From the NCBI RefSeq assembly GCF_900176645.1, contig NZ_FXAN01000043.1, positions 1 through 64,000 on the forward strand: 64,000 nucleotides of DNA, read 5' to 3'. The translations under genes were made by a program, and so were the position numbers. Shown piece after piece: positions 1 to 64,000 of this stretch. The notes below the pieces were generated by a model. It was given only the letters and a program-made list of their open reading frames with translations. It searched no databases and was not told the origin of the DNA. Source of the stretch: Burkholderia singularis (lineage in GTDB: Bacteria > Pseudomonadota > Gammaproteobacteria > Burkholderiales > Burkholderiaceae). Within the stretch, counting starts at the first letter, position 1. The number at the start of each line of letters is the position of its first letter.

Positions 1-72
1 CGACGGCTTCGACGGCTTCGACGGCTTCGACGGCTTCGACGGCTTTGACGGCTTCGACGGCTTCGACGGCTT
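1..72. repeat. 9-bp tandem repeat, at least 8 copies (coding VNTR)
   Basis: Eight uninterrupted copies of a 9-bp unit (cgacggctt) run from the first base of the window. The sixth copy has one base changed (tgacggctt), and a degenerate ninth unit follows to base 81. The unit is a multiple of three, so copy-number change adds or removes Ser-Lys-Pro triplets in the GIY-YIG protein on the minus strand without shifting the frame. The array may continue beyond the window start. Confidence 0.95.
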
Positions 73-501
73 CGATAGCTCCGACGCGCCGCGCGCCTGT
101 CTTGAGCGTGTACTCTGGGTCACGGCAGCACCGTCGGCCGCTTTGTCGGCTGTCGCCGCCGTGCCGTTTTCAGCCGCATCCGTTCCGCTTGCGGCATGCC
201 CGACATCGACATCGCGTCCGCCGGCCGCTGTGGCCGGCAGTACCGACATGAGCGGCAGCGCGCCGCTCGCCAGCGCCCGCTTCTGCGTGGCCGTCAGTTG
301 CTTGACTCGATATTCGGCCCGCGACGCGCTTGACCGGTCGGCAAGCTCGAACGATGCGAGCACGGCTCGCGGCTTGCGCGCGCGCGTATAGCGCGCGCCC
401 TTGCCTTGCGCGTGTTGGGCGAAGCGGGCGGCAACATCGGTCGTGATGCCCGTGTAGACACTGCCGTCGGCGCATTCGATCAGGTATAGGTACCAGGACA
501 T
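1..501 (-). CDS. GIY-YIG nuclease-domain protein with Ser-Lys-Pro repeat tail (3' end outside window)
   Basis: The frame is open from the ATG at 501 to the window edge (167 codons visible, no stop). The N-terminal ~80 residues are a compact GIY-YIG domain of the YhbQ/UPF0213 type: it starts MSWYLYLIECADGSVYTGIT, so the GIY motif appears as VYT/TGIT, followed by an Arg-rich stretch (ARYTRARKPRAV) and a conserved Glu in AEYRVKQL. These are standalone single-domain nuclease-like proteins of poorly known cellular role, normally about 80-100 residues. Here the domain is followed by an Ala/Gly/Thr-rich, probably disordered linker and then by repeated Ser-Lys-Pro triplets encoded by a 9-bp tandem repeat. 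The tail is far outside the family's usual length, and its full extent cannot be seen. The domain call is firm; the function is not. Confidence 0.85.
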   Translation of the reverse strand, partial: MSWYLYLIECADGSVYTGITTDVAARFAQHAQGKGARYTRARKPRAVLASFELADRSSASRAEYRVKQLTATQKRALASGALPLMSVLPATAAGGRDVDVGHAASGTDAAENGTAATADKAADGAAVTQSTRSRQARGASELSKPSKPSKPSKPSKPSKPSKPSKPS

Positions 502-615
502 GAGAGGCGGCGTGATGCGAAGCCGCCAGTGTCGCAGAAAACGCGCGGTGCGAACGCATCGAGCCGCCGGCGAAAGCCGATACGGTTTGCCCGATGATTC
601 GCGCCGCGCGCCCGC

Positions 616-2010
616 TTAGCGCTGCGCGACCGCGTGATTGGGCGGGGTGCGCGACGCGCGCGATTCATGAACGCGCCAGAAAATCGCCGCGGACGCGAGC
701 GTGATCGCGCCCACGCAAATGAAGCTCAGTTTGAAGCCGAGCAGCGTCGAACCGGTTTGCGTGCCGAACAGCGCCGCCAGCCCGCTGCCCACCGATGCGC
801 CAAGCCCCATCGACAGCATCTGCACCATCGAATAGAGGCTGTTGCCGCTCGCGGCGTCGCGATGCGGCAGGCTTTTCAGCGTGACGCTGTTCATCGCCGC
901 GATCTGCACCGAATTGGTCGCGCCGAAGATCGCGATCAGCGCCATTTCGAAGACGAGCGGCGTGTCGGGGCCGATCGTCGCGAACAACGTGATCACCGCG
1001 CCGACGATCAGCGTATTGACGAACAGGAAAGTCCGGTAGCCGTGACGGCGAACGAGCGGCGTGATCCACGGCTTCGCGACCACGCCGGCGATCGCAGCCG
1101 GCACGAGCAGCAGCCCCGAGCGCAGCGGTGCATAGCCGAACTCGAGCTGCATCATCAGCGGCAGCAGGAACGGCGTCGCGCCGATGCCGATGCGCGAGAC
1201 CAGATTGCCCGCCAAGCCGACGGCGAAGTTCGGTTCGCGAAAGAGTTCGAGCCGGAAGAGCGGATTCGCGCGTTTGCGCGCATGCGCGACATAGGCGAGC
1301 GTCGCGGCCACTGCGGTCGCGGCGATGCCGAGCGTCCATATCGTATAGCCGCCGTCCGACGATGCATCAATCGCGAGCGAGCCGGCGATCATCGCGCTCG
1401 ACAGCAGCGTGTAGCCGGTGTAGTCGAACGGCGGCGGATTGATCGGTTGGTCTTGCGGCATGTAGCGGTGAACGGCGACGAGGCCGATCGCGCAGATCGG
1501 CAGATTGACGAGAAAGATCCAGTACCACGACATCGATTGGGTGATCCAGCCGCCGAGCGTGGGCCCCAGGATCGGCCCGATCTGGCCGAAGATCGACACG
1601 AACGCGAGCGCGGCGACATATTCGTCGCCGGGCACGCCGCGCAGCACCGCGAGCCGTCCGATCGGCAGCAGCATCGAGCCGCCGATGCCTTGCAGCACGC
1701 GGGCGACGATGAGTTGAGCCGGGGTTTGCGCGGCCGCGCAGCACAGCGAGCCGAGCGCGAACACGACGATCGCGGTGAAGAATACACGACGCGTGCCGAA
1801 ACGGTCCGCGAGCCAGCCGGACGCGGGGGTGAGGGTGGCCATCGTCAACGTGTAGGCGGTGACGACGCTATGCATCGAGAGCGCGTTTTGGCCCAGCGCG
1901 TGAGCGATCGACGGCAACGCCGTGTTGACGATGGTCGTATCGACGGCCTGCATGAAAAAGGCCGTGGCGACAATCCAGAGCAGCGTCGTGCGAGAAGTAG
2001 TATTGGACAT
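616..2010 (-). CDS. DHA2-type (EmrB/QacA) MFS multidrug exporter
   Basis: A 464-residue inner-membrane protein of the major facilitator superfamily. The first helix ends in QAVDTTIVNTALP, the DHA2 (14-helix, EmrB/MdtD-like) version of motif D1, followed by GWLADRFGTRRVF (motif A, loop 2-3) and ARVLQGIGGSMLLPIGRLAV (motif B). GPILGPTLGGWI matches motif C, the signature of drug/proton antiporters. The family exports hydrophobic drugs or other small molecules using the proton gradient; the substrate cannot be read from the sequence. No membrane-fusion partner or regulator is adjacent, so it is probably an MdtD-like stand-alone pump. Start: the ATG at 2010 gives the expected short cytoplasmic N-terminus. 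Confidence 0.9.
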   Translation of the reverse strand: MSNTTSRTTLLWIVATAFFMQAVDTTIVNTALPSIAHALGQNALSMHSVVTAYTLTMATLTPASGWLADRFGTRRVFFTAIVVFALGSLCCAAAQTPAQLIVARVLQGIGGSMLLPIGRLAVLRGVPGDEYVAALAFVSIFGQIGPILGPTLGGWITQSMSWYWIFLVNLPICAIGLVAVHRYMPQDQPINPPPFDYTGYTLLSSAMIAGSLAIDASSDGGYTIWTLGIAATAVAATLAYVAHARKRANPLFRLELFREPNFAVGLAGNLVSRIGIGATPFLLPLMMQLEFGYAPLRSGLLLVPAAIAGVVAKPWITPLVRRHGYRTFLFVNTLIVGAVITLFATIGPDTPLVFEMALIAIFGATNSVQIAAMNSVTLKSLPHRDAASGNSLYSMVQMLSMGLGASVGSGLAALFGTQTGSTLLGFKLSFICVGAITLASAAIFWRVHESRASRTPPNHAVAQR

Positions 2011-2884
2011 GGCGCGGACGTTGAAAGTGAGCGTCGCGGGTGGCCGCGCGACGCGAGCCCCGCGAGCCCCGGGCAGGGCTCGCGAAGAACATGGTTATTG
2101 GGATAGAGTCGTGCCGCGTGGGATGGGCAAACACCGGCCCTGCCCGGCGAGGGCAACCGGCGGCTTGCTCGAATGTGACGGCGCGAATGGCCGATATTTC
2201 TGCTTTATTTCTAAAATTTCCGGCTCGAGCAACCTATCCGGGCAGATGCCGAATGGCGCGGCATTTGGCGAAAGCGGCTGCTTTTTGCCGTTTCCGACGA
2301 ATGGAGAGATTAGATGCATTTAATACTCCTAATTGATAATCTGAAAAAAGATCGTCAACCAAAAGATCAAAATGTCTCCCCATCCTCTTCGGCCGCGATG
2401 AACCATGCCGCGCGGTATACCGAAGGACGGAACTGCAAATGCGCCTCGGAATATGAAGTTTTTATTTCAATTCCCCGAACCGAAATTCGAGAAACCGGAA
2501 ACAGGGCCGAAACCGAATGCAATTGATCTCAACCGTTTCATTAGACTTTATTAAGCATGCCGAAAGTCTAGGGGATTTACCTACCAAATGGCAACTGAAT
2601 AATCTTTCGATTTCCAAACGGAAATGAATGGTATCCAAATCGCCGATATAACATTGCGCCGGCGCGAAATGACCGTGCCCCATCCGAAATGGCGTCAGAT
2701 GATTCGGTGTGTTAAGCAACTCGGATGGCGGCACGCTGCTTCGTGACACGCAAGAGCGCCGCGTGCGCGGGTTCCGTACCCCGGCGGCCCTGGGTCGGCT
2801 CACGCGCGAGTGCTTCGTCGCTTCGCAGTCCGATGCTCGGGCGGGTTGCCGCAGCTGATAGCGCCTAACGGTGCGCGCCCGTTG
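2011..2884. other. Gene-poor, partly AT-rich intergenic region
   Basis: About 870 bp between two minus-strand genes. The stretch from roughly 2190 to 2720 is clearly more AT-rich than its surroundings. Short open frames exist on both strands (70-113 codons), but none has a recognisable domain, a convincing ribosome site or Burkholderia-like codon use. It should contain the promoter of the MFS gene near 2011-2100. I see no RNA gene or repeat in it. Confidence 0.5.
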
Positions 2885-4123
2885 TCAGCGCCCGCCGGAC
2901 TTGAACGGATCGTGCTCGCGCAATTCGTCGACGTAAGCGTGAATTTGGTTCGCCTCGTGCTCGAGGAAGCGGCCGACCGCATCCGCGAACGCCGGATGCG
3001 CGAGCCAGTGCGCGGAGCGCGTGACGGTCGGCAGAAAGCCGCGCGCCAGCTTGTGCTCGCCTTGCGCACCGCCTTCGAATGTCGCGAGCCGCTCGTCGAT
3101 GCAGAATTCGAGCAATTGATAGTACGCGGTTTCGAAATGCAGGCATCGCACATGCTCGACCGCACCCCAGTAGCGGCCGTACAGCGTACCGCGCGGCGCG
3201 CGGCCGGCGGTGGCGTCTCGCTTCGCTTCGCGCCCGTTCGCGAGAGCCGCGCCGGTATCGTTGTCGGCATGTGCGCTCGCATCGGCATCCGCGTCGCGTT
3301 GATAAAACGCCAGCGCGCTCGCAATCGGCTTGCCGCCGCGCTCGGCGATCACGAGCAGCAGGTTCTGCGGCATCGTCGAGCCGATTTCCTTGAAGAAGTC
3401 GAAATTCAGGTACGGGCTCGAGAAATGCTCGCGGTAGGTCTGCCGATAGCAGCGCGTGAAGAAACGCCAGTCGGCGTCGGTTGCGTCCTCGCCGCGCACG
3501 CGGCGGAACGTGACGCCCGCGTCGGCGACCTTGCGGCGCTCCGCACGAATGTTCTTGCGCTTTTTTTGTTCGAGCGTCGCGAGAAAATCTTCGAAATCGC
3601 GATAGCCGCCGTTCAGCCAGTGGAACTGCACGCCTTCGCGCTGCATCATGCCCATGTCGGCGAGCGTGCGCGCTTCGTCTTCGGTCGGAAACAGCACATG
3701 CAGCGACGACACGTCGCTTTGTTCCGCGAGCGCGATGAGCGTCGCGGCCAGCCGGCGGCGCGCGTGATCGTCGACGGCGAGCAGCCGGCTGCCTTGTACC
3801 GGCGTGAACGGCGTGGCGCAGACGAGCTTTGGATAGTACGGCAGCCCGTTGCGCTGGTATGCGTCGGCCCACGCCCAGTCGAATACATATTCGCCGTATG
3901 AATGGGCTTTCAGATAGACGGGCGCGGCCGCGGCGAGTGCGCCGCTTGCGTCGGTCAGCGTGACGAAGCGCGGCGCCCAGCCGGTATCGTCGAGCGCGCA
4001 GCGGGCGCGGTGCAGCGCGCTCAGGAACGCGTGCTTCAGGAAGGGCGTCGGCTGCGCGGCGCGCGCGACGAGCGCGTCCCACTCGGCGGCGTTCGCGTCG
4101 AGCGGTGATGACAGGAGGCCCAT
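2885..4123 (-). CDS. GNAT-like peptidoglycan-related protein (FemAB-like, DUF482/PF04339 family)
   Basis: A cytosolic protein of 412 residues. The N-terminal part (SPLDANAAEWDALVA...PFLKHAFL) and the central FLATLEQKKRKNIRAERRKV segment are typical of the PF04339 family, which has two GNAT/FemAB-like acyltransferase folds and is named for a presumed link to peptidoglycan. Substrate and reaction are not established for the family. A His/Asp/Ala-rich low-complexity insert lies near residues 290-325. An in-frame upstream start at 4195 adds 24 residues of poor quality and would reach towards the divergent nadE promoter, so the start MGLLSSPLDAN at 4123 is preferred. It is transcribed away from nadE and shares the 183-bp spacer with it. 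Confidence 0.8.
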   Translation of the reverse strand: MGLLSSPLDANAAEWDALVARAAQPTPFLKHAFLSALHRARCALDDTGWAPRFVTLTDASGALAAAAPVYLKAHSYGEYVFDWAWADAYQRNGLPYYPKLVCATPFTPVQGSRLLAVDDHARRRLAATLIALAEQSDVSSLHVLFPTEDEARTLADMGMMQREGVQFHWLNGGYRDFEDFLATLEQKKRKNIRAERRKVADAGVTFRRVRGEDATDADWRFFTRCYRQTYREHFSSPYLNFDFFKEIGSTMPQNLLLVIAERGGKPIASALAFYQRDADADASAHADNDTGAALANGREAKRDATAGRAPRGTLYGRYWGAVEHVRCLHFETAYYQLLEFCIDERLATFEGGAQGEHKLARGFLPTVTRSAHWLAHPAFADAVGRFLEHEANQIHAYVDELREHDPFKSGGR

Positions 4124-4306
4124 GCGATAATCGCAACGTTCGTGTTTCAACGATCTGAATCCTTTTCGTCGGTACTCGTTCGTGCCCGTTCGCACCTTGT
4201 TCGTACCCGTTCGTATCGTCCGGCATGCGCGCCGTAGCGCGCCGCCAGCCGGTACGTTTGCTCAAAGCCGTTCGTGCAGCGGCCAACCGGCCGCGTTGAT
4301 TCCGTG

Positions 4307-6007
4307 ATGAAGACCCGTATTGCTCTTGCCCAACTCAACGTCACTGTCGGCGATTTTGCCGGCAACGTCGCCAAGATCGTCGCCGCCGCGCGCGCCGCGC
4401 ACGCCGCCGGCGCGCAGCTTCTGATCGCGCCGGAGCTTGCGCTGTCGGGCTATCCGCCCGAGGATCTGCTGCTGCGCCCAGCGTTCTACGCGGCGTCGGC
4501 CGACGCGCTCGCCGATCTCGCCGCGCAACTGAAGCCGCTCGCGGGGCTCGCGGTGCTGGTCGGCCATCCGTTGCGCACGGCCGGCGCGGGCGCGCCAAGC
4601 GCCGATGGTAATGCAAACCGCCCGATCGAGCGCGGCATCGACCCGGTCGACACCTACAACGCGGCCTCGCTGATCGTCGGCGGCGAAGTGGTCGGCACGT
4701 ACCGGAAGCAGGATTTGCCGAACACCGAGGTGTTCGACGAAAAGCGTTATTTCGCGACTGATGCGGCGCCGTACGTATTCGAGCTGAACGGCGTGAAGTT
4801 CGGTGTCGTGATTTGCGAGGATGTGTGGCACGCGTCGGCCGCGCAGCTTGCGAAGGCAGCGGGCGCGCAGGTGCTGATCGTGCCGAACGGCTCGCCGTAT
4901 CACATGAACAAGGAGGCGGTGCGCGTGGACATTCTGCGCGCGCGGATTCGCGAAACGGGCCTGCCGATGATCTACGTGAACCTGGTGGGCGGGCAGGACG
5001 AACTGGTGTTCGATGGCGGCTCGTTCGTGCTCGACGGGGCCGGCGAGCTGGTTGCGAAGATGCCGCAATTCGACGAAGGCAATGCGATCGTCGAATTCGA
5101 CGGCGCGCGGCCGGTGCCTGCGCGCATCGCGCCGGAACTGCCGGTCGAGGCGCAGGTGTATCGCGCGCTCGTGCTCGGCGTGCGCGACTACATCGGCAAG
5201 AACGGCTTTCCGGGGGCGATCATCGGGCTGTCGGGCGGCGTCGATTCGGCGCTCGTGCTGGCGATCGCGGTCGACGCGCTCGGGCCCGAGCGCGTGCGCG
5301 CGGTGATGATGCCGTCGCGTTACACGGCCGACATGTCGACGACCGATGCGGCCGACATGGCGCGGCGCGTCGGCGTGCGCTACGACGAGATCGCGATCGC
5401 GCCGATGTTCGATGCGTTTCGCGCATCGCTTGCGGCCGAGTTCGCGGGGCTGGCGGAGGATGCGGCCGAGGAGAATATCCAGGCGCGAATTCGCGGCACG
5501 CTGTTGATGGCGCTGTCGAACAAGTTCGGCTCGATCGTGCTGACGACCGGCAACAAGAGCGAGATGGCAGTCGGCTACTGCACGCTGTACGGCGACATGG
5601 CCGGCGGTTTCGCAGTCATCAAGGACATCGCGAAGACGCTCGTATACCGCCTCTGCCGCTACCGGAACGCGAGCGCCGATTATGGCGTGCGCGACGTCAT
5701 CCCCGAGCGGATTCTGACCCGCGCGCCATCCGCCGAACTGCGCGAGAACCAGACCGACCAGGACAGCCTGCCGCCATACGACGTGCTCGACGCGATCATG
5801 CGGATGTACATGGAGGAGGACCGGCCGCTCTCGGAGATCGTCGCGGCCGGCTATGCGCAGGATGACGTCAAGCGCGTCACGCGGCTCATCAAGATCAACG
5901 AGTACAAGCGGCGCCAGGCGCCCGTCGGAATTCGCGTCACGCATCGCGCGTTCGGGCGCGACTGGCGTTATCCGATCACGTCGCGTTTCGCCGAGCGTAT
6001 CGACTGA
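4307..6007 (+). CDS. nadE: Glutamine-dependent NAD+ synthetase
   Basis: Converts deamido-NAD, ATP and glutamine to NAD+ in the last step of NAD biosynthesis. The 566-residue protein has two parts. Residues 1 to ~260 are a nitrilase-type glutaminase domain with Glu43 (APELALSGYPPEDL) and the nucleophile Cys170 (VICEDVWH). Residues ~280-566 are an ATP-pyrophosphatase synthetase domain with the P-loop SGGVDS at 309-314. Ammonia released in the first domain is passed to the second. An upstream in-frame ATG at 4274 exists, but MKTRIALAQLNVTVGDF from 4307 is the conserved N-terminus. It is followed 58 bp later by glnB, an arrangement common in beta-proteobacteria, which suggests partial co-transcription and ties NAD synthesis to the nitrogen signal protein. 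Confidence 0.97.
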   Translation: MKTRIALAQLNVTVGDFAGNVAKIVAAARAAHAAGAQLLIAPELALSGYPPEDLLLRPAFYAASADALADLAAQLKPLAGLAVLVGHPLRTAGAGAPSADGNANRPIERGIDPVDTYNAASLIVGGEVVGTYRKQDLPNTEVFDEKRYFATDAAPYVFELNGVKFGVVICEDVWHASAAQLAKAAGAQVLIVPNGSPYHMNKEAVRVDILRARIRETGLPMIYVNLVGGQDELVFDGGSFVLDGAGELVAKMPQFDEGNAIVEFDGARPVPARIAPELPVEAQVYRALVLGVRDYIGKNGFPGAIIGLSGGVDSALVLAIAVDALGPERVRAVMMPSRYTADMSTTDAADMARRVGVRYDEIAIAPMFDAFRASLAAEFAGLAEDAAEENIQARIRGTLLMALSNKFGSIVLTTGNKSEMAVGYCTLYGDMAGGFAVIKDIAKTLVYRLCRYRNASADYGVRDVIPERILTRAPSAELRENQTDQDSLPPYDVLDAIMRMYMEEDRPLSEIVAAGYAQDDVKRVTRLIKINEYKRRQAPVGIRVTHRAFGRDWRYPITSRFAERID

Positions 6008-6023
6008 CGCGGCGCGCGGCTAG

Positions 6024-6404
<381 letters not shown>

Positions 6405-6426
6405 TTGACGGCCGTCGCGGCCCCGG

Positions 6427-6458
6427 ATGAAGCACGCGCCGTGCGGCGCGCGCTTCAT
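6427..6458 (+). terminator. Hairpin after glnB
   Basis: ATGAAGC (6427-6433) pairs with GCTTCAT (6452-6458), and a GC-rich inner stem lies between them. Only a weak T stretch follows, so it is a plausible but not classical terminator for nadE-glnB. Confidence 0.5.
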
Positions 6459-6605
6459 TCTGCGTCGCGTCCGCCCGCGCGGGGCGCTCACGTGTGGTTG
6501 CGTTGACCTCTCGCAGCCCCGCGCAGGCGGGTTTGTCTGTACCGCATCGTGTTCGCCGCAAGCAACGTGCGAGCGCGGAACAAGCAGAGCCGTTCCGCAG
6601 CCGGC

Positions 6606-6643
6606 AAAAAAACGGCGCGGTGCCCGTGTGGGCATCGCGCCGG
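6606..6643 (-). terminator. Rho-independent terminator of the porin gene
   Basis: Read on the minus strand, a GC-rich stem (CGGCGCGATGCCC paired with GGGCACCGCGCCG, one mismatch inside) with a short loop is followed directly by seven T residues (the A run at 6606-6612 on the plus strand). It lies 60 bp beyond the porin stop codon. Confidence 0.9.
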
Positions 6644-6702
6644 TACGCGCCTCTCGCAGCAGCGTAAAAGACTATCGATTCAAGTTGTCGGACATTCCGG
6701 CA

Positions 6703-7809
6703 TCAGAACAGATGCTGGATGCCGGCATAGAAGCCCGTCTGGCTGTGGCCGGGCAGCGGATTGTCGTTGTAGCCGCCGCCTTGGATCGGGCCGCCAGGGC
6801 CTGCGTTGTTGGCCTCGAGGCCGAAGTTCGCGTTCTTGCTGTTGCGTACCGTCGCGACCTGGAAGTCGAGCAGCGTGCGCTTGGACAGGTTGTACGTGCC
6901 GCCGAGCGTGTAGATGTTCGCGTTGCCGCCGCCGTGGTTCGCGTTCACGTGATAGACGGCGGCGATCAGCGCGGCGGCCGGCGTTGCCTGCCACGTCACG
7001 CCGCCCCAGACTTGCTGGGTGCCGGTGATGCCCTGATTCGCCGGCGGCGCGCCGTCGGCGTGCGAAGCCTGGTAGGCCGCTTGCAGCTTGAATTGGCCGA
7101 GGAACACGTTCACGCCCGCAAAGTATTCGCGCGAGTAGTTGAACACGTCGTCGAGCTTGCCGTTTGCCGGATTACGCGCTTCGTCGTAGATGCCGCGGAC
7201 CTGGAACAGCGAATTCGTGTAGGTGAGCTGCAGGCCCGCGCTGCGGCCCTGGCCTGTGGTGCCGTTGCCGTTCCAGTTCGTCGCGTTCGACAGCGAATAC
7301 TGGCCGTAGACGTCGAAGCCGTAGAACTTCGGCGATTGATACGAGATGTTGTTGCTCGTCTTGTTCCAGTTGCGGCCGCGCACGAGCGAGGCGGTCGACC
7401 AGGCGGATTGACCGAACGGGTCGAAGTCCCACACGCCGTTCGCGATCGCGAGTTCGCGACCCAACAGCAGCGTGCCGTATGCGTCGTTCGACAGGCCGAC
7501 GGTCGCCCAGCGGTTCCAGATACTGCCGCCGCCTGGGCCGCTGCCGTCCATCGTGTTGAAACTGCCTTCCAACTGGAACACGACCTTATTGCCGCCGCCG
7601 ATGTCTTCCGTACCCTTCAAGCCCCAGAGGCTCGTGCCCCAATCGCCGCTTTCCGCGCGCCAGCGGTTGGTCTTTTGGCCGTTCGCGCCCACGAGACCGT
7701 TGATGTACTCGATACCGGCATCGAGACGGCCATACAGCGTCACGCTGCTTTGAGCGTGAGCCGCCACTCCGGCAGTCGCCAGCACCGCCGCGAGCATTGC
7801 TTTTTTCAT
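6703..7809 (-). CDS. Gram-negative porin, OmpC/Burkholderia type
   Basis: An outer-membrane beta-barrel of 368 residues forming trimeric diffusion channels. It has a signal peptide (MKKAMLAAVLATAGVAAHA, cut before QSSVTLYGRLD), the conserved first strand SSVTLYGRLDAGIEY, the loop-3 region and a C-terminal strand ending in QHLF; the terminal Phe is the signal for BAM assembly. Strands alternate with Asn/Gly-rich loops, as usual for Burkholderia porins. Start choice: two ATGs abut (7812 and 7809), and GGAGG upstream is optimally placed for 7809. Longer frames running to 8010 add non-signal sequence. The gene is monocistronic, with a strong terminator behind it and an AT-rich leader (about 8030-8100) that probably holds the promoter. 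Confidence 0.93.
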   Translation of the reverse strand: MKKAMLAAVLATAGVAAHAQSSVTLYGRLDAGIEYINGLVGANGQKTNRWRAESGDWGTSLWGLKGTEDIGGGNKVVFQLEGSFNTMDGSGPGGGSIWNRWATVGLSNDAYGTLLLGRELAIANGVWDFDPFGQSAWSTASLVRGRNWNKTSNNISYQSPKFYGFDVYGQYSLSNATNWNGNGTTGQGRSAGLQLTYTNSLFQVRGIYDEARNPANGKLDDVFNYSREYFAGVNVFLGQFKLQAAYQASHADGAPPANQGITGTQQVWGGVTWQATPAAALIAAVYHVNANHGGGNANIYTLGGTYNLSKRTLLDFQVATVRNSKNANFGLEANNAGPGGPIQGGGYNDNPLPGHSQTGFYAGIQHLF

Positions 7810-8339
7810 CATCCCCTCCATACCCTTTGTCAAAAAAGTTAACCCGGAACTACGCGACATGCCCGGCGTTGCAGGCCGGGCAAAATGGGGTAACCAGGGA
7901 GACCACATCCGGTCGAGAGTGCGGCACGCACGTGAGCGAGCGGGTGAAAACGCTGTTTTGCGAACCCGTGCGGCCGAAGCACGCGACCTGTCGGGGTCTC
8001 CTGTTGCCATGAAGTAAAACTACATTTCATGGCTTTCGTTTTGCTACTTTGGTTACTAATTTAGCAAAAATAAAATTTTGTGGCGATGGAAATCGTTGTT
8101 TGACTAGCGCATGTCGCCAAATTGCCATAGCCGTGTGCCGCAGCGCACTCAGCGGCACTGGGACAGGCACCCGAAACCCTTGTCGTGCAAGACATTTGAG
8201 GATTCGGGCGGGAGGGGTCAAGGATTGCCACTATTGACGCTGGGCAGGCGTGGGGGTAAAGCGCGCCGATGCGGATCGGGCGGCGAATGCGTAACGAAAA
8301 CGAAGGGTTGGGCGGGCGCCGGACAGCGCCCGCGGCGCA
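7810..8339. other. Porin leader and promoter region
   Basis: A 530-bp gene-free stretch. The part at 8025-8100 is strikingly AT-rich for this genome and is the likely porin promoter, giving an untranslated leader of some 200 bases. Short open frames here have no family match. At 8312-8333 there is a GC-rich hairpin (8-bp stem GCGGGCGC, 6-base loop) just past the hisP stop, which may end the amino acid transporter operon. Confidence 0.55.
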
Positions 8340-9119
8340 TTACTTGAGGCTGCCGGACAGGAACTGCTTGAGGCGCTCGCTCTTGGTCGCGCCGAATACG
8401 TCGGCGGGCGCGCCTTGCTCCTCGACGCGCCCCTGGTGCAGGAACATCACGTGATTCGACACGTTGCGCGCGAAGCCCATCTCGTGCGTGACCACGATCA
8501 TCGTGCGCCCTTCCTCCGCGAGCTTCTGCATCACCTTCAGCACTTCGCCCACCAGCTCCGGGTCCAGCGCCGAGGTCGGCTCGTCGAACAGCATCACGTC
8601 CGGATGCATCGCCAGCGCGCGCGCGATCGCCACGCGCTGCTGCTGGCCGCCCGACAGATGCGACGGATACTGCTTCTCCACCCGCGGCGCGAGCCCGACC
8701 TTCTCCAGATATTCGCGCGCGCGCTCCTGCGCCTCTTTCTTCGGAATCCCCAGCACATGCACCGGCGCTTCCATCACGTTCTCCAGCACGTTCATGTGCG
8801 CCCACAGATTGAAGTGCTGGAACACCATCGCGAGCTTCGTGCGCACGCGCTGCAACTGCTTCGGATCGGCGGCCTTGAGCACGCCCGTCTTGTCCTTCGC
8901 GGTACGCACTTCCTCGCCATCGACGAAGATGCGGCCCGCGTTCGGCTGCTCGAGGAAATTGATACAGCGCAGCATCGTGCTCTTGCCCGAGCCGGACGAG
9001 CCGATCACGCTGATCACGTCGCCCGCTTGCGCGCGCAGCGATACGCCCTTCAGGACTTCATTGTTGCCGTAGCATTTGTGGAGATCGTCGACGAAAAGCT
9101 TATGCATCTGGGAGTTCAT
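8340..9119 (-). CDS. hisP: Basic amino acid ABC transporter, ATP-binding protein (HisP-like)
   Basis: The 259-residue ATPase of a polar amino acid uptake system. Walker A is GSSGSGKST near residue 40, followed by the Q-loop [16 protein letters not shown], the signature [15 protein letters not shown], Walker B VMLFDEP and the switch His in VVTHEMGF. The long insert between Walker A and the Q-loop (about 35 residues, [12 protein letters not shown]) is typical of HisP/ArtP-type histidine/arginine/lysine transporters. It is the last gene of the hisJ-hisQ-hisM-hisP operon, 16 bp after hisM. Start MNSQMHKLF at 9119 is preferred; an internal ATG at 9107 is a close alternative. Confidence 0.93.
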
Positions 9120-9135
9120 CCGAGGCGGTCCGGGT

Positions 9136-9849
9136 TCATTTGCCTTGCGGGCGCAGATAGGCGAGCCAGCGACGCTCGGCGCGGCGGAACAGCCACACGA
9201 GCGCAAACGAGATCGCGAGGTAGAGCAGGGCGGCGATGCCGAATGCGTGGAACGACATATAGGTTGCCGAATTGACGTCGCGCGCGATCTTCAGGATATC
9301 GGGCACGGTCGCCGTGAATGCGACGGTCGTCGCGTGCAGCATCAGGATCACTTCGTTGCTGTACAGCGGCAGTGCGCGGCGCAACGCCGACGGCAGCACG
9401 ATGCGCCGGTACAGTGTGAACGTCGACATCCCATAGGCGCGCGCGGCCTCGATCTCGCCATACGAGGTCGCCTTGATCGCGCCGGCGAAGATCTCGGTGG
9501 TGTACGCGCAGGTGTTCAGCGTGAATGCGAGCAGCGTGCAATGCATGCCGTCGCGGAAGAACGCATCGAGCATCGGCGTGCCGCGCACGATCTGCAAGCT
9601 ATAGAGGCCGGTGTAGCAGAGCAGGAGCTGCACGTACAGCGGCGTGCCGCGAAACACGTAGGTATAGAGCCACACAGAGAACGCGAGCCATTTGCGCTTG
9701 GACACCCGCGCGACCGCAAGCGGAATCGACAGGCAGAACCCGAATCCGATCGACACGACGAGCAGCCACAGCGTGATCGTGAGGCCGGTGAATCGATACC
9801 CGTCGGTATACAGATAGTTGCGCCAGTATTCTTGGATCAGCTCGATCAT
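9136..9849 (-). CDS. hisM: Basic amino acid ABC transporter permease (HisM-like)
   Basis: A 237-residue inner-membrane permease with about five transmembrane segments. The EAA loop that contacts the ATPase is [26 protein letters not shown] (the conserved EAA and G are visible), and [13 protein letters not shown] is the conserved region of HisM/GlnP permeases. It pairs with HisQ. Its start codon overlaps the hisQ stop (ATGA at 9846-9849), indicating translational coupling. Confidence 0.93.
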
Positions 9850-10535
9850 AGGTCAGCCTTGCGTACACCCGTCGAATAGCGCTTCTCGAGCCACATCAGC
9901 ACGAAGTTCGAGAGCGTCGTGATCGCGAGATAGATTGCGCCCGCGAGCAGCGTGAAGAAAAAGAACCGCAGCGTGCCCTTGCCCGCATCCTGCGATGCCT
10001 TCACGACGTCGGCGAGGCCGATGATCGACACGAGTGCGGTGGATTTGACGAGCACCTGCCAGTTGTTGCCGATGCCGGGCAGCGCGAAGCGCATCATCTG
10101 CGGGAACATGATGCGCGAGAACACCTGCCAGTTCGTCATTCCATACGCGCTGCCCGCTTCGAGCTGGCCGCGCGGCACCGACAGGAACGCGCCGCGGAAC
10201 GTCTCGGTGAAGTACGCGCCGTAGATGAAGCCGAGCACGAGCACGCCCGCCGCGAACGGATCGATGTCGATCTGATCCCAGTTCATCACGTCGGTCAGCT
10301 GGTTGAGCCAGATCTGGATGCTGTAGAAGAGCAGCAGCATCAGCACGAGATCGGGCACGCCGCGGATCAGTGTCGTGTAGAGCGTCGCGGCGCCGTTCGA
10401 CAGCCGGTTCTTCGACAGTTTCGCCGCCGCGCCGAGGAGGCCGAGCAGAAACGACAGCGCGAGCGACAGCACCGCGAGCTTGACGGTTTGCCAGGTGCCG
10501 GAAAGTATCAGCGGGCCGTAGCCTTGAAGAAACAT
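9846..10535 (-). CDS. hisQ: Basic amino acid ABC transporter permease (HisQ-like)
   Basis: A 229-residue permease, partner of HisM. It has an N-terminal helix, LIRGVPDLVLMLLLFY (the HisQ hallmark), an EAA-type loop QLEAGSAYGMTNWQVFSRI and a C-terminal Arg/Lys-rich tail. Start MFLQGYGPLILSGTW at 10535 is chosen over an in-frame ATG at 10565, because it matches the family N-terminus. It is the second gene of the operon, 229 bp behind the binding-protein gene; a hairpin lies in that gap. Confidence 0.93.
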   Translation of the reverse strand: MFLQGYGPLILSGTWQTVKLAVLSLALSFLLGLLGAAAKLSKNRLSNGAATLYTTLIRGVPDLVLMLLLFYSIQIWLNQLTDVMNWDQIDIDPFAAGVLVLGFIYGAYFTETFRGAFLSVPRGQLEAGSAYGMTNWQVFSRIMFPQMMRFALPGIGNNWQVLVKSTALVSIIGLADVVKASQDAGKGTLRFFFFTLLAGAIYLAITTLSNFVLMWLEKRYSTGVRKADL

Positions 10536-10646
10536 ATGAAATCCTTGACGACGCGCCGGGCGCAACGCAGGCGCGCATCGCGCGTTGCGCGGGGCGCGCC
10601 GTGCATATCGAACGTATCCCGCGCCGTTCTCGCTTTCGCGTAAATG

Positions 10647-10666
10647 CGCCGCCCCAGTGGGCGGCG
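10647..10666 (-). terminator. Stem-loop between hisJ and hisQ
   Basis: A perfect 8-bp stem (CGCCGCCC with GGGCGGCG) with a 4-base loop and no T run. Such structures between a binding-protein gene and its permease genes commonly protect the upstream message end or cause partial termination, so that more binding protein than permease is made. Confidence 0.6.
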
Positions 10667-10764
10667 TGCGGTGTCCCGCGACCGGCGGTTGCTGCTGCGC
10701 GGGCCGCGCGCCGGTCGCGCCGTGCGGCTCACGCCGGCCTTGCGGCCGCTATCGGCCGTTGCCG

Positions 10765-11541
10765 TTACTTCGCCGAATAGATGCTGTACGGGAAGTATTT
10801 GCGCGACAGCTTGTCGTAGGTGCCGTCCTGATGGATCGACGCGAGCGCGCGGTTGATCATTGCTTTCAGCTCGGCGTCTTCCTTGCGCAGGCCGATCGCC
10901 GTGCCGTCGCCGAGCGTCTTCGGGTCCTGCACGGCCGGTCCCGCCCATGCGAAGCCTTTGCCGCGCGGCGTGCGCAGGAAGCCGTAGTCGGCTTGAAACT
11001 CGTCTTGCAGCGTCGCGTCGAGGCGGCCGGAGCCGAGATCCGCGTACACCTGATCCTGATTCTGGTACGACACGATCGTCACGCCCTTGGGCTCCCAATG
11101 CGCCTTCACGAAAGTCTCCTGCGTCGAACCCTGCTCGACGCCGACCCGCTTGCCCTTTAGCGACTCGACGCTCGGCACGAGCGGCGAGCCGGCCTTCGCG
11201 ATCATTCGCGCGGGTGCGTCGTACAGCTTGTCGGAGAAATCGATCTGCTCGCGGCGCTTGTCGGTGACGGTCAGCGACGACACGATCACGTCGAACTTCT
11301 TCGCCTTGAGCGCGGGGATGACGCCGTCGAGATCCTGCGATATCCAAACGCACTTGACCTTGATCCGCTTGCAGATTTCCTTGGTCAGATCCACGTCGAA
11401 ACCGACGATCTCGCCGTTCGGCGCGGTCGATTCGAACGGCGGATAGCTGGCATCGACGCCGATCCGCACGGTCTTCCATTCTTTCGCGAAGGCGCCGCCC
11501 GCCGCGAAGGCGAGAGCCGCGCACAGGGCGAGCTTCTTCAT
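10765..11541 (-). CDS. hisJ: Periplasmic lysine/arginine/ornithine/histidine-binding protein
   Basis: The 258-residue solute receptor of the operon. It has a signal peptide (MKKLALCAALAFAAGGAFA) and the family-3 solute-binding signature GFDVDLTKEICKRIKVKC. The ligand-site pattern RIGVDASYPPFES, SSLTVTDKRREQIDFSDKLY and GVEQGSTQETF is that of ArgT/HisJ. Specificity for basic amino acids is inferred from this similarity; histidine versus lysine or arginine preference cannot be read. It is the first gene of the operon, transcribed from the 300-bp region shared with the divergent pirin gene. Confidence 0.92.
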   Translation of the reverse strand: MKKLALCAALAFAAGGAFAKEWKTVRIGVDASYPPFESTAPNGEIVGFDVDLTKEICKRIKVKCVWISQDLDGVIPALKAKKFDVIVSSLTVTDKRREQIDFSDKLYDAPARMIAKAGSPLVPSVESLKGKRVGVEQGSTQETFVKAHWEPKGVTIVSYQNQDQVYADLGSGRLDATLQDEFQADYGFLRTPRGKGFAWAGPAVQDPKTLGDGTAIGLRKEDAELKAMINRALASIHQDGTYDKLSRKYFPYSIYSAK

Positions 11542-11840
11542 GTCGTTCCTCTTGCTGACTTTCGGGTGCGTGCCGCGGTTATCGGGCCACGTGCGCCGGG
11601 CGTATTCTAGGCGGTCAAAATTCGCGTTCGTCGGCTCGACGCGGCCCGCTGCGGCGGTGGTGTTCGGCGTGAGCGGCCAAAAGCGCGGTATTTTACCCGA
11701 ACGTCGGCCGCGATTCGCGGAAATGGTCAGTGCGCCGATTGGCGTGATAGATGCAACAAATCGGTGCATCCAGGTCGATTGATGCGAGGGGGTGGCGCCC
11801 TTACATTGGAGTCGTATCAATTTTGTTTGGGAGAGACGCC

Positions 11841-12539
11841 ATGTTTCAGATCCTTCGCGCGAACGACCGCGGCCATGCGAACCACGGCTGGCTCGATACT
11901 TGGCACAGCTTTTCGTTCGCCGAGTATTACGATGCCGAGCACGTTCATTTCGGCCCGCTGCGCGTGCTCAACGACGACCGCATCGCGCCGACGCGCGGCT
12001 TCGGCATGCATCCGCACCGGGACATGGAGATCATTACGTATGTGCTCGACGGGGAGCTTGCGCACCGCGACAGCATGGGCAACGGCTCGATTATCCGGGC
12101 GGGCGACGTGCAGCGCATGAGCGCGGGCACCGGGATCGTTCATAGCGAGTACAACGCATCGCGGGATACGACGCTGCATCTGTTGCAGATCTGGTTGATT
12201 CCGACCGAGCGCGGCGGCAAGCCCGGCTACGAGGAAGTGCGCTTCACCGATGAGGACAAGCGCGGGCGGCTGCGGCTCGTCGCATCGCCGGACGGGCGCG
12301 ACGGCTCGGTGTCGATGCGCGCGGATGCGTCGATCTATGCGGGTCTCGTCGACGGCGACGAGCGCATCGAGTTCGCGTTACCGCCCGGGCGGCGCGCATA
12401 TGTCCATGTCGCGCGCGGCCGCGTGACGGTAAACGGCCAAGCGCTCGATGCCGGGGATGGCGCGCGGCTGGCCGACGTCGAGACGGTCACGTTCGAGCAC
12501 GGCAGCGCGGCGGAGGTGTTGTTGTTCGATCTGGCGTGA
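11841..12539 (+). CDS. Pirin-family protein (YhhW-like bicupin)
   Basis: A 232-residue cytosolic bicupin. The N-terminal cupin has the full metal-binding set: His57 and His59 (GFGMHPHRDMEII), His101 and Glu103 (GIVHSEYN). The C-terminal cupin lacks metal ligands. E. coli YhhW of this type has quercetin 2,3-dioxygenase activity in vitro; the natural substrate is unknown. Start ATG 11841 follows a GGGAGAG ribosome site. The gene stands alone, with a strong terminator at 12614-12654. Confidence 0.9.
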   Translation: MFQILRANDRGHANHGWLDTWHSFSFAEYYDAEHVHFGPLRVLNDDRIAPTRGFGMHPHRDMEIITYVLDGELAHRDSMGNGSIIRAGDVQRMSAGTGIVHSEYNASRDTTLHLLQIWLIPTERGGKPGYEEVRFTDEDKRGRLRLVASPDGRDGSVSMRADASIYAGLVDGDERIEFALPPGRRAYVHVARGRVTVNGQALDAGDGARLADVETVTFEHGSAAEVLLFDLA

Positions 12540-12613
12540 TATCGGGCCGGGCGCTGCCACCGGCCGGCGCGGGCCGGGTCTGCCGCGCGAGCCGTTGCTT
12601 CGGGCAGGCGCTG

Positions 12614-12654
12614 AAACGCCGCGAGCGCACGCCAGTGCGCCGCGGCGTTTTTTT
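12614..12654 (+). terminator. Rho-independent terminator of the pirin gene
   Basis: A 10-bp outer stem AAACGCCGCG/CGCGGCGTTT encloses a second stem (GCGCAC/GTGCGC), followed by a run of seven T residues at 12648-12654. Confidence 0.9.
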
Positions 12655-12727
12655 CAACATGCGGCAGCGCGGCCGGCCGTGCCAGCCGCGCTGTCCGCGT
12701 CACCGGGCTGACGTTGCCCGGCTCCGG

Positions 12728-13279
12728 TCACTGTTGCGGCGCGGCGTCGGGGGCCGGCGCGCCCTGCGCCGCGCGGCGTTGCTCCCAGCGCTCCTTCATC
12801 TTTTCGCGACGCTGCTCCATCTTCGCGAATTGCTGCTTGATTGCCGTGCTGACCGTCGTTTTCTGCTGATTGTTCAGCCCGTTGTAGAACGCGAGCCACG
12901 CGGATGCCGTCTGCTCGCGCAGTTGCGCATCTTGCTGTTCGGCTTGTTGACGCGCCGAGTGCAGCGCGCTCAGGTCGAGGATCGGCTGGTTTTGCTGTGC
13001 CTGGAACTGCCCGCGCAGCGCTTCATGGCTTTTGCGCATCGTGTCGCGGTTCTGTTTCATCGTATTGACGGCGGTCTGCCATTGCTGTTCCTGCGCAGCC
13101 GTCAGATTCAGCTTGTCGTGCAGTCGCATGATCACGCCGAACGGGCCGCCTTCCATCGAGTGGTGCGCGCCAGGGCCGCCGGGCGGCGGCGCGTCGGCAG
13201 GCGCGGCATGCGACACGGCGCTGAACGACAGGGCGAGCACGGCGGCGGCAATAGCGAGGCGGGAAGTCTTTTTCTGCAT
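12728..13279 (-). CDS. CpxP/Spy-like periplasmic protein (LTXXQ motif)
   Basis: A 183-residue secreted protein. The signal peptide (MQKKTSRLAIAAAVLALSFSAVSHA) is followed by a Pro/Gly-rich spacer, the LTXXQ motif as LTAAQEQQW and long amphipathic Gln/Glu/Arg-rich helices, ending in a Pro/Ala-rich tail. CpxP and Spy are envelope-stress chaperones or sensor inhibitors built this way. A TTG nine bases upstream could be read as a start, but ATG 13279 with AGGAG nine bases before it is better. It is divergent from a two-component system, as cpxP is from cpxRA, so it is probably both target and modulator of that system (inference). Confidence 0.8.
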   Translation of the reverse strand: MQKKTSRLAIAAAVLALSFSAVSHAAPADAPPPGGPGAHHSMEGGPFGVIMRLHDKLNLTAAQEQQWQTAVNTMKQNRDTMRKSHEALRGQFQAQQNQPILDLSALHSARQQAEQQDAQLREQTASAWLAFYNGLNNQQKTTVSTAIKQQFAKMEQRREKMKERWEQRRAAQGAPAPDAAPQQ

Positions 13280-13388
13280 GTCAAACAACTCCTATTCTGA
13301 GAAATCCGGTATTGCGGCCGGCTTAGGGGCGGCATCGCCCGCCGGCATCCGGTAAGTTGCAGCGTAGCCAAGCGACGCCGCCGTCGTG

Positions 13389-13454
13389 TTACGTATGAGC
13401 AAGCTGCGTTTACGCCGCATTACGCTTGCCTTGCACGGTAACCCGCAGTAACCC
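13389..13454. promoter_or_regulatory. 10-bp-phased repeats, candidate response-regulator sites
   Basis: TTACGC occurs at 13410 and 13420, and GTAACCC at 13438 and 13448. Each pair is spaced exactly 10 bp, with a further TTACG at 13389. OmpR-family regulators bind tandem half-sites one helical turn apart, and the region lies between the CpxP/Spy-like gene and the OmpR-type regulator. Function is inferred from this arrangement. Confidence 0.55.
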
Positions 13455-13508
13455 TTTTGGATATTTGTTTCGTGTTCGCCCACCCACCTGCACGGTAAAC
13501 TTTACGCC

Positions 13509-14234
13509 ATGACTACCCAGATCCTCATCGTCGACGACGACCAAGAACTACGCGATTTGCTGCGCGACTATCTCGTCCGGCAAGGCATCGAGGTATCGGT
13601 GCTGCACGATGCCGCGACGCTCGAAAAGCGCCTCGAACGCGAGCGCCCCGATCTCATCGTGCTCGATCTGATGATGCCGGGCGTCGATGGCCTGAGCGCG
13701 CTGCGCCAGCTTCGCGCGGCGGGCGACGACATCCCCGTGATCATGCTGACGGCCCGCGCGGACGACGTCGATCGCATCGTCGGTCTCGAACTCGGCGCGG
13801 ACGATTATCTCGGCAAGCCGTTCAATCCGCGCGAACTGCTTGCGCGCGTGCAGGCGGTGCTGCGCCGCCGCCGCGCGACGCCGTCGGCCGCCGCGCCGGA
13901 GCAGCGCGAGCCTTACGCATTCGGCCGTTTCGTGCTCGATTTCCAGGCGCGCACGCTCGCCGTCGACGGCCGGCCGGCGACGCTGTCGAGCAGCGAATTC
14001 GCGCTGCTGAAGATCTTCGTCAGCCACGCGTTGCGCACGCTGACCCGCGAGCGCCTGCTCGAACTGCTGCACGGCCCCGAATACGACGGCACCGATCGCG
14101 GGATCGACGTGCAGGTGTGGCGCTTGCGCCGGATTCTCGAAACCGATCCGTCGACGCCGCGTTTCATTCAGACGGTGCGGGGCCGCGGCTACGTGTTCGT
14201 GCCGAACGGCGAGGCTCATGCGCAAGCCCATTGA
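13509..14234 (+). CDS. OmpR-family response regulator
   Basis: A 241-residue DNA-binding regulator. The receiver domain (residues 3-120) has the acidic pair in VDDDQEL, phospho-acceptor Asp53 (LIVLDLMMPG), Thr in MLTARAD and Lys in LGKPFNP. The C-terminal winged helix (about 140-235) carries LLELLHG, DVQVWRLRRILE and QTVRGRGYVFV. It overlaps the kinase gene by 17 bp (starts at 14218), so the two are co-translated. The sequence resembles OmpR/RstA types; the stimulus is unknown, but the divergent CpxP/Spy-like gene points to envelope stress. Confidence 0.93.
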   Translation: MTTQILIVDDDQELRDLLRDYLVRQGIEVSVLHDAATLEKRLERERPDLIVLDLMMPGVDGLSALRQLRAAGDDIPVIMLTARADDVDRIVGLELGADDYLGKPFNPRELLARVQAVLRRRRATPSAAAPEQREPYAFGRFVLDFQARTLAVDGRPATLSSSEFALLKIFVSHALRTLTRERLLELLHGPEYDGTDRGIDVQVWRLRRILETDPSTPRFIQTVRGRGYVFVPNGEAHAQAH

Positions 14235-15534
14235 TTCGCTGTTCGGCCGGCTTGCGCTGCTCGTCGTCTGTGTGCTGTTGCTGTCGCACTTCGCGTGGTT
14301 CTTCGCGATCAAGCTCGAACGCAACCGGGTGCAGACGCGCTATGCAGTCGAGGAGGCCGCGTTTCTCGTCGACGCGGTGCGCCAGCATGTCGAGCGCTCG
14401 CCGGATCAGCCGTTGCCGTCGCGCGTGCGGCTCGTCGCACCGGCGAGCAGCGATGTGCCGGCCGACGGCAACGAGGACGATCTTCCGTCGCCGCTCAAGC
14501 GTTTCACCGAGGACCTGCGCGAGCGTCTGCCGTCCGGCACGCAAGTACGGGTCGGCCCGCCCGGCCATCCGCCAGTGGTATGGGTCAAGCAGCCGGACGA
14601 CCGCAACTGGATCGTCGTGCCGGTACAGCCGTTGCGGCCGCCGCGTTCGTTCGACCGGATGGTGATTTGGCTCGCCATGATCTTTTCGGCCGCGGTGATG
14701 GCCGCGCTGTTTGCCGCGTGGCAATTGCAGCAGCCGCTGAGTTCGCTCGCCCGCGCGGTGGCGCGCTTCGGCCGCGGGATGGTGCCGCCGCCGCTCGCCG
14801 AGCGCGGGCCGCGCGAGTTGCGCCAGCTCACGCGGGGTTTCAATCAAATGGTGCAGCAGGTGTCGCGGGCGGAAAACGATCGCGCCGTGATGCTCGCGGG
14901 CGTCGCGCACGATCTGCGCACGCCGCTCGCGCGGATGCGGCTGCGCGCGGAGATGATGGAAGACGCGCGGCTGCGCGACGGCGTGGTGCGCGACGTCGAT
15001 TCGATGACGCATATCGTCGACCAGTTCCTCGTATTTGCGCACGGCGGCGTCGATCGCAGCGAGATCGTGCCCGTCGATCAGGCGTGTGAGCGGATCGCGC
15101 GCACCTACCGCGCGGTCGCGCCGAATGCGCCTGCCGTGCAGACCGAGCTGGCGGCCGGGCCGGGCTTCAAGCTGCCCACCGCGACGCTCGACCGCGTGCT
15201 GTCGAATCTGCTCGACAATGCGCACGCGTATGGCGCGCCGCCCGTGGTGATTTCGACGGCGCGGACCGCCGACGGCTACACCCTCGAGGTCAGCGATCAC
15301 GGCCAGGGCATCGCGCCGCGCGATCTGGCCGATGCGACCCGGCCGTTCGTGCGCCTCGATCCGGCGCGCGGCGGCAACGGACATAGCGGGCTGGGGCTCG
15401 CGATAGTCGATCGGCTGGTGGCGCGCACGGGCGGTGCGTGCGAAGTCGGCAACCGCGAGCAGGGCGGCCTGCGGGTGGTGATGACGTTCCCGTTCGACGT
15501 GATGCCGAAGTCGGAACCGGCGACGGTGCCCTGA
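14218..15534 (+). CDS. Sensor histidine kinase, EnvZ-like
   Basis: A 438-residue inner-membrane kinase. There are two transmembrane helices (about 10-32 and 148-168) around a periplasmic loop of ~115 residues, then a HAMP linker (QPLSSLARAVARFGRG), the H-box AGVAHDLRTPLARMR with His231, the N-box LSNLLDNAHAYG, and G-boxes SDHGQGI and GHSGLGLAIV. All catalytic motifs are intact. It overlaps the response regulator gene upstream and ends before a bidirectional terminator at 15550. Confidence 0.93.
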   Translation: MRKPIDSLFGRLALLVVCVLLLSHFAWFFAIKLERNRVQTRYAVEEAAFLVDAVRQHVERSPDQPLPSRVRLVAPASSDVPADGNEDDLPSPLKRFTEDLRERLPSGTQVRVGPPGHPPVVWVKQPDDRNWIVVPVQPLRPPRSFDRMVIWLAMIFSAAVMAALFAAWQLQQPLSSLARAVARFGRGMVPPPLAERGPRELRQLTRGFNQMVQQVSRAENDRAVMLAGVAHDLRTPLARMRLRAEMMEDARLRDGVVRDVDSMTHIVDQFLVFAHGGVDRSEIVPVDQACERIARTYRAVAPNAPAVQTELAAGPGFKLPTATLDRVLSNLLDNAHAYGAPPVVISTARTADGYTLEVSDHGQGIAPRDLADATRPFVRLDPARGGNGHSGLGLAIVDRLVARTGGACEVGNREQGGLRVVMTFPFDVMPKSEPATVP

Positions 15535-15549
15535 TGCGCGCCGCGGCTG

Positions 15550-15587
15550 AAAGCCCGGGCGCCAGGCGGGGCGGTCGCCCGGGCTTT
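15550..15587. terminator. Bidirectional terminator between convergent genes
   Basis: A perfect 12-bp stem AAAGCCCGGGCG/CGCCCGGGCTTT with a 14-base loop lies between the histidine kinase stop (15534) and the stop of the convergent minus-strand gene (15607). The A and T ends serve both strands. Confidence 0.8.
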
Positions 15588-15606
15588 GCCGGGCGCCGCG
15601 GGCCGG

Positions 15607-15873
15607 TTATTCGCCGAACAGCGTGCTGAGTGTTTCGGCGGCGTTGCTGTCGATCGTGTTGTAGGTCACGCTCGTTGCTTCGAAGATATACAGCGTCGTG
15701 TACTTGCCGAGCCGATCGAGGATCGTCTCCTGAAGGGTCTCGGGAACGATGTTCATGTTCAGATACCAAGCCGTCGACGATAGCCGCGTCTGGAACGAGC
15801 CGTACTCGTGCATTAGTTGATCGAACGCGTCGGCGTCCTGGTCGCGGCATACGATAACCAGATTTCCTGCCAT
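15607..15873 (-). CDS. Small orphan protein, possibly Cas2/SinR-like ferredoxin fold
   Basis: An 88-residue soluble protein. It begins with a hydrophobic strand and an acidic residue (MAGNLVIVCRDQDADAFDQL), then a helix, then SSTAWYLNMNIVPETLQETI and KYTTLYIFEATSVTY. The order strand-helix-strand (tryptophan in the second strand), helix, then a second hydrophobic strand resembles the small Cas2-like SinR/VapD fold. This is a pattern judgement, not a family match, and no cas genes or CRISPR repeats are near. The clean start with GGAGGAAAT upstream and a shared terminator support a real gene. Function unknown. Confidence 0.75.
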   Translation of the reverse strand: MAGNLVIVCRDQDADAFDQLMHEYGSFQTRLSSTAWYLNMNIVPETLQETILDRLGKYTTLYIFEATSVTYNTIDSNAAETLSTLFGE

Positions 15874-16447
15874 TCATTTCCTCCGGCTGATTGACCATCG
15901 GCTCTTGCCGGCTCGCGCGGTTTCCCGCCGCGCTTGCGTTCGGAGCCAGCACCCATCATAACCTGCTTCGGCGCGCTGTCTGCCAGTCAGGTGTCACCGG
16001 CTGCGCCGCGTCGCCGCATGGGTGCCCGCCATGCGGGTTCACGGCGGCACCGGATCACGGCATAATTCGGCGTTGCGGCGCAGCAGCGAGGCCAGCCGGC
16101 GCACGCCCTTCCTCGTCGATCCGTCCGTCCGCCGTCCGCTTGCCGTCCGTTTCGTCGTCCGCCTGCCCGTGTGCGGGTTTCGGGCGATTGTTGCGCGGCA
16201 ACGCCGGATTTCTTCGATTCGTTGCCCAAAAGGTTGTGCCTGAAATACCGGATGGTGTAGTGTCGTGCCGTCGCGAAGCCGGGTGGGTTCCGTTCGCGGG
16301 GAAAGCCGGCGACCTCGGTGCGCGTGCAGCCGCTTTCGCGTCGTCGCTGTCGAAATGAATTACCGCGCAAGTGCGCCTTGCCATGAGTCACATTCTCTTT
16401 CTGGCTTCTTTTATTGATTCGCACGGCTTTGCCGGGGAGGGCGCCTG
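15874..16447. other. Intergenic region upstream of the fused-permease ABC operon
   Basis: A 570-bp region with no convincing gene; open frames here are low-complexity and Arg/Pro-rich. It must hold the promoter of the small minus-strand gene (near 15880-15960) and that of the permease/ATPase operon. Confidence 0.5.
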
Positions 16448-18205
16448 ATGGATCTCGGACTCCTCGATCCGAACCGCACCGCCAATGCGTCCGCATGGCG
16501 CGTATTGCCCAACCGCTGGGATTTCGTCGCGTTTCCGCTGATCATCTGCCTGATCGCGATGGCGTCGATCGGCTTTCACGAGACGATGGCGCCGATCACG
16601 ACGCTCGACACGCAGAAGATCTCGCTCGATCCCGCGAACCTGCCTGAGTACGCGCTGCGCACGACGCTGCGGATGCTCGCGGCGATGGTCGCCTCGCTCG
16701 TGTTCACGCTCGTCTACGGCACGCTTGCCGCGAAGAGCCGCCGCGCGGGGATGGTGCTCGTGCCGATCCTCGACATCCTGCAGTCGGTGCCCGTGCTCGG
16801 CTACATTTCTTTTACGGTCACGTTCTTCCTCGCGCTGTTCCCGAGCCGCGTGCTCGGCGCCGAGCTTGCCGCGATCTTCGCGATCTTCACGAGCCAGGCG
16901 TGGAACATGACGTTCAGCTTCTACCAGTCGCTGCGCACGGTGCCGCGCGATCTCGACGAGGTCTCGCGCGGTTTTCACCTGACCGCGTGGCAGCGCTTCT
17001 GGAAGCTCGAAGTGCCATTCTCGATGCCGGGTCTCATCTGGAACATGATGATGTCGATGTCGGGCGGCTGGTTTTTCGTCGTCGCCTCCGAGGCGATCAC
17101 GGTCGGCAATCATACGATCACGCTGCCGGGGATCGGCGCGTATCTCGCCCAGGCGATCGCCGAGAAGAGCCTGGGCTCGGTCGGCTGGGTGATTCTGGCG
17201 ATGACCGTCGTGATCCTCGCTTACGATCAATTGCTGTTCCGTCCGCTCGTCGCGTGGGCGGACAAGTTCCGGATGGAAAACACGAGTTCGGGCAACGCGC
17301 CGGAATCGTGGCTGCTCGATCTGGTGCGCCGCACGCGCCTGATCCATCAGCTTCTCGTGCCGGCCGGCTGGTTCTTCGCGAAGGCCGCGCGGATTCCGCT
17401 GCGCGTGCCGTCGCTCGACGCGGTCCGCTTCTCGATGCCGCGCGTCGAGAAGAAGGCGTCGCGCTTGGCCGATATCGGCTGGGCGATTCTCGTGATCGCC
17501 GGCACGCTCTACGTGGTGTGGCGCGTGGTCGCATACGTGAAAACCGGGGTGACGCTCGACGAAGTGGGCCGCGTGTTCGTGCTGGGCCTCATCACGCTGT
17601 TGCGCGTCACGCTGCTGATCGCGCTCGCGTCGTTGATCTGGGTGCCGGTCGGCGTATGGATCGGCCTGCGGCCGGCGCTCGCCGAGAAGGTGCAGCCGCT
17701 CGCGCAGTTTCTCGCGGCGTTTCCGGCGAACCTGCTGTTTCCGGTGTTCGTGATCGTGATCGCGCGCTACCACCTGAACGCCGACATCTGGCTGTCGCCT
17801 CTCATCGTGCTTGGCACCCAGTGGTATATCCTGTTCAACGTGATCGCGGGCGCGACCTCGTACCCGAACGATTACCGCGAAGCGGCCACCAATTTCCGTA
17901 TCCGCGGCTGGCAATGGTGGCGCCAGGCGATCCTGCCGGGCATCTTCCCGTATTACGTGACGGGCGCGATCACCGCGTCGGGCGGCGCGTGGAATGCGAG
18001 CATCGTGTCCGAGTTCGTCCAATGGGGCGATACCAAGATCCAGGCGCACGGTCTCGGCGCGTACATTGCGCAGACGACGGCCGCGGGCGATTATCCGAAG
18101 ATCATTCTCGGCATCGCCGTGATGTCCCTGTTCGTCACGCTGTTCAACCGTCTGTTGTGGCGTCCGCTGTACGCGTACGCCGAAGCGAAGCTTCGTCTCG
18201 ATTGA
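16448..18205 (+). CDS. ABC transporter permease with two fused membrane domains (NitT/TauT type)
   Basis: A 585-residue inner-membrane protein carrying two BPD_transp_1 domains. The first (about 70-270) has an EAA-like loop DLDEVSRGFHLTAWQRFWKLE. The second (about 370-580) has DYREAATNFRIRGWQWWRQAI with PGIFPYYVTGAITASGGAWN. A soluble linker of ~100 residues separates them. The fused permease thus supplies both halves of the channel. Related systems move nitrate, sulfonates or similar anions, but no binding-protein gene lies next to this operon, so the substrate and even the direction are open. The ATPase gene follows after 59 bp. Confidence 0.88.
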   Translation: MDLGLLDPNRTANASAWRVLPNRWDFVAFPLIICLIAMASIGFHETMAPITTLDTQKISLDPANLPEYALRTTLRMLAAMVASLVFTLVYGTLAAKSRRAGMVLVPILDILQSVPVLGYISFTVTFFLALFPSRVLGAELAAIFAIFTSQAWNMTFSFYQSLRTVPRDLDEVSRGFHLTAWQRFWKLEVPFSMPGLIWNMMMSMSGGWFFVVASEAITVGNHTITLPGIGAYLAQAIAEKSLGSVGWVILAMTVVILAYDQLLFRPLVAWADKFRMENTSSGNAPESWLLDLVRRTRLIHQLLVPAGWFFAKAARIPLRVPSLDAVRFSMPRVEKKASRLADIGWAILVIAGTLYVVWRVVAYVKTGVTLDEVGRVFVLGLITLLRVTLLIALASLIWVPVGVWIGLRPALAEKVQPLAQFLAAFPANLLFPVFVIVIARYHLNADIWLSPLIVLGTQWYILFNVIAGATSYPNDYREAATNFRIRGWQWWRQAILPGIFPYYVTGAITASGGAWNASIVSEFVQWGDTKIQAHGLGAYIAQTTAAGDYPKIILGIAVMSLFVTLFNRLLWRPLYAYAEAKLRLD

Positions 18206-18264
18206 GCGAGATTCGAAACCTGTCTGCCTGTCTGCCTATCGAGACCGACCGAGAGCGAAACGCG

Positions 18265-19608
18265 ATGCAAAACCTGAATGCTGTGAACGCCCCTGTTCAG
18301 ACCCCGGCGCCGAGCGCGCCGCGCCTGGGCGACGAAATCCTGCGCGTCGACAACGTGAGTCGCGGCTTCAATAAGACCCAGGGCGAACTCCTCGTGCTCG
18401 ACGGCGCGAACCTGTCGCTGCGCGAGGGCGAGATCGTCGGCTTGCTCGGCCGCTCGGGCTCCGGCAAGTCGACGCTGTTGCGCATCATCGCCGGCCTGAT
18501 CGAACCGACGGGCGGCGAGGTCACGTATCTGGGCAAGCCGCTGTCGGGCCCGGCCGAAGGCGTCGCGATGGTGTTCCAGACCTTCGCGCTGTTTCCTTGG
18601 CTCACCGTGTTGCAGAACGTCGAGGCCGGGCTTGAGGCGCTCGGTGTCGGCGCGCGCGAGCGTCGCGAGCGCGCGCTCGCCGCGATCGACCTGATCGGTC
18701 TCGACGGCTTCGAGAACGCGTATCCGCGCGAGTTGTCGGGCGGCATGCGTCAGCGCGTGGGCTTCGCGCGCGCGTTGGTCGTCGATCCGACGCTGCTCTT
18801 GATGGACGAGCCGTTCTCCGCGCTCGACGTGCTGACCGCCGAAACACTGCGCACCGACTTGCTCGATCTGTGGACGCAGGGCCGCATGCCGATCAAATCG
18901 GTGCTGATCGTCACGCACAACATCGAGGAAGCGGTGTTCATGTGCGACCGGATTCTCGTGCTGTCGTCGAACCCGGGCCGCGTGATCGCCGAGATCAAGG
19001 TGCCGTTCAAGCACCCGCGCAATCGCCTCGACCCGGCGTTCCGCCGGCTCGTCGACGACATCTACGCGAAGATGACCGCGCGCCAGCTCGGCGAGGCGAC
19101 GAAAAAGGGGCTGGAACTTGGAAGCTGGCTGCCGCGGGTGTCGACGAACCTGATGGCCGGCTTGATCGAAACGTTGGCGATGGCGCCGTACCACGGCCGC
19201 GCGGACATGCCGGAAATCGCGCGCACGCTGCATCTGGAGGTCGACGATCTGTTCCCGATCGCCGAAGTGCTGCAGCATCTCGGGTTCGCCGACGTGCGCG
19301 AGGGCGACGTGTTCCTGACCCCGCCCGGGCGCGTGTTCGCCGAGTTCGGCACGCAGGAGCGCAAGATCATGTTCGCCGAGCATCTGCTGCGCCACGTGCC
19401 GCTCGCCGCGCGGATCAAGAAGGTGCTCAACGAGCGGCCGGGGCATCGTGCGCCGCGCGTGCGCTTCGAGCAGGAGCTCGAGGATTTCCTGTCGGATGGC
19501 GCGGCCGAGGAGACGCTCGACGCGGTGATCGACTGGGGCCGGTATGGCGAGATCTTCTCGTACAACGACCAAACGGAAATCTTCAGTCTCGAGGACGTCG
19601 AGTCCTGA
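18265..19608 (+). CDS. ABC transporter ATP-binding protein with C-terminal AAA-associated domain
   Basis: A 447-residue protein. Residues ~22-260 are a TauB/SsuB-like ATPase with Walker A GRSGSGKST, Q-loop FQTFALFPWLTV, signature LSGGMRQRVGFARAL, Walker B LLLMDEPFSALD and switch His in VTHNIEEAV. Residues ~290-440 are an extra domain (LMAGLIETLAMAPYHGRADM ... FAEHLLRHVPLAARI) matching the AAA-associated C-terminal domain PF09821. That domain looks winged-helix-like and may regulate transport. Start ATG 18265 follows GAGAG. It forms a two-gene operon with the fused permease. Confidence 0.88.
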   Translation: MQNLNAVNAPVQTPAPSAPRLGDEILRVDNVSRGFNKTQGELLVLDGANLSLREGEIVGLLGRSGSGKSTLLRIIAGLIEPTGGEVTYLGKPLSGPAEGVAMVFQTFALFPWLTVLQNVEAGLEALGVGARERRERALAAIDLIGLDGFENAYPRELSGGMRQRVGFARALVVDPTLLLMDEPFSALDVLTAETLRTDLLDLWTQGRMPIKSVLIVTHNIEEAVFMCDRILVLSSNPGRVIAEIKVPFKHPRNRLDPAFRRLVDDIYAKMTARQLGEATKKGLELGSWLPRVSTNLMAGLIETLAMAPYHGRADMPEIARTLHLEVDDLFPIAEVLQHLGFADVREGDVFLTPPGRVFAEFGTQERKIMFAEHLLRHVPLAARIKKVLNERPGHRAPRVRFEQELEDFLSDGAAEETLDAVIDWGRYGEIFSYNDQTEIFSLEDVES

Positions 19609-19781
19609 TCCGGCGCGGGGTGGCGACGCAGCCGCCGGTTGCTGTCGCTTGTCGGGATGTTTTCCGCTGGCAGCGAGGCGTGGGCGCTGCCAGCGATGTC
19701 AGCCGGTAACGGCGTGGGCAACGTATCGGATCGCAGCGCTTGCGCGCGGCTTGTCGTGGCTACGCCGCTTCGGTCACCGCA

Positions 19782-20288
19782 TCACTGCAGATTGCCCCAG
19801 CGCTCGACCGCCGGCTCCGCCGCCGCCCATTGCCAGCCATGCTGGCCTTCACATGCGCTCGCGAAATACCAGTCGGCGCGTGCGCCGTCCTTCACCGAGA
19901 ACGCAAATTCCTTGCAGAGCGCAAGCGGCGTCGTGAACGCGCGCGTCACGCGTACTTCGCCTTCGCCGTTTTCGAGCGGCACGACGTTCTTTACCCGCCA
20001 TGCGCGGGTCTCGCCGACCGCAAGGCCTGCCGCTGCCTGCGCGATCGCATCCTGCTGATTCTTGTGCAACTGCTTCATCGTGCGATTGACGGCTTCGTCT
20101 GTCGCGGCCTGCACCGCGATGCCGACGCCGACGCCGACCGCGGGGTTCGCGGTGACCAACCCCGTCGCGGCGCCCGCGAGCGCGCCGCTTGCCGCGCCGA
20201 CCGAACCGCAGCCGGTGAGCCCGGCCGCCGCGGCGGCCAGGGCGAGGGCGGCCGCGAGCGGCAGTACCGCGCGCGTGGCCGCGCTCAT
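19782..20288 (-). CDS. Predicted lipoprotein, downstream paralogue
   Basis: A 168-residue lipoprotein with signal peptide and lipobox GLTGC (lipidated Cys27). A glycine-rich membrane-like segment (residues ~30-55, glycine-zipper pattern) follows, then a soluble domain ending WQWAAAEPAVERWGNLQ. The upstream neighbour ends WKWASAEPATERWGALQ and shares the same layout, so the two are tandem paralogues. The start overlaps the neighbour's stop by four bases, showing coupled translation. Burkholderia-wide, of unknown function. Confidence 0.8.
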   Translation of the reverse strand: MSAATRAVLPLAAALALAAAAAGLTGCGSVGAASGALAGAATGLVTANPAVGVGVGIAVQAATDEAVNRTMKQLHKNQQDAIAQAAAGLAVGETRAWRVKNVVPLENGEGEVRVTRAFTTPLALCKEFAFSVKDGARADWYFASACEGQHGWQWAAAEPAVERWGNLQ

Positions 20289-20848
20289 TGCAGTGCTCCC
20301 CAGCGCTCGGTCGCCGGCTCCGCGGACGCCCACTTCCACGTTTGGCCGTCCCGGCAGAGCGTCGCGATATAGAAGCCCGATTGGGTCGGCGCGCCCGGCT
20401 TCGCGTTGGTGTCGACCGAAAAGACGATTTCCTTGCAGTCGAGCGGCCCGACGCTGATGAGCCGGCTGACGGTCACGCGGCCGTGTTCGTCGTCTTCGAT
20501 CGGGAACGAATGATGCGCCGACCACGGGGCGACGCCACCGACGTCCAGAGGCCCGGCCGCCTCGGCGATCTTCGCCTGCGTGTAGCGGTGCGCGACGCGC
20601 TGAGTGTACTGAACGCCCGCGCGTGCGCCGGCGACGGCGCCGAGGCCGATGCCGGTTGCGACGGAGGCGTTTGTGGTGACTTTCGACGCGATGGCCGCGC
20701 CGGCGATACCGGCGCCTGCCGTCGCTCCTTCGCTATACAGCGAGTTACAGCCCGACAAGAGTGCCGAGCATGCGGCGGCGCCGAGCACGGCCCATGCCGC
20801 CCAACTGCGCGCCCCACTGCGTGCGGGCGTTGCGATGCGATGGTTCAT
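20285..20848 (-). CDS. Predicted lipoprotein, upstream paralogue
   Basis: A 187-residue lipoprotein with lipobox LLSGC (Cys34) after a signal peptide with a long n-region. A glycine-zipper stretch (ATAGAGIAGAAIASKV) follows, then a soluble domain with DCKEIVFSVD and a Trp-rich end WKWASAEPATERWG. A longer frame starting at 20986 adds no signal-like sequence; MNHRIATPARS at 20848 is chosen. It is the first gene of a two-gene operon with its paralogue, suggesting a heteromeric envelope component. No function is known. Confidence 0.8.
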   Translation of the reverse strand: MNHRIATPARSGARSWAAWAVLGAAACSALLSGCNSLYSEGATAGAGIAGAAIASKVTTNASVATGIGLGAVAGARAGVQYTQRVAHRYTQAKIAEAAGPLDVGGVAPWSAHHSFPIEDDEHGRVTVSRLISVGPLDCKEIVFSVDTNAKPGAPTQSGFYIATLCRDGQTWKWASAEPATERWGALQ

Positions 20849-21117
20849 CCCTGATTGCGATCCTGTCTTTCTGCGCTGCGGCGCAGGCACCGCAAGCGTA
20901 GTGCCATTGTTCTGCAATTGTCCGACGAGAAATGCAAAAAATTGACAAACGTATGCCGCGCGCATCGCGCGGGCAATCTTTGGCATTGTGGTGCAAAGCA
21001 GGGCGCGGGGGTCGAATCGTTACAAATTGAATGTCATTGTTACCGCGAACTAACTGAATGGCTCCTACACTAATTGACCATGGACTGTTTCGACGGCGGC
21101 TACGCGCCGCGCTGATC

Positions 21118-21330
21118 ATGAGACACCCTGCCATGCGCCGCTCCAAGCGCGCCGAACCACGGGTGCGCGACGCCGGCACCGGCTCGCAGCAGCCGGTCAA
21201 CGCACCGACTTCCCCCGCGCCCGCCGGCTCGGCACCCGCACATCCGTCCGACGGCGATCACAACCAGGGCGGCGCACGCCCGGAAGGGCTCGACTATCAA
21301 CGCGATCTCGGCATCGATCAGGATGCGTGA
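21118..21330 (+). CDS. Small disordered hypothetical protein
   Basis: A 70-residue Pro/Ala/Gly-rich polypeptide ending GLDYQRDLGIDQDA, with no domain. The acidic, less GC-skewed C-terminus suggests translation, but the start is uncertain (21118 or 21133) and no good ribosome site is seen. It lies 127 bp before otsA. Confidence 0.4.
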   Translation: MRHPAMRRSKRAEPRVRDAGTGSQQPVNAPTSPAPAGSAPAHPSDGDHNQGGARPEGLDYQRDLGIDQDA

Positions 21331-21457
21331 ACGCGCCGTTGTTACATGTGTTTGCATGTTTAACGCTTGAAATGTCGCAAGTGGCATGCGACTTGCTCGC
21401 TTCGACGGGGACGGTTTCCGTTGTACCGGGCAATCAGCAAACAGGAGGGTAGCCGTA

Positions 21458-22876
21458 ATGAGCAGATTGATCGTGGTATCGAATCGCGTGGCGGCCGGCC
21501 AGGATGCGCGTCCGACAGCGGGCGGGCTTGCCGTGGGGGTGCTCGACGCGCTGAAGGAAACGGGCGGCATCTGGTTCGGCTGGAGCGGCGACATCGTCGG
21601 GGAGGCTGGCGAGCCGGTGATCGAGCGCGACGGCAAGGTCACCTATGCCACTGTCGGCCTGACGCGGCGTGACTATGACCAGTACTATCGGGGGTTCTCG
21701 AACGCGACGCTCTGGCCGGTGTTCCACTACCGGGTCGATCTCGCGCGTTTCGACCGGCAGGAGTACGCGGGCTATCTGCGCGTGAATTCCGCGCTCGCCA
21801 AGCAGTTGAGCGCGCTCATTCAGCCCGACGACATCATCTGGGTGCACGACTATCATCTGCTGCCGTTTGCGCATTGCTTGCGCGAACTCGGCATAAAAAA
21901 TCCGATAGGCTTTTTCCTGCACATTCCGTTTCCCACGCCGGAAATTCTGCGCACGGTGCCGCCACACGAAGAACTGATCAAATTCATGTGCGCGTATGAC
22001 GTGGTCGGTTTTCAAACGGAAGGCGACAAGCAGTCGTTCGTCGATTACATCGAGCGGCGTGGGCTCGGCACGTCGAGCGAAGACGGGATGCTGCATGCGC
22101 ACGGCCGGGTCGTGAAGGTCGCGGCCTATCCGATCGGCATCTATCCGGACGCAATCGGCAAGGCGGCCGTCGAGTACGGATCGCGCAAGGCGGTCAAGGC
22201 GCTGCGCGATTCGATGCGCGATCGCAAGCTCGTGATCAGCGTCGACCGTCTCGATTATTCGAAGGGCTTGGTCGAGCGTTTTCAGGCGTTCGAGCGGATG
22301 CTCGCGAACGCACCCGGCTGGCAGGGGCGCGTATCGCTCGTGCAGATCGCACCGCCGACGCGCTCGGACGTGCAGACCTATCAGCGTATTCGCCAGACGC
22401 TCGAAGGCGAGGCGGGGCGCATCAACGGCCGTTTCGCACAGCTCGACTGGACGCCGATCCAGTATCTGAACCGCAAGTACGAGCGCAATCTGCTAATGGC
22501 GTTGTTCCGGCTGTCGCAAGTCGGCTACGTGACGCCGTTGCGAGACGGAATGAATCTCGTCGCGAAGGAGTACGTCGCATCACAGGATGCCGATAATCCG
22601 GGCGTGCTCGTGCTGTCCGAGTTCGCGGGGGCGGCGGCGGAACTGCCGGGCGCATTGCTCGTGAATCCTTACGATTTGTCGCAGATGGCGGAATCGCTCG
22701 AGCGTGCGCTCGCGATGCCGCTCGACGAGCGGCAGGCGCGCCACGCGGACAACCTCGCGCGGCTGCGCGGCAACGATCTGTCGGTATGGCGCGATTCGTT
22801 CCTCACCGATCTGCGCAGCGTTGCGACGGCGGCATCGGTGACGCAACGCGCGGGGCGGCGCATCGCCAATGCGTGA
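21458..22876 (+). CDS. otsA: Trehalose-6-phosphate synthase
   Basis: A GT20 glycosyltransferase making trehalose 6-phosphate from UDP-glucose and glucose 6-phosphate, for osmoprotection. At 472 residues it is the normal length. Visible hallmarks are the N-terminal SRLIVVSNRVA and TAGGLAVGV, IIWVHDYHLLPFA, FFLHIPFPTPEI, SVDRLDYSKGL and the C-terminal DGMNLVAKEYVA with the UDP-binding LSEFAGAAAEL. AGGAGG lies nine bases before the ATG at 21458. No otsB (phosphatase) is adjacent, so that step is encoded elsewhere. An inverted repeat (TCGCA...TGCGA) lies about 70 bp upstream. Confidence 0.95.
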   Translation: MSRLIVVSNRVAAGQDARPTAGGLAVGVLDALKETGGIWFGWSGDIVGEAGEPVIERDGKVTYATVGLTRRDYDQYYRGFSNATLWPVFHYRVDLARFDRQEYAGYLRVNSALAKQLSALIQPDDIIWVHDYHLLPFAHCLRELGIKNPIGFFLHIPFPTPEILRTVPPHEELIKFMCAYDVVGFQTEGDKQSFVDYIERRGLGTSSEDGMLHAHGRVVKVAAYPIGIYPDAIGKAAVEYGSRKAVKALRDSMRDRKLVISVDRLDYSKGLVERFQAFERMLANAPGWQGRVSLVQIAPPTRSDVQTYQRIRQTLEGEAGRINGRFAQLDWTPIQYLNRKYERNLLMALFRLSQVGYVTPLRDGMNLVAKEYVASQDADNPGVLVLSEFAGAAAELPGALLVNPYDLSQMAESLERALAMPLDERQARHADNLARLRGNDLSVWRDSFLTDLRSVATAASVTQRAGRRIANA

Positions 22877-22934
22877 AAAGCGCGGCGCACGCGCGGCGAG
22901 CAGCGCTGAACGCGTGCGCCGGGGTCGACGTTGA

Positions 22935-23141
22935 CGTGTCGGGCGCGGGTTCGTCGTCACCGGCGGCCCCGGCTCGGGTAAGAGCACGTTGATCGGCGCT
23001 CCGCACGCGCGAGGCTACGCGTGCTCGGACGAAGCGGGGCCGGGCGTGATCCGGGATCAAATCGCGATTGGCGGGCGCGCGATTGCCGGTTTCGAATCAC
23101 GCGCATCGGCAGCCGTTTTGATACATCTCGTTGCAAATTGA
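22935..23141 (+). pseudogene. Remnant of an AAA_28-type ATPase gene
   Basis: The frame carries FVVTGGPGSGKSTLI (Walker A), then ARGYACSDEAGPGVIRDQI and GGR, which matches the N-terminus of small AAA family ATPases (PF13521 type). After GGR the sequence becomes unrelated and a stop follows at 23139. There is no start codon in the frame after the in-frame TGA at 22932. Only about 50 residues of a roughly 180-residue protein remain, so this is a decayed or truncated gene, transcribed in the otsA direction. Confidence 0.7.
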
Positions 23142-23181
23142 CGGCCGGCCGGTCTCTTGGACCGATCTCTCGGAAGCAACC

Positions 23182-23673
23182 TCAATGCCGGCCGCCGCCG
23201 GCGCCATCGCCGCCGCCATTGCCGCGGCCGCCTTGCCAGCCGTTGCCCCGATCGCTATGCCAATTGCCCTGCCAGCCGTTGCCGCGATCGCCGCCGCCGT
23301 TGCCGCGGCCGCCTTGCCAGCCGTTGCCCCGATCGCTATGCCAATTGCCTTGCCAGCCGTTGCCGTGATCGCCGCCGCCATTGCCGCGGCCGCCCTGCCA
23401 GCCGTTACCGCGATCGCCATGCCCGTTGCCTTGCCAGCCATTGCCGCGATCGCCACGCCAGTTGCCGTCGCGCCAATGATCGTGGTCACGCCAGCCGCCG
23501 CCTCCGCCGCCCCAAATATTGACTGTCCCGTACACGGGGGCGTAGCCCTGGTCATACACATAACCGCCGGGGTAGGCCGGCTGTCCGTAATCGTAGCCGT
23601 AGCCGCCGTCCGGCACGGCGACACAGCCTGCAAGCAGCGCGGCGGTCCCCAACGCAATGAGCCGTTTTAGCAT
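23182..23673 (-). CDS. Repeat-rich lipoprotein (Gly/Asn/Trp/Asp)
   Basis: A 163-residue lipoprotein with signal and lipobox LLAGC (Cys17), then a Tyr/Gly-rich stretch (GGYGYDYGQPAYPGGYVY). It ends in repeats of about 27 residues built from RGNGWQGNWHSD and RGNGWQGGRGNGGGD. The repeats are nearly identical at DNA level. The composition (Gly, Asn, Trp, Asp, His, Arg; no hydrophobic core) indicates a flexible surface or periplasmic segment. The start is good (gggagaacacc before ATG). Function unknown. Confidence 0.8.
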   Translation of the reverse strand: MLKRLIALGTAALLAGCVAVPDGGYGYDYGQPAYPGGYVYDQGYAPVYGTVNIWGGGGGGWRDHDHWRDGNWRGDRGNGWQGNGHGDRGNGWQGGRGNGGGDHGNGWQGNWHSDRGNGWQGGRGNGGGDRGNGWQGNWHSDRGNGWQGGRGNGGGDGAGGGRH

Positions 23674-23847
23674 GGTGTTCTCCCTGTTTACTGTTTTCCC
23701 CGTCGTTTTACTGAGTTAGGAAGCCCACGCCTATACCAAGTTCGAGACGAATTGTGTCCGCACATTACAATCGCGTAAGCGATAATTGGGGCACGCAGGC
23801 GGCGCGCGTGCCGCTTCGCGCATGGTCAACTTTTTTGGGAGTACTGG

Positions 23848-24390
23848 ATGAAGTCAGTCATTCGTTCTGCCGCCAATGCAGCTTGCGTCGCGGTATTCGC
23901 CGGCTTTTGCGGATTCACGGTCGCGGCGAGTGAGCCGTCGCCCGACGCGGCCGCCGATGCGGCATCGGCGCCGAAACTGTCGGCCAACGACGTCAAGATG
24001 TTTCCGGCTGCCAAGCCGGGCCAGAAGCGCGTGGTGATCGCGCTGCCGGCCGAGCGTCAGGAGGACGACATCCGGGTCGAGCTGATTGTCGGCAAGACGA
24101 TGCAGGTTGACTGCAATTCTCACTGGTTCGGCGGCGATCTTAAGCATGAGACCGTGCAAGGCTGGGGCTATTCGTATTATTCCCTCGTCGATGCGAAGGG
24201 CCCGGCCGCCACGCTGATGGCGTGCCCGTCGCAGGCGGCACGCGAGGACTTCGTGCCCGTCAGGGGGAGCGGTTATCTGCTGAGTTACAACAGCCGTTTG
24301 CCGATCGTCGTCTATGTGCCGAGCGGGTTCGACGTGCGCTATCGGCTGTGGTACGCGTCGAATGAAGTCGCGCGGGCCGTCGAGCGATAA
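23848..24390 (+). CDS. eco: Ecotin, periplasmic serine protease inhibitor
   Basis: A 180-residue secreted protein whose core closely follows ecotin: KRVVIALPAERQEDD..VELIVGKTMQVDCN, HETVQGWGYSYY, MACPSQ and LPIVVYVPSGFDVRYRLW. The two cysteines of the disulfide (Cys89 and Cys126) are present, and the P1 residue of the reactive loop is Met124 (ATLMACP), as in E. coli. Ecotin dimers block trypsin-fold proteases, including host elastase and complement or coagulation proteases. The signal peptide is about 27 residues. The gene stands alone, with a GGGAG ribosome site. Confidence 0.93.
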   Translation: MKSVIRSAANAACVAVFAGFCGFTVAASEPSPDAAADAASAPKLSANDVKMFPAAKPGQKRVVIALPAERQEDDIRVELIVGKTMQVDCNSHWFGGDLKHETVQGWGYSYYSLVDAKGPAATLMACPSQAAREDFVPVRGSGYLLSYNSRLPIVVYVPSGFDVRYRLWYASNEVARAVER

Positions 24391-24576
24391 ACGCGGGCAT
24401 TCCGGCCGCCGCGTGCGGCCGATACAGGGCGATGGCGCGCGGCCGTGCCGTCGGCGGACACGCGAGCCGGCGCGGACATCGCACGGTCGGCGCGGCCGTC
24501 CGGGCTGCGGGCGCCGTGCCGCACGGCATCGGCCGCACGCCGCATCACGGAGCGCGGCATCATGGCCGGATGCGCG

Positions 24577-24801
24577 TCATTCCCAGATGCCGCGCACCGC
24601 GACAGCGACGATCACCGGCACGGAAAAGACGAGCGGAATCGCGAAGTAGGGCGCTTCACGATCGACGTACCAGCGATAAATCACCCAGGCCGCGCCGAGG
24701 CCGAACGTGACGATGCCGATCAGCACGGCGAACACGTTGAGTGCGAGGTTCGAAGGGCGCCGGCGTTTGGGCTTGACCGGATCGGGCAGGTTCGGGTTCA
24801 T
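24577..24801 (-). CDS. Small inner-membrane protein
   Basis: A 74-residue protein with a basic, Pro-rich N-terminus (NLPDPVKPKRRRPSN) and two hydrophobic helices (LALNVFAVLIGIVTFGLGAA and FAIPLVFSVPVIVAVAV). An in-frame ATG at 24834 would add 11 residues. No family or function is recognised. Confidence 0.65.
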   Translation of the reverse strand: MNPNLPDPVKPKRRRPSNLALNVFAVLIGIVTFGLGAAWVIYRWYVDREAPYFAIPLVFSVPVIVAVAVRGIWE

Positions 24802-24998
24802 CGCGCTAAGGTGGGCAAGAGTCGGACGCGGCAAGCCGCTTGTGGCGCTTTGGCGCGATATCGATCATCGCAGCAAAGCGCGCCTCCGGGAACAGGCTAC
24901 GCCAAAATCCAGCCGCTTGGCAGGAACCTGTGCCGGCGGCTTTGCCCGGTTTCGCGGCGTGTCGGCGTGCTTTCGGATATTTCGTTTAGCCGCGCTGA

Positions 24999-25901
24999 TC
25001 AACCGCATTCGGCAAGCAGCCACCGCCGAAAGCGCGGCGCCGCGGCCGCTTCGGGCCGCGCGGCCGGGCGGACGAGAAAATAGCCGCGCGAGGTGGTGAC
25101 CGGCGCATCGAACAGCCGGACCAACTGGCCGTTCGCGACGAGTTCGTCGACGAGCGGCGTCCAGCCGAGCGCGACGCCCTGGTTCATCAGCGCGGCATGG
25201 ATAACGAGCGCATAGCTGTTGAACATCATCCCGCACCGCTCGTCGGGCGCATCGAGCGACTGGGCCGAGAACCAGCCGCGCCATGACAGCCAGCGTTCGG
25301 GGTCGGTTGGCTGTACATGCAGCAACGGCAGGCCGGCCAAGCCTGACGGCGACGTGGCGCTCGGATGCGCGGCGCGAAACGCGGGCGAGCAAACGGGCGT
25401 TACCGCTTCCTGAAACAGCCGCGTCGACGCGCATGGCGCCCAGTCGCCGCTGCCGAATGCGATGGCGATATCGGCGCGGTCGCGCTGCGGATCATACGCA
25501 TGCTGCGACGTGACGATCTTCACGTTCAAATCGGGCAACGCCGCTTTCAGCCGCGCGAGCCGAGGCATCAGCCAGTACGTTGCGAACCCGAAATCGGTGA
25601 GGATCGTCAGCGCTTCGCGCTCGCGGCGTGCGCGGATACCGGCACTCGCGATGCGAATCGCATCGAGGCCGTGCCGCACCGCCTCGAACAGCCGCTCGCC
25701 CTCGGGCGTGAGCGTGACGCCGCGATATCCGCGTTCGAACAGTGGCGCGCCCAGATCCGTTTCGAGTTGAACGACCCGCTGACTGACCGCCGGCTGAGTC
25801 GAGCCGAGTTCGCGCGCGGCCGCCGTGAAGCTGGCGAGGCGTGCGGCCGATTCGAATACCGCCAGCGTCGGCAGCGGCGGCAGGCGATCCTGTTCCGGCA
25901 T
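24999..25901 (-). CDS. LysR-type regulator of choline-O-sulfate use
   Basis: A 300-residue LysR regulator of the GcvA-like subgroup. The N-terminal helix-turn-helix is SFTAAARELGSTQPAVSQRVVQLE, followed by a two-lobed effector domain. It is divergent from betC and matches the putative choline-sulfate-utilisation regulators always found beside betC and choX. The start codon at 25901 lies inside the first half-site of a palindromic operator, so it is probably self-regulated as well as controlling betC. Confidence 0.88.
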   Translation of the reverse strand: MPEQDRLPPLPTLAVFESAARLASFTAAARELGSTQPAVSQRVVQLETDLGAPLFERGYRGVTLTPEGERLFEAVRHGLDAIRIASAGIRARREREALTILTDFGFATYWLMPRLARLKAALPDLNVKIVTSQHAYDPQRDRADIAIAFGSGDWAPCASTRLFQEAVTPVCSPAFRAAHPSATSPSGLAGLPLLHVQPTDPERWLSWRGWFSAQSLDAPDERCGMMFNSYALVIHAALMNQGVALGWTPLVDELVANGQLVRLFDAPVTTSRGYFLVRPAARPEAAAAPRFRRWLLAECG

Positions 25902-25925
25902 AAGTTCCTCTTATGTTTCCATAAG
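25899..25925. promoter_or_regulatory. Three-part palindromic operator between the LysR gene and betC
   Basis: CATAAG (25899-25904), CTTATG (25910-25915) and CATAAG (25920-25925) form two overlapping perfect inverted repeats, with half-site centres 10-11 bp apart. This is the expected layout of a LysR binding region, and it includes the regulator's own start codon. Confidence 0.75.
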
Positions 25926-26107
25926 CGCCCGGCGTCTTCACACGGGATATCCGAGCGGCGATAGTACGCGGGTCGGTTCCTCGACGAAACGCACGCAGGT
26001 TGCCCGCATGGAACTGTCCATCGCGCATTGTTCGTCGCGCGGCGGACGGTGTGTCGTGCAACGTGGCGCTCCTGCGCAATCCGTCACGATTCTAGCCGCC
26101 CCGGTCC

Positions 26108-27646
26108 ATGAGCCTTAGCAAGAAGCCGAATATCCTTATTCTGATGGCCGATCAGATGACGCCGCTTGCGTTGCGCGCATACGGCCACCGCGTATCGTCG
26201 ACTCCGCGCATCGACGCGCTCGCGCGCGAAGGCGTGGTGTTCGATTCCGCTTATTGCGCGAGCCCGTTGTGCGCGCCCGCGCGCTTCTCGATGCTGGCGG
26301 GCAAACTGCCGTCGCACATCGGCGCTTACGATAACGCGGCGGAATTTCCAGCGCAAACGCTGACGTTCGCGCACTATCTGCGCGCGGCCGGCTATCGGAC
26401 GATCCTGTCGGGCAAGATGCATTTCTGCGGCGCCGATCAGCTCCACGGCTTCGAGGAGCGGCTCACGACAGACATCTATCCGGCCGATTTCGGCTGGGTG
26501 CCCGATTGGGAGCGCCCTGACGTCCGGCCTAGCTGGTATCACAACATGAGTTCGGTGATCGACGCCGGCCCCTGCGTGCGCACCAATCAGCTCGATTTCG
26601 ACGACGAGGTCACGTTCACTTCGCGCCAGAAGCTTTTCGACCTTGCGCGGGAGCGGGCCGCAGGCCGCGACGAGCGGCCGTTCTGCATGGTCGCCTCGCT
26701 CACCCATCCGCACGATCCGTATGCGATCACCCGCGAATACTGGGACCGCTATCGCGACGAAGATATCGATGCGCCGCATACGTCGCTGTCGTTCGACGAG
26801 AGCGATCCGCACTCGCAGCGGCTGCGCCGCGTTTGCGAGACCGACCGCACGCCGCCGAGCGCACAGCAAGTTCGCCACGCGCGCCGCGCGTATTACGGCG
26901 CGCTGTCGTATGTCGACGCGCAGTTCGACGCGATTCTCGATGCGCTCGCGCAAACCGGCATGGCCGGCGAGACGATCGTGATCGTCACGTCCGACCACGG
27001 CGATATGCTCGGCGAGCGCGGCCTTTGGTACAAGATGACGTTCTTCGAAGGCGGCGTGCGCGTGCCGCTGATCGTGCATGCGCCGGGGCGCTTCGCCGCG
27101 CGCCGCGTGGCGGCGTCGGTGTCGCATGTCGATCTGCTGCCTACGCTCGTCGAGCTTGCGATGGGCGAGCGGCGCACCGTGTGGCCCGATCCGGTCGACG
27201 GGCAAAGCCTCGTTGCGCATCTGCGGGGCGACGCGGGGCATGACGAGGCGATCGGCGAATATCTGGCGGAAGGGGCCGTCGCGCCGATCGTGATGCTTCG
27301 GCGCGGCGCATGCAAGTTCATCCATTCGCCGGCCGATCCGGATCAACTCTACGATCTTTCGCGCGATCCGCATGAACTGCGCAATCTGACGGCCGATTCC
27401 GAGGCTGCGCCGCTCGCAGATGCGTTTCGCGCCGAGATCGCGCGCCGCTGGGATCTGCCCGCGCTGCATCGCGACGTGATCGCGAGCCAGCGCCGGCGCC
27501 GCTTTCATTTCGCCGCGACCACGCAAGGGCGAATCCACGCGTGGGACTGGCAGCCGTTCAACGATGCGAGCCAGCGCTACATGCGCAATCACCTCGAACT
27601 CGATGCGCTGGAGGCACTCGCACGTTTTCCGCGCGCGGCGCGCTGA
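26108..27646 (+). CDS. betC: Choline sulfatase
   Basis: Hydrolyses choline-O-sulfate to choline and sulfate in the cytosol, giving a glycine-betaine precursor plus sulfur. The 512-residue type I sulfatase has the modification motif CAPAR with Cys55 (converted to formylglycine) and metal ligands in NILILMADQM and SDHGDMLGERG. The C-terminal extension (RRRFHFAATTQGRIHAWDWQ) is typical of BetC tetramers. It is divergent from the LysR regulator and is followed 25 bp later by the choline-binding protein gene. Confidence 0.95.
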   Translation: MSLSKKPNILILMADQMTPLALRAYGHRVSSTPRIDALAREGVVFDSAYCASPLCAPARFSMLAGKLPSHIGAYDNAAEFPAQTLTFAHYLRAAGYRTILSGKMHFCGADQLHGFEERLTTDIYPADFGWVPDWERPDVRPSWYHNMSSVIDAGPCVRTNQLDFDDEVTFTSRQKLFDLARERAAGRDERPFCMVASLTHPHDPYAITREYWDRYRDEDIDAPHTSLSFDESDPHSQRLRRVCETDRTPPSAQQVRHARRAYYGALSYVDAQFDAILDALAQTGMAGETIVIVTSDHGDMLGERGLWYKMTFFEGGVRVPLIVHAPGRFAARRVAASVSHVDLLPTLVELAMGERRTVWPDPVDGQSLVAHLRGDAGHDEAIGEYLAEGAVAPIVMLRRGACKFIHSPADPDQLYDLSRDPHELRNLTADSEAAPLADAFRAEIARRWDLPALHRDVIASQRRRRFHFAATTQGRIHAWDWQPFNDASQRYMRNHLELDALEALARFPRAAR

Positions 27647-27671
27647 TCGTTTACGCCATACGGAGGTCACC

Positions 27672-28634
27672 ATGAAAAGCCGCTGGATTGCCGCGCTGAC
27701 GTGCGCGCTTGCAGGCATGCTGGCGTTGGCGCAGCCGGCGCGGCCCGCGCACGCGGCGCAACCGCAAACCTGCGAGACGGTGCGCATGGCCGGGCCGGGA
27801 TGGACCGACATCGACGCGACCAACGCGGTGGCCGGCGTGATCCTGAAGGCGCTCGGCTACCGTCAGAGCGTCTCGAATCTGTCGGTGCCGATCACTTACC
27901 AGGGCCTGAAAAAAGGGCAGATCGACGTGTTCCTCGGCAACTGGATGCCCGCGCAAGGCCCGCTCGTGAAGCCGTTCGTAGACGAGCACGCGATCGACGT
28001 GCTGCACGCGAATCTGAGCGGCGCGAAGTTTACGCTCGCCGTGCCGGATTACGTCGCGGACGCCGGCGTGCGAACCTTCGCCGATCTTGCCAGGCGCGCG
28101 GACCAATTCGGCCGCCGCATCTACGGGATCGAGCCGGGCGCGCCCGCGAATCAGAACATCAAGAAAATGATCGCCGACAATGCATTTGGCCTCGGCAACT
28201 GGTCGATCGTCGAGTCGAGCGAGACCGGCATGCTGACCCAGGTCGAGCGCGCCGGGCGCGACAGGAAGTGGATCGTGTTTCTCGCGTGGGAGCCGCATTT
28301 GATGAACACGAAGTTTCATCTGCGCTACCTCGCGCTCGGCGATGCGTACTTCGGTCCGAACTATGGCGGCGCGACAGTCAACACGGTGACGCGCGCGGGC
28401 TTTGCCGGCGAATGTGCCAACCTGGGGCGGTTCTTTACGCAACTCACGTTCGACGTCGATCTTGAGAACCGGATCATCGCGGATATGTTGCAGGACAAGC
28501 TCGATGCGTCGACAGCCGCGCGCCGCGCGCTGCAACGCAATCCCGCGCTGTGGCGTGCTTGGCTCAAGGGCGTCATGACGGTCGACGGCCGTGACGGAGT
28601 GCAGGCGGTCAATGCAGCGCTGGGGCTGCATTGA
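27672..28634 (+). CDS. choX: Choline ABC transporter substrate-binding protein
   Basis: A 320-residue periplasmic receptor with signal peptide (cut after PARPAHA). The aromatic/acidic ligand site of ChoX-type proteins is visible: AGPGWTDIDATN, FLGNWMPAQGP, GIEPGAPANQN and AWEPHLMN. Choline or a related compound such as acetylcholine or betaine is the expected ligand. GGAGG lies five bases before the ATG. The choW/choV permease and ATPase genes that normally accompany it are absent, and the DNA beyond its stop is a mobile-element scar, so it must use a transporter encoded elsewhere. Confidence 0.92.
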   Translation: MKSRWIAALTCALAGMLALAQPARPAHAAQPQTCETVRMAGPGWTDIDATNAVAGVILKALGYRQSVSNLSVPITYQGLKKGQIDVFLGNWMPAQGPLVKPFVDEHAIDVLHANLSGAKFTLAVPDYVADAGVRTFADLARRADQFGRRIYGIEPGAPANQNIKKMIADNAFGLGNWSIVESSETGMLTQVERAGRDRKWIVFLAWEPHLMNTKFHLRYLALGDAYFGPNYGGATVNTVTRAGFAGECANLGRFFTQLTFDVDLENRIIADMLQDKLDASTAARRALQRNPALWRAWLKGVMTVDGRDGVQAVNAALGLH

Positions 28635-28869
28635 TGACACTCCTCAATCAACTTGTCTTCCGACGCCAGATCGAGATAAGCGATCAATTGCTCTCTCCAC
28701 TTTAGTTCCGCAGCTGAAAACGACCGGTGAGGGTTTGCCGGTGCGGTTGCGATTGTGTTGGTGGCCATGTGACGCAAATAGCACTTGTTGTCCTGAGCGT
28801 AGAACGGCTCGAAGCCTTCTCTAGCTGAGGTTGCTGCCAGTTCCGTACCTGTACGTCGGTGAGAGGCAT
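28635..28869 (-). pseudogene. Remnant of an element inserted at tRNA-Arg (integrase-like 5' end)
   Basis: On the minus strand, 149 bp from the tRNA 3' end, a start MPLTDVQVRN resembles the first residues of tRNA-targeting tyrosine integrases. The frame soon loses similarity. In another frame the text LRHMATNTIATAPANP and FSAAELKWREQLIAYLDLAS runs on as coding-like sequence and then collides with the 3' end of choX, without its own stop. GC content is lower than in the neighbours. The reading as a deleted genomic-island end is inference from position, sequence start and context. Confidence 0.5.
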
Positions 28870-28871
28870 TG

Positions 28872-28903
28872 TTGGTATCTGCTGATACCAACAAAAATAC
28901 CAA
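28872..28903. repeat. TTGGTAT repeats next to the tRNA (candidate integrase arm sites)
   Basis: TTGGTATC (28872-28879) and GATACCAA (28884-28891) form a perfect inverted repeat with a 4-base loop, and a third copy, ATACCAA, lies at 28897-28903. Short repeated motifs between a tRNA 3' end and an integrase start are typical integrase binding sites. Confidence 0.6.
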
Positions 28904-29017
28904 CACTTTCTCCGGCTGTCACTGAGCAACGTTGGGTGACGATGGGTGCTAGAAGGCCGCCACACGGGCCTGAGCGGGCGATTTCTTGTGAATCTTGGGG
29001 GTGGCTGGGAGCATGAC

Positions 29018-29092
29018 TGGTCCCCCCGACAGGAATCGAACCTGTATCTAGCGCTTAGGAGGCGCTTGTTCTATCCATTGAACTACGGGGAG
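29018..29092 (-). tRNA. tRNA-Arg (anticodon CCT)
   Basis: A complete 75-base cloverleaf on the minus strand. The acceptor stem is CTCCCCG/CGGGGGG (one G-U wobble at the second pair), the D-stem GTTC/GAAC, and the anticodon stem AGCGC/GCGCT around loop CTCCTAA (anticodon CCT, reading AGG). The T-arm is ACAGG-TTCGATT-CCTGT, discriminator A, and CCA is encoded (29018-29020). This rare-codon tRNA is a frequent integration target of genomic islands. Confidence 0.95.
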
Positions 29093-29576
29093 CGGATAGT
29101 TTGAGCGGCATGGGGCGGCGCTTGATGAAAGCGGGTCAAACCAAGCCTTGTCCCAACTGCCTTGGCGGAATATCAGCGAGTGTGTGAATAACGTGCGCTG
29201 ATATGTCATGAAGCGTGGTTGATGACTTCGCCCCAGCTGTATCGCAGCGCTGCCTCCGCTGGATGGCTACAGTCTTCAGACGAAGCAATGCAGGCTTCGA
29301 TGTTGCCGATCGGCAAATGCCGGCCGAATCGATTCGGTGTCCGCCGACGAGGACAGAGTATATCAAAGCGATATGAGTGAAGGGAATCGATGAGGGTCGG
29401 ACGCTGAGCGTCGCATGCGCCGGGTTCGAAAGACGTGGACGTAGTGTGCGTCGCCGCCAAGGAGCACGCGATTGCCGATTTCCCCGCACTCAGGCAACGC
29501 AAAGCACAAAACATAAAACGCACAACCCCAACCAGCGTGCGGCGAATGACGTCTTCCCATCAGGATGGTCGTCGCC
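29093..29576. other. Intergenic region beyond tRNA-Arg
   Basis: About 480 bp without a recognisable gene; it contains the tRNA promoter just above 29092. Open frames on both strands (about 105-117 codons) have no family match and no convincing start. Base composition is less GC-rich than the genome, consistent with debris from insertion events. It ends in the AT-rich promoter of the HPP gene. Confidence 0.45.
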
Positions 29577-29590
29577 AAATATATCACAAT
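29577..29590. promoter_or_regulatory. 14-bp motif upstream of the HPP-CBS gene
   Basis: AAATATATCACAAT occurs here, and its exact reverse complement occurs at 30847-30860 in front of the marR-type gene. TCACA half-sites are repeated in both places. It is a candidate operator shared by the two promoters. Confidence 0.55.
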
Positions 29591-29651
29591 CACATATAAT
29601 TTCCGCGCCCGCCGCTTGCCGGCGCACGTCGACCATCACTTCGTCATTCCG

Positions 29652-30803
29652 ATGCCGTTTCGCTTCGTTTTCCCGTTTGCGCAGTTATGCACGTGGCTGC
29701 ACCATTTCGTTCCGCTTCCGGTCACGTTGAGCCGGCGTGAACGGCTGCGCTCCTGTATCGGCGCGTTCGTCGGTATTGCATTTGTCGGTTGCATCATGCG
29801 TGCGATGCCGGGGGAGGTCGCACATGCGCCGCTGCTCGTCGCGCCCATGGGCGCGTCCGCGGTGTTGCTGTTCGCGGTGCCCGCCAGTCCGCTCGCTCAG
29901 CCTTGGTCGTTGATCGGCGGCAATTTCGTTGCGGCGACGGTCGGTGTGGCTTGCGCGCGATGGATTGGCGATCCGGTATTTGCAGCGGCGGCGGCGATCG
30001 CGGTTGCCATCGCCGGGATGTTCGCGTTTCGCTGCGTTCATCCGCCATCGGGCGCGGTTGCGCTGACGGCTGTCATTGGCGGCCCCGCGATCCATGCGCT
30101 GGGCTTTCATTTCATCGTCGTCCCGATTCTGTTGCAATCGATGGCGTTGCTTGGCGCGGCGCTCGTCTATCACGCGCTGACGGGGCACCGTTATCCGCAT
30201 GGCAACGCGCTTGCGAAGCCGGGCGCGCAGCACGGCGGCCCGCCGCAGCCTGTTGCGATGGACTTCACCCGGGCCGATCTCGAGGAGGCGCTGCGGCGAC
30301 GGGACGAATGGCTCGACATTGCGCCCGACGATCTCGAAGCGTTGGTTCAGGACGCCGAAATGCACGCGTATGCGCGGACATTCGACACGCTGTCGGCGGC
30401 CGACGTGATGACCTGTCCCGCGTTGAGCGTGCGACCCGAAGCGCCGGCGTCCGCCGCGCTCGCGCTGCTGAATCGGCATCGGATCAAGGCGCTGCCGGTC
30501 GTCGATGCGTCGTCGCGCGTCGTCGGCATCGTCACCCGCGCGGACCTCGCCGCACACGGCCGCCCGCGCTGGCGCGGGGCCATCCAGCCCGCTTCTGCGC
30601 GCGAGATCCGTTCGCTGATGGCCACGCATGTCGAAACGGTTCGCACGACGACGCCCATCGCGGCGCTCGTGCCGCTGTTCGCGGATCGGGGCCATCACCA
30701 TATTCCGGTGGTCGACGCCGATCATCGGCTTGCCGGCATCGTCACGCAGTCGGATCTGATCGCGGGCCTGTACCGGCAGACGCGGATGCAGCGCGTGGCT
30801 TGA
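29652..30803 (+). CDS. HPP-family membrane protein with tandem CBS domains
   Basis: A 383-residue protein. The N-terminal half is an integral-membrane HPP domain (PF04982) with several helices and the name-giving motif HPPSGAVALTA. The C-terminal half carries two CBS domains (MTCPALSVRPEAPASAALAL..., MATHVETVRTTTPIAALVPL...) that likely bind adenine nucleotides. HPP proteins have been linked to nitrite transport in plants and cyanobacteria; the role here is unknown. Start 29652 is preferred to ATG 29565, because the earlier start would place the probable operator inside the coding region. MarR and CLC genes follow. Confidence 0.85.
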   Translation: MPFRFVFPFAQLCTWLHHFVPLPVTLSRRERLRSCIGAFVGIAFVGCIMRAMPGEVAHAPLLVAPMGASAVLLFAVPASPLAQPWSLIGGNFVAATVGVACARWIGDPVFAAAAAIAVAIAGMFAFRCVHPPSGAVALTAVIGGPAIHALGFHFIVVPILLQSMALLGAALVYHALTGHRYPHGNALAKPGAQHGGPPQPVAMDFTRADLEEALRRRDEWLDIAPDDLEALVQDAEMHAYARTFDTLSAADVMTCPALSVRPEAPASAALALLNRHRIKALPVVDASSRVVGIVTRADLAAHGRPRWRGAIQPASAREIRSLMATHVETVRTTTPIAALVPLFADRGHHHIPVVDADHRLAGIVTQSDLIAGLYRQTRMQRVA

Positions 30804-30846
30804 TCCGGCTCGCGCGGCGCGGGCCGTTTGCCGGCATTTTCGTCAC

Positions 30847-30860
30847 ATTGTGATATATTT
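30847..30860. promoter_or_regulatory. 14-bp motif upstream of the marR-type gene
   Basis: ATTGTGATATATTT is the exact reverse complement of the motif at 29577-29590. With the adjoining bases it forms TCACA-T-TGTGA, a perfect inverted repeat 28-38 bp before the MarR start codon, as expected for autoregulation. Confidence 0.6.
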
Positions 30861-30887
30861 GCGCGTGCACTGATCCATGGAATCTCG

Positions 30888-31301
30888 ATGACCGACGCTT
30901 CCCGAGTTCTACAAAAAACCGATTTCGAGCAGCTTTCGGAGTTTCGTTACCAGATGCGGCGTTTCGAGCGTTTTTCCGAACAAGCCGCGCAAAGCGAGGG
31001 CATCACGCCGCTGCAATATCTGCTGCTGCTGCATATCAAGGGTTATCCGGATCGCGAGTGGGCAACGATCGGCGAGCTGGCCGAACGGTTGCAAGCGCAA
31101 CATCATGGCGTGGTCGCGCTGGTGTCGCGTTGCGAGAAGCTGGGGCTCGTCAGGCGCAAGACGAGCGATGTCGATCGGCGGCAGGTCGAAGTCCATTTGG
31201 AAAAGACCGGCGAGAAGCTGCTCGCGCGGCTCGCTGCGTTGCATCGCGCGGAGCTGAAATCCTTGCGTGGCGCATTCCAGGTGCCTCAAATCGATTATTG
31301 A
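30888..31301 (+). CDS. MarR-family transcriptional regulator
   Basis: A 137-residue winged-helix regulator. The core is ITPLQYLLLLHIKGYPDREWATIGELAERLQAQHHGVVALVSRCEKLGLVRRK (recognition helix around QHHGVVALVSRCEK), and DRRQVEVHLEKTGEK forms the wing. MarR proteins are usually repressors relieved by small ligands or oxidation. It is followed 20 bp later by the CLC gene, so the two form an operon. It likely controls itself and the upstream HPP gene through the shared motif. Confidence 0.9.
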   Translation: MTDASRVLQKTDFEQLSEFRYQMRRFERFSEQAAQSEGITPLQYLLLLHIKGYPDREWATIGELAERLQAQHHGVVALVSRCEKLGLVRRKTSDVDRRQVEVHLEKTGEKLLARLAALHRAELKSLRGAFQVPQIDY

Positions 31302-31321
31302 CCGCTCGCTTTTTCTCCATC

Positions 31322-33136
31322 ATGTCTCTTTCCGTTTCGCACAAGCGCGATTTCGCCCCGGGCGCGCGGCTGCCGCGTCTCATCGCGCTCGCGTTCGTGA
31401 TCGGCCTGACGAGCACGCTGGCCGCTTATGTGCTGCTGAATCTGATTCATCTGTTCACGAATCTGTTTTTCTTTCAGCAGTTTTCGTTCGCGGACCGCTC
31501 GCCCGCAACGAATGCGCTTGGCGCGTGGGTGGTCGTGGTGCCGGTCGCGGGCGGGCTGATCGTCGGCTGCATCGCGCGCTTCGGCTCGGACAAGATCCGC
31601 GGGCACGGCATTCCGGAGGCCATCGAGGCGATTCTGTTCGGCAAGAGCCGGATGTCGCCGAAAGTGGCGATTCTGAAGCCGCTGTCGTCGGGAATCGTGA
31701 TCGGAAGCGGCGGCCCGTTCGGTGCGGAAGGGCCGATCATCATGACGGGCGGCGCGCTCGGCTCGCTGATCGCACAGTTCGTCAAGCTGACCGCGGCCGA
31801 ACGCAAGACCCTGCTCGTCGCGGGCGCCGCCGCCGGCATGACCGCGGTGTTCGGCTCGCCTGTCGCGGCGGCGTTGCTCGCGGTCGAGCTGCTGTTGTTC
31901 GAATGGCGTCCGCGCAGCTTCCTGCCGGTCGCGCTCGCGTGCGCGACGGCCGGTTTCGCGCGCGCGGTGTGGTTCGACGCGGGGCCGTTATTTCCGCTGA
32001 CGAGCGCTGCGCCAACGCCGGTTGCGTTCGGTTCATGCATCGTCGCGGGGTTGCTGTCCGGCGCGCTCGCGTGCGGGCTGTCGGCCGCGCTCTACAAAAC
32101 CGAGGACTGGTTCGGGAAGCTGCCGGTGCATTGGATGTGGTGGCCGGCGCTCGGCGCGCTCGCGGTCGGCATCGGCGGGCTGGTCGAGCCGCGCGCGCTG
32201 GGCGTCGGCTATGACGTGACCGGCGATCTGCTGCACGGGCATCTGGCGCTGCGCATCGCGCTCGCGCTGCTGCTCGTGAAGGCGGTGATTTGGGTCGTCG
32301 CGCTCGGTTCGGGCACGTCGGGCGGGGTGCTTGCGCCGCTGCTGATGCTCGGCGCCGGACTTGGCACGTTGCTGGGGCCGGTGCTGCCAGGCGGCGAGGC
32401 CGCGCTGTGGCCGCTCGTCTGCATGGCGGCGACGCTCGGGGCCACGCTCGGCGCGCCGCTCACGGCGATCGTGTTCGCGCTCGAACTCACGCACGACGTC
32501 AACGCGCTATTGCCGCTGCTCGCCGCGACGCTCGTTGCTCACGGTTTGTCGATTGCGGTGATGAAGCGCTCGATCATGACGGAGAAAATTGCGCGGCGGG
32601 GCCATCATATCTACCGCGAGTACGGTGTCGATCCGCTCGAGCGGCACTATGTCGATGAGGTGATGGCGCAGCCGGTCGTCACGATTGACGCGGATGCGGC
32701 ACTCGCCGACGTGCAAGTCGAATATTTCAGCCGCACGCAGCGTCATCGCGCTTATCCGGTGACGCGCGGCGGCGCGCTGGTGGGCATGCTGGATCGGGCG
32801 GCGTTCGAGCGCGCGATCGACGCCCTTGGCCGCCGCGCGAATGCCGGTGAAGCCGTGCGCGCCGCCGCGCCCACGCTCGCGTATGCGCTGCCGCACGAGA
32901 CCTGCCGGCTCGTCGCGACGCGGCTCGCCGTGCGGGAACTGGAGCGCTTGCCGGTGGTGGCCGATGCCCGGGGCTTGCGTGTGGTGGGCATCGTCGCGCG
33001 CAGCGATCTCGTCAAGCCCGCGCTCAAGCATTTCGACGAGGAGCACAAGCGCGAGCGATTCCGGTACGCGTATGCGCCGAGGGCGAGGCGCGGTGCGAGC
33101 GCCGCGAAAGCAGTGACCGGCCGGGCTCCGCGCTGA
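31322..33136 (+). CDS. CLC-family anion channel/transporter with CBS domains
   Basis: A 604-residue membrane protein with a CLC core (residues ~15-440) and two C-terminal CBS domains (~450-570). The anion-path motif GSGGPFGAEGPI contains gating Glu136 (GxEGP). The first anion motif is GHGIPEAIEAIL, with His where the chloride/proton exchanger of E. coli has Ser (GSGIP). The later GSGTSGGVLAPLL corresponds to the GxFxP region. It may be a chloride or other halide/anion transporter. The start at 31322 lies just after the marR stop. The basic C-terminal tail is low in complexity. Confidence 0.9.
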   Translation: MSLSVSHKRDFAPGARLPRLIALAFVIGLTSTLAAYVLLNLIHLFTNLFFFQQFSFADRSPATNALGAWVVVVPVAGGLIVGCIARFGSDKIRGHGIPEAIEAILFGKSRMSPKVAILKPLSSGIVIGSGGPFGAEGPIIMTGGALGSLIAQFVKLTAAERKTLLVAGAAAGMTAVFGSPVAAALLAVELLLFEWRPRSFLPVALACATAGFARAVWFDAGPLFPLTSAAPTPVAFGSCIVAGLLSGALACGLSAALYKTEDWFGKLPVHWMWWPALGALAVGIGGLVEPRALGVGYDVTGDLLHGHLALRIALALLLVKAVIWVVALGSGTSGGVLAPLLMLGAGLGTLLGPVLPGGEAALWPLVCMAATLGATLGAPLTAIVFALELTHDVNALLPLLAATLVAHGLSIAVMKRSIMTEKIARRGHHIYREYGVDPLERHYVDEVMAQPVVTIDADAALADVQVEYFSRTQRHRAYPVTRGGALVGMLDRAAFERAIDALGRRANAGEAVRAAAPTLAYALPHETCRLVATRLAVRELERLPVVADARGLRVVGIVARSDLVKPALKHFDEEHKRERFRYAYAPRARRGASAAKAVTGRAPR

Positions 33137-33761
33137 GCCGCGCAGCGTCGCGGCGGCGGATTGTCTGTCAAGCGCCGCCGCGACTTGGGCGGCTGCGCCC
33201 GGCGGCGCACGCCGAGCGGGCCGGTCGCGCATCCCGCCGCGGCATAGGCGTGCTGCTCGATGAGGGCGCGCGCCGCGCGAACCGACGCCGCCACGAGCGG
33301 GCCGAGAGAACGCCAAGCCGGCGTGAATGGCGTGACCCTCGCCGATCGGGCGCGCGGTTATGAGCGCCGCTTTCGCACGGTTTGCTTCTGTTCAGTTTCC
33401 TAAATAAATCGGCTCGGCACCTGCACACCGGGAATTGCGCGGGGAGTGGCGCTGCACGCCGGCGCGCGCAGCAAGACGGGCTTCGCCGCATGTCGACGGG
33501 CCTTCGGCCATTTTCGTAGGCCGCGTGATTTCAGCGGAAATAAAGACGCGTATCCGATTTGGCTGCGTCGTTAGCCGGGCAAACAGGTGCTTGGCTACGC
33601 GAACCAGTGTGCGCCGCAGGCGACGGCCGCTTCCTTTGCGCTCCGGGAAAGGGGCGCTGTCGACGCGCGTCGTTCGTTGAAAGGGCGTTGCGACGCGCAT
33701 GGCGCTGGCAGGCGAGGCGGGCCGGCCGGCGCCCTCCCGGCGGATTCGGGCGGGCGCGCGA
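33137..33761. other. Intergenic region, no gene recognised
   Basis: A gap of more than 600 bp between convergent genes. Frames on either strand are Arg/Ala-rich shadows without family similarity. No RNA gene or transposon remnant was recognised. It would contain transcription ends of the CLC operon. Confidence 0.5.
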
Positions 33762-33787
33762 CCGGCGGCATAGGCCTATGCCGCCGG
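33762..33787. repeat. Perfect 26-bp palindrome behind the rubredoxin gene
   Basis: CCGGCGGCATAGG and its exact complement abut at 33774/33775 with no loop. It lies 18 bp past the rubredoxin stop and could fold as a terminator-like hairpin on the minus strand, though there is no T run. It could also be a protein-binding site. Confidence 0.75.
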
Positions 33788-33805
33788 CGTTCGCGCAACC
33801 GACCC

Positions 33806-33988
33806 TCAGAATTCCACAGCCGCGAATTCTTCTTTGCTGACGTCGCACAGCGGGCATCGCCAGTCGTCCGGGATATCGGCGAACCGCGTACCGGGCGCGA
33901 TGCCTTCGTCCGGCAGGCCCTCCGCTTCATTGTAGATCCAGCCGCAAATCAGGCAGACCCAGCTCTTGTATTCGATGACTTCACTCAT
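33806..33988 (-). CDS. rubA: Rubredoxin
   Basis: A 60-residue iron protein that carries single electrons, for example to alkane hydroxylases, superoxide- or peroxide-reducing enzymes, or NO-reducing enzymes. The Fe(Cys)4 site is complete: Cys12 and Cys15 (VCLICGWIYNE), Cys45 and Cys48 (WRCPLCDVSK). The start MSEVIEYKSW at 33988 gives the normal length; an in-frame start at 34102 is rejected. No partner reductase is adjacent. Confidence 0.95.
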   Translation of the reverse strand: MSEVIEYKSWVCLICGWIYNEAEGLPDEGIAPGTRFADIPDDWRCPLCDVSKEEFAAVEF

Positions 33989-34144
33989 ATCGCACTCTGA
34001 AAATGACACGGCATTCGGCCCGCCCGGCGCGCGCGGCGTATCGGGGCGGGACGGCGCAATGGTACCGGAATTGCAGGAGGGATTCGTCGGCGCTTGGCGC
34101 ACGGTGTATCCTTCGATAACCTTTCAACTCCATAGGAGAAAGCG

Positions 34145-34552
34145 ATGTTCAATACCAAATGGCTGGCCGGTGCGTTTGCGGCGGCTGCGTTCGGCACATC
34201 CGCCGCCGCTTACGCGGAAACCAACGTGTATTTTGCCGAGCCGGCCAATGGTGCGACGGTCACGAGCCCCGTTCATCTGAAATTCGGTCTCGAAGGCGAT
34301 ATGGCCATCAAGCCCGCGGGCGACATGACGGCGAACACCGGCCACCATCATCTTTTGATCGACGGACAGCCGATTCCGAAGGGCGAAGTGATTCCCGCGA
34401 ACGAACATTCGCTGCACTACGGCAAGGGGCAGACCGAGGCCGACGTGAAGCTGTCGCCCGGTTCGCATAAGTTGACGCTGCAGCTCGGCGACGGCATGCA
34501 CCGCTCGTATGGGCCCGAACTGAGCCAGACGATCACGGTCAACGTCAAGTAA
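34145..34552 (+). CDS. Secreted DUF4399 protein
   Basis: A 135-residue periplasmic protein with signal peptide (cut after AAAYA). The DUF4399 domain reads VYFAEPANGATVTSPVHLKFGL, NTGHHHLLIDG and SPGSHKLTLQLGDGMHRSYGPELSQTI. The conserved triple His and Asp (HHHLLID) look like a possible metal site, but no function is known. A clear AGGAGA ribosome site precedes the ATG. It is monocistronic. Confidence 0.9.
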   Translation: MFNTKWLAGAFAAAAFGTSAAAYAETNVYFAEPANGATVTSPVHLKFGLEGDMAIKPAGDMTANTGHHHLLIDGQPIPKGEVIPANEHSLHYGKGQTEADVKLSPGSHKLTLQLGDGMHRSYGPELSQTITVNVK

Positions 34553-34586
34553 GCCGGCGCGCGGCTTGACGCTGCGCGTCGGGCGT

Positions 34587-34650
34587 CCGGGCAACCGGGC
34601 AACCGGGCAACCGGGCAACCGGGCATTCGGGCATTCGGGCATTCGGGCGC
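34587..34650. repeat. 8-bp tandem repeat, 8 copies
   Basis: Four copies of CCGGGCAA are followed by CCGGGCAT, two TCGGGCAT and a terminal TCGGGCGC, all in 8-bp register. It lies between the DUF4399 gene and uup, outside any gene, so it is a candidate variable-number locus. Confidence 0.92.
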
Positions 34651-34844
34651 ACACCGGGCGCGCCGTGGGCCGCGGCCGTCGCGAACAGGTTTTCCCGAGC
34701 CCGCCGCCCGTCAATCGGCCCGGCCGGTCGGATCGGAAAATCACCGGCCCCGCACGCGCCGGCACGGCAGGCCGTCCGGCCATGTCGGCAGCGCGTGCGG
34801 CCCCCGGTACAATGTGCGTCCGATTCCTCTTTGCTGTCTTTCCC

Positions 34845-36809
<1,965 letters not shown>

Positions 36810-36934
36810 TCCGGCGTTGCGGAACCAGTAAAATACGCCGCGTCGCGGGCAGGCCGTTCGCGGCGCGCCGCCCGCTTTCGGAGCACGGCGCGCACGTCCT
36901 TGTTTCGACTCGAATTTTTATCGAATTCAACGTT

Positions 36935-36969
36935 TTGTCCACGACCTTATCCACACGAGCTGGGGATAA
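36935..36969. promoter_or_regulatory. Cluster of DnaA-box-like sites upstream of parE
   Basis: TTATCCACA, a perfect DnaA box, is at 36947-36955. TTGTCCACG (two mismatches) is at 36935-36943, and TTATCCCCA (one mismatch) is on the opposite strand at 36961-36969. All lie within 62 bp of the parE start. Binding is inferred from sequence only. Confidence 0.6.
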
Positions 36970-36996
36970 GGTCCCGGTGAATGACGACACTGATCT

Positions 36997-38979
36997 ATGT
37001 CCATGAAAAAGCCCGCAGCGGCCTATAGCGAAGCATCGATCAAGGTGCTGAAGGGCCTCGAGCCCGTCAAGCAGCGGCCCGGCATGTATACGCGCACGGA
37101 AAACCCGCTGCACATCATTCAGGAAGTGATCGACAACGCCTCCGACGAGGCGTTGGGCGGTTACGGCAAGCTGATCACGGTTACGCTGCATGCGGACCAG
37201 TCGGTGTCCGTCGAGGACGACGGCCGCGGCATTCCGTTCGGACTGCATCCGGACGAAGGCGTGCCGGTCGTGGAGATCGTGTTTACGCGGCTGCACGCCG
37301 GCGGCAAATTCGATAAGGCGAAGGGCGGCGCGTACACGTTCTCCGGTGGCTTGCACGGCGTCGGCGTGTCGGTGACGAACGCGCTCGCGACGCGGCTCGA
37401 CGTCAGCGTCTGGCGCGACGGCAAGCTTGCCACGCTCGGCTTTGCGGACGGCGACGTGGTGCGGCCGCTGGCGACGCAATCGGCGGCGCGCGGCGACAAG
37501 AAAACCGGCACGCGCGTGACCGTCTGGCCGAATCCGAAATATTTCGATTCGCCGAACCTGCCGATGGGCGAACTGCAACGGTTGCTGCGCTCGAAGGCGG
37601 TGCTGTTGCCCGGCGTCGAGATCGTGCTCGTCAACGAGAAGACGGGCGAGCGGCAGAGCTGGAAGTACGATGACGGCCTGCGCGGCTATCTGCTCGACGA
37701 GATGAACGGCAGCGAGCTGCTGATTCCGCTGTTCGAAGGCGAGCGCTTTGCCGATTCGCGTTCGGGCGACGATACGTTCGCCGAGGGCGAGGGCGCATCG
37801 TGGGTCGTCGCATGGAGCGAGGAAGGCTCGCTCGTGCGTGAATCGTATGTGAACCTGATTCCGACGCCCGCGGGCGGCACGCACGAATCGGGCTTGCGCG
37901 ACGGCCTCTATCAGGCGGTCAAGAGCTTCATCGAGCTGCACAACCTGCAGCCGAAGGGCGTGAAGCTGCTCGCCGAGGACGTGTTCGCGCGCGTGTCGTT
38001 CGTGCTTTCCGCGAAGGTGCTCGATCCGCAGTTCCAGGGGCAGATCAAGGAGCGGCTGAACAGCCGCGACGCGGTGAAGCTCGTGTCGTCGTACACGCGT
38101 CCGGCGCTCGAGCTGTGGCTCAATCAGCACGTCGAGCACGGCAAGAAGCTTGCCGATCTCGTCATCAAGCAGGCGCAGGCGCGCACGCGCGCGGGGCAGA
38201 AAGTCGAGAAGCGGAAGAGTTCGGGCGTGGCCGTTTTGCCGGGCAAGCTGACCGACTGCGAAACCGAGGACATCGCGCGCAACGAGCTGTTCCTCGTCGA
38301 GGGCGATTCGGCGGGCGGCTCGGCGAAGATGGGCCGCGACAAGGAATACCAAGCGATTTTGCCGCTGCGCGGCAAGGTGCTGAACACGTGGGAAACCGAG
38401 CGCGACCGGCTGTTCGCGAACAACGAGGTGCACGACATTTCCGTGGCGATCGGCGTCGATCCGCACAGCCCCGACGAAAGCGTCGATTTGTCGAACCTGC
38501 GTTACGGCAAGATCTGCATTCTGTCGGACGCGGACGTCGACGGCGCGCACATCCAGGTGCTGCTGCTCACGCTGTTCTTCAAGCATTTCCCGCAATTGAT
38601 CGAGCGCGGCCACGTGTTCGTCGCGCGCCCGCCGCTGTTCCGGGTCGACGCGCCCGCGCGCGGCAAGAAGCCCGCGCAGAAGCTCTACGCGCTCGACGAA
38701 GGCGAACTCGACGCGATCCTCGACAAGCTGCGCAAGGACGGCGTGCGCGAATCGCAGTGGAGCATCAGCCGCTTCAAGGGCCTGGGCGAAATGAGCGCCG
38801 AGCAGCTTTGGGACACGACGATGAACCCCGACACGCGCCGCCTGATGCCCGTCGCGCTCGGCGAGCTCGATTTCGAATCGACCGTCAGGCAGATGACGAT
38901 GCTGATGGGCAAGGGCGAGGCGGCCGCGCGCCGCAACTGGCTCGAGGAAAAGGGCAACGAAGTCGAGGCGGATATCTGA
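36997..38979 (+). CDS. parE: DNA topoisomerase IV subunit B
   Basis: A 660-residue ATPase subunit that, with ParC, unlinks daughter chromosomes. The GHKL ATP site is EVIDNASDEALGG and DDGRGIP with GGLHGVG. The transducer domain follows, then the TOPRIM domain with EGDSAGGSAKMGRD (catalytic Glu) and SDADVDGAHI (metal Asp pair). The C-terminal FKGLGEMSAEQLW is typical. Two nearby ATGs are possible (36997 and 37003). The parC gene follows after 58 bp that contain a small GC hairpin (38985-39002). DnaA-box-like sites lie in the leader. Confidence 0.97.
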   Translation: MSMKKPAAAYSEASIKVLKGLEPVKQRPGMYTRTENPLHIIQEVIDNASDEALGGYGKLITVTLHADQSVSVEDDGRGIPFGLHPDEGVPVVEIVFTRLHAGGKFDKAKGGAYTFSGGLHGVGVSVTNALATRLDVSVWRDGKLATLGFADGDVVRPLATQSAARGDKKTGTRVTVWPNPKYFDSPNLPMGELQRLLRSKAVLLPGVEIVLVNEKTGERQSWKYDDGLRGYLLDEMNGSELLIPLFEGERFADSRSGDDTFAEGEGASWVVAWSEEGSLVRESYVNLIPTPAGGTHESGLRDGLYQAVKSFIELHNLQPKGVKLLAEDVFARVSFVLSAKVLDPQFQGQIKERLNSRDAVKLVSSYTRPALELWLNQHVEHGKKLADLVIKQAQARTRAGQKVEKRKSSGVAVLPGKLTDCETEDIARNELFLVEGDSAGGSAKMGRDKEYQAILPLRGKVLNTWETERDRLFANNEVHDISVAIGVDPHSPDESVDLSNLRYGKICILSDADVDGAHIQVLLLTLFFKHFPQLIERGHVFVARPPLFRVDAPARGKKPAQKLYALDEGELDAILDKLRKDGVRESQWSISRFKGLGEMSAEQLWDTTMNPDTRRLMPVALGELDFESTVRQMTMLMGKGEAAARRNWLEEKGNEVEADI

Positions 38980-39037
38980 GCGAAGCCGGGCGTGCGCCCG
39001 GCATTGCACGCATCGCATATACGGACACGGAATCTAG

Positions 39038-41356
39038 ATGGACGACAACACTCCCGATCTTTTCGCCGAGCCGGCCGCGCCCGAGGGCGATTATCTGACG
39101 CTCGGCCGCTACGCGGAGCGCCAGTATCTCGACTACGCGGTGAGCGTCGTGAAGGGGCGCGCGCTGCCCGACGTCTGCGACGGCCAGAAGCCCGTGCAGC
39201 GGCGCATTCTTTACGCGATGAACGAGATGGGCCTCGGCGACAGTGCGAAGCCCGTGAAGTCCGCGCGCGTCGTCGGCGACGTGCTCGGCAAGTATCACCC
39301 GCATGGCGACCAGTCCGCGTATGACGCGCTCGTGCGGCTCGCGCAGGATTTCTCGATGCGCTATCCGCTGATCGACGGCCAGGGCAACTTCGGCTCGCGC
39401 GACGGTGACGGCGCGGCGGCGATGCGCTATACCGAAGCGCGCCTCACGCCGATCGCGAAGCTGCTGCTCGACGAGATCGACCAGGGCACCGTCGATTTCA
39501 TGCCGAACTACGACGGCTCGTTCGACGAGCCGAAGCTGCTGCCGAGCCGGCTGCCGTTCGTGCTGCTCAACGGCGCGTCCGGGATCGCGGTCGGGTTGGC
39601 GACCGAGATTCCGTCGCACAACCTGCGCGAGGTCGCGGCGGCCGCCGTCGCGCTGATCCGCCAGCCGGCGCTGCCGCACGCGGAACTCATGCAGCTGGTG
39701 CCGGGGCCGGATTTTCCGGGCGGCGGCCAGATCATCTCGAGCGACGCCGAGATTTCGGCTGCTTACGAGACGGGCCGCGGCAGCCTCAAGGTGCGCGCGC
39801 GCTGGAAGATCGAGGATCTCGCGCGCGGCCAGTGGCAGCTGGTCGTCACCGAACTGCCGCCGAACACGTCGTGCCAGAAGGTGCTCGAGGAAATCGAGGA
39901 GCTGACGAACCCGAAGCTCAAGGCCGGCAAGAAGACGCTCACGCAAGAGCAGGCCAATACGAAGAAAGCGATGCTCGATCTGCTCGACGCGGTGCGCGAC
40001 GAATCGGGCAAGGACGCGCCCGTGCGGCTCGTGTTCGAACCGAAGTCGCGCACGATCGACCAGACCGAGTTCGTCAATTCGCTGCTCGCGCACACGAGCC
40101 TCGAATCGAATGCGCCGCTGAATCTGGTCATGATCGGCGAGGACGGGCGGCCCGCGCAGAAGGGGTTGGCATCGATTCTCGGCGAGTGGGTGCGGTTCCG
40201 TCAGGCCACCGTCACGCGCCGCTGCCGCCATCGGCTCGGCAAGGTGAACGACCGGATCCACATCCTCGAAGGGCGGATGATCGTCTTTTTGAACATCGAC
40301 GAAGTGATCCGCATCATCCGCGAATCGGACGAACCGAAGGCCGCGCTGATTAACGCGTTCGAGCTGACCGAGCGGCAGGCCGACGACATTCTCGAAATTC
40401 GTCTGCGCCAATTGGCGCGGCTCGAGAAGATCAAGATCGAGAAGGAACTCGACGAATTGCGCGCCGAGAAGGACAAGCTCGAGGAATTGCTCGCGAACGA
40501 CAGCGCGATGAAGCGGCTGATGATCAAGGAGATCGAGGCCGACGCCAAGCAATTCGGCGACGAGCGCCGCACGCTGATCCAGCAGGAAAAGCGCGCGACG
40601 TTCGAGGCGAAGGTCGTCGACGAGCCGGTGACGGTGGTGGTCTCGCAAAAGGGCTGGGTGCGCGCGCTGAAGGGCCACGGGCTCGATCCGGCCAGCTTCT
40701 CGTTCAAGGCGGGCGACGGCCTGTACGCGGCGTTCCAGTGCCGCACGCCGGACACGCTGATCGCATGGGGCAGCTCGGGCCGCGTCTATTCGGTGCCGGT
40801 GCAATTGCTGCCGGGCGGGCGTGGCGACGGCGTGCCGGTCACGTCGCTGATCGAGCTTGAATCGGGTTCGCACCTGCTGCATTACTTCGCCGCGCCGGCC
40901 GAACAGCCGCTTCTGCTTGCGTCGAGCAACGGCTTTGGCTTCGTCGCGAAGGTCGGCGATATGGTGAGCCGCGTGAAGGCGGGCAAGGCGTTCATGACGA
41001 TCGACGACGGCGCGGTTCCGCTCGCGCCGATGCCGGTGCCGCCGGATGCGGCGATGGTCGCGTGTTTGTCGAGCGGCGGACGTCTGCTCGTGTTCGGCAT
41101 CGACGAGATGAAGACGCTCGCGGGCGGCGGGCGCGGCGTGACGCTGATGGCGCTCGACCCGAAGGAGACGCTCGTGCAGGCGCTGGCCGTCGGCGCGACG
41201 GGCGTGGTGCTGACCGGCACGGGGCGCGGCGGCAAGGTGCAGGAAGAAACGTTTGCCGGCGGCGCGCTCGAGCCGCATATCGGCAAGCGCGCGCGTAAAG
41301 GGCGCGCGCCGGACACGAAGCTGAAGATCGCCGGGTTGCGGCCAGTGCTCGGCTGA
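39038..41356 (+). CDS. parC: DNA topoisomerase IV subunit A
   Basis: The 772-residue DNA-cleaving subunit of topoisomerase IV. The catalytic Tyr131 is in [10 protein letters not shown], and the winged helix and tower domains are intact. The C-terminal beta-propeller is shorter than in GyrA and lacks a full GyrA box, as expected for ParC. In the quinolone region the text is [15 protein letters not shown]: Gln92 stands where E. coli ParC has Ser80, and Asp96 where it has Glu84. It forms an operon with parE. Confidence 0.97.
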
Positions 41357-41667
41357 CGGGCAGGCGGCGCGGCCGCCCAGGCGCGGGTGGCGGCGGCCGG
41401 CTTTGGGTGGCGGTTCGGGATGGCGGATGCGCGTTCGTGCCGGACGGCGGCTGGCTGCGGATGGTCAACGAGGTGATTCGGCCATGGCCGTTCGGCGCCG
41501 GCGGGCGCGCTGGTGGTTCGGGTGCCGGCGGCGCGGCGGGTTTCGCGCCGACCGTGAGCCATTGTGGCCCATTGCGCTGAACCGTTGCGCGCCGCGGCTG
41601 TCGAACGCGCTCATCGTGCCGCGCGCCGCGCGGCGCCGCAATCCACAAAACAACCAGGATTCCTCAC
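41357..41667. other. Intergenic region after parC
   Basis: A 311-bp stretch with no supported gene; frames are Arg/Ala-rich shadows. It should hold the parC transcription end and the promoter of the CopD-like gene. No clear terminator with a T run was found. Confidence 0.5.
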
Positions 41668-42126
41668 ATGTCTCACGCCATAGCCGTCGCCTTGTTTGTC
41701 CATTTGCTCGCGGTCGCGGTGTGGGTGGGCGGCATGGTGTTCGCGCACTTCTGTCTACGTCCCGCATTGTCCGATCTGTCGCCGCAGCTTCGCCTGCCGC
41801 TCATCGAGGCGGTGTTCGGCCGCTTCTTCAACTGGGTGGCGGGCGCGGTGATCGCGATCCTGCTGACGGGCGGCGTTTTGCTGACGAGCTTCGGCGGCGC
41901 GCACGCGAGTTGGCCGCTGCATGCGATGGCGGGACTCGGCATCGTGATGATGCTGATCTTCGGCCACGTCCGCTTCGCGATCTTTCCGCGCATCCGCCGC
42001 GCGGTGCAGGCGCAGAATTGGCCGGACGGCGCGCGCGCCGTCAATGCGATGCGTTTGCTCGTCGTCGTGAATCTCGTGCTCGGCGTCGTGACGACCGGGG
42101 CGGCAGTGCTGTCGCGCGGCTTCTGA
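41668..42126 (+). CDS. CopD-like integral membrane protein
   Basis: A 152-residue protein with four transmembrane helices. The first has FVHLLAVAVWVGGMVFAHF, where His and Trp-x-Gly-Gly are conserved in the CopD domain family (PF05425), and the third region has HAMAGLGIVMMLIFGHVRF. Histidines facing the membrane could bind haem or copper, and the family includes copper import proteins and haem-related membrane proteins. There are no cop genes nearby, so a specific copper role is not supported. Confidence 0.8.
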   Translation: MSHAIAVALFVHLLAVAVWVGGMVFAHFCLRPALSDLSPQLRLPLIEAVFGRFFNWVAGAVIAILLTGGVLLTSFGGAHASWPLHAMAGLGIVMMLIFGHVRFAIFPRIRRAVQAQNWPDGARAVNAMRLLVVVNLVLGVVTTGAAVLSRGF

Positions 42127-42229
42127 GCGCCGATTCGCGGCGGCGGGCCGGTTTCATGCCGGCTTTCGCGCTTCGTTGCCGTTTTGCGCCGCGCGCGAAT
42201 GCCGGGTCACGGCCGGTATGCGCCGGGCG

Positions 42230-43114
42230 TCACGCCGCGAGCATCGTGTCCAAAAGCCATGATCCGGCCGGCCCGAGCGGCCGGCTGCGCGACCATACCG
42301 CATCGACGGGCACCCGCCGCGGCCAGCCGCGCGCATTGAGTTCAACGAGCCGTTCGCGCGCGAAATGCTCGACCATCCAACGCGGCAGTTCCGCCCAGCC
42401 GAACCCCGCGACCGCCATTTCCAACAGCAGCAGATAACTCGGCGCCGACCAGTAACGCCTGCCCGCGACCAGCCCTGTCTCGATGCGCTCGCCATGCGGC
42501 GCGACATACGTGTTGAGCCGCAGCTCGCGGGCGTCGTGCAACGCGGCAAGCGGCACTTCGGCGTTGCCGTGCGCCGCGAACGGATGCTGCAAGCCGACGT
42601 ACAGACCGATTTCCGAGCGTTCGGCGATCGTTGCCGCGCCGATGTCGGGCGGGTACGTGCTGCGCGCCGCCATCAGCCCGAGCTGCGCGCGCCCCTGCTG
42701 GATCAGGTCGAGCACGTCGTCGTGTTCGGCAATCTGGCATTCGAATTCCAGCGTCGGAAAACGGCGATCGAGTTCCGCGAGCGTCTGCTCGTACCGGCTC
42801 GACTGGTAGGTATCCGATACGACGAGCGTCAGCCGCGCTTCCTCGCCGCCCGCCAGGCGGGCGGCGACCTGATCGATCGCCTCGCTGGCCTCCAGCACGC
42901 GATGCACGTCGGGAAGCAGTGCGCGGGCGGCGTCGGTCAGCGTCGGCTGACGGGTCGAACGGTCGAACAGCGTGACGCCAAGGTCGATTTCGAGATTCGC
43001 GATCGCCTCGCTGATGGTCGACTGCCGCTTGCCGAGCTTGCGCGCGGCGGCGGAGAACGACCCAAGGGCGGCCGCTTCGGCAAACGCGAGCAGCGCTTCG
43101 GGGGAATGACGCAT
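42230..43114 (-). CDS. LysR-type regulator, divergent from a PACE efflux gene
   Basis: A 294-residue LysR regulator. The helix-turn-helix is SFSAAARKLGKRQSTISEAIANLEIDLG, with an effector domain of normal length. It is divergent from a PACE-family transporter, the arrangement in which AceR controls aceI in Acinetobacter. Regulation of the efflux gene is therefore likely, with inducers such as biocides or polyamines possible but unproven. The inverted repeat at 43135-43149 is its probable binding site. Confidence 0.88.
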   Translation of the reverse strand: MRHSPEALLAFAEAAALGSFSAAARKLGKRQSTISEAIANLEIDLGVTLFDRSTRQPTLTDAARALLPDVHRVLEASEAIDQVAARLAGGEEARLTLVVSDTYQSSRYEQTLAELDRRFPTLEFECQIAEHDDVLDLIQQGRAQLGLMAARSTYPPDIGAATIAERSEIGLYVGLQHPFAAHGNAEVPLAALHDARELRLNTYVAPHGERIETGLVAGRRYWSAPSYLLLLEMAVAGFGWAELPRWMVEHFARERLVELNARGWPRRVPVDAVWSRSRPLGPAGSWLLDTMLAA

Positions 43115-43134
43115 GGCGCATCGTCCTTTTTTAT

Positions 43135-43149
43135 ATCGGAAAAACCGAT
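43135..43149. promoter_or_regulatory. Inverted-repeat operator between LysR and PACE genes
   Basis: ATCGG-AAAAA-CCGAT is a perfect inverted repeat 21 bp above the LysR start. A second, looser set (ATTGGAT at 43158, ATCCGAT at 43176) sits nearer the efflux gene. All lie in an AT-rich spacer of about 100 bp that must carry both promoters. Confidence 0.65.
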
Positions 43150-43219
43150 GCTATTTAATTGGATAATTTCGGTCAATCCGATAAAAATAGTGCCATGTCG
43201 TTGACCGATGGAGATGTTC

Positions 43220-43663
43220 ATGCAAAAGCTGATTCCGCAGAAAACCCTGACCGAGCGCCTGATTCACGCGCTCATTTTCGAAGTGACCGCGATCGCCATT
43301 TGTGCGCCGTTCATGAGCTGGTTGCTCGGCTTGTCGCTCGTGCATGTCGGCGCATTGACGGCCGTGGTGTCGCTGATCGCGATGGCGTGGAACATGGCGT
43401 TCAACGCGTTGTTCGAGCGGATCGAGCGTCGGTATCGCTTGACGCGCACGCTGGCGTTGCGCGCGGTTCACGCGATCGTGTTCGAACTCGGCCTGATCGC
43501 GATGGCGTTGCCGCTTGCGTCGTGGTGGCTCGAAATCACCCTGTTCGAGGCCCTGTTGCTCGACCTCGGCATTCTGCTGTTCTTCTTGCCGTACACGTTC
43601 CTGTTCAACCTGGGCTACGACCGCCTGCGCACGCGCTGGGTTGCGCAAAGGGCGATGGCCTGA
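43220..43663 (+). CDS. PACE-family efflux transporter (AceI-like)
   Basis: A 147-residue protein with four helices in two bacterial transmembrane pair domains. The family motifs are clear: RLIHALIFE (helix 1) and WNMAFNALFE (helix 2), repeated as RAVHAIVFE (helix 3) and YTFLFNLGYD (helix 4). The Glu of the first motif is essential for transport in AceI. PACE pumps export chlorhexidine, acriflavine and short polyamines by proton exchange. Three in-frame ATGs lie close together; the last (43220) has GGAG at the right distance. A terminator follows at 43704. Confidence 0.93.
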   Translation: MQKLIPQKTLTERLIHALIFEVTAIAICAPFMSWLLGLSLVHVGALTAVVSLIAMAWNMAFNALFERIERRYRLTRTLALRAVHAIVFELGLIAMALPLASWWLEITLFEALLLDLGILLFFLPYTFLFNLGYDRLRTRWVAQRAMA

Positions 43664-43703
43664 TGACGAACGCAAAGCGAATCGATTGCAGGGGTTCGAG
43701 ACG

Positions 43704-43731
43704 AAAGCCGGCGTGACTGCCGGCTTTTTTT
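43704..43731 (+). terminator. Rho-independent terminator of the PACE gene
   Basis: AAAGCCGGC pairs with GCCGGCTTT around a 6-base loop, followed by seven T residues. Confidence 0.92.
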
Positions 43732-43811
43732 ATGCTTCGCGCGCGGAGTTTTTCGGCGCGATTGCCGGCGCTTTGCCGTGAGAAGGCGGCCGGCAGGGCG
43801 CAGCGGCCGCC

Positions 43812-45014
43812 TCAGCCGTGCGCGGACAAAATCAGCCAGCCGCCGCAGCCTGCCGCGACCGCGCCATAGACGGCATAGACGGGCATCTTGAAGCGCGCGA
43901 GGCACAGCCAGGCGAGCGCGCCCGTCGCCCAGTACATTGGCTCGGCGGGCGTTTTCACGATGAGGCGCGCGGACGCGATCGCGAGAAACGCCGTGGTGGC
44001 GGCGCGCAGCATGCGCATGCCGTTTGCGAAGCGCGGGTGGCATTTCAGGCGCTCGACGTGCCGGCGCGCGAGCACGACCAGACAGCCCGACGGCACGAAG
44101 AGCGCGATGGTCGACAGCAGCGCGCCGCGCCAGCCGTCTTCGAGATAGCCGAGAAACGGCACGACGTTCAACAGCGGCCCCGGCGACACCGGCGACAGCG
44201 TGAACGCGAGCATGAAATCCTGCTCGGAGATACCCGTCGCGCTCGTGACGAACAGCGATTTCAGCACCGGCAACGCGGAGAAGCCGCCGCCGAAGAGCAT
44301 CATGCCGGCGCCCGCGAGTCGCGGCCAGAGCAGCGGTATTTGATATCGGATGGGCAGCGGCAGTGCGAAGAGGGCGATCAGGATCGCGAACAGGATCAGA
44401 AGCCGCCATTCGCGCGCGGGCAGCGCAAGCCGCATCGGCTCGCTGCGCCACCGGCCGGTGGCAAGCCAGCCGGTGGCGAACGCCGCGGCGAGAATGGCGA
44501 CGAATGCCGCAGGGCGATGCGCGAGCGCGAGCAGCACGGTCGCGAGCGCGGCCATGCTGCGCTCGAGCGGCGCATGCACGAGCGTGCGAACTTGCCTGAA
44601 CCAGGTGAGCCCGATCAACGCGGCGAGCACCATGCCGAAGTGATGAAGCAGCACGGGCGACGCGAGGGAGCGGACGAACGGCGTGCGGTAGAAAATCGCG
44701 AATAGTGTCATCGCCGCGAAGAACGGCAGCACGCTCGCCACGCCGGCGGCCCAGGCGCCGGCAGGGCCGCGCAGCACATGGCCGACCTGAATCGCGACAT
44801 TGCAGCCGACGGGGCCGGGCATCATCCAAGCAAGCGAGACGAGATCCGCGAACGATGCCGCATCGATGCGCCGCTGCCGCTCGACGTAATGCCGTTCGAG
44901 CTGGGCCATCATCGCCAAACCGCCCCAGGACACGGCGGACACGCCGGCGACGGCCCTGAACAGCGCCCACAGCGGCTCCTGCTCGCCGCGTAATGCGGCG
45001 TTGAGGTTTGTCAT
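43812..45014 (-). CDS. chrA: ChrA-family chromate transporter
   Basis: A 400-residue inner-membrane protein with two homologous halves of about six helices. The Gly-rich motifs are SWGGLAMMAQLERHYV with MMPGPVGCNVAIQVG in the first half, and LFGGGFSALPVLKSLFV with LSPVSPGPLLNVVPFLGYL in the second (chromate-transporter domain PF02417). Such proteins export chromate using the proton gradient, but many homologues have no proven chromate role. Start MTNLNAALRG at 45014 is chosen; ATG 45020 is an alternative, and frames reaching 45407 are spurious. No chrB regulator is adjacent. Confidence 0.88.
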   Translation of the reverse strand: MTNLNAALRGEQEPLWALFRAVAGVSAVSWGGLAMMAQLERHYVERQRRIDAASFADLVSLAWMMPGPVGCNVAIQVGHVLRGPAGAWAAGVASVLPFFAAMTLFAIFYRTPFVRSLASPVLLHHFGMVLAALIGLTWFRQVRTLVHAPLERSMAALATVLLALAHRPAAFVAILAAAFATGWLATGRWRSEPMRLALPAREWRLLILFAILIALFALPLPIRYQIPLLWPRLAGAGMMLFGGGFSALPVLKSLFVTSATGISEQDFMLAFTLSPVSPGPLLNVVPFLGYLEDGWRGALLSTIALFVPSGCLVVLARRHVERLKCHPRFANGMRMLRAATTAFLAIASARLIVKTPAEPMYWATGALAWLCLARFKMPVYAVYGAVAAGCGGWLILSAHG

Positions 45015-45198
45015 TGGCATGATGATGTACGGATGGAACGTGCACGCCCGGCCTGGCATGCATCGAAACTTGGCTGTCATTGTGCCACCGGGACGCCGCT
45101 TTTTTCGGATTTTTGAGGATTGCGAAAATTGATGGCGAATAGGGCAGCGGGGGCCCGGTTGCGTGGTCAATCGCCGCGCAGCGCGGCCCATCGTTTGT

Positions 45199-47556
45199 TT
45201 AGTTTTTGTCGGCCGATTGTTTAGCGATGCTTGCCATTTCCGTGCTCGCGTCGTGCGGCGTCGTGCGGCCGCAGACGCCGAAGCGCGCGAGCAGGGCGGC
45301 GATGCCGTCCGCGGGCACGGGGCGCGAGAACAGGAAGCCTTGCGCTTCGATCTGGCCGAGCGCGGCGAGCCAGGCGACCTGCTCTTGCGTCTCGGTGCCT
45401 TCGACAACCACCGTGAGCCCGAGCGCGCGTGCCAGATGCACGATCGACGACACCATGACGCAGACGTTGCGGTCGGTCGGCACCGCCTGGATGAACGAGC
45501 GGTCGACCTTCAGCGTATCGACCGAGAAGCGTTGCAGATACGATAGCGACGAATAGCCGGTGCCGAAATCGTCGAGTGCGATGCGAATGCCGAGCTTTTT
45601 CAGCGCGGCGATTTTTTCCGACACCAGTTCCGGATATTCCATCATCGCGGTCTCGGTAATCTCGATTTCCAGGCGGCGCGCTTCGATGCCCGTTTGCGCG
45701 AGCGCGTGCGCGATCGTCTCGATCAGGTCGCCGCGCCAGAACTGGACGGGCGAGATGTTGACGGCAAGCGTCAGCGTATCGAGGCCCTCGTCGCGCCAGT
45801 GCGCGAGTTGCTCACATGCGCTCTGGATCACGAAATCGCCGATCGGCACGATCAGCCCGGTTGATTCGGCAATCGAAATAAATTCGTTCGCCGAAATCAC
45901 GCCGTGTTCGGGATGATCCCAGCGCACGAGCGCTTCGAAGCCGGTAATACAGCGTTGCGCGAGATCGATCTTCGGCTGATACGCAAGGAAGAGTTGCTCA
46001 TCCGACAACGCGATGCGCAATTGTTGCTCCCATCGCATCAAATGATCGGCGCGATGCGACAGATGCGGCGCATAGAACTGATAGCAGTTCTTGCCCGCGT
46101 CCTTCGCGCTGTACATCGCGAGGTCGGCCTTTTTCAGCAGGTCGATTTCGCTTTCGTTCGCTACCGAATGCAGCGCGATGCCGATGCTTGCGTGCAGTAC
46201 GAACGTGCTGCCGCGCACGTCGAACGGCGCGGAGAACATCTGGATGATCGCCGCGGCGAGGCGCTCGGCGCGCCGCTCGACATGGTCGCCCTTGACCACG
46301 ACGACGAACTCGTCGCCGCCGATGCGCGCGAGCGCGCCCTCGTTGCCGACCGCGTCGGATAGCCGCGCGGCCGTCATTTGCAGCACGATATCGCCGGCAT
46401 TGTGGCCGAGCGTATCGTTGACGGTTTTGAAGTTGTCGAGATCGATGAACAGGAGCGCAAGCCGCGACAGGCTCGAGGCCTGCGCGACGTCGTTGCGCAA
46501 CCCGCGCAGCGTTGCATAACGGTTCGCGAGGCCGGTGAGCAGATCGTATTCGGCCAGTTGCGTCATTTCGCGCTCGCGGCCGAGCAGCTTGCCGATCAAG
46601 CCGGTCGCCACGCCGAAGAACGACAGCATCGCGAGCGTGATGAAGCTCGTCATCAGCAGATAGATGTTGCGCGTGTGGCGGTAGTCGGCGAATTCCTCGG
46701 CCTGCGACAGCCCCACCAGCACGCCGAGCGGATAGCCGTCGAGATGGCGATACGACACGATCCGCGCGATGCCGTCGATCGGATCGACATAGGCGCCCGA
46801 CGCGCGCTCCGGCGGCGAATACACGCCCGAGGCCGTGAATGCGCCGAGCGCCCGCTTGTTGGCGCCGGTGCGGCGCGCCAGTACGGCGCCGGTGTCCGAG
46901 ATCACGGCGATCACGCCTTCCTTGCCGATTGCCGCGTTGTTATAGAAGTCGCTCGTGAAGTAGTTCGGATCCTCGGATACGACGACGATTCCCGCGAACG
47001 TGCCGTCGGGGTGGTTTAGACGCCGCGTCATTTGCAGCGTCCAGCGGCCGGACACGCGGCCGAGCACCGGGCGGCTGATATAGAGCTGATCGTCGTTGCG
47101 TTGCGCGTGAAATTTGAAGTGCTCGCGATCGGACAGGTCGATGGGTTTGGGGTGCGCGTCGGCCGTACTCGAGATGAGCTTTCCGTGCGCGTCGATCAGC
47201 GACACCTGGATCAGCGTATCGCTCGGCACCACGCCTTTCTCGACCGTGTTCGCGAGATTGAAGTGCGCGGGCGATTTCTCGAACTCGTATTTGACGAAGC
47301 GGGTGATCTGGTCGACCTGATGGATCGCCTTGACCGTGTGCTGCTCGAGCGCGGCCGACAGGATCGCGGCCGACGCGGTGGCTTCGCGATAGGCGCCGTC
47401 TTTCTCGACGGACAGGCGCGCGACGATCACGACCCACAGCAGCACGAGCGCGAGCGTGCCGAGCAACGGAATCGCAAACAGCGCGCGGCGGCGCGACATG
47501 CGCTGCACGCGTACCGGTCTCCCGGTACGGGAGGCATGGGACCGAAACGGACTCAT
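45199..47556 (-). CDS. Membrane GGDEF-EAL protein with a Cache-type sensor
   Basis: A 785-residue c-di-GMP enzyme. Transmembrane helix ~26-47 is followed by a periplasmic double-Cache-like sensor (~50-290) and a second helix (~298-322). The GGDEF domain has an intact signature GGDEF (413-417), DLDNFKTVND and a normal core. The EAL domain has EAL at 541-543 (GFEALVRWDHP), the metal/catalytic DDFGTGYSSLSYL, and VVVEGTETQEQ. Both active sites look complete, so it could make and break c-di-GMP; such composites often act mainly as phosphodiesterases. The signal sensed is unknown, and the gene stands alone. Confidence 0.93.
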   Translation of the reverse strand: MSPFRSHASRTGRPVRVQRMSRRRALFAIPLLGTLALVLLWVVIVARLSVEKDGAYREATASAAILSAALEQHTVKAIHQVDQITRFVKYEFEKSPAHFNLANTVEKGVVPSDTLIQVSLIDAHGKLISSTADAHPKPIDLSDREHFKFHAQRNDDQLYISRPVLGRVSGRWTLQMTRRLNHPDGTFAGIVVVSEDPNYFTSDFYNNAAIGKEGVIAVISDTGAVLARRTGANKRALGAFTASGVYSPPERASGAYVDPIDGIARIVSYRHLDGYPLGVLVGLSQAEEFADYRHTRNIYLLMTSFITLAMLSFFGVATGLIGKLLGREREMTQLAEYDLLTGLANRYATLRGLRNDVAQASSLSRLALLFIDLDNFKTVNDTLGHNAGDIVLQMTAARLSDAVGNEGALARIGGDEFVVVVKGDHVERRAERLAAAIIQMFSAPFDVRGSTFVLHASIGIALHSVANESEIDLLKKADLAMYSAKDAGKNCYQFYAPHLSHRADHLMRWEQQLRIALSDEQLFLAYQPKIDLAQRCITGFEALVRWDHPEHGVISANEFISIAESTGLIVPIGDFVIQSACEQLAHWRDEGLDTLTLAVNISPVQFWRGDLIETIAHALAQTGIEARRLEIEITETAMMEYPELVSEKIAALKKLGIRIALDDFGTGYSSLSYLQRFSVDTLKVDRSFIQAVPTDRNVCVMVSSIVHLARALGLTVVVEGTETQEQVAWLAALGQIEAQGFLFSRPVPADGIAALLARFGVCGRTTPHDASTEMASIAKQSADKN

Positions 47557-47680
47557 CGGACGGAAGGTGTCCTTTCGCGCATGGTCGATTCGACGGAATG
47601 ACGGGATGAACGGCCAAAATTGAGATGACCGATGAGGTCCGATATTACTGAATGACCGTGCTGGAATTTATCCCGGGCAA

Positions 47681-47692
47681 GCTAGCGCTAGC
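47681..47692. repeat. GCTAGCGCTAGC palindrome
   Basis: A perfect 12-bp palindrome containing two CTAG tetranucleotides, in the 236-bp gap between the GGDEF-EAL gene start and the phzF-like stop. Possible transcription end or protein site. Confidence 0.6.
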
Positions 47693-47792
47693 CGCCGGCG
47701 CGCGAAGCGCTCGGCCCGGCGGTGCCGGCAAGCCCGTGCCGGCGGCGCGCCAAGGCGCGGAAACGGTCGGTGTCGCGCACGCCGCCGGCGTT

Positions 47793-48695
47793 TCAGCGCA
47801 AGCGGATGCGGCCGTCGATGACCGTCACGCTCGCGCCGCCGATCCAGATCCTGCCGGCGTCGTATTCGACGCCGATACGGCCGTCTCGTCCGATCGCGGT
47901 GCCTTGGCGGGCCGTGTAGCGCGAGCCGGGCGGGCGCCCCGCATCGGCGAGCAGGCCGGCGATCGCCGCGTTCGCGCTGCCGGTGACGGGATCTTCGCCC
48001 GCGCCGAATGCGTCGTCGAGCATCAGGCAGCGCACCTCGAACGTCGCCGGGCCGCCCGCCGGATGCGGCCCATATACCGCGACGCCGTGCGTGTCCATCG
48101 CGGCGGCGAGCGGCGCGAGCGCCGCGTAATCGGGGGCGAGCGTCAAGCAGTCGGCCGCCGATGCGAGCCGCACGACGAGCCATGGCGCGCCGTTGTCGAC
48201 CGCCTGCGGCGGCATGCCGGCGTAATCGATCGACTCGGTGCGCAATGCGGCCGCGAGCGCCGGATAGTCGCGCTCGGGCAGCGGTGTGACGCGCGCGGGC
48301 GGTGCGGCGAATGCCCAGCAGCCGTCGCGCTCGGCCAGCTCGACGAGCCCCGCGCCACATTGCTGGACGAGCTTGCCGGGCGTTTTCGGCTGCCCGCCGG
48401 CTTCGAGGAACGCATGCGCGGTGCCGAGCGTCGGATGGCCGGCGAACGGCAGCTCGCCGCCCGGCGTGAAGATCCGCACCCGGTAGTCGGCGCCGGGATC
48501 GGTCGGCGCGACGATGAAGGTGGTCTCGGACAGGTTTGTCCAATGCGCGATCGCGCGCATGGCCGCGTCGTCGAGCGCATCGGCGTCGAACACGACGGCG
48601 AGCGGATTGCCCTTGAACGGTGTCGACGTGAACACATCGACCTGCTTGAAGCGCACCGTCGCGATGGCGCCCGGTGCGACGGTGCGCGCGGCCAT
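47793..48695 (-). CDS. PhzF-family isomerase
   Basis: A 300-residue cytosolic protein of the PhzF fold (two diaminopimelate-epimerase-like halves). Visible family features are the N-terminal FKQVDVFTSTPFKGNPLAVVFDA, WTNLSETTFIV (with the conserved catalytic-type Glu), GELPFAGHPTLGTAHAFLE and EDPVTGSANAAIAGLL. PhzF itself isomerises a phenazine precursor; most homologues act on unknown small carboxylates. There are no phenazine genes here. It is the last gene of the MocR-divergent cluster, 4 bp after ridA. Confidence 0.9.
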   Translation of the reverse strand: MAARTVAPGAIATVRFKQVDVFTSTPFKGNPLAVVFDADALDDAAMRAIAHWTNLSETTFIVAPTDPGADYRVRIFTPGGELPFAGHPTLGTAHAFLEAGGQPKTPGKLVQQCGAGLVELAERDGCWAFAAPPARVTPLPERDYPALAAALRTESIDYAGMPPQAVDNGAPWLVVRLASAADCLTLAPDYAALAPLAAAMDTHGVAVYGPHPAGGPATFEVRCLMLDDAFGAGEDPVTGSANAAIAGLLADAGRPPGSRYTARQGTAIGRDGRIGVEYDAGRIWIGGASVTVIDGRIRLR

Positions 48696-48699
48696 CGCG

Positions 48700-49167
48700 T
48701 TATGCGTCGCCGGCGACTTCGGCGATCAGTTCGATCTCGACGCACGCGCCAAGCGGAATTTGCGCGACGCCGAACGCCGAGCGCGCATGCTTGCCGGCGT
48801 CGCCGAACACTTCGGCGATCAGCTCGGACGCGCCGTTCGTGACCAGATGCTGTTCGGTGAATTCGAGCGTCGAATTCACGAGGCTCATCAGCTTGACGAT
48901 CCGCTTCACGCGGTTCAGATCGCCCGTGTGCGCGTGCAGCGTCGCGAGCAGGTCGATCGCGACCGCGCGCGCGGCGGCCTTGCCGTCTTCCGTGCCCAGA
49001 TCGTGACCGAGCTTGCCGGCCCACACCTTGCCGTCCTTTTTCGCGATGTGGCCGGACAGATACACCGTGTTGCCGCTTTGCGCGCTCATCACATAGGCGG
49101 CGGCCGGCGCGCCGGCGGCGGGCAGTTCGATTCCGAGTTCCTTCAGTTTGTCGTAGACGTTCGCCAT
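48700..49167 (-). CDS. RidA/YjgF-family protein
   Basis: A 155-residue protein of the RidA superfamily, which hydrolyses reactive enamine/imine intermediates made by PLP enzymes. The key Arg129 (KHARSAFGVAQIPLG) and the acidic Glu in CVEIELIAE are both present, so deaminase activity is plausible. Position directly behind a PLP aminotransferase gene fits a clean-up role. The sequence is longer at the N-terminus than canonical RidA and belongs to a sub-branch with an N-terminal VYDKLKELGIELP. Confidence 0.9.
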   Translation of the reverse strand: MANVYDKLKELGIELPAAGAPAAAYVMSAQSGNTVYLSGHIAKKDGKVWAGKLGHDLGTEDGKAAARAVAIDLLATLHAHTGDLNRVKRIVKLMSLVNSTLEFTEQHLVTNGASELIAEVFGDAGKHARSAFGVAQIPLGACVEIELIAEVAGDA

Positions 49168-49257
49168 GGCGTTGCTGTCCTTTCTGTCAATCGTAACAAT
49201 GTGAATGGCTGAGTGAAGCCGTCCGCCGGTTGCATGAAGCAGGCGGACGGCGGCCTG

Positions 49258-50439
49258 TCACAGGCGTTCGCGCAGCAGCTTGCCGAGCCGCGCGACGCCT
49301 TCTTCGATCCGCTCGGGCGGCACCGTGACGAACGACAGCCGCAGCGTGTTCTGCTGCGCGTCGTTCGCGAAAAACGGCGCGCCCGGCACGAAGGCGACAT
49401 GATTGGCCACCGCGGCGTCGAGCAGCTGCATGCTGTCGATCCGCGCGGGCAATTTCACCCAGATGAACATCCCGCCTTCCGGACGGTTCCAGCTCACGCC
49501 TGGCGGCATATGCCGCGCGAGCGACGCGAGCATCGCGTCGCACTGCGCGGCGTAAAGCTGGCGGATGGCCGGGATGTGCGTGTCGAGGAAGCCATCCTTG
49601 ATCACTTCGTATGCGATGCGCTGCGTGAGCGACGGCGTATGCAGGTCCGTCGCCTGCTTGGCCTGCACGAGCTTGAAGTGCAGCTCCTCGGGCGCAATGA
49701 TATAGCCGATCCGCAAACCCGGCGCGAGCACCTTCGAGAACGTGCCGAGATGGACGATATGCTCGGGCGCCATCGACAGCATCGTCGGCAGCGGCTCGCC
49801 CGCGTAATTGAGCGCGCCGTAGGGATCGTCCTCGAGCACCGGAAACGGGCTTGTCTGCGCGAGCGCGGCGAGCGCGCGGCGGCGCTCGACGGGAAGACGC
49901 CGGCCGGTCGGGTTCTGGAAGTTCGGCTGCGCGTACAGAAGACGCGCGCCGCGGGTCAGCTCGGGTGTCAGCGCGTCGGGCAGCAGGCCGGCGTCGTCGG
50001 TCGGCACCTGCACGTAGTGCGGCTCGTACAGCGAGAACGATTGCAGCGCGCCGAGATAGGTCGGCGTCTCGACGAGCGCGCGGCAGCCCGGATCGACGAG
50101 CGCCTTGCCGAGCAGATCGAGCGCTTGCTGCGAGCCCGTCGTGACGAGCACTTGCGTCGTGCGCACGCGGTAGCGCTCGGCGATCCATTCGCGCAGCGGC
50201 AGAAAGCCCTCGGTCGCGCTGTATTGCAGCGCGGCGCCGGGAGCGTCGCGCAGCACGCGATCGGCGGCCTCGCGCATGCGTTCGGCCGGGAACGTCGCGG
50301 GCGCGGGCAGACCGCCCGCGAACGAGATTACTTCGGGGCGCTCGGTCACTTTCAGGATTTCGCGGATCGCCGAGCTGGTGAGCTTGCGCGCGCGTTCGGA
50401 CAGGGTCCAGCGGGGCGGCTTGAGATCGCTCGAATTCAT
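49258..50439 (-). CDS. PLP-dependent aminotransferase (fold type I, class I/II)
   Basis: A 393-residue enzyme of the 2-aminoadipate/LysN-like aminotransferase group. The PLP-binding Lys236 is in TFSKVLAPGLRIGYI. Other features are VLVTTGSQQALDLLGK, NFQNPTGRRLP (Asn and Tyr contacts), and EDDPYGAL with the ring-binding Asp. The C-terminal Arg for the substrate carboxylate lies in LRLSFV. The likely substrate is an alpha-amino acid with 2-oxoglutarate, but specificity cannot be read. Neighbouring RidA and EamA genes suggest amino acid turnover coupled to export. Confidence 0.9.
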   Translation of the reverse strand: MNSSDLKPPRWTLSERARKLTSSAIREILKVTERPEVISFAGGLPAPATFPAERMREAADRVLRDAPGAALQYSATEGFLPLREWIAERYRVRTTQVLVTTGSQQALDLLGKALVDPGCRALVETPTYLGALQSFSLYEPHYVQVPTDDAGLLPDALTPELTRGARLLYAQPNFQNPTGRRLPVERRRALAALAQTSPFPVLEDDPYGALNYAGEPLPTMLSMAPEHIVHLGTFSKVLAPGLRIGYIIAPEELHFKLVQAKQATDLHTPSLTQRIAYEVIKDGFLDTHIPAIRQLYAAQCDAMLASLARHMPPGVSWNRPEGGMFIWVKLPARIDSMQLLDAAVANHVAFVPGAPFFANDAQQNTLRLSFVTVPPERIEEGVARLGKLLRERL

Positions 50440-50500
50440 GTGTCTCCTCGTTCGGTATCGTAGTGAATGGGATGCAAGGAAGCGATTATCGCTCGCCGGA

Positions 50501-51409
50501 TCAGCCCGCGCGAGCCGGCAGCGGTGCGGTGGTGATCGTGGTGCGACGGCCGAGCATGACGGTGGCGATCACGGCGGCGGCGAACAGCCACGTCGACGGC
50601 GCGACGGTCTCGCCGAAACAGAGCGCCGAAAACGCGATCGTGAAGAAGATTTGCAGCAGTTGCACTTGCCCCACGCGCGCGGTGCCGCCCATCGCGAGCG
50701 CCGCGTACCACGCGAAGAAGCCGATGAGCTGCGAGAACAGCGTCACGTAGCCGAACGCGAACCACACGCGCGGCGATATGGGCTGCGGATGCGCGACGTG
50801 GTGCGTCCACGCGAGCCAGCCGACGGGCAGCACGAGAAACGGCGCGGACACGACGAGCGCCCAGCAGATCACCTGCCAGCCGCCCATCTCGCGCGCGAGC
50901 CGCGCGCCTTGCGCGTAACCGAGCGCGCCGAAGCCCACCGCGCCGAGCATCAGCAGATCGCCCGCTTGGAACGTGCCGCCGCCGTCGCGCAGCGCGAATG
51001 CGACGACGATCGCGCTGCCCGCGAGCGCGCATGCCCAGAATGCTTTCGACGCCCGCTCGTGCGACAGCCACGCCGCATACACCGCGACGAAGAGCGGCTG
51101 CAGTCCGCCGACGACCGCACCGTGCGATGCGGGCACGGTTTTCATCGCCCAGGCGGAAAGCACCGGGAACGCGATGATCACGCCTGCCGCCGTGATGCCC
51201 AGACTTTTGAGCTGCGCGCGGGTGGGCAGGGCTTCGCGGCGCAGCGCGAGCAGCAGCGCCGCCGGCACGGCGGCGACAAGTGCGCGGCCCAGGCCGTTCA
51301 GAAGCGGGTGGAGTTCGGTGACGGCGATGCGCGTCATCGGCAACGTGAGACTGAAGATCATCACGCCGATGAGGCCGAGCAGCATACCGCGGGTTTCGCG
51401 TGAATCCAT
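50501..51409 (-). CDS. EamA/DMT-family transporter
   Basis: A 302-residue inner-membrane protein with ten helices in two EamA halves (GVMIFSLTLPMTRIAV ... and GFGALGYAQGARLAREMGGWQVI ...). The family includes amino acid and metabolite exporters (RhtA, YdcZ types). It is third from the divergent promoter side in a five-gene run with a VOC protein, aminotransferase, RidA and PhzF, which suggests export of an amino compound, or uptake of one. Confidence 0.9.
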   Translation of the reverse strand: MDSRETRGMLLGLIGVMIFSLTLPMTRIAVTELHPLLNGLGRALVAAVPAALLLALRREALPTRAQLKSLGITAAGVIIAFPVLSAWAMKTVPASHGAVVGGLQPLFVAVYAAWLSHERASKAFWACALAGSAIVVAFALRDGGGTFQAGDLLMLGAVGFGALGYAQGARLAREMGGWQVICWALVVSAPFLVLPVGWLAWTHHVAHPQPISPRVWFAFGYVTLFSQLIGFFAWYAALAMGGTARVGQVQLLQIFFTIAFSALCFGETVAPSTWLFAAAVIATVMLGRRTTITTAPLPARAG

Positions 51410-51452
51410 CGAGGCGGGTCCTTATGGAGGGCGGGTTGCGGGGCGGTGCGCG

Positions 51453-52139
51453 TCAGCGCAGCGTGCGCATGCCTGCCGGGGTTTCGAATTCGGCAACGAG
51501 CGCGGGCGCGTCGCCCGCGTCGATATCGATCAGATGCGCGGCGCGCAGCCACGCGAGCTGCTCGCGCAGCACGTGCGCGTGAGGGTGCGCGCCGTTGAGC
51601 TTCCTCAACGCGACGCCGCCGTGCGGCAGCGTATCGGACGGATGGCGCGTGTCTTGCCATTGGATCAGCGACGGCAGCACGCCGTCGCCCGCGTATTGCC
51701 ACGCGGGCAGCGCGCCGTCGTCGGGAACCGTCAGCTGCCAGTGGAAATCGCCGCGCGACATCGGCACGACGCGCGCGATGCGCGCGGGATATTGCCGCTG
51801 CCACCGGCCCAGCTCGCATGGCCGCTCGACGCGCACCACCCAGTGCGCGAGATACGGGCCATGCTCGAGCCGCGCGCGGGTGGCCGGATCGTCGAGCCCG
51901 AAGAGCCGGGGCCGCGGCTGTTCGCCGGCAGCGGGCGGCGGCGCGTCGGGATCGGGCGCGATCACCTCCAGATACGCGCCGCCCCACAAGCCGAACAGAC
52001 GGTTGTGCGTGCGCATCGACGCATGCGCGCCGCCGCCGGCGGGCTCGATGCCGAGCGTGTCGGCGACATATCGGGTGCCTTCGTCGAGTGTGCGCGCCGC
52101 GACGACGAGATGATCGAGTGTCAGGGGATGAGCAGCCAT
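51453..52139 (-). CDS. VOC-family (glyoxalase-like) protein
   Basis: A 228-residue protein of the glyoxalase-like PF13468 type. It begins LTLDHLVVAARTLDEGTRYVADTLG, where His is a usual metal ligand, then GGAYLEVIAPDPDAPPP, where Glu is a second ligand. The C-terminal half is atypical. Such proteins may be lyases, dioxygenases or binding proteins; none is proven for this branch. It is the first gene of the cluster divergent from the MocR regulator, and its start MAAHPLTLDHL at 52139 is well supported. Confidence 0.85.
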   Translation of the reverse strand: MAAHPLTLDHLVVAARTLDEGTRYVADTLGIEPAGGGAHASMRTHNRLFGLWGGAYLEVIAPDPDAPPPAAGEQPRPRLFGLDDPATRARLEHGPYLAHWVVRVERPCELGRWQRQYPARIARVVPMSRGDFHWQLTVPDDGALPAWQYAGDGVLPSLIQWQDTRHPSDTLPHGGVALRKLNGAHPHAHVLREQLAWLRAAHLIDIDAGDAPALVAEFETPAGMRTLR

Positions 52140-52357
52140 GAATTGAAACGGAATCGGAAAAACGGAATCGGTTTGGCGGATGCCGGTTGGAACATGCGCG
52201 CGGCCTAGGCATGCGGCTTGGCGGATGGCGCGTGCGCCAGGCCGTTGCGCGCGCGGCGCCGCGATCTTGTCGATTCGCCGTGCCGTGCTTGGCTCGCGTC
52301 TTCCGGGTGTCTTTGAGGCGAGCGTGCCGCCGGCTGCGCATATCATCGACCCGACAC

Positions 52358-52418
52358 ACTGTAATCGTGCTGACCGGCACAGTAACGGTACAATCGATGC
52401 AATAATTTTCTGTACAGT
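52358..52418. promoter_or_regulatory. Candidate MocR operator
   Basis: Repeats of an ACTGTAATCG-like motif lie just before the regulator: CTGTAATCGTGC (52359), ACAGTAACG (52379), GGTACAATCGATGC (52387) and TGTACAGT (52411). GTACA and TGTAC form an inverted pair around the -10 area. Their closeness to the start at 52438 suggests autoregulation; the divergent gene starts 220 bp away. Confidence 0.5.
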
Positions 52419-52437
52419 TCGAGGTTGGAGATCCGCG

Positions 52438-53892
52438 ATGTCCACCGTCCCGCTTGAGCAGATCCCGGCGCCGCACGATACCGCGACGCTCACGCTCGTC
52501 GACCAGCTCGTTCAATGGGCGCGCCGCCGAATCGATGAGCGCGTGTTCCGGCCCGGCATGCGCATGCCGTCGATCCGCAAGCTCGCGCTCGACAAGAGCG
52601 TGTCGCGCTTCACGGTCGTCGAGGCTTACGAGCGGCTCGTCGCGCAGGGCTATCTCGATTCGCGCCGCGGGTCGGGCTTTTACGTGCGCGAGCGCGCGGC
52701 CGGGCAGCCTGCCGTCGCGCTGGCGGGTGGCGCGGATGCGCCGCCCGCGCATAACACGATCGATGTCGTCTGGCTGCTGCGCAACATGCTGCATACGGTC
52801 AGTCCGGAAAAGGGGCCGGGGCTGGGCTATCTGCCCAGCCGCTGGCTCGACGGCGAGCTGATCGGGGGCGCGTTGCGCGCGCTCGGCCGGCAGGCCGGCG
52901 CGCAGATGCTCGGCTTCGGCTCCGCGCAGGGTTTTTTGCCGCTGCGCCAGCAATTGCAGACGCGGCTTGCCGAAATCGAGATCGGCGCGACGCCCGAGCA
53001 GATCGTGCTCGTGTCCGGCATTACGCAGGCGATCGATCTGATCGCGCGTCAGTATGTCGGCGCCGGCGATGCGGTGATCGTCGGCGATCCGGCGTGGTTC
53101 CAAATGTTCGGCCGTTTCGCGTCGCAGGGCGCGCAGCTCGTCGGGATGCCGTATACCCCCGACGGCCCCGATCTCGACGCGCTCGAGCACCTCGTGCAGC
53201 TTTGGCGCCCGAAAATGCTCGTGATCAATTCCGTGCTGCAGAACCCGACGGGCACGTCGCTGTCGGCCGCGCAGGCGTTCCGGATCCTCAAGCTCGCGGA
53301 AACCTATGATTTTCTCGTCGTCGAGGACGACGTTTATGGCGATCTATGCGCGCCGAACTATCCGGCCACGCGCCTGGCGAGCCTCGATCAGCTGAAGCGC
53401 GTGATTTTCCTGGGCAGCTACTCGAAGACGCTCGCGCCGAATCTGCGGGTCGGCTATATCGCGTGCGCGCCGGAGCGTGCGACGGTGCTGACCGATCAGA
53501 AGATGCTGGCCGGGCTGACCACGCCCGAGCTGAACGAGCGCGTGCTGTACAAGGTGCTCACCGAAGGGCATTACCGCCGCCACGTCGAACGGCTGCGCGC
53601 GCGGCTCGACGGCGTGCGCGACAAGACCGCCCGAATGATCGAGCGCGCCGGCATGCGGCTGTTCGCGATGCCGGCGGCCGGCATGTTCCTGTGGGCCGAC
53701 ACGGGCGTCGATTCCGACGCGCTCGCGGCGGCCGCGCACGAGGCGGGCTTCCTGCTGACGCCGGGCAGCCTTTTTTCGCCGAAGCAGTCGCCGTCGACAT
53801 GGACGCGCTTCAATGTGGCCAATTGCGGCGATCCGGCGCTGCCCGCGTTCCTGTCGCGTTATCTGGACAGCGCGGGGCGCCGCATGCCGTGA
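52438..53892 (+). CDS. MocR/PdxR-type regulator (GntR DNA-binding domain fused to aminotransferase domain)
   Basis: A 484-residue regulator. Residues ~15-85 form a GntR winged helix (RVFRPGMRMPSIRKLALDK, FTVVEAYERLVAQGYLDSRRGSGFYV). Residues ~110-480 form a fold-type-I aminotransferase-like domain with PLP Lys330 (SYSKTLAPNLRVGYI), EDDVYGDL and LQNPTGTSL. MocR proteins bind PLP and amino compounds to control neighbouring genes rather than catalyse. The start at 52438 follows GGAG at 8 bases; a much longer frame is rejected. It is divergent from the VOC-EamA-aminotransferase-RidA-PhzF run, which it probably controls. Confidence 0.93.
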   Translation: MSTVPLEQIPAPHDTATLTLVDQLVQWARRRIDERVFRPGMRMPSIRKLALDKSVSRFTVVEAYERLVAQGYLDSRRGSGFYVRERAAGQPAVALAGGADAPPAHNTIDVVWLLRNMLHTVSPEKGPGLGYLPSRWLDGELIGGALRALGRQAGAQMLGFGSAQGFLPLRQQLQTRLAEIEIGATPEQIVLVSGITQAIDLIARQYVGAGDAVIVGDPAWFQMFGRFASQGAQLVGMPYTPDGPDLDALEHLVQLWRPKMLVINSVLQNPTGTSLSAAQAFRILKLAETYDFLVVEDDVYGDLCAPNYPATRLASLDQLKRVIFLGSYSKTLAPNLRVGYIACAPERATVLTDQKMLAGLTTPELNERVLYKVLTEGHYRRHVERLRARLDGVRDKTARMIERAGMRLFAMPAAGMFLWADTGVDSDALAAAAHEAGFLLTPGSLFSPKQSPSTWTRFNVANCGDPALPAFLSRYLDSAGRRMP

Positions 53893-53908
53893 GACTGCGT
53901 GCGCGCCT

Positions 53909-53936
53909 CTTGAAATTCGCGCGAACGCCCTTATCT
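53909..53936 (+). promoter_or_regulatory. Sigma-32-like heat-shock promoter of htpG
   Basis: CTTGAAA (53909-53915), 12 bases, then CCCTTATCT (53928-53936) matches the sigma-32 consensus (CTTGAAA / CCCCATNT) with one or two differences. It lies 147 bp before htpG and just after the MocR gene end. Confidence 0.65.
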
Positions 53937-54082
53937 GCGCTCGCGGTCGAGCGACGCGGGCCGCCGCGCGCCGGCCCCGATGGGGTCGTAAATCGAAAAC
54001 GTCGCGTCTAGGGCGGCCAAGCCTGACCGGCCGTGCCCATGTAGACCGTGTCCATCCTGACGCAATCAACAGGTAAACCAAG

Positions 54083-55981
54083 ATGACTCAGCAAACCATG
54101 AGCTTTCAGGCGGAGGTCAAGCAACTCCTCCACCTGATGATCCACTCGCTTTACAGCAACAAGGAAATTTTCCTGCGCGAACTCGTGTCGAACGCGTCCG
54201 ACGCCGCTGACAAGCTCCGTTTCGAGGCTCTGGAAAACAACGCGCTGTACGAGAACGATCCGAACCTGCGTATCCGCATCGCATTCGACAAAGCCGCGCG
54301 GACGATCACGATCGACGACAACGGCATCGGCATGAGCCGCGACGAGGCGATCGCGAACCTCGGCACGATTGCGCGCTCGGGTACGAAGGAATTCTTCTCG
54401 AAGCTCTCCGGCGACCAGCAGAAGGATGCTGCGCTGATCGGCCAGTTCGGCGTGGGCTTCTACTCCGGCTTCATCGTCGCCGACAAGATCACCGTCGAGA
54501 CCCGCCGCGCGGGGCTGCCCGCGGCGGACGGCGTGCGCTGGGAAAGCGCGGGCGAGGGCGACTTCTCGATCGACACGATCGAGCGCGCCGCGCGCGGCAC
54601 GACGATCACGCTGCATTTGCGCGACGGCGAGGACGAGCTGCTGTCGGCCTACCGGCTGAAGTCGATCGTGCAGACATACTCGGATCACGTCGCGCTGCCG
54701 ATCCTGATGAAGAAGGAAGAGTGGGATCAGGAAAAGGGCGAGATGGTCCAGAAGGACGAAGACGAGACCGTCAATCAAGCCAGCGCGCTGTGGACCCGCG
54801 CGAAAAGCGACATCACCGACGAGCAGTATCAGCAGTTTTACCAGCACCTCGCGCACGACCATCAGGACCCGCTCGCGTGGACGCACAACCGCGTCGAGGG
54901 CCGCAGCGAGTACACGCAACTGCTGTACGTGCCGTCGCATGCGCCGTTCGATCTGTGGAACCGCGATTATCGCGGCGGCCTGAAGCTGTACGTGAAGCGC
55001 GTGTTCATCATGGACGACGCCGAGCAATTGTTGCCGCAATATCTGCGTTTCGTGAAAGGCGTTGTCGATTCGTCCGATCTGCCGCTCAACGTGTCGCGCG
55101 AAATCCTGCAGGAAAGCCGCGACGTGAAGGCGATCCGCGAAGGCGTGACCAAGCGTGCGCTGTCGATGCTCGAGGAACTCGCGAATGCGCAGGACGACGC
55201 CGGTCGGGAAAAGTACCGCACGTTCTGGCGCGAGTTCGGCCAGGTGCTCAAGGAGGGCGTGGGCGAAGATCACGCGAACCGCGAGCGGGTCGCGAAGCTG
55301 CTGCGTTTCGCGTCGACGCACGGCGACACCGACGAGCAAAACGTGTCGCTCGCCGATTACGTCGCGCGCATGAAGCCCGAGCAGACCAAGATTTATTACG
55401 TGACGGCCGATACGTGGCAGGCCGCGAAGAACAGCCCGCATCTCGAGGTGTTCCGCAAGAAGGGCGTCGAGGTGCTGCTGCTGAACGACCGTGTTGACGA
55501 GTGGATGCTGTCGTTCCTGCACGAGTTCGACGGCAAGCCGCTCGCGAGCGTGGCGCGCGGCGATCTCGATCTCGGCGCGCTGAACGACGAAGAGAAGAAG
55601 GCCCAGGAGCAGACCGGCGAGGCGTTCAAGCCCGTCGTCGACAAGATCAAGGAAACGCTTGGCGACAAGGTCAAGGACGTGCGCGTCACGTTTCGCCTGA
55701 CCGATTCGCCGTCGTGCCTCGTTGCCGACGACAACGACATGAGCGGCTATCTGCAACGGATGCTGAAGGCCGCCGGCCAGAAAGCGCCGACCTTCCAGCC
55801 GATCCTCGAAGTGAATCCCGAGCATCCGCTCGTCAAGGCGCTGAAGACCGATGCGGCCGATTTCGGCGACTGGTGCCACCTGCTGTTCGAGCAGGCGATG
55901 CTTGCCGAGGGCGGCGCGCTCGAGGACCCGGCGAGCTTCGTCAAGCGGACCAACGCACTGCTGTTGTCGCGCGCGCTCTGA
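54083..55981 (+). CDS. htpG: Chaperone protein HtpG (Hsp90)
   Basis: A 632-residue ATP-dependent dimeric chaperone. The GHKL ATP-binding N-domain is complete: [15 protein letters not shown] (Asn and Asp contacts), [28 protein letters not shown]. It is followed by the middle domain ([20 protein letters not shown] and [10 protein letters not shown]) and the C-terminal dimerisation domain. Like all bacterial forms it lacks a charged linker and the MEEVD tail. A heat-shock promoter lies upstream. The stop overlaps the next start (TGATG), coupling it to ubiC. Confidence 0.97.
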
Positions 55982-56688
55982 TGGCGCGAGTGCGGTTCGA
56001 TGCGGCCGACGCGCATTGGCGCGAGACGCCGCGCGCCGGCGCGTCGGCCGCTCAGAAGGATTGGCTCATGCGCGGCGGGTCGCTGACCGCCCATCTCGCG
56101 CGGCTCGGCGACGTGACGGTGCGCGTGACGCGCGAGGCTGTCTCGACGCCGTGGACCGACGAGCATGCCGCGCTCGCGTGCGCGGCGCGCGCGCCCGTTT
56201 GGGTGCGCGAGGTCGTGCTCGCGGTCGATGGCGTGCCGTTCGTCGCCGCGCACAGCATCGCGCCGCTTGCCGCGAGCAAAGGCGTTTGGCAGGCGATCCG
56301 CCGGTTGCGCACGCGGCCGCTCGCTGAGTTGCTGTACAGCGATTCCGACGTGACGCGCTCGCCGCTCGTGAGCCGGCGCGTGATCGCCCGGCATCCGCTG
56401 TTCGCACTGTCGGTGCGCGCGCTCGCGGGCGCCGACGAAGGCGCGACGGGAACGGCCTCGGAAATCGGTGCCGAGGCCGCGACGGCGGCGGCGACAATTT
56501 TCGCCGTGGATGCCGCGGCACGGGCGGCCGCCGAGATTGCCGCCGTGCCGCACGCGTTCGCCGCGCGCCGCTCGGTATTCGAGCGGCATGGTGCGCCGCT
56601 GATGGTGACGGAGTGCCTGCTGCCCGCGTTGTGGCGGCATCTGGACGCGCACGGCGAGCGGCGTGCGCGCGGTGCGCAGGCGCATTGA
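55981..56688 (+). CDS. ubiC: Chorismate lyase
   Basis: Converts chorismate to 4-hydroxybenzoate and pyruvate, the first committed step of ubiquinone synthesis. Family motifs: [37 protein letters not shown] and the end [19 protein letters not shown], carrying the substrate Arg/Glu positions. At 235 residues it is longer than E. coli UbiC (about 165): it has an N-terminal extension and an Ala/Thr-rich insert at about 149-190 that looks flexible. It overlaps htpG by one base and the next gene by one base, so three genes appear translationally linked. Confidence 0.85.
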
Positions 56689-57164
56689 TGCTGCGCGGCT
56701 TTCCTCCAGTCGTGTCTGCCGATACGCATACGCTGATTCTCGGCAGCTTTCCCGGCGAGGCATCGCTTGCCGCCACGCAGTATTACGCGCATCCGCGCAA
56801 TCAGTTCTGGCGTTTGCTCGGCGCGGTGCTCGGCGAGCCGGGGCTGCACGATTTACCGTATGAAGCGCGCCTCGCGCGCGTGCTGGCGCACGGTTTCGGC
56901 ATCTGGGACGTGCTTGCCGCATGCCATCGCGAGGGCAGTCTCGACGCGGCGATCCGCAATGCGCAGCCGAACGATTTCGACGCGCTGCACGAAGTGGCGC
57001 CCAAGCTCGCGAAGGTCTGCTTCAACGGCAAGACGGCCGGGCGCTTCGAACCGGTGATCGCCGCGGCCGGTTACGACACGCTCGTTCTGCCGTCGTCAAG
57101 CCCGGCGAATGCGATGTTGTCGTTCGAGCAGAAGCTGGCGGTTTGGCGGGGAATCGCCGGCTGA
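56688..57164 (+). CDS. DNA-deoxyinosine/uracil glycosylase (UDG superfamily)
   Basis: A 158-residue base-excision repair enzyme of the hypoxanthine-DNA glycosylase-like branch. Motif 1 is LILGSFPGEASL, followed by YYAHPRNQFWRLL, the catalytic-region helix and the final SSSPANAMLSFEQKLAVW (Ser-Pro-Ala motif 2). It removes deaminated bases such as hypoxanthine or uracil; the exact preference is not readable. The start overlaps the ubiC stop. It is followed by an AT-rich gap. Confidence 0.88.
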   Translation: MLRGFPPVVSADTHTLILGSFPGEASLAATQYYAHPRNQFWRLLGAVLGEPGLHDLPYEARLARVLAHGFGIWDVLAACHREGSLDAAIRNAQPNDFDALHEVAPKLAKVCFNGKTAGRFEPVIAAAGYDTLVLPSSSPANAMLSFEQKLAVWRGIAG

Positions 57165-57588
57165 GCGGTTGTTCCGGCGAGTTGCCGCTGCGCGATGCGC
57201 TTGCGCGGGCAGCGGCAACGGCGCGGCTGGCACGCAAATAGGCGTGGCTCGAACAGCATTCGATATAAATAAATCGGCATTAGCGGAATGATGCTGAAAT
57301 ATTCACGAAAATCTATCTCCCGGAGCAACGTTATTTGCGAGTGCGTGCCGCTCGGTGGCGGTGTTCGTCATTTCACGACACTGTACTATGGTCGAAATTG
57401 GTGAATGTCGATTCGATTAATTTAAATAGATATCTTTGTTGTCACCGATTTTGATGTATTTTAAAAATCGGCTGTGCTTGATTTTCATTTTCAAGAGGTG
57501 ATTGTTTGCGGCCATAATTCAGGGATTTATGGCTTATCTGAAATCGGGCGTGTGATTATCATTCTGCGATGTAATTCAGGGGAACTAT
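57165..57588. other. AT-rich region in front of the orphan gene
   Basis: About 420 bp with no gene. From about 57250 the DNA becomes strongly AT-rich, unlike the flanking core genes. It contains T/A-rich promoter-like sequence and a good ribosome site (CAGGGGAACTAT) just before 57589. It is consistent with acquired DNA. Confidence 0.55.
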
Positions 57589-58047
57589 ATGTCGACGGCA
57601 GTCAATATTTATAGTCCGAGTGAGCAACTTTTTCTTTCGGTTCAAAACGATGGCGTAAGTGTTTTTTTGCCCATTTTCAGTGCTCAGGCATCGATATGGT
57701 GGATCGACAACTTTCCTGCCAGTGCCAATGATATAGGGCCGGGTTTTATTTCGATCATACGTTTTCTCGACAGTGTTAGCGCTCGATCGTTCAACCTGTT
57801 CGCCGATGTCGGTCTGTTGCAAACAATAGGCAGCGCACCGCTTGGCTTGTCCGAATCGAGCGCGGTTGTTTTCCGCATTGGGGGGATCGCCATCGACGCA
57901 AACCGCCCCATTCGGCTGAATGGAGTCGATGATGTGTCGATCGGCGCTGATACGGTTAACATTAGCCCATCGCCGATTAACCCATCGCCGCTTCTCATCA
58001 AGACAGAAAGCATTGCACCTTGGGTCGTCTCATACGCGTCGCTTTGA
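57589..58047 (+). CDS. AT-rich orphan protein of unknown function
   Basis: A 152-residue protein not recognised as any family. It lacks a signal peptide, has no cysteine, and is rich in Ser, Ile, Val, Asn and Phe in short alternating strands (SPSEQLFLSVQNDGVSVFLP, FRIGGIAIDANRPIRLNGV), suggesting an all-beta fold. An NISPSPINPSP stretch lies near the C-terminus. Codon use is far less GC-biased than in neighbouring genes, pointing to recent acquisition. The ribosome site is good. It is isolated, with no linked partner. Confidence 0.75.
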   Translation: MSTAVNIYSPSEQLFLSVQNDGVSVFLPIFSAQASIWWIDNFPASANDIGPGFISIIRFLDSVSARSFNLFADVGLLQTIGSAPLGLSESSAVVFRIGGIAIDANRPIRLNGVDDVSIGADTVNISPSPINPSPLLIKTESIAPWVVSYASL

Positions 58048-58394
58048 CGGTCGGGGCGTTTGCCGTTCACGCGTCGACGCGGTTCATGGCAGCTGAGATC
58101 TTGGTCGGATCTCAGCCGCCATCGGAATTTCATCGTATCGATATCGTCCGATGTCCGGCATGTGCGCATGCGGGCGAACAGCTTTCCACCTTATCTCCTT
58201 CGTTAGCCGCCAGCGGGACGGGCGACAGCGGCCATCGCCACCGGTGCTGTCATCCCGATCGTCGCGCAAACGATGCCGCAACGATCCGGCAAGCCAGCGC
58301 ATCGACCAAACCTCGCAGTGCGGGTGCCGGCGAATGCTATGCTCTCGGTCCCGTCGTTTGATTAGACATCGCGCGTCGAGCGCGATATTTCTCC
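58048..58394. other. Intergenic region, no gene recognised
   Basis: A 347-bp gap between the orphan gene and the spermidine synthase-like gene. Frames are short and shadow-like. Around 58085-58120 an imperfect inverted repeat (CAGCTGAGATC...GATCTCAGC) occurs that could end transcription of the orphan gene. Confidence 0.5.
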
Positions 58395-59318
58395 ATGACC
58401 CGATTGATCAAGCGCGCATCTGCCGAGGCGCGCGCGTTTAAGCGTAACCGGCCGTCGTCGTATGACGGCACTGAAAAATTCCGCCAGCCTCGGGCCGTGC
58501 GCAATCGCGCCGAACCCGACGGCGATGCGCGCGACGTTCCCGTTCTCGCTGCGCCGCGCAAGCCGCGCTTTGCGCCCGTGACGTTTTCCGAAGAGCGGGG
58601 CGTGCGTTATCTGCACTTCGGCACCGAATGGGTGCAGGGCGCGATGCGGCTGTCCAAGCCGTATCACATCGAGCTGGAATACGCGCAGCAGATGATGGCA
58701 TGGCTGCTGTTCCTCCAGACGCCCGAGCGGATTGTGCAACTCGGCCTCGGCACCGGCGCGCTGACGAAGTTTGCACACCGTTTCCTGCCGGGCGCGCGCG
58801 TCGACGCGGTCGAATTGAATCCGGCGGTGATCGTCGCCGCGCGCTCGATGTTCGAGCTTCCGCCCGACGACGCGCGCCTCACGGTTCACGAAGCGGATGC
58901 ATGGGATTTCGTCAACGATCCTAAGAATCGCGGGACGATCGGTGCGTTGCAGATCGATTTGTACGACGCCACCGCGCGCGGCCCGGTGCTCGACAGCGTC
59001 GCGTTTTATCGCGCGGTGCGCGCCTGTCTTGCCGATGCGGGGATCGCGACGATCAACCTGTTCGGCGATCACCCGAGCTTCGTGCGCAATATCAAGCATC
59101 TGAACGCCGCGTTCGATGCACGTGTGATCGCGCTGCCCGAAGTGCATGACGGCAACCGGATCGCTCTTGCGTTTTCCGGGCCGCCGCTGCGGGTGTCGTT
59201 CGCGCAATTGTCGGCGCGCGCGAAGCTGGTCGAGACCGAACTGCGGATGCCCGCCCGCACATGGGTGAAAGCATTGAAAGCATCGGTCGGCGAACGCGCC
59301 GAGTTCTTCGAAATCTGA
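58395..59318 (+). CDS. Spermidine synthase-like (SpeE family) protein
   Basis: A 307-residue Rossmann protein of the polyamine aminopropyltransferase superfamily. It has the S-adenosyl-ligand motif VQLGLGTGALTKFAHRFLPG, VDAVELNPAVIVAARS and an ADAWDFV segment, with the later LQIDLYDATARGPVLDS in place of the usual DxxxP. The N-terminal ~45 residues are basic and low in complexity. No partner speD is near. Many bacterial SpeE-like proteins have no demonstrated aminopropyltransferase activity, so the reaction is uncertain. Confidence 0.82.
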   Translation: MTRLIKRASAEARAFKRNRPSSYDGTEKFRQPRAVRNRAEPDGDARDVPVLAAPRKPRFAPVTFSEERGVRYLHFGTEWVQGAMRLSKPYHIELEYAQQMMAWLLFLQTPERIVQLGLGTGALTKFAHRFLPGARVDAVELNPAVIVAARSMFELPPDDARLTVHEADAWDFVNDPKNRGTIGALQIDLYDATARGPVLDSVAFYRAVRACLADAGIATINLFGDHPSFVRNIKHLNAAFDARVIALPEVHDGNRIALAFSGPPLRVSFAQLSARAKLVETELRMPARTWVKALKASVGERAEFFEI

Positions 59319-59320
59319 TT

Positions 59321-59390
59321 GCTCGACGCTCGACGCTCGACGCTCGACGCTCGACGCTCGACGCTCGACGCTCGACGCTCGACGCTCGAC
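59321..59390. repeat. 7-bp tandem repeat, 10 perfect copies
   Basis: Ten uninterrupted copies of GCTCGAC begin two bases after the stop of the spermidine synthase-like gene. The unit is outside any supported gene, so copy number can vary freely. It is a good candidate VNTR locus. Confidence 0.97.
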
Positions 59391-59742
59391 GTCGGGCATC
59401 AGGCGTCGAGTGTCGCTTACCGGGACGGAGCCACCACACACCCGTCCTGACCATCGGGCGGTCGACATCCGGACGGCGCTTCCCTTCATCGTCCCGATAG
59501 CAGGCCGCCGCCTTTCAATCCGCGTCACGCACGCGCCGGACGGGGCACGCCGGCTCCGGGTTCGCCCTCGTATGACGGGGCACGGCCGACTTCTATACTC
59601 ACTGACGCCAGGGAAGCTGCGGCCGATCTGTCCACGCGCACCGGGATGGCTGTTGCCGAACGCTTGCCGCCGAGTTCCCCTTCGCGCCGCCGTACCCTTC
59701 AGTTCAGAACACGTCGACAACCGCGAATGAAGAGGAGACGTC
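59391..59742. other. Promoter region of the DUF3311-mctP operon
   Basis: About 350 bp between the 7-bp repeat and the next gene. No coding sequence is supported. A purine-rich GAAGAGGAGA ribosome site ends it at 59740. Confidence 0.5.
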
Positions 59743-59994
59743 ATGGCTCACGATGCCGACGCGAGTCCGGCCGCGAATCGCGCTGCCAAACGCTGGCTCT
59801 GGTTGCTCGTCCTGCCGCTCGTCGCGATGGTCTGGGTGCCGTCGTACAACCGTGTCGAGCCGCAATGGCTCGGCTTTCCATTCTTCTACTGGTATCAGTT
59901 GCTCTGGGTGTTCATTAGCGCGGTGATCACCGCGTTCGTTTATACGAAGACGAAGCATTGCTGGACGAGCGGCCCGCGGAGGAACGGTCAATGA
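59743..59994 (+). CDS. DUF3311 small membrane subunit
   Basis: An 83-residue protein with two helices (LWLLVLPLVAMVWVPSYN and FYWYQLLWVFISAVITAFVY) and the conserved YNRVEPQWLGFPFFYWYQL of DUF3311 (PF11755). Genes of this family almost always precede a sodium:solute symporter, as here, where the two overlap by four bases. It is probably an accessory or small subunit of that transporter. Strong AGGAG ribosome site. Confidence 0.88.
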   Translation: MAHDADASPAANRAAKRWLWLLVLPLVAMVWVPSYNRVEPQWLGFPFFYWYQLLWVFISAVITAFVYTKTKHCWTSGPRRNGQ

Positions 59995-61541
59995 ATCTGA
60001 CTGCGACGTTTGTCTTCGTGCTGCTGTTCGTCGGCGTGACGATCATGGGCTTTCTCGCTGCGCACTGGCGGCGCGGCGATCTTGCGCATCTCGACGAATG
60101 GGGGCTCGGCGGCCGCCGTTTCGGCACGATCGTCACGTGGTTTCTGCTCGGCGGCGATCTCTACACCGCCTACACGTTCGTCGCGGTACCCGCGCTGGTG
60201 TTCGGCGCCGGCGCAACGGGCTTCTTCGCGCTGCCGTATACGATCCTCATCTATCCGTTCGCGTTTGTCGTGTTTCCGAAGCTTTGGAGTATCGCGAAGC
60301 GTCACGGCTACGTGACGGCCGCCGATTTCGTCGGCGCGCGCTACGGCAGCCGCTCGCTCGCGCTCGCCATCGCGGTGACGGGCATCGTCGCGACGATGCC
60401 GTACATCGCGCTGCAACTTGTCGGCATCGAAGTCGTGATCGGCGGCCTGGGCTTCGATACGAAGGGTTTCGTCGGCGATTTGCCGCTCATCATCGCGTTC
60501 GCGATTCTGGCCGCGTACACGTATACGTCCGGGCTGCGCGCGCCCGCGATGATCGCGATCGTCAAGGACATTCTGATCTACCTGACGATCGCGGCGGCGG
60601 TCGTCGTGATCCCGGCGAAGCTCGGCGGCTTTTCGCAAATCTTCGGCTCGGTGCCGCCGGCGAAGCTGCTGCTGAAGGCGCCGGATGCGTCGAGCCTGAA
60701 CGGTCACAGTGCGTATGCGACGCTCGCGGTCGGCTCGGCGCTCGCGCTGTTCCTGTATCCGCATTCGGTGACGGCGATCCTGTCGTCTTCGTCGGGCAAC
60801 ACCATCCGCCGCAACATGGCGATGCTGCCGGCGTATTCGTTCGTGCTCGGCTTACTCGCGCTGCTGGGCTACATGGCGCTCGCCTCCGGCGTGAAGGACA
60901 TGCCGCAGTTCGCGCCGTACTTCAACGCGTATGGCGCGAATTTCGCGGTGCCCGCGCTATTCCTGAATTTCTTCCCGTCATGGTTCGTCGGCGTCGCGTT
61001 CGCCGCGATCGGGATCGGCGCGCTCGTGCCGGCCGCGATCATGTCGATTGCGGCGGCGAACTTGTATACGCGCAACATTCATCGCGAGTTCATCAATCGC
61101 AACATGTCGCACGATCAGGAGACGCACGTTGCAAAGCTCGTATCGCTGATCGTCAAGGTTGGCGCGATCGCGTTCATTCTCGGGCTGCCGCTGACTTATG
61201 CGATTCAGCTCCAGTTGCTCGGCGGGATTTGGATCATCCAGACGCTGCCCGCCATCGTGCTCGGCCTCTATACCCGTATGCTCGACTATCGGGGGCTGCT
61301 CGCGGGATGGGCTGCCGGGCTTGCCTGCGGCACGTGGATGGCGGTTTCGCTGAAGCTGTCCAGTTCGATCTTCACGATCCATCTGTTCGGCTATGCGATT
61401 CCCGGCTATGCGGCGGTGTGGGCGCTCGTCGTGAATCTCGTCGTGTCGGTTGCCGCGAGCGTGCTCGTGCGCGCGCTTGGTGGCGCGGATGCGGAAGACC
61501 GCACGCGGCCGGAAGATTATCTCGACGTCGTCGAGGGTTGA
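59991..61541 (+). CDS. mctP: Sodium:solute symporter, monocarboxylate type (MctP-like)
   Basis: A 516-residue SSS-family permease with about 13 helices. Hallmarks: EWGLGGRRFGTIVTWFLLGGDLYTAYTFVAVP, FFALPYTILIYPFAF, YVTAADFVGARYGSR and the SGNTIRRNMAMLPAYSF segment. It closely resembles rhizobial MctP, which imports pyruvate, lactate, propionate and similar acids; substrate transfer to this protein is inference. A GGAGG ribosome site lies inside the DUF3311 gene end, with ATG at 59991. Confidence 0.88.
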   Translation: MNLTATFVFVLLFVGVTIMGFLAAHWRRGDLAHLDEWGLGGRRFGTIVTWFLLGGDLYTAYTFVAVPALVFGAGATGFFALPYTILIYPFAFVVFPKLWSIAKRHGYVTAADFVGARYGSRSLALAIAVTGIVATMPYIALQLVGIEVVIGGLGFDTKGFVGDLPLIIAFAILAAYTYTSGLRAPAMIAIVKDILIYLTIAAAVVVIPAKLGGFSQIFGSVPPAKLLLKAPDASSLNGHSAYATLAVGSALALFLYPHSVTAILSSSSGNTIRRNMAMLPAYSFVLGLLALLGYMALASGVKDMPQFAPYFNAYGANFAVPALFLNFFPSWFVGVAFAAIGIGALVPAAIMSIAAANLYTRNIHREFINRNMSHDQETHVAKLVSLIVKVGAIAFILGLPLTYAIQLQLLGGIWIIQTLPAIVLGLYTRMLDYRGLLAGWAAGLACGTWMAVSLKLSSSIFTIHLFGYAIPGYAAVWALVVNLVVSVAASVLVRALGGADAEDRTRPEDYLDVVEG

Positions 61542-61652
61542 GCGCGGCCGTCTCTCACGAAAACGCCTGCGGCGCATCGCGCGCCGCGGGCGTCGTGCAT
61601 GCCGCCGCGCTCGGGTCGATCATGCACGTTTCGGCTTCCGAAGCGTTTGCGC

Positions 61653-62084
61653 TTACTTCTTCATGTTCGGATCTTCGACGTTGATCATCCAATGCACGCC
61701 GAAGGGGTCGCGTACCATGCCGAAGCCGAGTGCCCAGAAGGTTTTCTCGAACGGCATCGTGACCGTGCCGCCACGGGCGAGCGCGTCGAACAGCTTCTTG
61801 CCTTCGTCGACGCTCGCCGCGCTGATCGATAGCGAGTAGCCCTCGTGCGCCTGCTCGTTGCCCGATTCGCATCCGCCGTCCGAACCCATCAGCGTCGTTT
61901 CGCCGATCTGGAAGCTCGCATGCATGACCTTGTCGGCCATCTCAGGCGGAATCGGCCGCTCGGGATTGGGCGGCGCTTCGCTGAAGCGGGTCAGGAACGT
62001 CACTTTTGCGCCGAGGGCGTCGCCGTAGAATTTGAGCGCTTCGTCGCAGCGCCCGCCGAAATGCAGATACGTTTGCACTTGCAT
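61653..62084 (-). CDS. PhnB-like VOC-family protein
   Basis: A 143-residue protein with two paired beta-alpha-beta modules: VQTYLHFGGRCDEALKFYGDALGA, HASFQIGETTLMGSD and FWALGFGMVRDPFGVHWMINVE. This matches the PhnB/3-demethylubiquinone methyltransferase-like VOC branch. Metal ligands are not complete and no reaction is known. It is transcribed towards mctP, with a GGAGAAG ribosome site. Confidence 0.88.
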   Translation of the reverse strand: MQVQTYLHFGGRCDEALKFYGDALGAKVTFLTRFSEAPPNPERPIPPEMADKVMHASFQIGETTLMGSDGGCESGNEQAHEGYSLSISAASVDEGKKLFDALARGGTVTMPFEKTFWALGFGMVRDPFGVHWMINVEDPNMKK

Positions 62085-62257
62085 TGTCTTCTCCTTATCT
62101 CTTCGACCGGGAACAGGGCATCATGCGCCCGTGCCGACGATTGTAGTGCGCCAGAATGACGATAGCAGGAATAATCGGCCGGGTCGCAACGGATGTCGGG
62201 AAATCGACGGAAAGAAACGAAAGAAAGCTGAGCCGGCGGCAGTTGATTCGCATCCCA

Positions 62258-62287
62258 AAAAAAGCGGGCGCCGATAGGGCGCCCGCC
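62258..62287 (-). terminator. Rho-independent terminator of the transaldolase gene
   Basis: On the minus strand a perfect 9-bp stem (GCGGGCGCC/GGCGCCCGC, 5-base loop) is followed by seven T residues. It is 29 bp past the tal stop. Confidence 0.93.
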
Positions 62288-62315
62288 GGTATCGCGCATC
62301 CGAGCGCCGTGCGCG

Positions 62316-63269
62316 TCAGTGCAACGCTTCGATCATCTTTTCGAGCTTTACCGCGTCGGCCGAGAACAGACGGATGCCTTCGGCAAGCTTCTCGGTGGCC
62401 ATCGCGTCATCGTTCAACTGGAAGCGGAACGACGGCTCGTCGATCGCGACGCGCTCGAGGGCCGCATCCTTCGCCGCTTCCGGCGACAGCTTGCGCGTGA
62501 CCGTCTCGGTGCTGTCCTGGAGCTTTTGCAGCAACTCGGGGCTGATCGTCAGCAGATCGCTGCCGGCAAGCTCGGTGATCTGGCTGGTCGTGCGGAAGCT
62601 CGCGCCCATCACCTCGGTCGGATAACCGAAGTGCTTGTAGTACGCATAGATCCGGCGCACCGACTGCACGCCCGGATCGTTCGCGCCGCCATTCTTTGCT
62701 TCGTCCCAATCGGCGCCCGCCTGCTTCTTGTACCAATCGTAGATCCGGCCGACGAACGGCGAGATGAGCTGCGCGCCGGCGTGCGCGCAGGCCGCCGCTT
62801 GCACGAGCGAGAACAGCAGCGTCATGTTGCAGCGGATGCCTTCCTTTTGCAGCACCTCGGCTGCGCGGATGCCTTCCCATGTCGAGGCGAGCTTGATCAG
62901 CACGCGCTCGCGGTCGATGCCGGCTGCTTCGTACAACTTGATGAGTTCGCGGCCCTTGTCGATCGAGCGCTGCACGTCGAACGACAGGCGCGCGTCGACC
63001 TCGGTCGATACGCGTCCCGGAATCAGCTTCAGGATTTCGGTGCCGAACGCGATCAGCAGGCGATCGATGATGAAGTCCGTCGGCTGGCCCGCGTGATCGC
63101 GGACGGTTTTCTCGAGAATCGGCCTGTATGCGTCTTTTTGCACGGCCTTGAGGATCAGCGACGGATTCGTCGTCGCGTCCTGCGGCTGGTACTGGGCGAG
63201 TTGCTGGAAGTCGCCCGTATCGGCGACGACGGTCGTGTACTGCTTGAGCTGGTCGAGTGCGGTAGTCAT
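62316..63269 (-). CDS. tal: Transaldolase
   Basis: A 317-residue TalB-type enzyme of the non-oxidative pentose phosphate pathway: it transfers dihydroxyacetone from sedoheptulose 7-phosphate to glyceraldehyde 3-phosphate. The Schiff-base Lys126 is in [16 protein letters not shown], with DATTNPSL (Asp for proton transfer), [11 protein letters not shown] and [14 protein letters not shown]. The full standard length is present. Start [15 protein letters not shown] at 63269 is chosen over a longer frame. Confidence 0.97.
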
Positions 63270-63427
63270 GTCGAGTCTTGAGCGTGGCGCGGCGCGCCGG
63301 ATGCGGTGAACGAGGGCCGGGCCGTGGGGCGCGCGGCGGTTGCGCAAGGCGGCGCGCGCTGCGGCGCGCACTGCCGGGATTTGCTATTTTAGGCGCGAAT
63401 CGGGGAGCCGGTACCGAACCGTGTGTT

Positions 63428-64000
63428 TTATGCGGGCCGGCGCGCGTTCAGAATCGTCTGGGTCAGCACGCCCGCGACGAGCCCCCAGAATGCCGGGCCG
63501 ATCGACAGCAGCGTGAAGCCCGAGGCGCTCACCATGAACGTGACGAGTGCGGCTTCGCGCTGGCGGGCGTCGTGCATGGCGTTGGCGAGGCCGCTGGCGA
63601 TCGAGCCGAACAGCGCGAGCGCCGCGACCGATACGACGAGCGCCTTCGGCAGCGCGGCAAAAAGGGCCGCGATCGTCGCGCCGAATATGCCGGCGACGAG
63701 GTAGAACGCGCCGCACCAGACGGCCGCCGTGTAGCGCTTCGCGCGATCCTCGTGCGCTTCGGGGCCGGTGCAGATCGCGGCCGTGATCGCAGCAAGATTG
63801 ATGCCGTGCGAGCCGAACGGCGCAAGCGCGAGCGACGCGACGCCCGTCGTCATGACGAGCGGCGACGATGGCGTCGCGTAGCCGTCCGCGCGCAGCACCG
63901 CGATGCCCGGCACGTTCTGCGAGGCCATCGCGACGACGAACAGCGGGATGCCGATGCTGACGATCGCCGATAGCGAGAACGACGGCATCGTGAACACCGG
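63428..64000 (-). CDS. benE: BenE-type benzoate/H+ symporter (5' end outside window)
   Basis: The frame is open to the window edge, so only the C-terminal ~190 residues are seen. Features of BenE (PF03594) are IPLFVVAMASQNVPGIAVLRADGY, SHGINLAAITAAICTGPEAHEDRAKRY and WGLVAGVLTQTIL, with about five helices. Related permeases import benzoate or similar aromatics. No benzoate catabolic genes lie in view, so the substrate is uncertain. It is divergently placed relative to none of the shown genes and is followed by tal in the same orientation. Confidence 0.85.
   Translation of the reverse strand, partial: PVFTMPSFSLSAIVSIGIPLFVVAMASQNVPGIAVLRADGYATPSSPLVMTTGVASLALAPFGSHGINLAAITAAICTGPEAHEDRAKRYTAAVWCGAFYLVAGIFGATIAALFAALPKALVVSVAALALFGSIASGLANAMHDARQREAALVTFMVSASGFTLLSIGPAFWGLVAGVLTQTILNARRPA

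What the first reader, a model, noticed from the sequence alone, without database searches (positions are those of the whole stretch)
47793..53892. MocR-controlled module: VOC protein, EamA carrier, PLP aminotransferase, RidA and PhzF
A MocR regulator is divergent from five co-directional genes with gaps of 4-90 bp. Together they could take an amino compound through transamination, enamine clean-up, ring or double-bond isomerisation and export or import. The combination of a glyoxalase-like protein with PhzF and RidA under a PLP-sensing regulator does not match a pathway I know, and is the best candidate in this window for an undescribed metabolic system.
Basis: inference. Interest (0 to 1): 0.7.

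Follow-up and report, generated by a model that had tools for sequence, protein, structure and literature searches.

The report
Regulated amino-acid clean-up gene module
Six neighbouring Burkholderia genes form a real, anciently conserved unit with its own DNA switch that probably exports and deaminates surplus or harmful amino acids and mops up reactive by-products; the kind of unit has been predicted before, but what it acts on is unknown.

Summary
A MocR regulator (52438-53892, +) is divergent from VOC, EamA, LysN-type aminotransferase, Rid1-type imine deaminase and PhzF genes (52139-47793, -), with gaps of 43, 61, 90 and 4 bp. It is a genuine unit. MocR, aminotransferase and Rid were complete in 35 of 37 same-genus genomes and in 73 of 99 loci examined; 70 of these 73 also hold htpG. 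A multi-box operator lies in the divergent gap: all 120 loci that a genome scan returned for its two-box core pattern have mocR directly downstream, and the window's genome has one perfect copy of the core box. The interpretation needs changing. VOC, EamA and PhzF are dispensable; VOC was lost twice within Burkholderia. Other lineages carry different parts at the same place: an AlaXM-like tRNA-editing protein, LysE-type exporters, glutathione transferase, DUF2917, once a threonine dehydratase. This fits an amino-acid overflow and reactive-imine damage-control module better than a linear pathway. MocR regulons joining DMT transporters, aminotransferases, GloA-type lyases and PhzF proteins were already predicted in print (PMC5320631, PdxQ group), so it is a new member of a known kind. 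Substrate, co-transcription and regulation are untested.

The parts
52438..53892 (+). MocR regulator: GntR-type winged helix plus aminotransferase-like domain, PLP lysine K330 (role by family knowledge)
   Evidence: Pfam GntR 2.7e-13 and Aminotran_1_2 6e-31; K330 nearly invariant in 69 sequences
52358..52419 (.). Operator region: ACTGTAATCG (52358-52367), CACAGTAACGGTACAAT (52378-52394), CTGTACAGTT (52410-52419)
   Evidence: Enriched words upstream of mocR in 76 loci; 120 of 120 loci carrying the two-box core pattern have mocR directly downstream; one match per locus in 35 of 35 same-genus loci; coordinates. The first box was seen in the sequences but not scanned for on its own.
51453..52139 (-). 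VOC-superfamily (Glyoxalase_3) protein, 228 aa
   Evidence: Pfam Glyoxalase_3 3.1e-39; AlphaFold2 model mean pLDDT 93; weak structural matches to 3p8a, methylmalonyl-CoA epimerase and HPPD
50501..51409 (-). EamA/DMT-superfamily carrier, probably an amino-acid exporter (direction inferred)
   Evidence: Pfam EamA, two repeats, 1.7e-25
49258..50439 (-). LysN-type class I aminotransferase, PLP lysine K236 (role by family knowledge)
   Evidence: Best solved relatives are T. thermophilus alpha-aminoadipate aminotransferase 2egy (1.4e-105) and aminotransferases 1x0m, 3aov, 1wst; S23, R26, K236, R367 nearly invariant in 75 sequences
48700..49167 (-). Rid-superfamily imine/enamine deaminase, Rid1 type
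   Evidence: Solved relatives include PA0814 (9bk9) and ACIAD3089 (9bkb), both Rid1 by PMC5619798; best hit is an uncharacterised protein, 3d01; R129 and E144 nearly invariant in 90 sequences
47793..48695 (-). PhzF-family isomerase-like protein with the catalytic residues kept (residue roles recalled)
   Evidence: Pfam PhzC-PhzF 9.8e-59; relatives 1ym5 and Pseudomonas PhzF; E57, H87, D235 nearly invariant in 43 sequences
54083..55981 (+). htpG, usual neighbour downstream of mocR (context, not claimed as part)
   Evidence: Present in 70 of 73 core loci
45199..47556 (-). GGDEF/EAL protein with dCache domain, neighbour downstream of PhzF (context, not claimed as part)
   Evidence: Pfam EAL, GGDEF, dCache_1; present in 52 of 73 core loci

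Best explanation
It is a MocR-controlled module for relieving amino-acid overload and reactive-imine damage. The core is a PLP-type MocR switch, a broad LysN-type aminotransferase and a Rid1 imine deaminase, usually with an EamA exporter. Proposed working: an amino compound, or its adduct with PLP, is sensed by the aminotransferase-like domain of MocR bound to the divergent operator, and the operon is switched on. EamA exports the amino compound. The aminotransferase removes its amino group. Rid1 hydrolyses leaked enamines or imines before they inactivate PLP enzymes. VOC and PhzF, the latter an add-on of Burkholderia and its nearest genera, process the resulting keto or enol acid. Elsewhere add-ons from the same toolbox take that place: a second exporter, AlaXM-like tRNA editing, GST. 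Shown: gene families, conserved unit, dedicated conserved DNA element, exchangeable accessories. Inferred: every chemical step, the inducer, binding of MocR to the element, the export direction and co-transcription. A weaker sub-guess is that the substrate belongs to the serine/cysteine (2-aminoacrylate) group.
For: Conserved core with two gene orders (AT-Rid and Rid-AT), in 73 of 99 loci examined. The operator pattern is confined to the mocR upstream region: 120 of 120 loci returned by the scan, one match in each of 35 same-genus loci, and one perfect core box in the window's genome against control-level weaker matches. Accessories in other lineages are damage-control or efflux genes: AlaX-like (tRNA_SAD), LysE and GST by Pfam, the AlaX-like protein nearest to AlaXM though below its cut-off, and threonine dehydratase PRK06110 at 538 bits against a cut-off of 317. 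The LysE proteins are closest to cysteine/O-acetylserine and homoserine/threonine exporters, below cut-off. Rid1 proteins deaminate several amino-acid imines, and RidA and Rid1 proteins rescued a Salmonella ridA mutant grown with serine or cysteine (PMC5619798, passages). Catalytic residues of the aminotransferase, Rid and PhzF are nearly invariant.
Against: No experiment and no expression data. LysN-type aminotransferases are known for aminoadipate, leucine and aromatic amino acids rather than serine (recalled), so a serine/cysteine substrate fits the core enzyme poorly. The dehydratase is in 1 of 73 core loci, the AlaX-like gene in 9 (a tenth in part), LysE in 10. Burkholderia has its AlaX-like gene elsewhere, in 25 of 25 same-genus genomes searched. 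EamA proteins can be importers, and EamA is missing in 9 of 73 core loci. The Rid gene stands without any other queried gene in 15 of the 99 loci, so it has a role of its own. DUF2917 has no known function, and VOC and PhzF have no assigned step.
Confidence: 0.5

Rival explanations
1. Vitamin B6 homeostasis module: MocR of the PdxQ type senses PLP, and the DMT carrier and enzymes handle B6 vitamers or PLP adducts.
For: PdxQ regulons contain DMT or LysE transporters, PLP aminotransferases, GloA-family lyase and PhzF-type proteins, and the authors suggest COG384 might act in PLP metabolism (PMC5320631 section 11). The MocR lysine K330 is kept. In L160 the Rid gene is followed by a gene that reads like pdxY (by eye).
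Against: The PNPOx_N genes of this genome, the kind of PLP gene named for PdxQ regulons, lie on other contigs, and the genome has only one perfect core operator box. Of the accessories identified by Pfam or NCBIfam, none is a B6 enzyme.
Confidence: 0.2
2. Catabolic pathway for a specific amino compound: carrier imports, aminotransferase deaminates, Rid, PhzF and VOC finish the breakdown.
For: Fixed order in Burkholderia, with Rid and PhzF nearly touching in 35 same-genus core loci (gap -20 to 7 bp by tblastn ends), and catalytic residues kept. Other MocR regulons serve taurine, GABA and ectoine use (PMC5320631, passages and section 15).
Against: Three of the five proposed genes are missing in part of the core loci. 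No oxidoreductase or CoA-type gene was seen among the six genes of the window unit. AlaX-like and GST accessories do not fit a nutrient pathway.
Confidence: 0.2
3. Old synteny around htpG without a shared function: the genes stayed together because the region rarely rearranges.
For: htpG and the GGDEF/EAL gene are conserved neighbours as well (70 and 52 of 73).
Against: Gene order within the module changes while its core content stays (AT-Rid and Rid-AT). The GGDEF neighbour was not found in the g35, g27 and g48 core loci whereas Rid and AT stay. The DNA element upstream of mocR is conserved and unique.
Confidence: 0.1

Closest known systems
PdxQ-group MocR regulons (Suvorova and Rodionov 2016, PMC5320631; passages and sections 10, 11, 15 read)
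   Same: MocR regulator with DMT-superfamily transporter, PLP aminotransferase, GloA-family lyase and PhzF-type protein named among the members of the group's regulons
   Different: No PNPOx-type gene on this contig, a Rid1 deaminase in the core, operator tied to one locus; whether this Burkholderia locus is in their tables was not seen (supplement not readable)
Rid genes clustered with PLP enzymes (Niehaus 2015, PMC4433059; passages read)
   Same: Rid genes (RidA, less often Rid1) beside aminotransferase and other PLP-enzyme genes, thought to quench 2-aminoacrylate-type imines
   Different: Here a LysN-type aminotransferase under MocR, plus exporters
Yersinia pestis y3555-y3550 cluster (PMC7221256; outline and section 6 read)
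   Same: Aminotransferase, transporter and functional Rid deaminase in one transcript
   Different: Aromatic/aspartate-type aminotransferase, Na+/H+ antiporter and a PAS-domain regulator; no MocR, PhzF or VOC in the section read
MocR and the cio cluster of Pseudomonas pseudoalcaligenes (PMC8567248; passages read)
   Same: MocR divergent from a cluster with several aminotransferases, thought to act as its repressor
   Different: Cyanide-resistance cluster with nitrilase; PhzF and EamA do not occur in the text, Rid was not looked for

Membership tests
PdxQ-type MocR regulon | MocR regulator with DMT/LysE transporter and PLP aminotransferase | tested here: met
PdxQ-type MocR regulon | Regulates a PLP-metabolic gene (pdxO, pdxO2, pdxH) | tested here: not met
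   PNPOx_N (PF01243) genes are on contigs C103, C69 and C80, not C56; the core operator box is perfect only at 52378. A diverged site or another PdxO family cannot be excluded.
PdxQ-type MocR regulon | Groups with PdxQ regulators on the MocR tree | not testable with these tools
   Supplementary tables of PMC5320631 not readable here
MocR subfamily | GntR domain plus fold-type-I aminotransferase-like domain with PLP lysine | tested here: met
Rid1 subfamily | Sequence relatedness to Rid1 proteins and conserved Arg/Glu of imine hydrolases | tested here: met
   9bk9 and 9bkb hits, Rid1 assignment in PMC5619798, R129 and E144 (equivalence to RidA Arg105/Glu120 recalled)
LysN-type aminotransferase | Sequence similarity and the Ser20/Arg23 substrate pair of T. 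thermophilus LysN (role recalled) | tested here: met
   Alignment; S23 and R26 nearly invariant
LysN-type aminotransferase | 2-aminoadipate transaminase activity | not testable with these tools
   No assay
PhzF isomerase family | Fold family and catalytic Glu/His/Asp (roles recalled) | tested here: met
Phenazine biosynthesis locus | Other phz genes beside phzF | tested here: not met
   None among the eight genes scanned around it; the rest of the genome was not searched
VOC superfamily, Glyoxalase_3 | Domain match and fold | tested here: met
Metal-dependent VOC enzyme | Two-His, two-carboxylate metal site | tested here: inconclusive
   H10 invariant, E58 and H99 nearly invariant, E or D at 219 in most rows (by eye); geometry not examined

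The most novel reading that the evidence does not exclude
A dedicated, modular resistance system against a toxic or misincorporated amino acid. One MocR sensor and operator run export, deamination and imine quenching, and lineages plug in translation proofreading (AlaXM), conjugation (GST) or chemical isomerisation (PhzF, VOC) at the same site: a metabolic counterpart of a defence island for amino-acid poisoning.
Probability: 0.2. Interest if true: 0.65.

Novelty: new member of a known kind. Interest (0 to 1): 0.4.

Why it matters
If right, it gives a testable setting for Rid1 deaminases and for PhzF and Glyoxalase_3 proteins without a known function: genes under one sensor with a defined DNA element. 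It would also link tRNA proofreading and amino-acid export to PLP damage control in a large group of bacteria, and it names the operator needed to find the inducer.

Tried and rejected
Considered and rejected: phenazine biosynthesis (no phz neighbours among the eight genes scanned); VOC as an essential enzyme of the unit (two losses in the genus; the G010 remnant is weak, E 0.007); a wider MocR regulon in the genome (the three weaker matches, each with 3 mismatches, compare with two for the reversed control; L172 was opened but told nothing); function from the VOC fold (the 50 Foldseek hits shown are generic VOC folds with 8-17% identity; no sequence match in the PDB at E 1). A sigma-70 promoter scan found none (0.8 expected by chance) and terminator-like sites were at chance level (5 against 4.8), so transcription units remain open. 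Leads that went nowhere: Castellaniella lysN fitness data (PMC12915299, passages; orthology not shown) and Pseudomonas putida fitness modules (PMC10949508, passages). Library searches for MocR/PhzF/EamA, Rid gene context, AlaX+Rid+EamA, aminoadipate/RB-TnSeq, canavanine/MocR, AlaX/MocR/LysE, LysN and PhzF+RidA+EamA: apart from PMC5320631 I saw no description of this unit in the listings; most listed papers were not opened, and the supplement of PMC5320631 could not be read.

Limits of the counts: 35 of the 73 core loci are one genus, and loci were chosen by hits to VOC, aminotransferase or Rid. The search covered 274 genomes rather than 300. The list of nearly invariant residues (97% threshold) dropped sequences covering under 85% of the query, aminotransferase hits under 50% identity and any with a stop. 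Queries written as minus-strand references without the first codon (Rid, aminotransferase, EamA, PhzF in the family and genome searches) lacked the start Met.
Full report
The observation. The five minus-strand genes are separated by 43, 61, 90 and 4 bp. Pfam confirms the families; NCBIfam passes its cut-off only for PhzF among the six, so no finer equivalog name is given to the others. In this genome mocR has matches of 29-31% identity at five other places besides the module's own aminotransferase, none of them close.

The organism. The window lies in a 5.54 Mb genome of 135 contigs. Several same-genus contigs have the same lengths as named Burkholderia contigs, for example 3,550,762 bases, B. 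anthina chromosome 1. The genus is therefore taken as Burkholderia; the species was not identified. Other genera are known only by the tool's labels (g27, g35 and so on; f8 for another family).

Conservation inside the genus. A VOC search of 61 related genomes found full-length orthologues in 34 of 37 same-genus genomes, including the window's own. Of the three misses, G033 and G010 keep the rest of the module with a VOC remnant, and G031 is 82% complete and showed only a 44%-identical aminotransferase paralogue. MocR, aminotransferase and Rid are together in 35 of 37; one more is cut by a contig end. Identity to the window protein is about 91-97% for Rid, 88-98% for the aminotransferase and 89-99% for MocR, but about 65-94% for VOC and 68-96% for PhzF. 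The core is under the tightest constraint, the accessories are looser.

Conservation outside the genus. The aminotransferase has matches at E 1e-60 or better in 154 of 200 family genomes. The Rid protein was found at E 1e-45 in 22 of 250 order genomes. In the class sample 7 of 274 had it at E 1e-25: the window's own, two of the same order, and four outside the order with only 43-50% identity. I fetched neighbourhoods and annotated them by tblastn. Of 99 loci examined (the window, 97 fetched earlier, one of them an empty placeholder, and L307), 73 carry MocR, aminotransferase and Rid together. In these 73, htpG is present in 70, EamA in 64, VOC in 55, the GGDEF/EAL gene in 52, PhzF in 44, DUF2917 in 11, LysE in 10, GST in 10, AlaX-like in 9 (a tenth, L138, only in part) and the dehydratase in 1. 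Within the 73, PhzF is confined to g1, g44, g37, g34 and g49. In g27 and g48 the order is mocR|(VOC)-AlaX-(LysE)-EamA-Rid-AT-GST. DUF2917 follows mocR in five of five g35 loci, g31, one of two g39, one of two g41 and three f8 loci. One f8 locus (L153) has a threonine dehydratase, over its NCBIfam cut-off. Of the 26 loci outside the count, 15 hold the Rid gene with none of the other queried genes, showing that Rid1 also works without this module.

The operator. Upstream of mocR in 76 loci the words ACAGTA, ACTGTA, GGTACA and CCGTTA are enriched about 14 to 31 times over the surrounding sequence. Each of the 120 holds one site, and in all 120 mocR begins 8-148 bp further on, median 13 (the first 80 alone gave 8-139, median 12). 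The 80 titles shown are Burkholderia, Paraburkholderia, Caballeronia, Trinickia and one Burkholderiales MAG. A relaxed pattern occurs exactly once in each of 35 same-genus loci, 640,538 bases in all. In 73 core loci the relaxed first box was found upstream in 68. The other five (L107 and four g35 loci) show diverged forms by eye, and the second box is weak (2-3 mismatches) in L100, L153, L155, L159 and L168. In the window's genome only 52378-52394 matches the core box perfectly; three further sites have 3 mismatches, against two for the reversed control. The regulon appears to be this locus. No sigma-70 promoter was recognised.

The proteins. The aminotransferase is closest to Thermus LysN and archaeal-type multi-substrate aminotransferases; the pair aligned with LysN Ser20/Arg23 (role recalled) is nearly invariant. 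The Rid protein is Rid1-like: PA0814 and ACIAD3089 are Rid1 and deaminate several imines, but not iminoarginine, and Rid1 proteins rescued a ridA mutant (PMC5619798, passages). PhzF keeps its catalytic residues. VOC gave a confident model with only generic VOC relatives, so its reaction is open.

How it most likely works. A core of aminotransferase and imine deaminase under a PLP-type sensor, usually with an exporter-type carrier, plus lineage-specific parts that mostly belong to damage control or efflux, points to relief of amino-acid overload or toxicity rather than to a nutrient pathway. The serine/cysteine sub-guess rests on the dehydratase, the AlaXM-like protein, the nearest relatives of the LysE proteins (the last two below cut-off) and the serine/cysteine phenotypes of ridA; the LysN-type enzyme speaks against it. 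I give the general model 0.5.

Against print. PMC5320631 (passages and sections 10, 11 and 15 read) predicted MocR regulons linking PhzF-type proteins with DMT transporters, and PdxQ regulons with aminotransferases and GloA-type lyases. The present locus lacks the PNPOx-type gene named for PdxQ. Searches of the library for this combination listed no other description that I recognised. I therefore call it a new member of a known kind.

Noticed in passing
L068 8969-9046 and L307 8063-8149: Two separate VOC losses within Burkholderia: G033 keeps only the last 28 residues, G010 only about the first 28 (E 0.007), with mocR, eamA and the rest present.
   Followed up: partly
L157, L158, L170 (genus g36, genomes 1.7-2.1 Mb) and L152 (1.2 Mb): The Rid1 gene is kept in small genomes with no other queried module gene in the 18 kb fetched and no aminotransferase match at 1e-60 (G070, G071, G092, G108), suggesting a housekeeping role of its own.
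   Followed up: no
G000:C102:3789-4502; L299 1495-2226: Burkholderia has an AlaX-like gene outside the module in 25 of 25 same-genus genomes searched; in 19 where it and the VOC gene lie on one contig they are about 77-103 kb apart (positions). In L299 its neighbours read like a globin and an unrelated protein (by eye).
   Followed up: partly
L113, L114, L115, L137-L142, L154: A GST gene follows the aminotransferase gene in all ten g27/g48 core loci.
   Followed up: partly
L109, L110, L111, L112, L117, L143-L145, L155, L156, L159: A DUF2917 (PF11142) gene lies next to mocR on the module side in 11 core loci; Pfam-checked in L110, L117 and L159, the rest by tblastn; function unknown.
   Followed up: no
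window 57000-57999: GC falls to 0.51 against 0.61-0.72 in the 13 kb before it, beyond htpG.
   Followed up: no
window 52140-52357: About 218 bp between the operator and the VOC start, which would give the operon a long leader if transcription starts near the operator; no Rfam match there.
   Followed up: no
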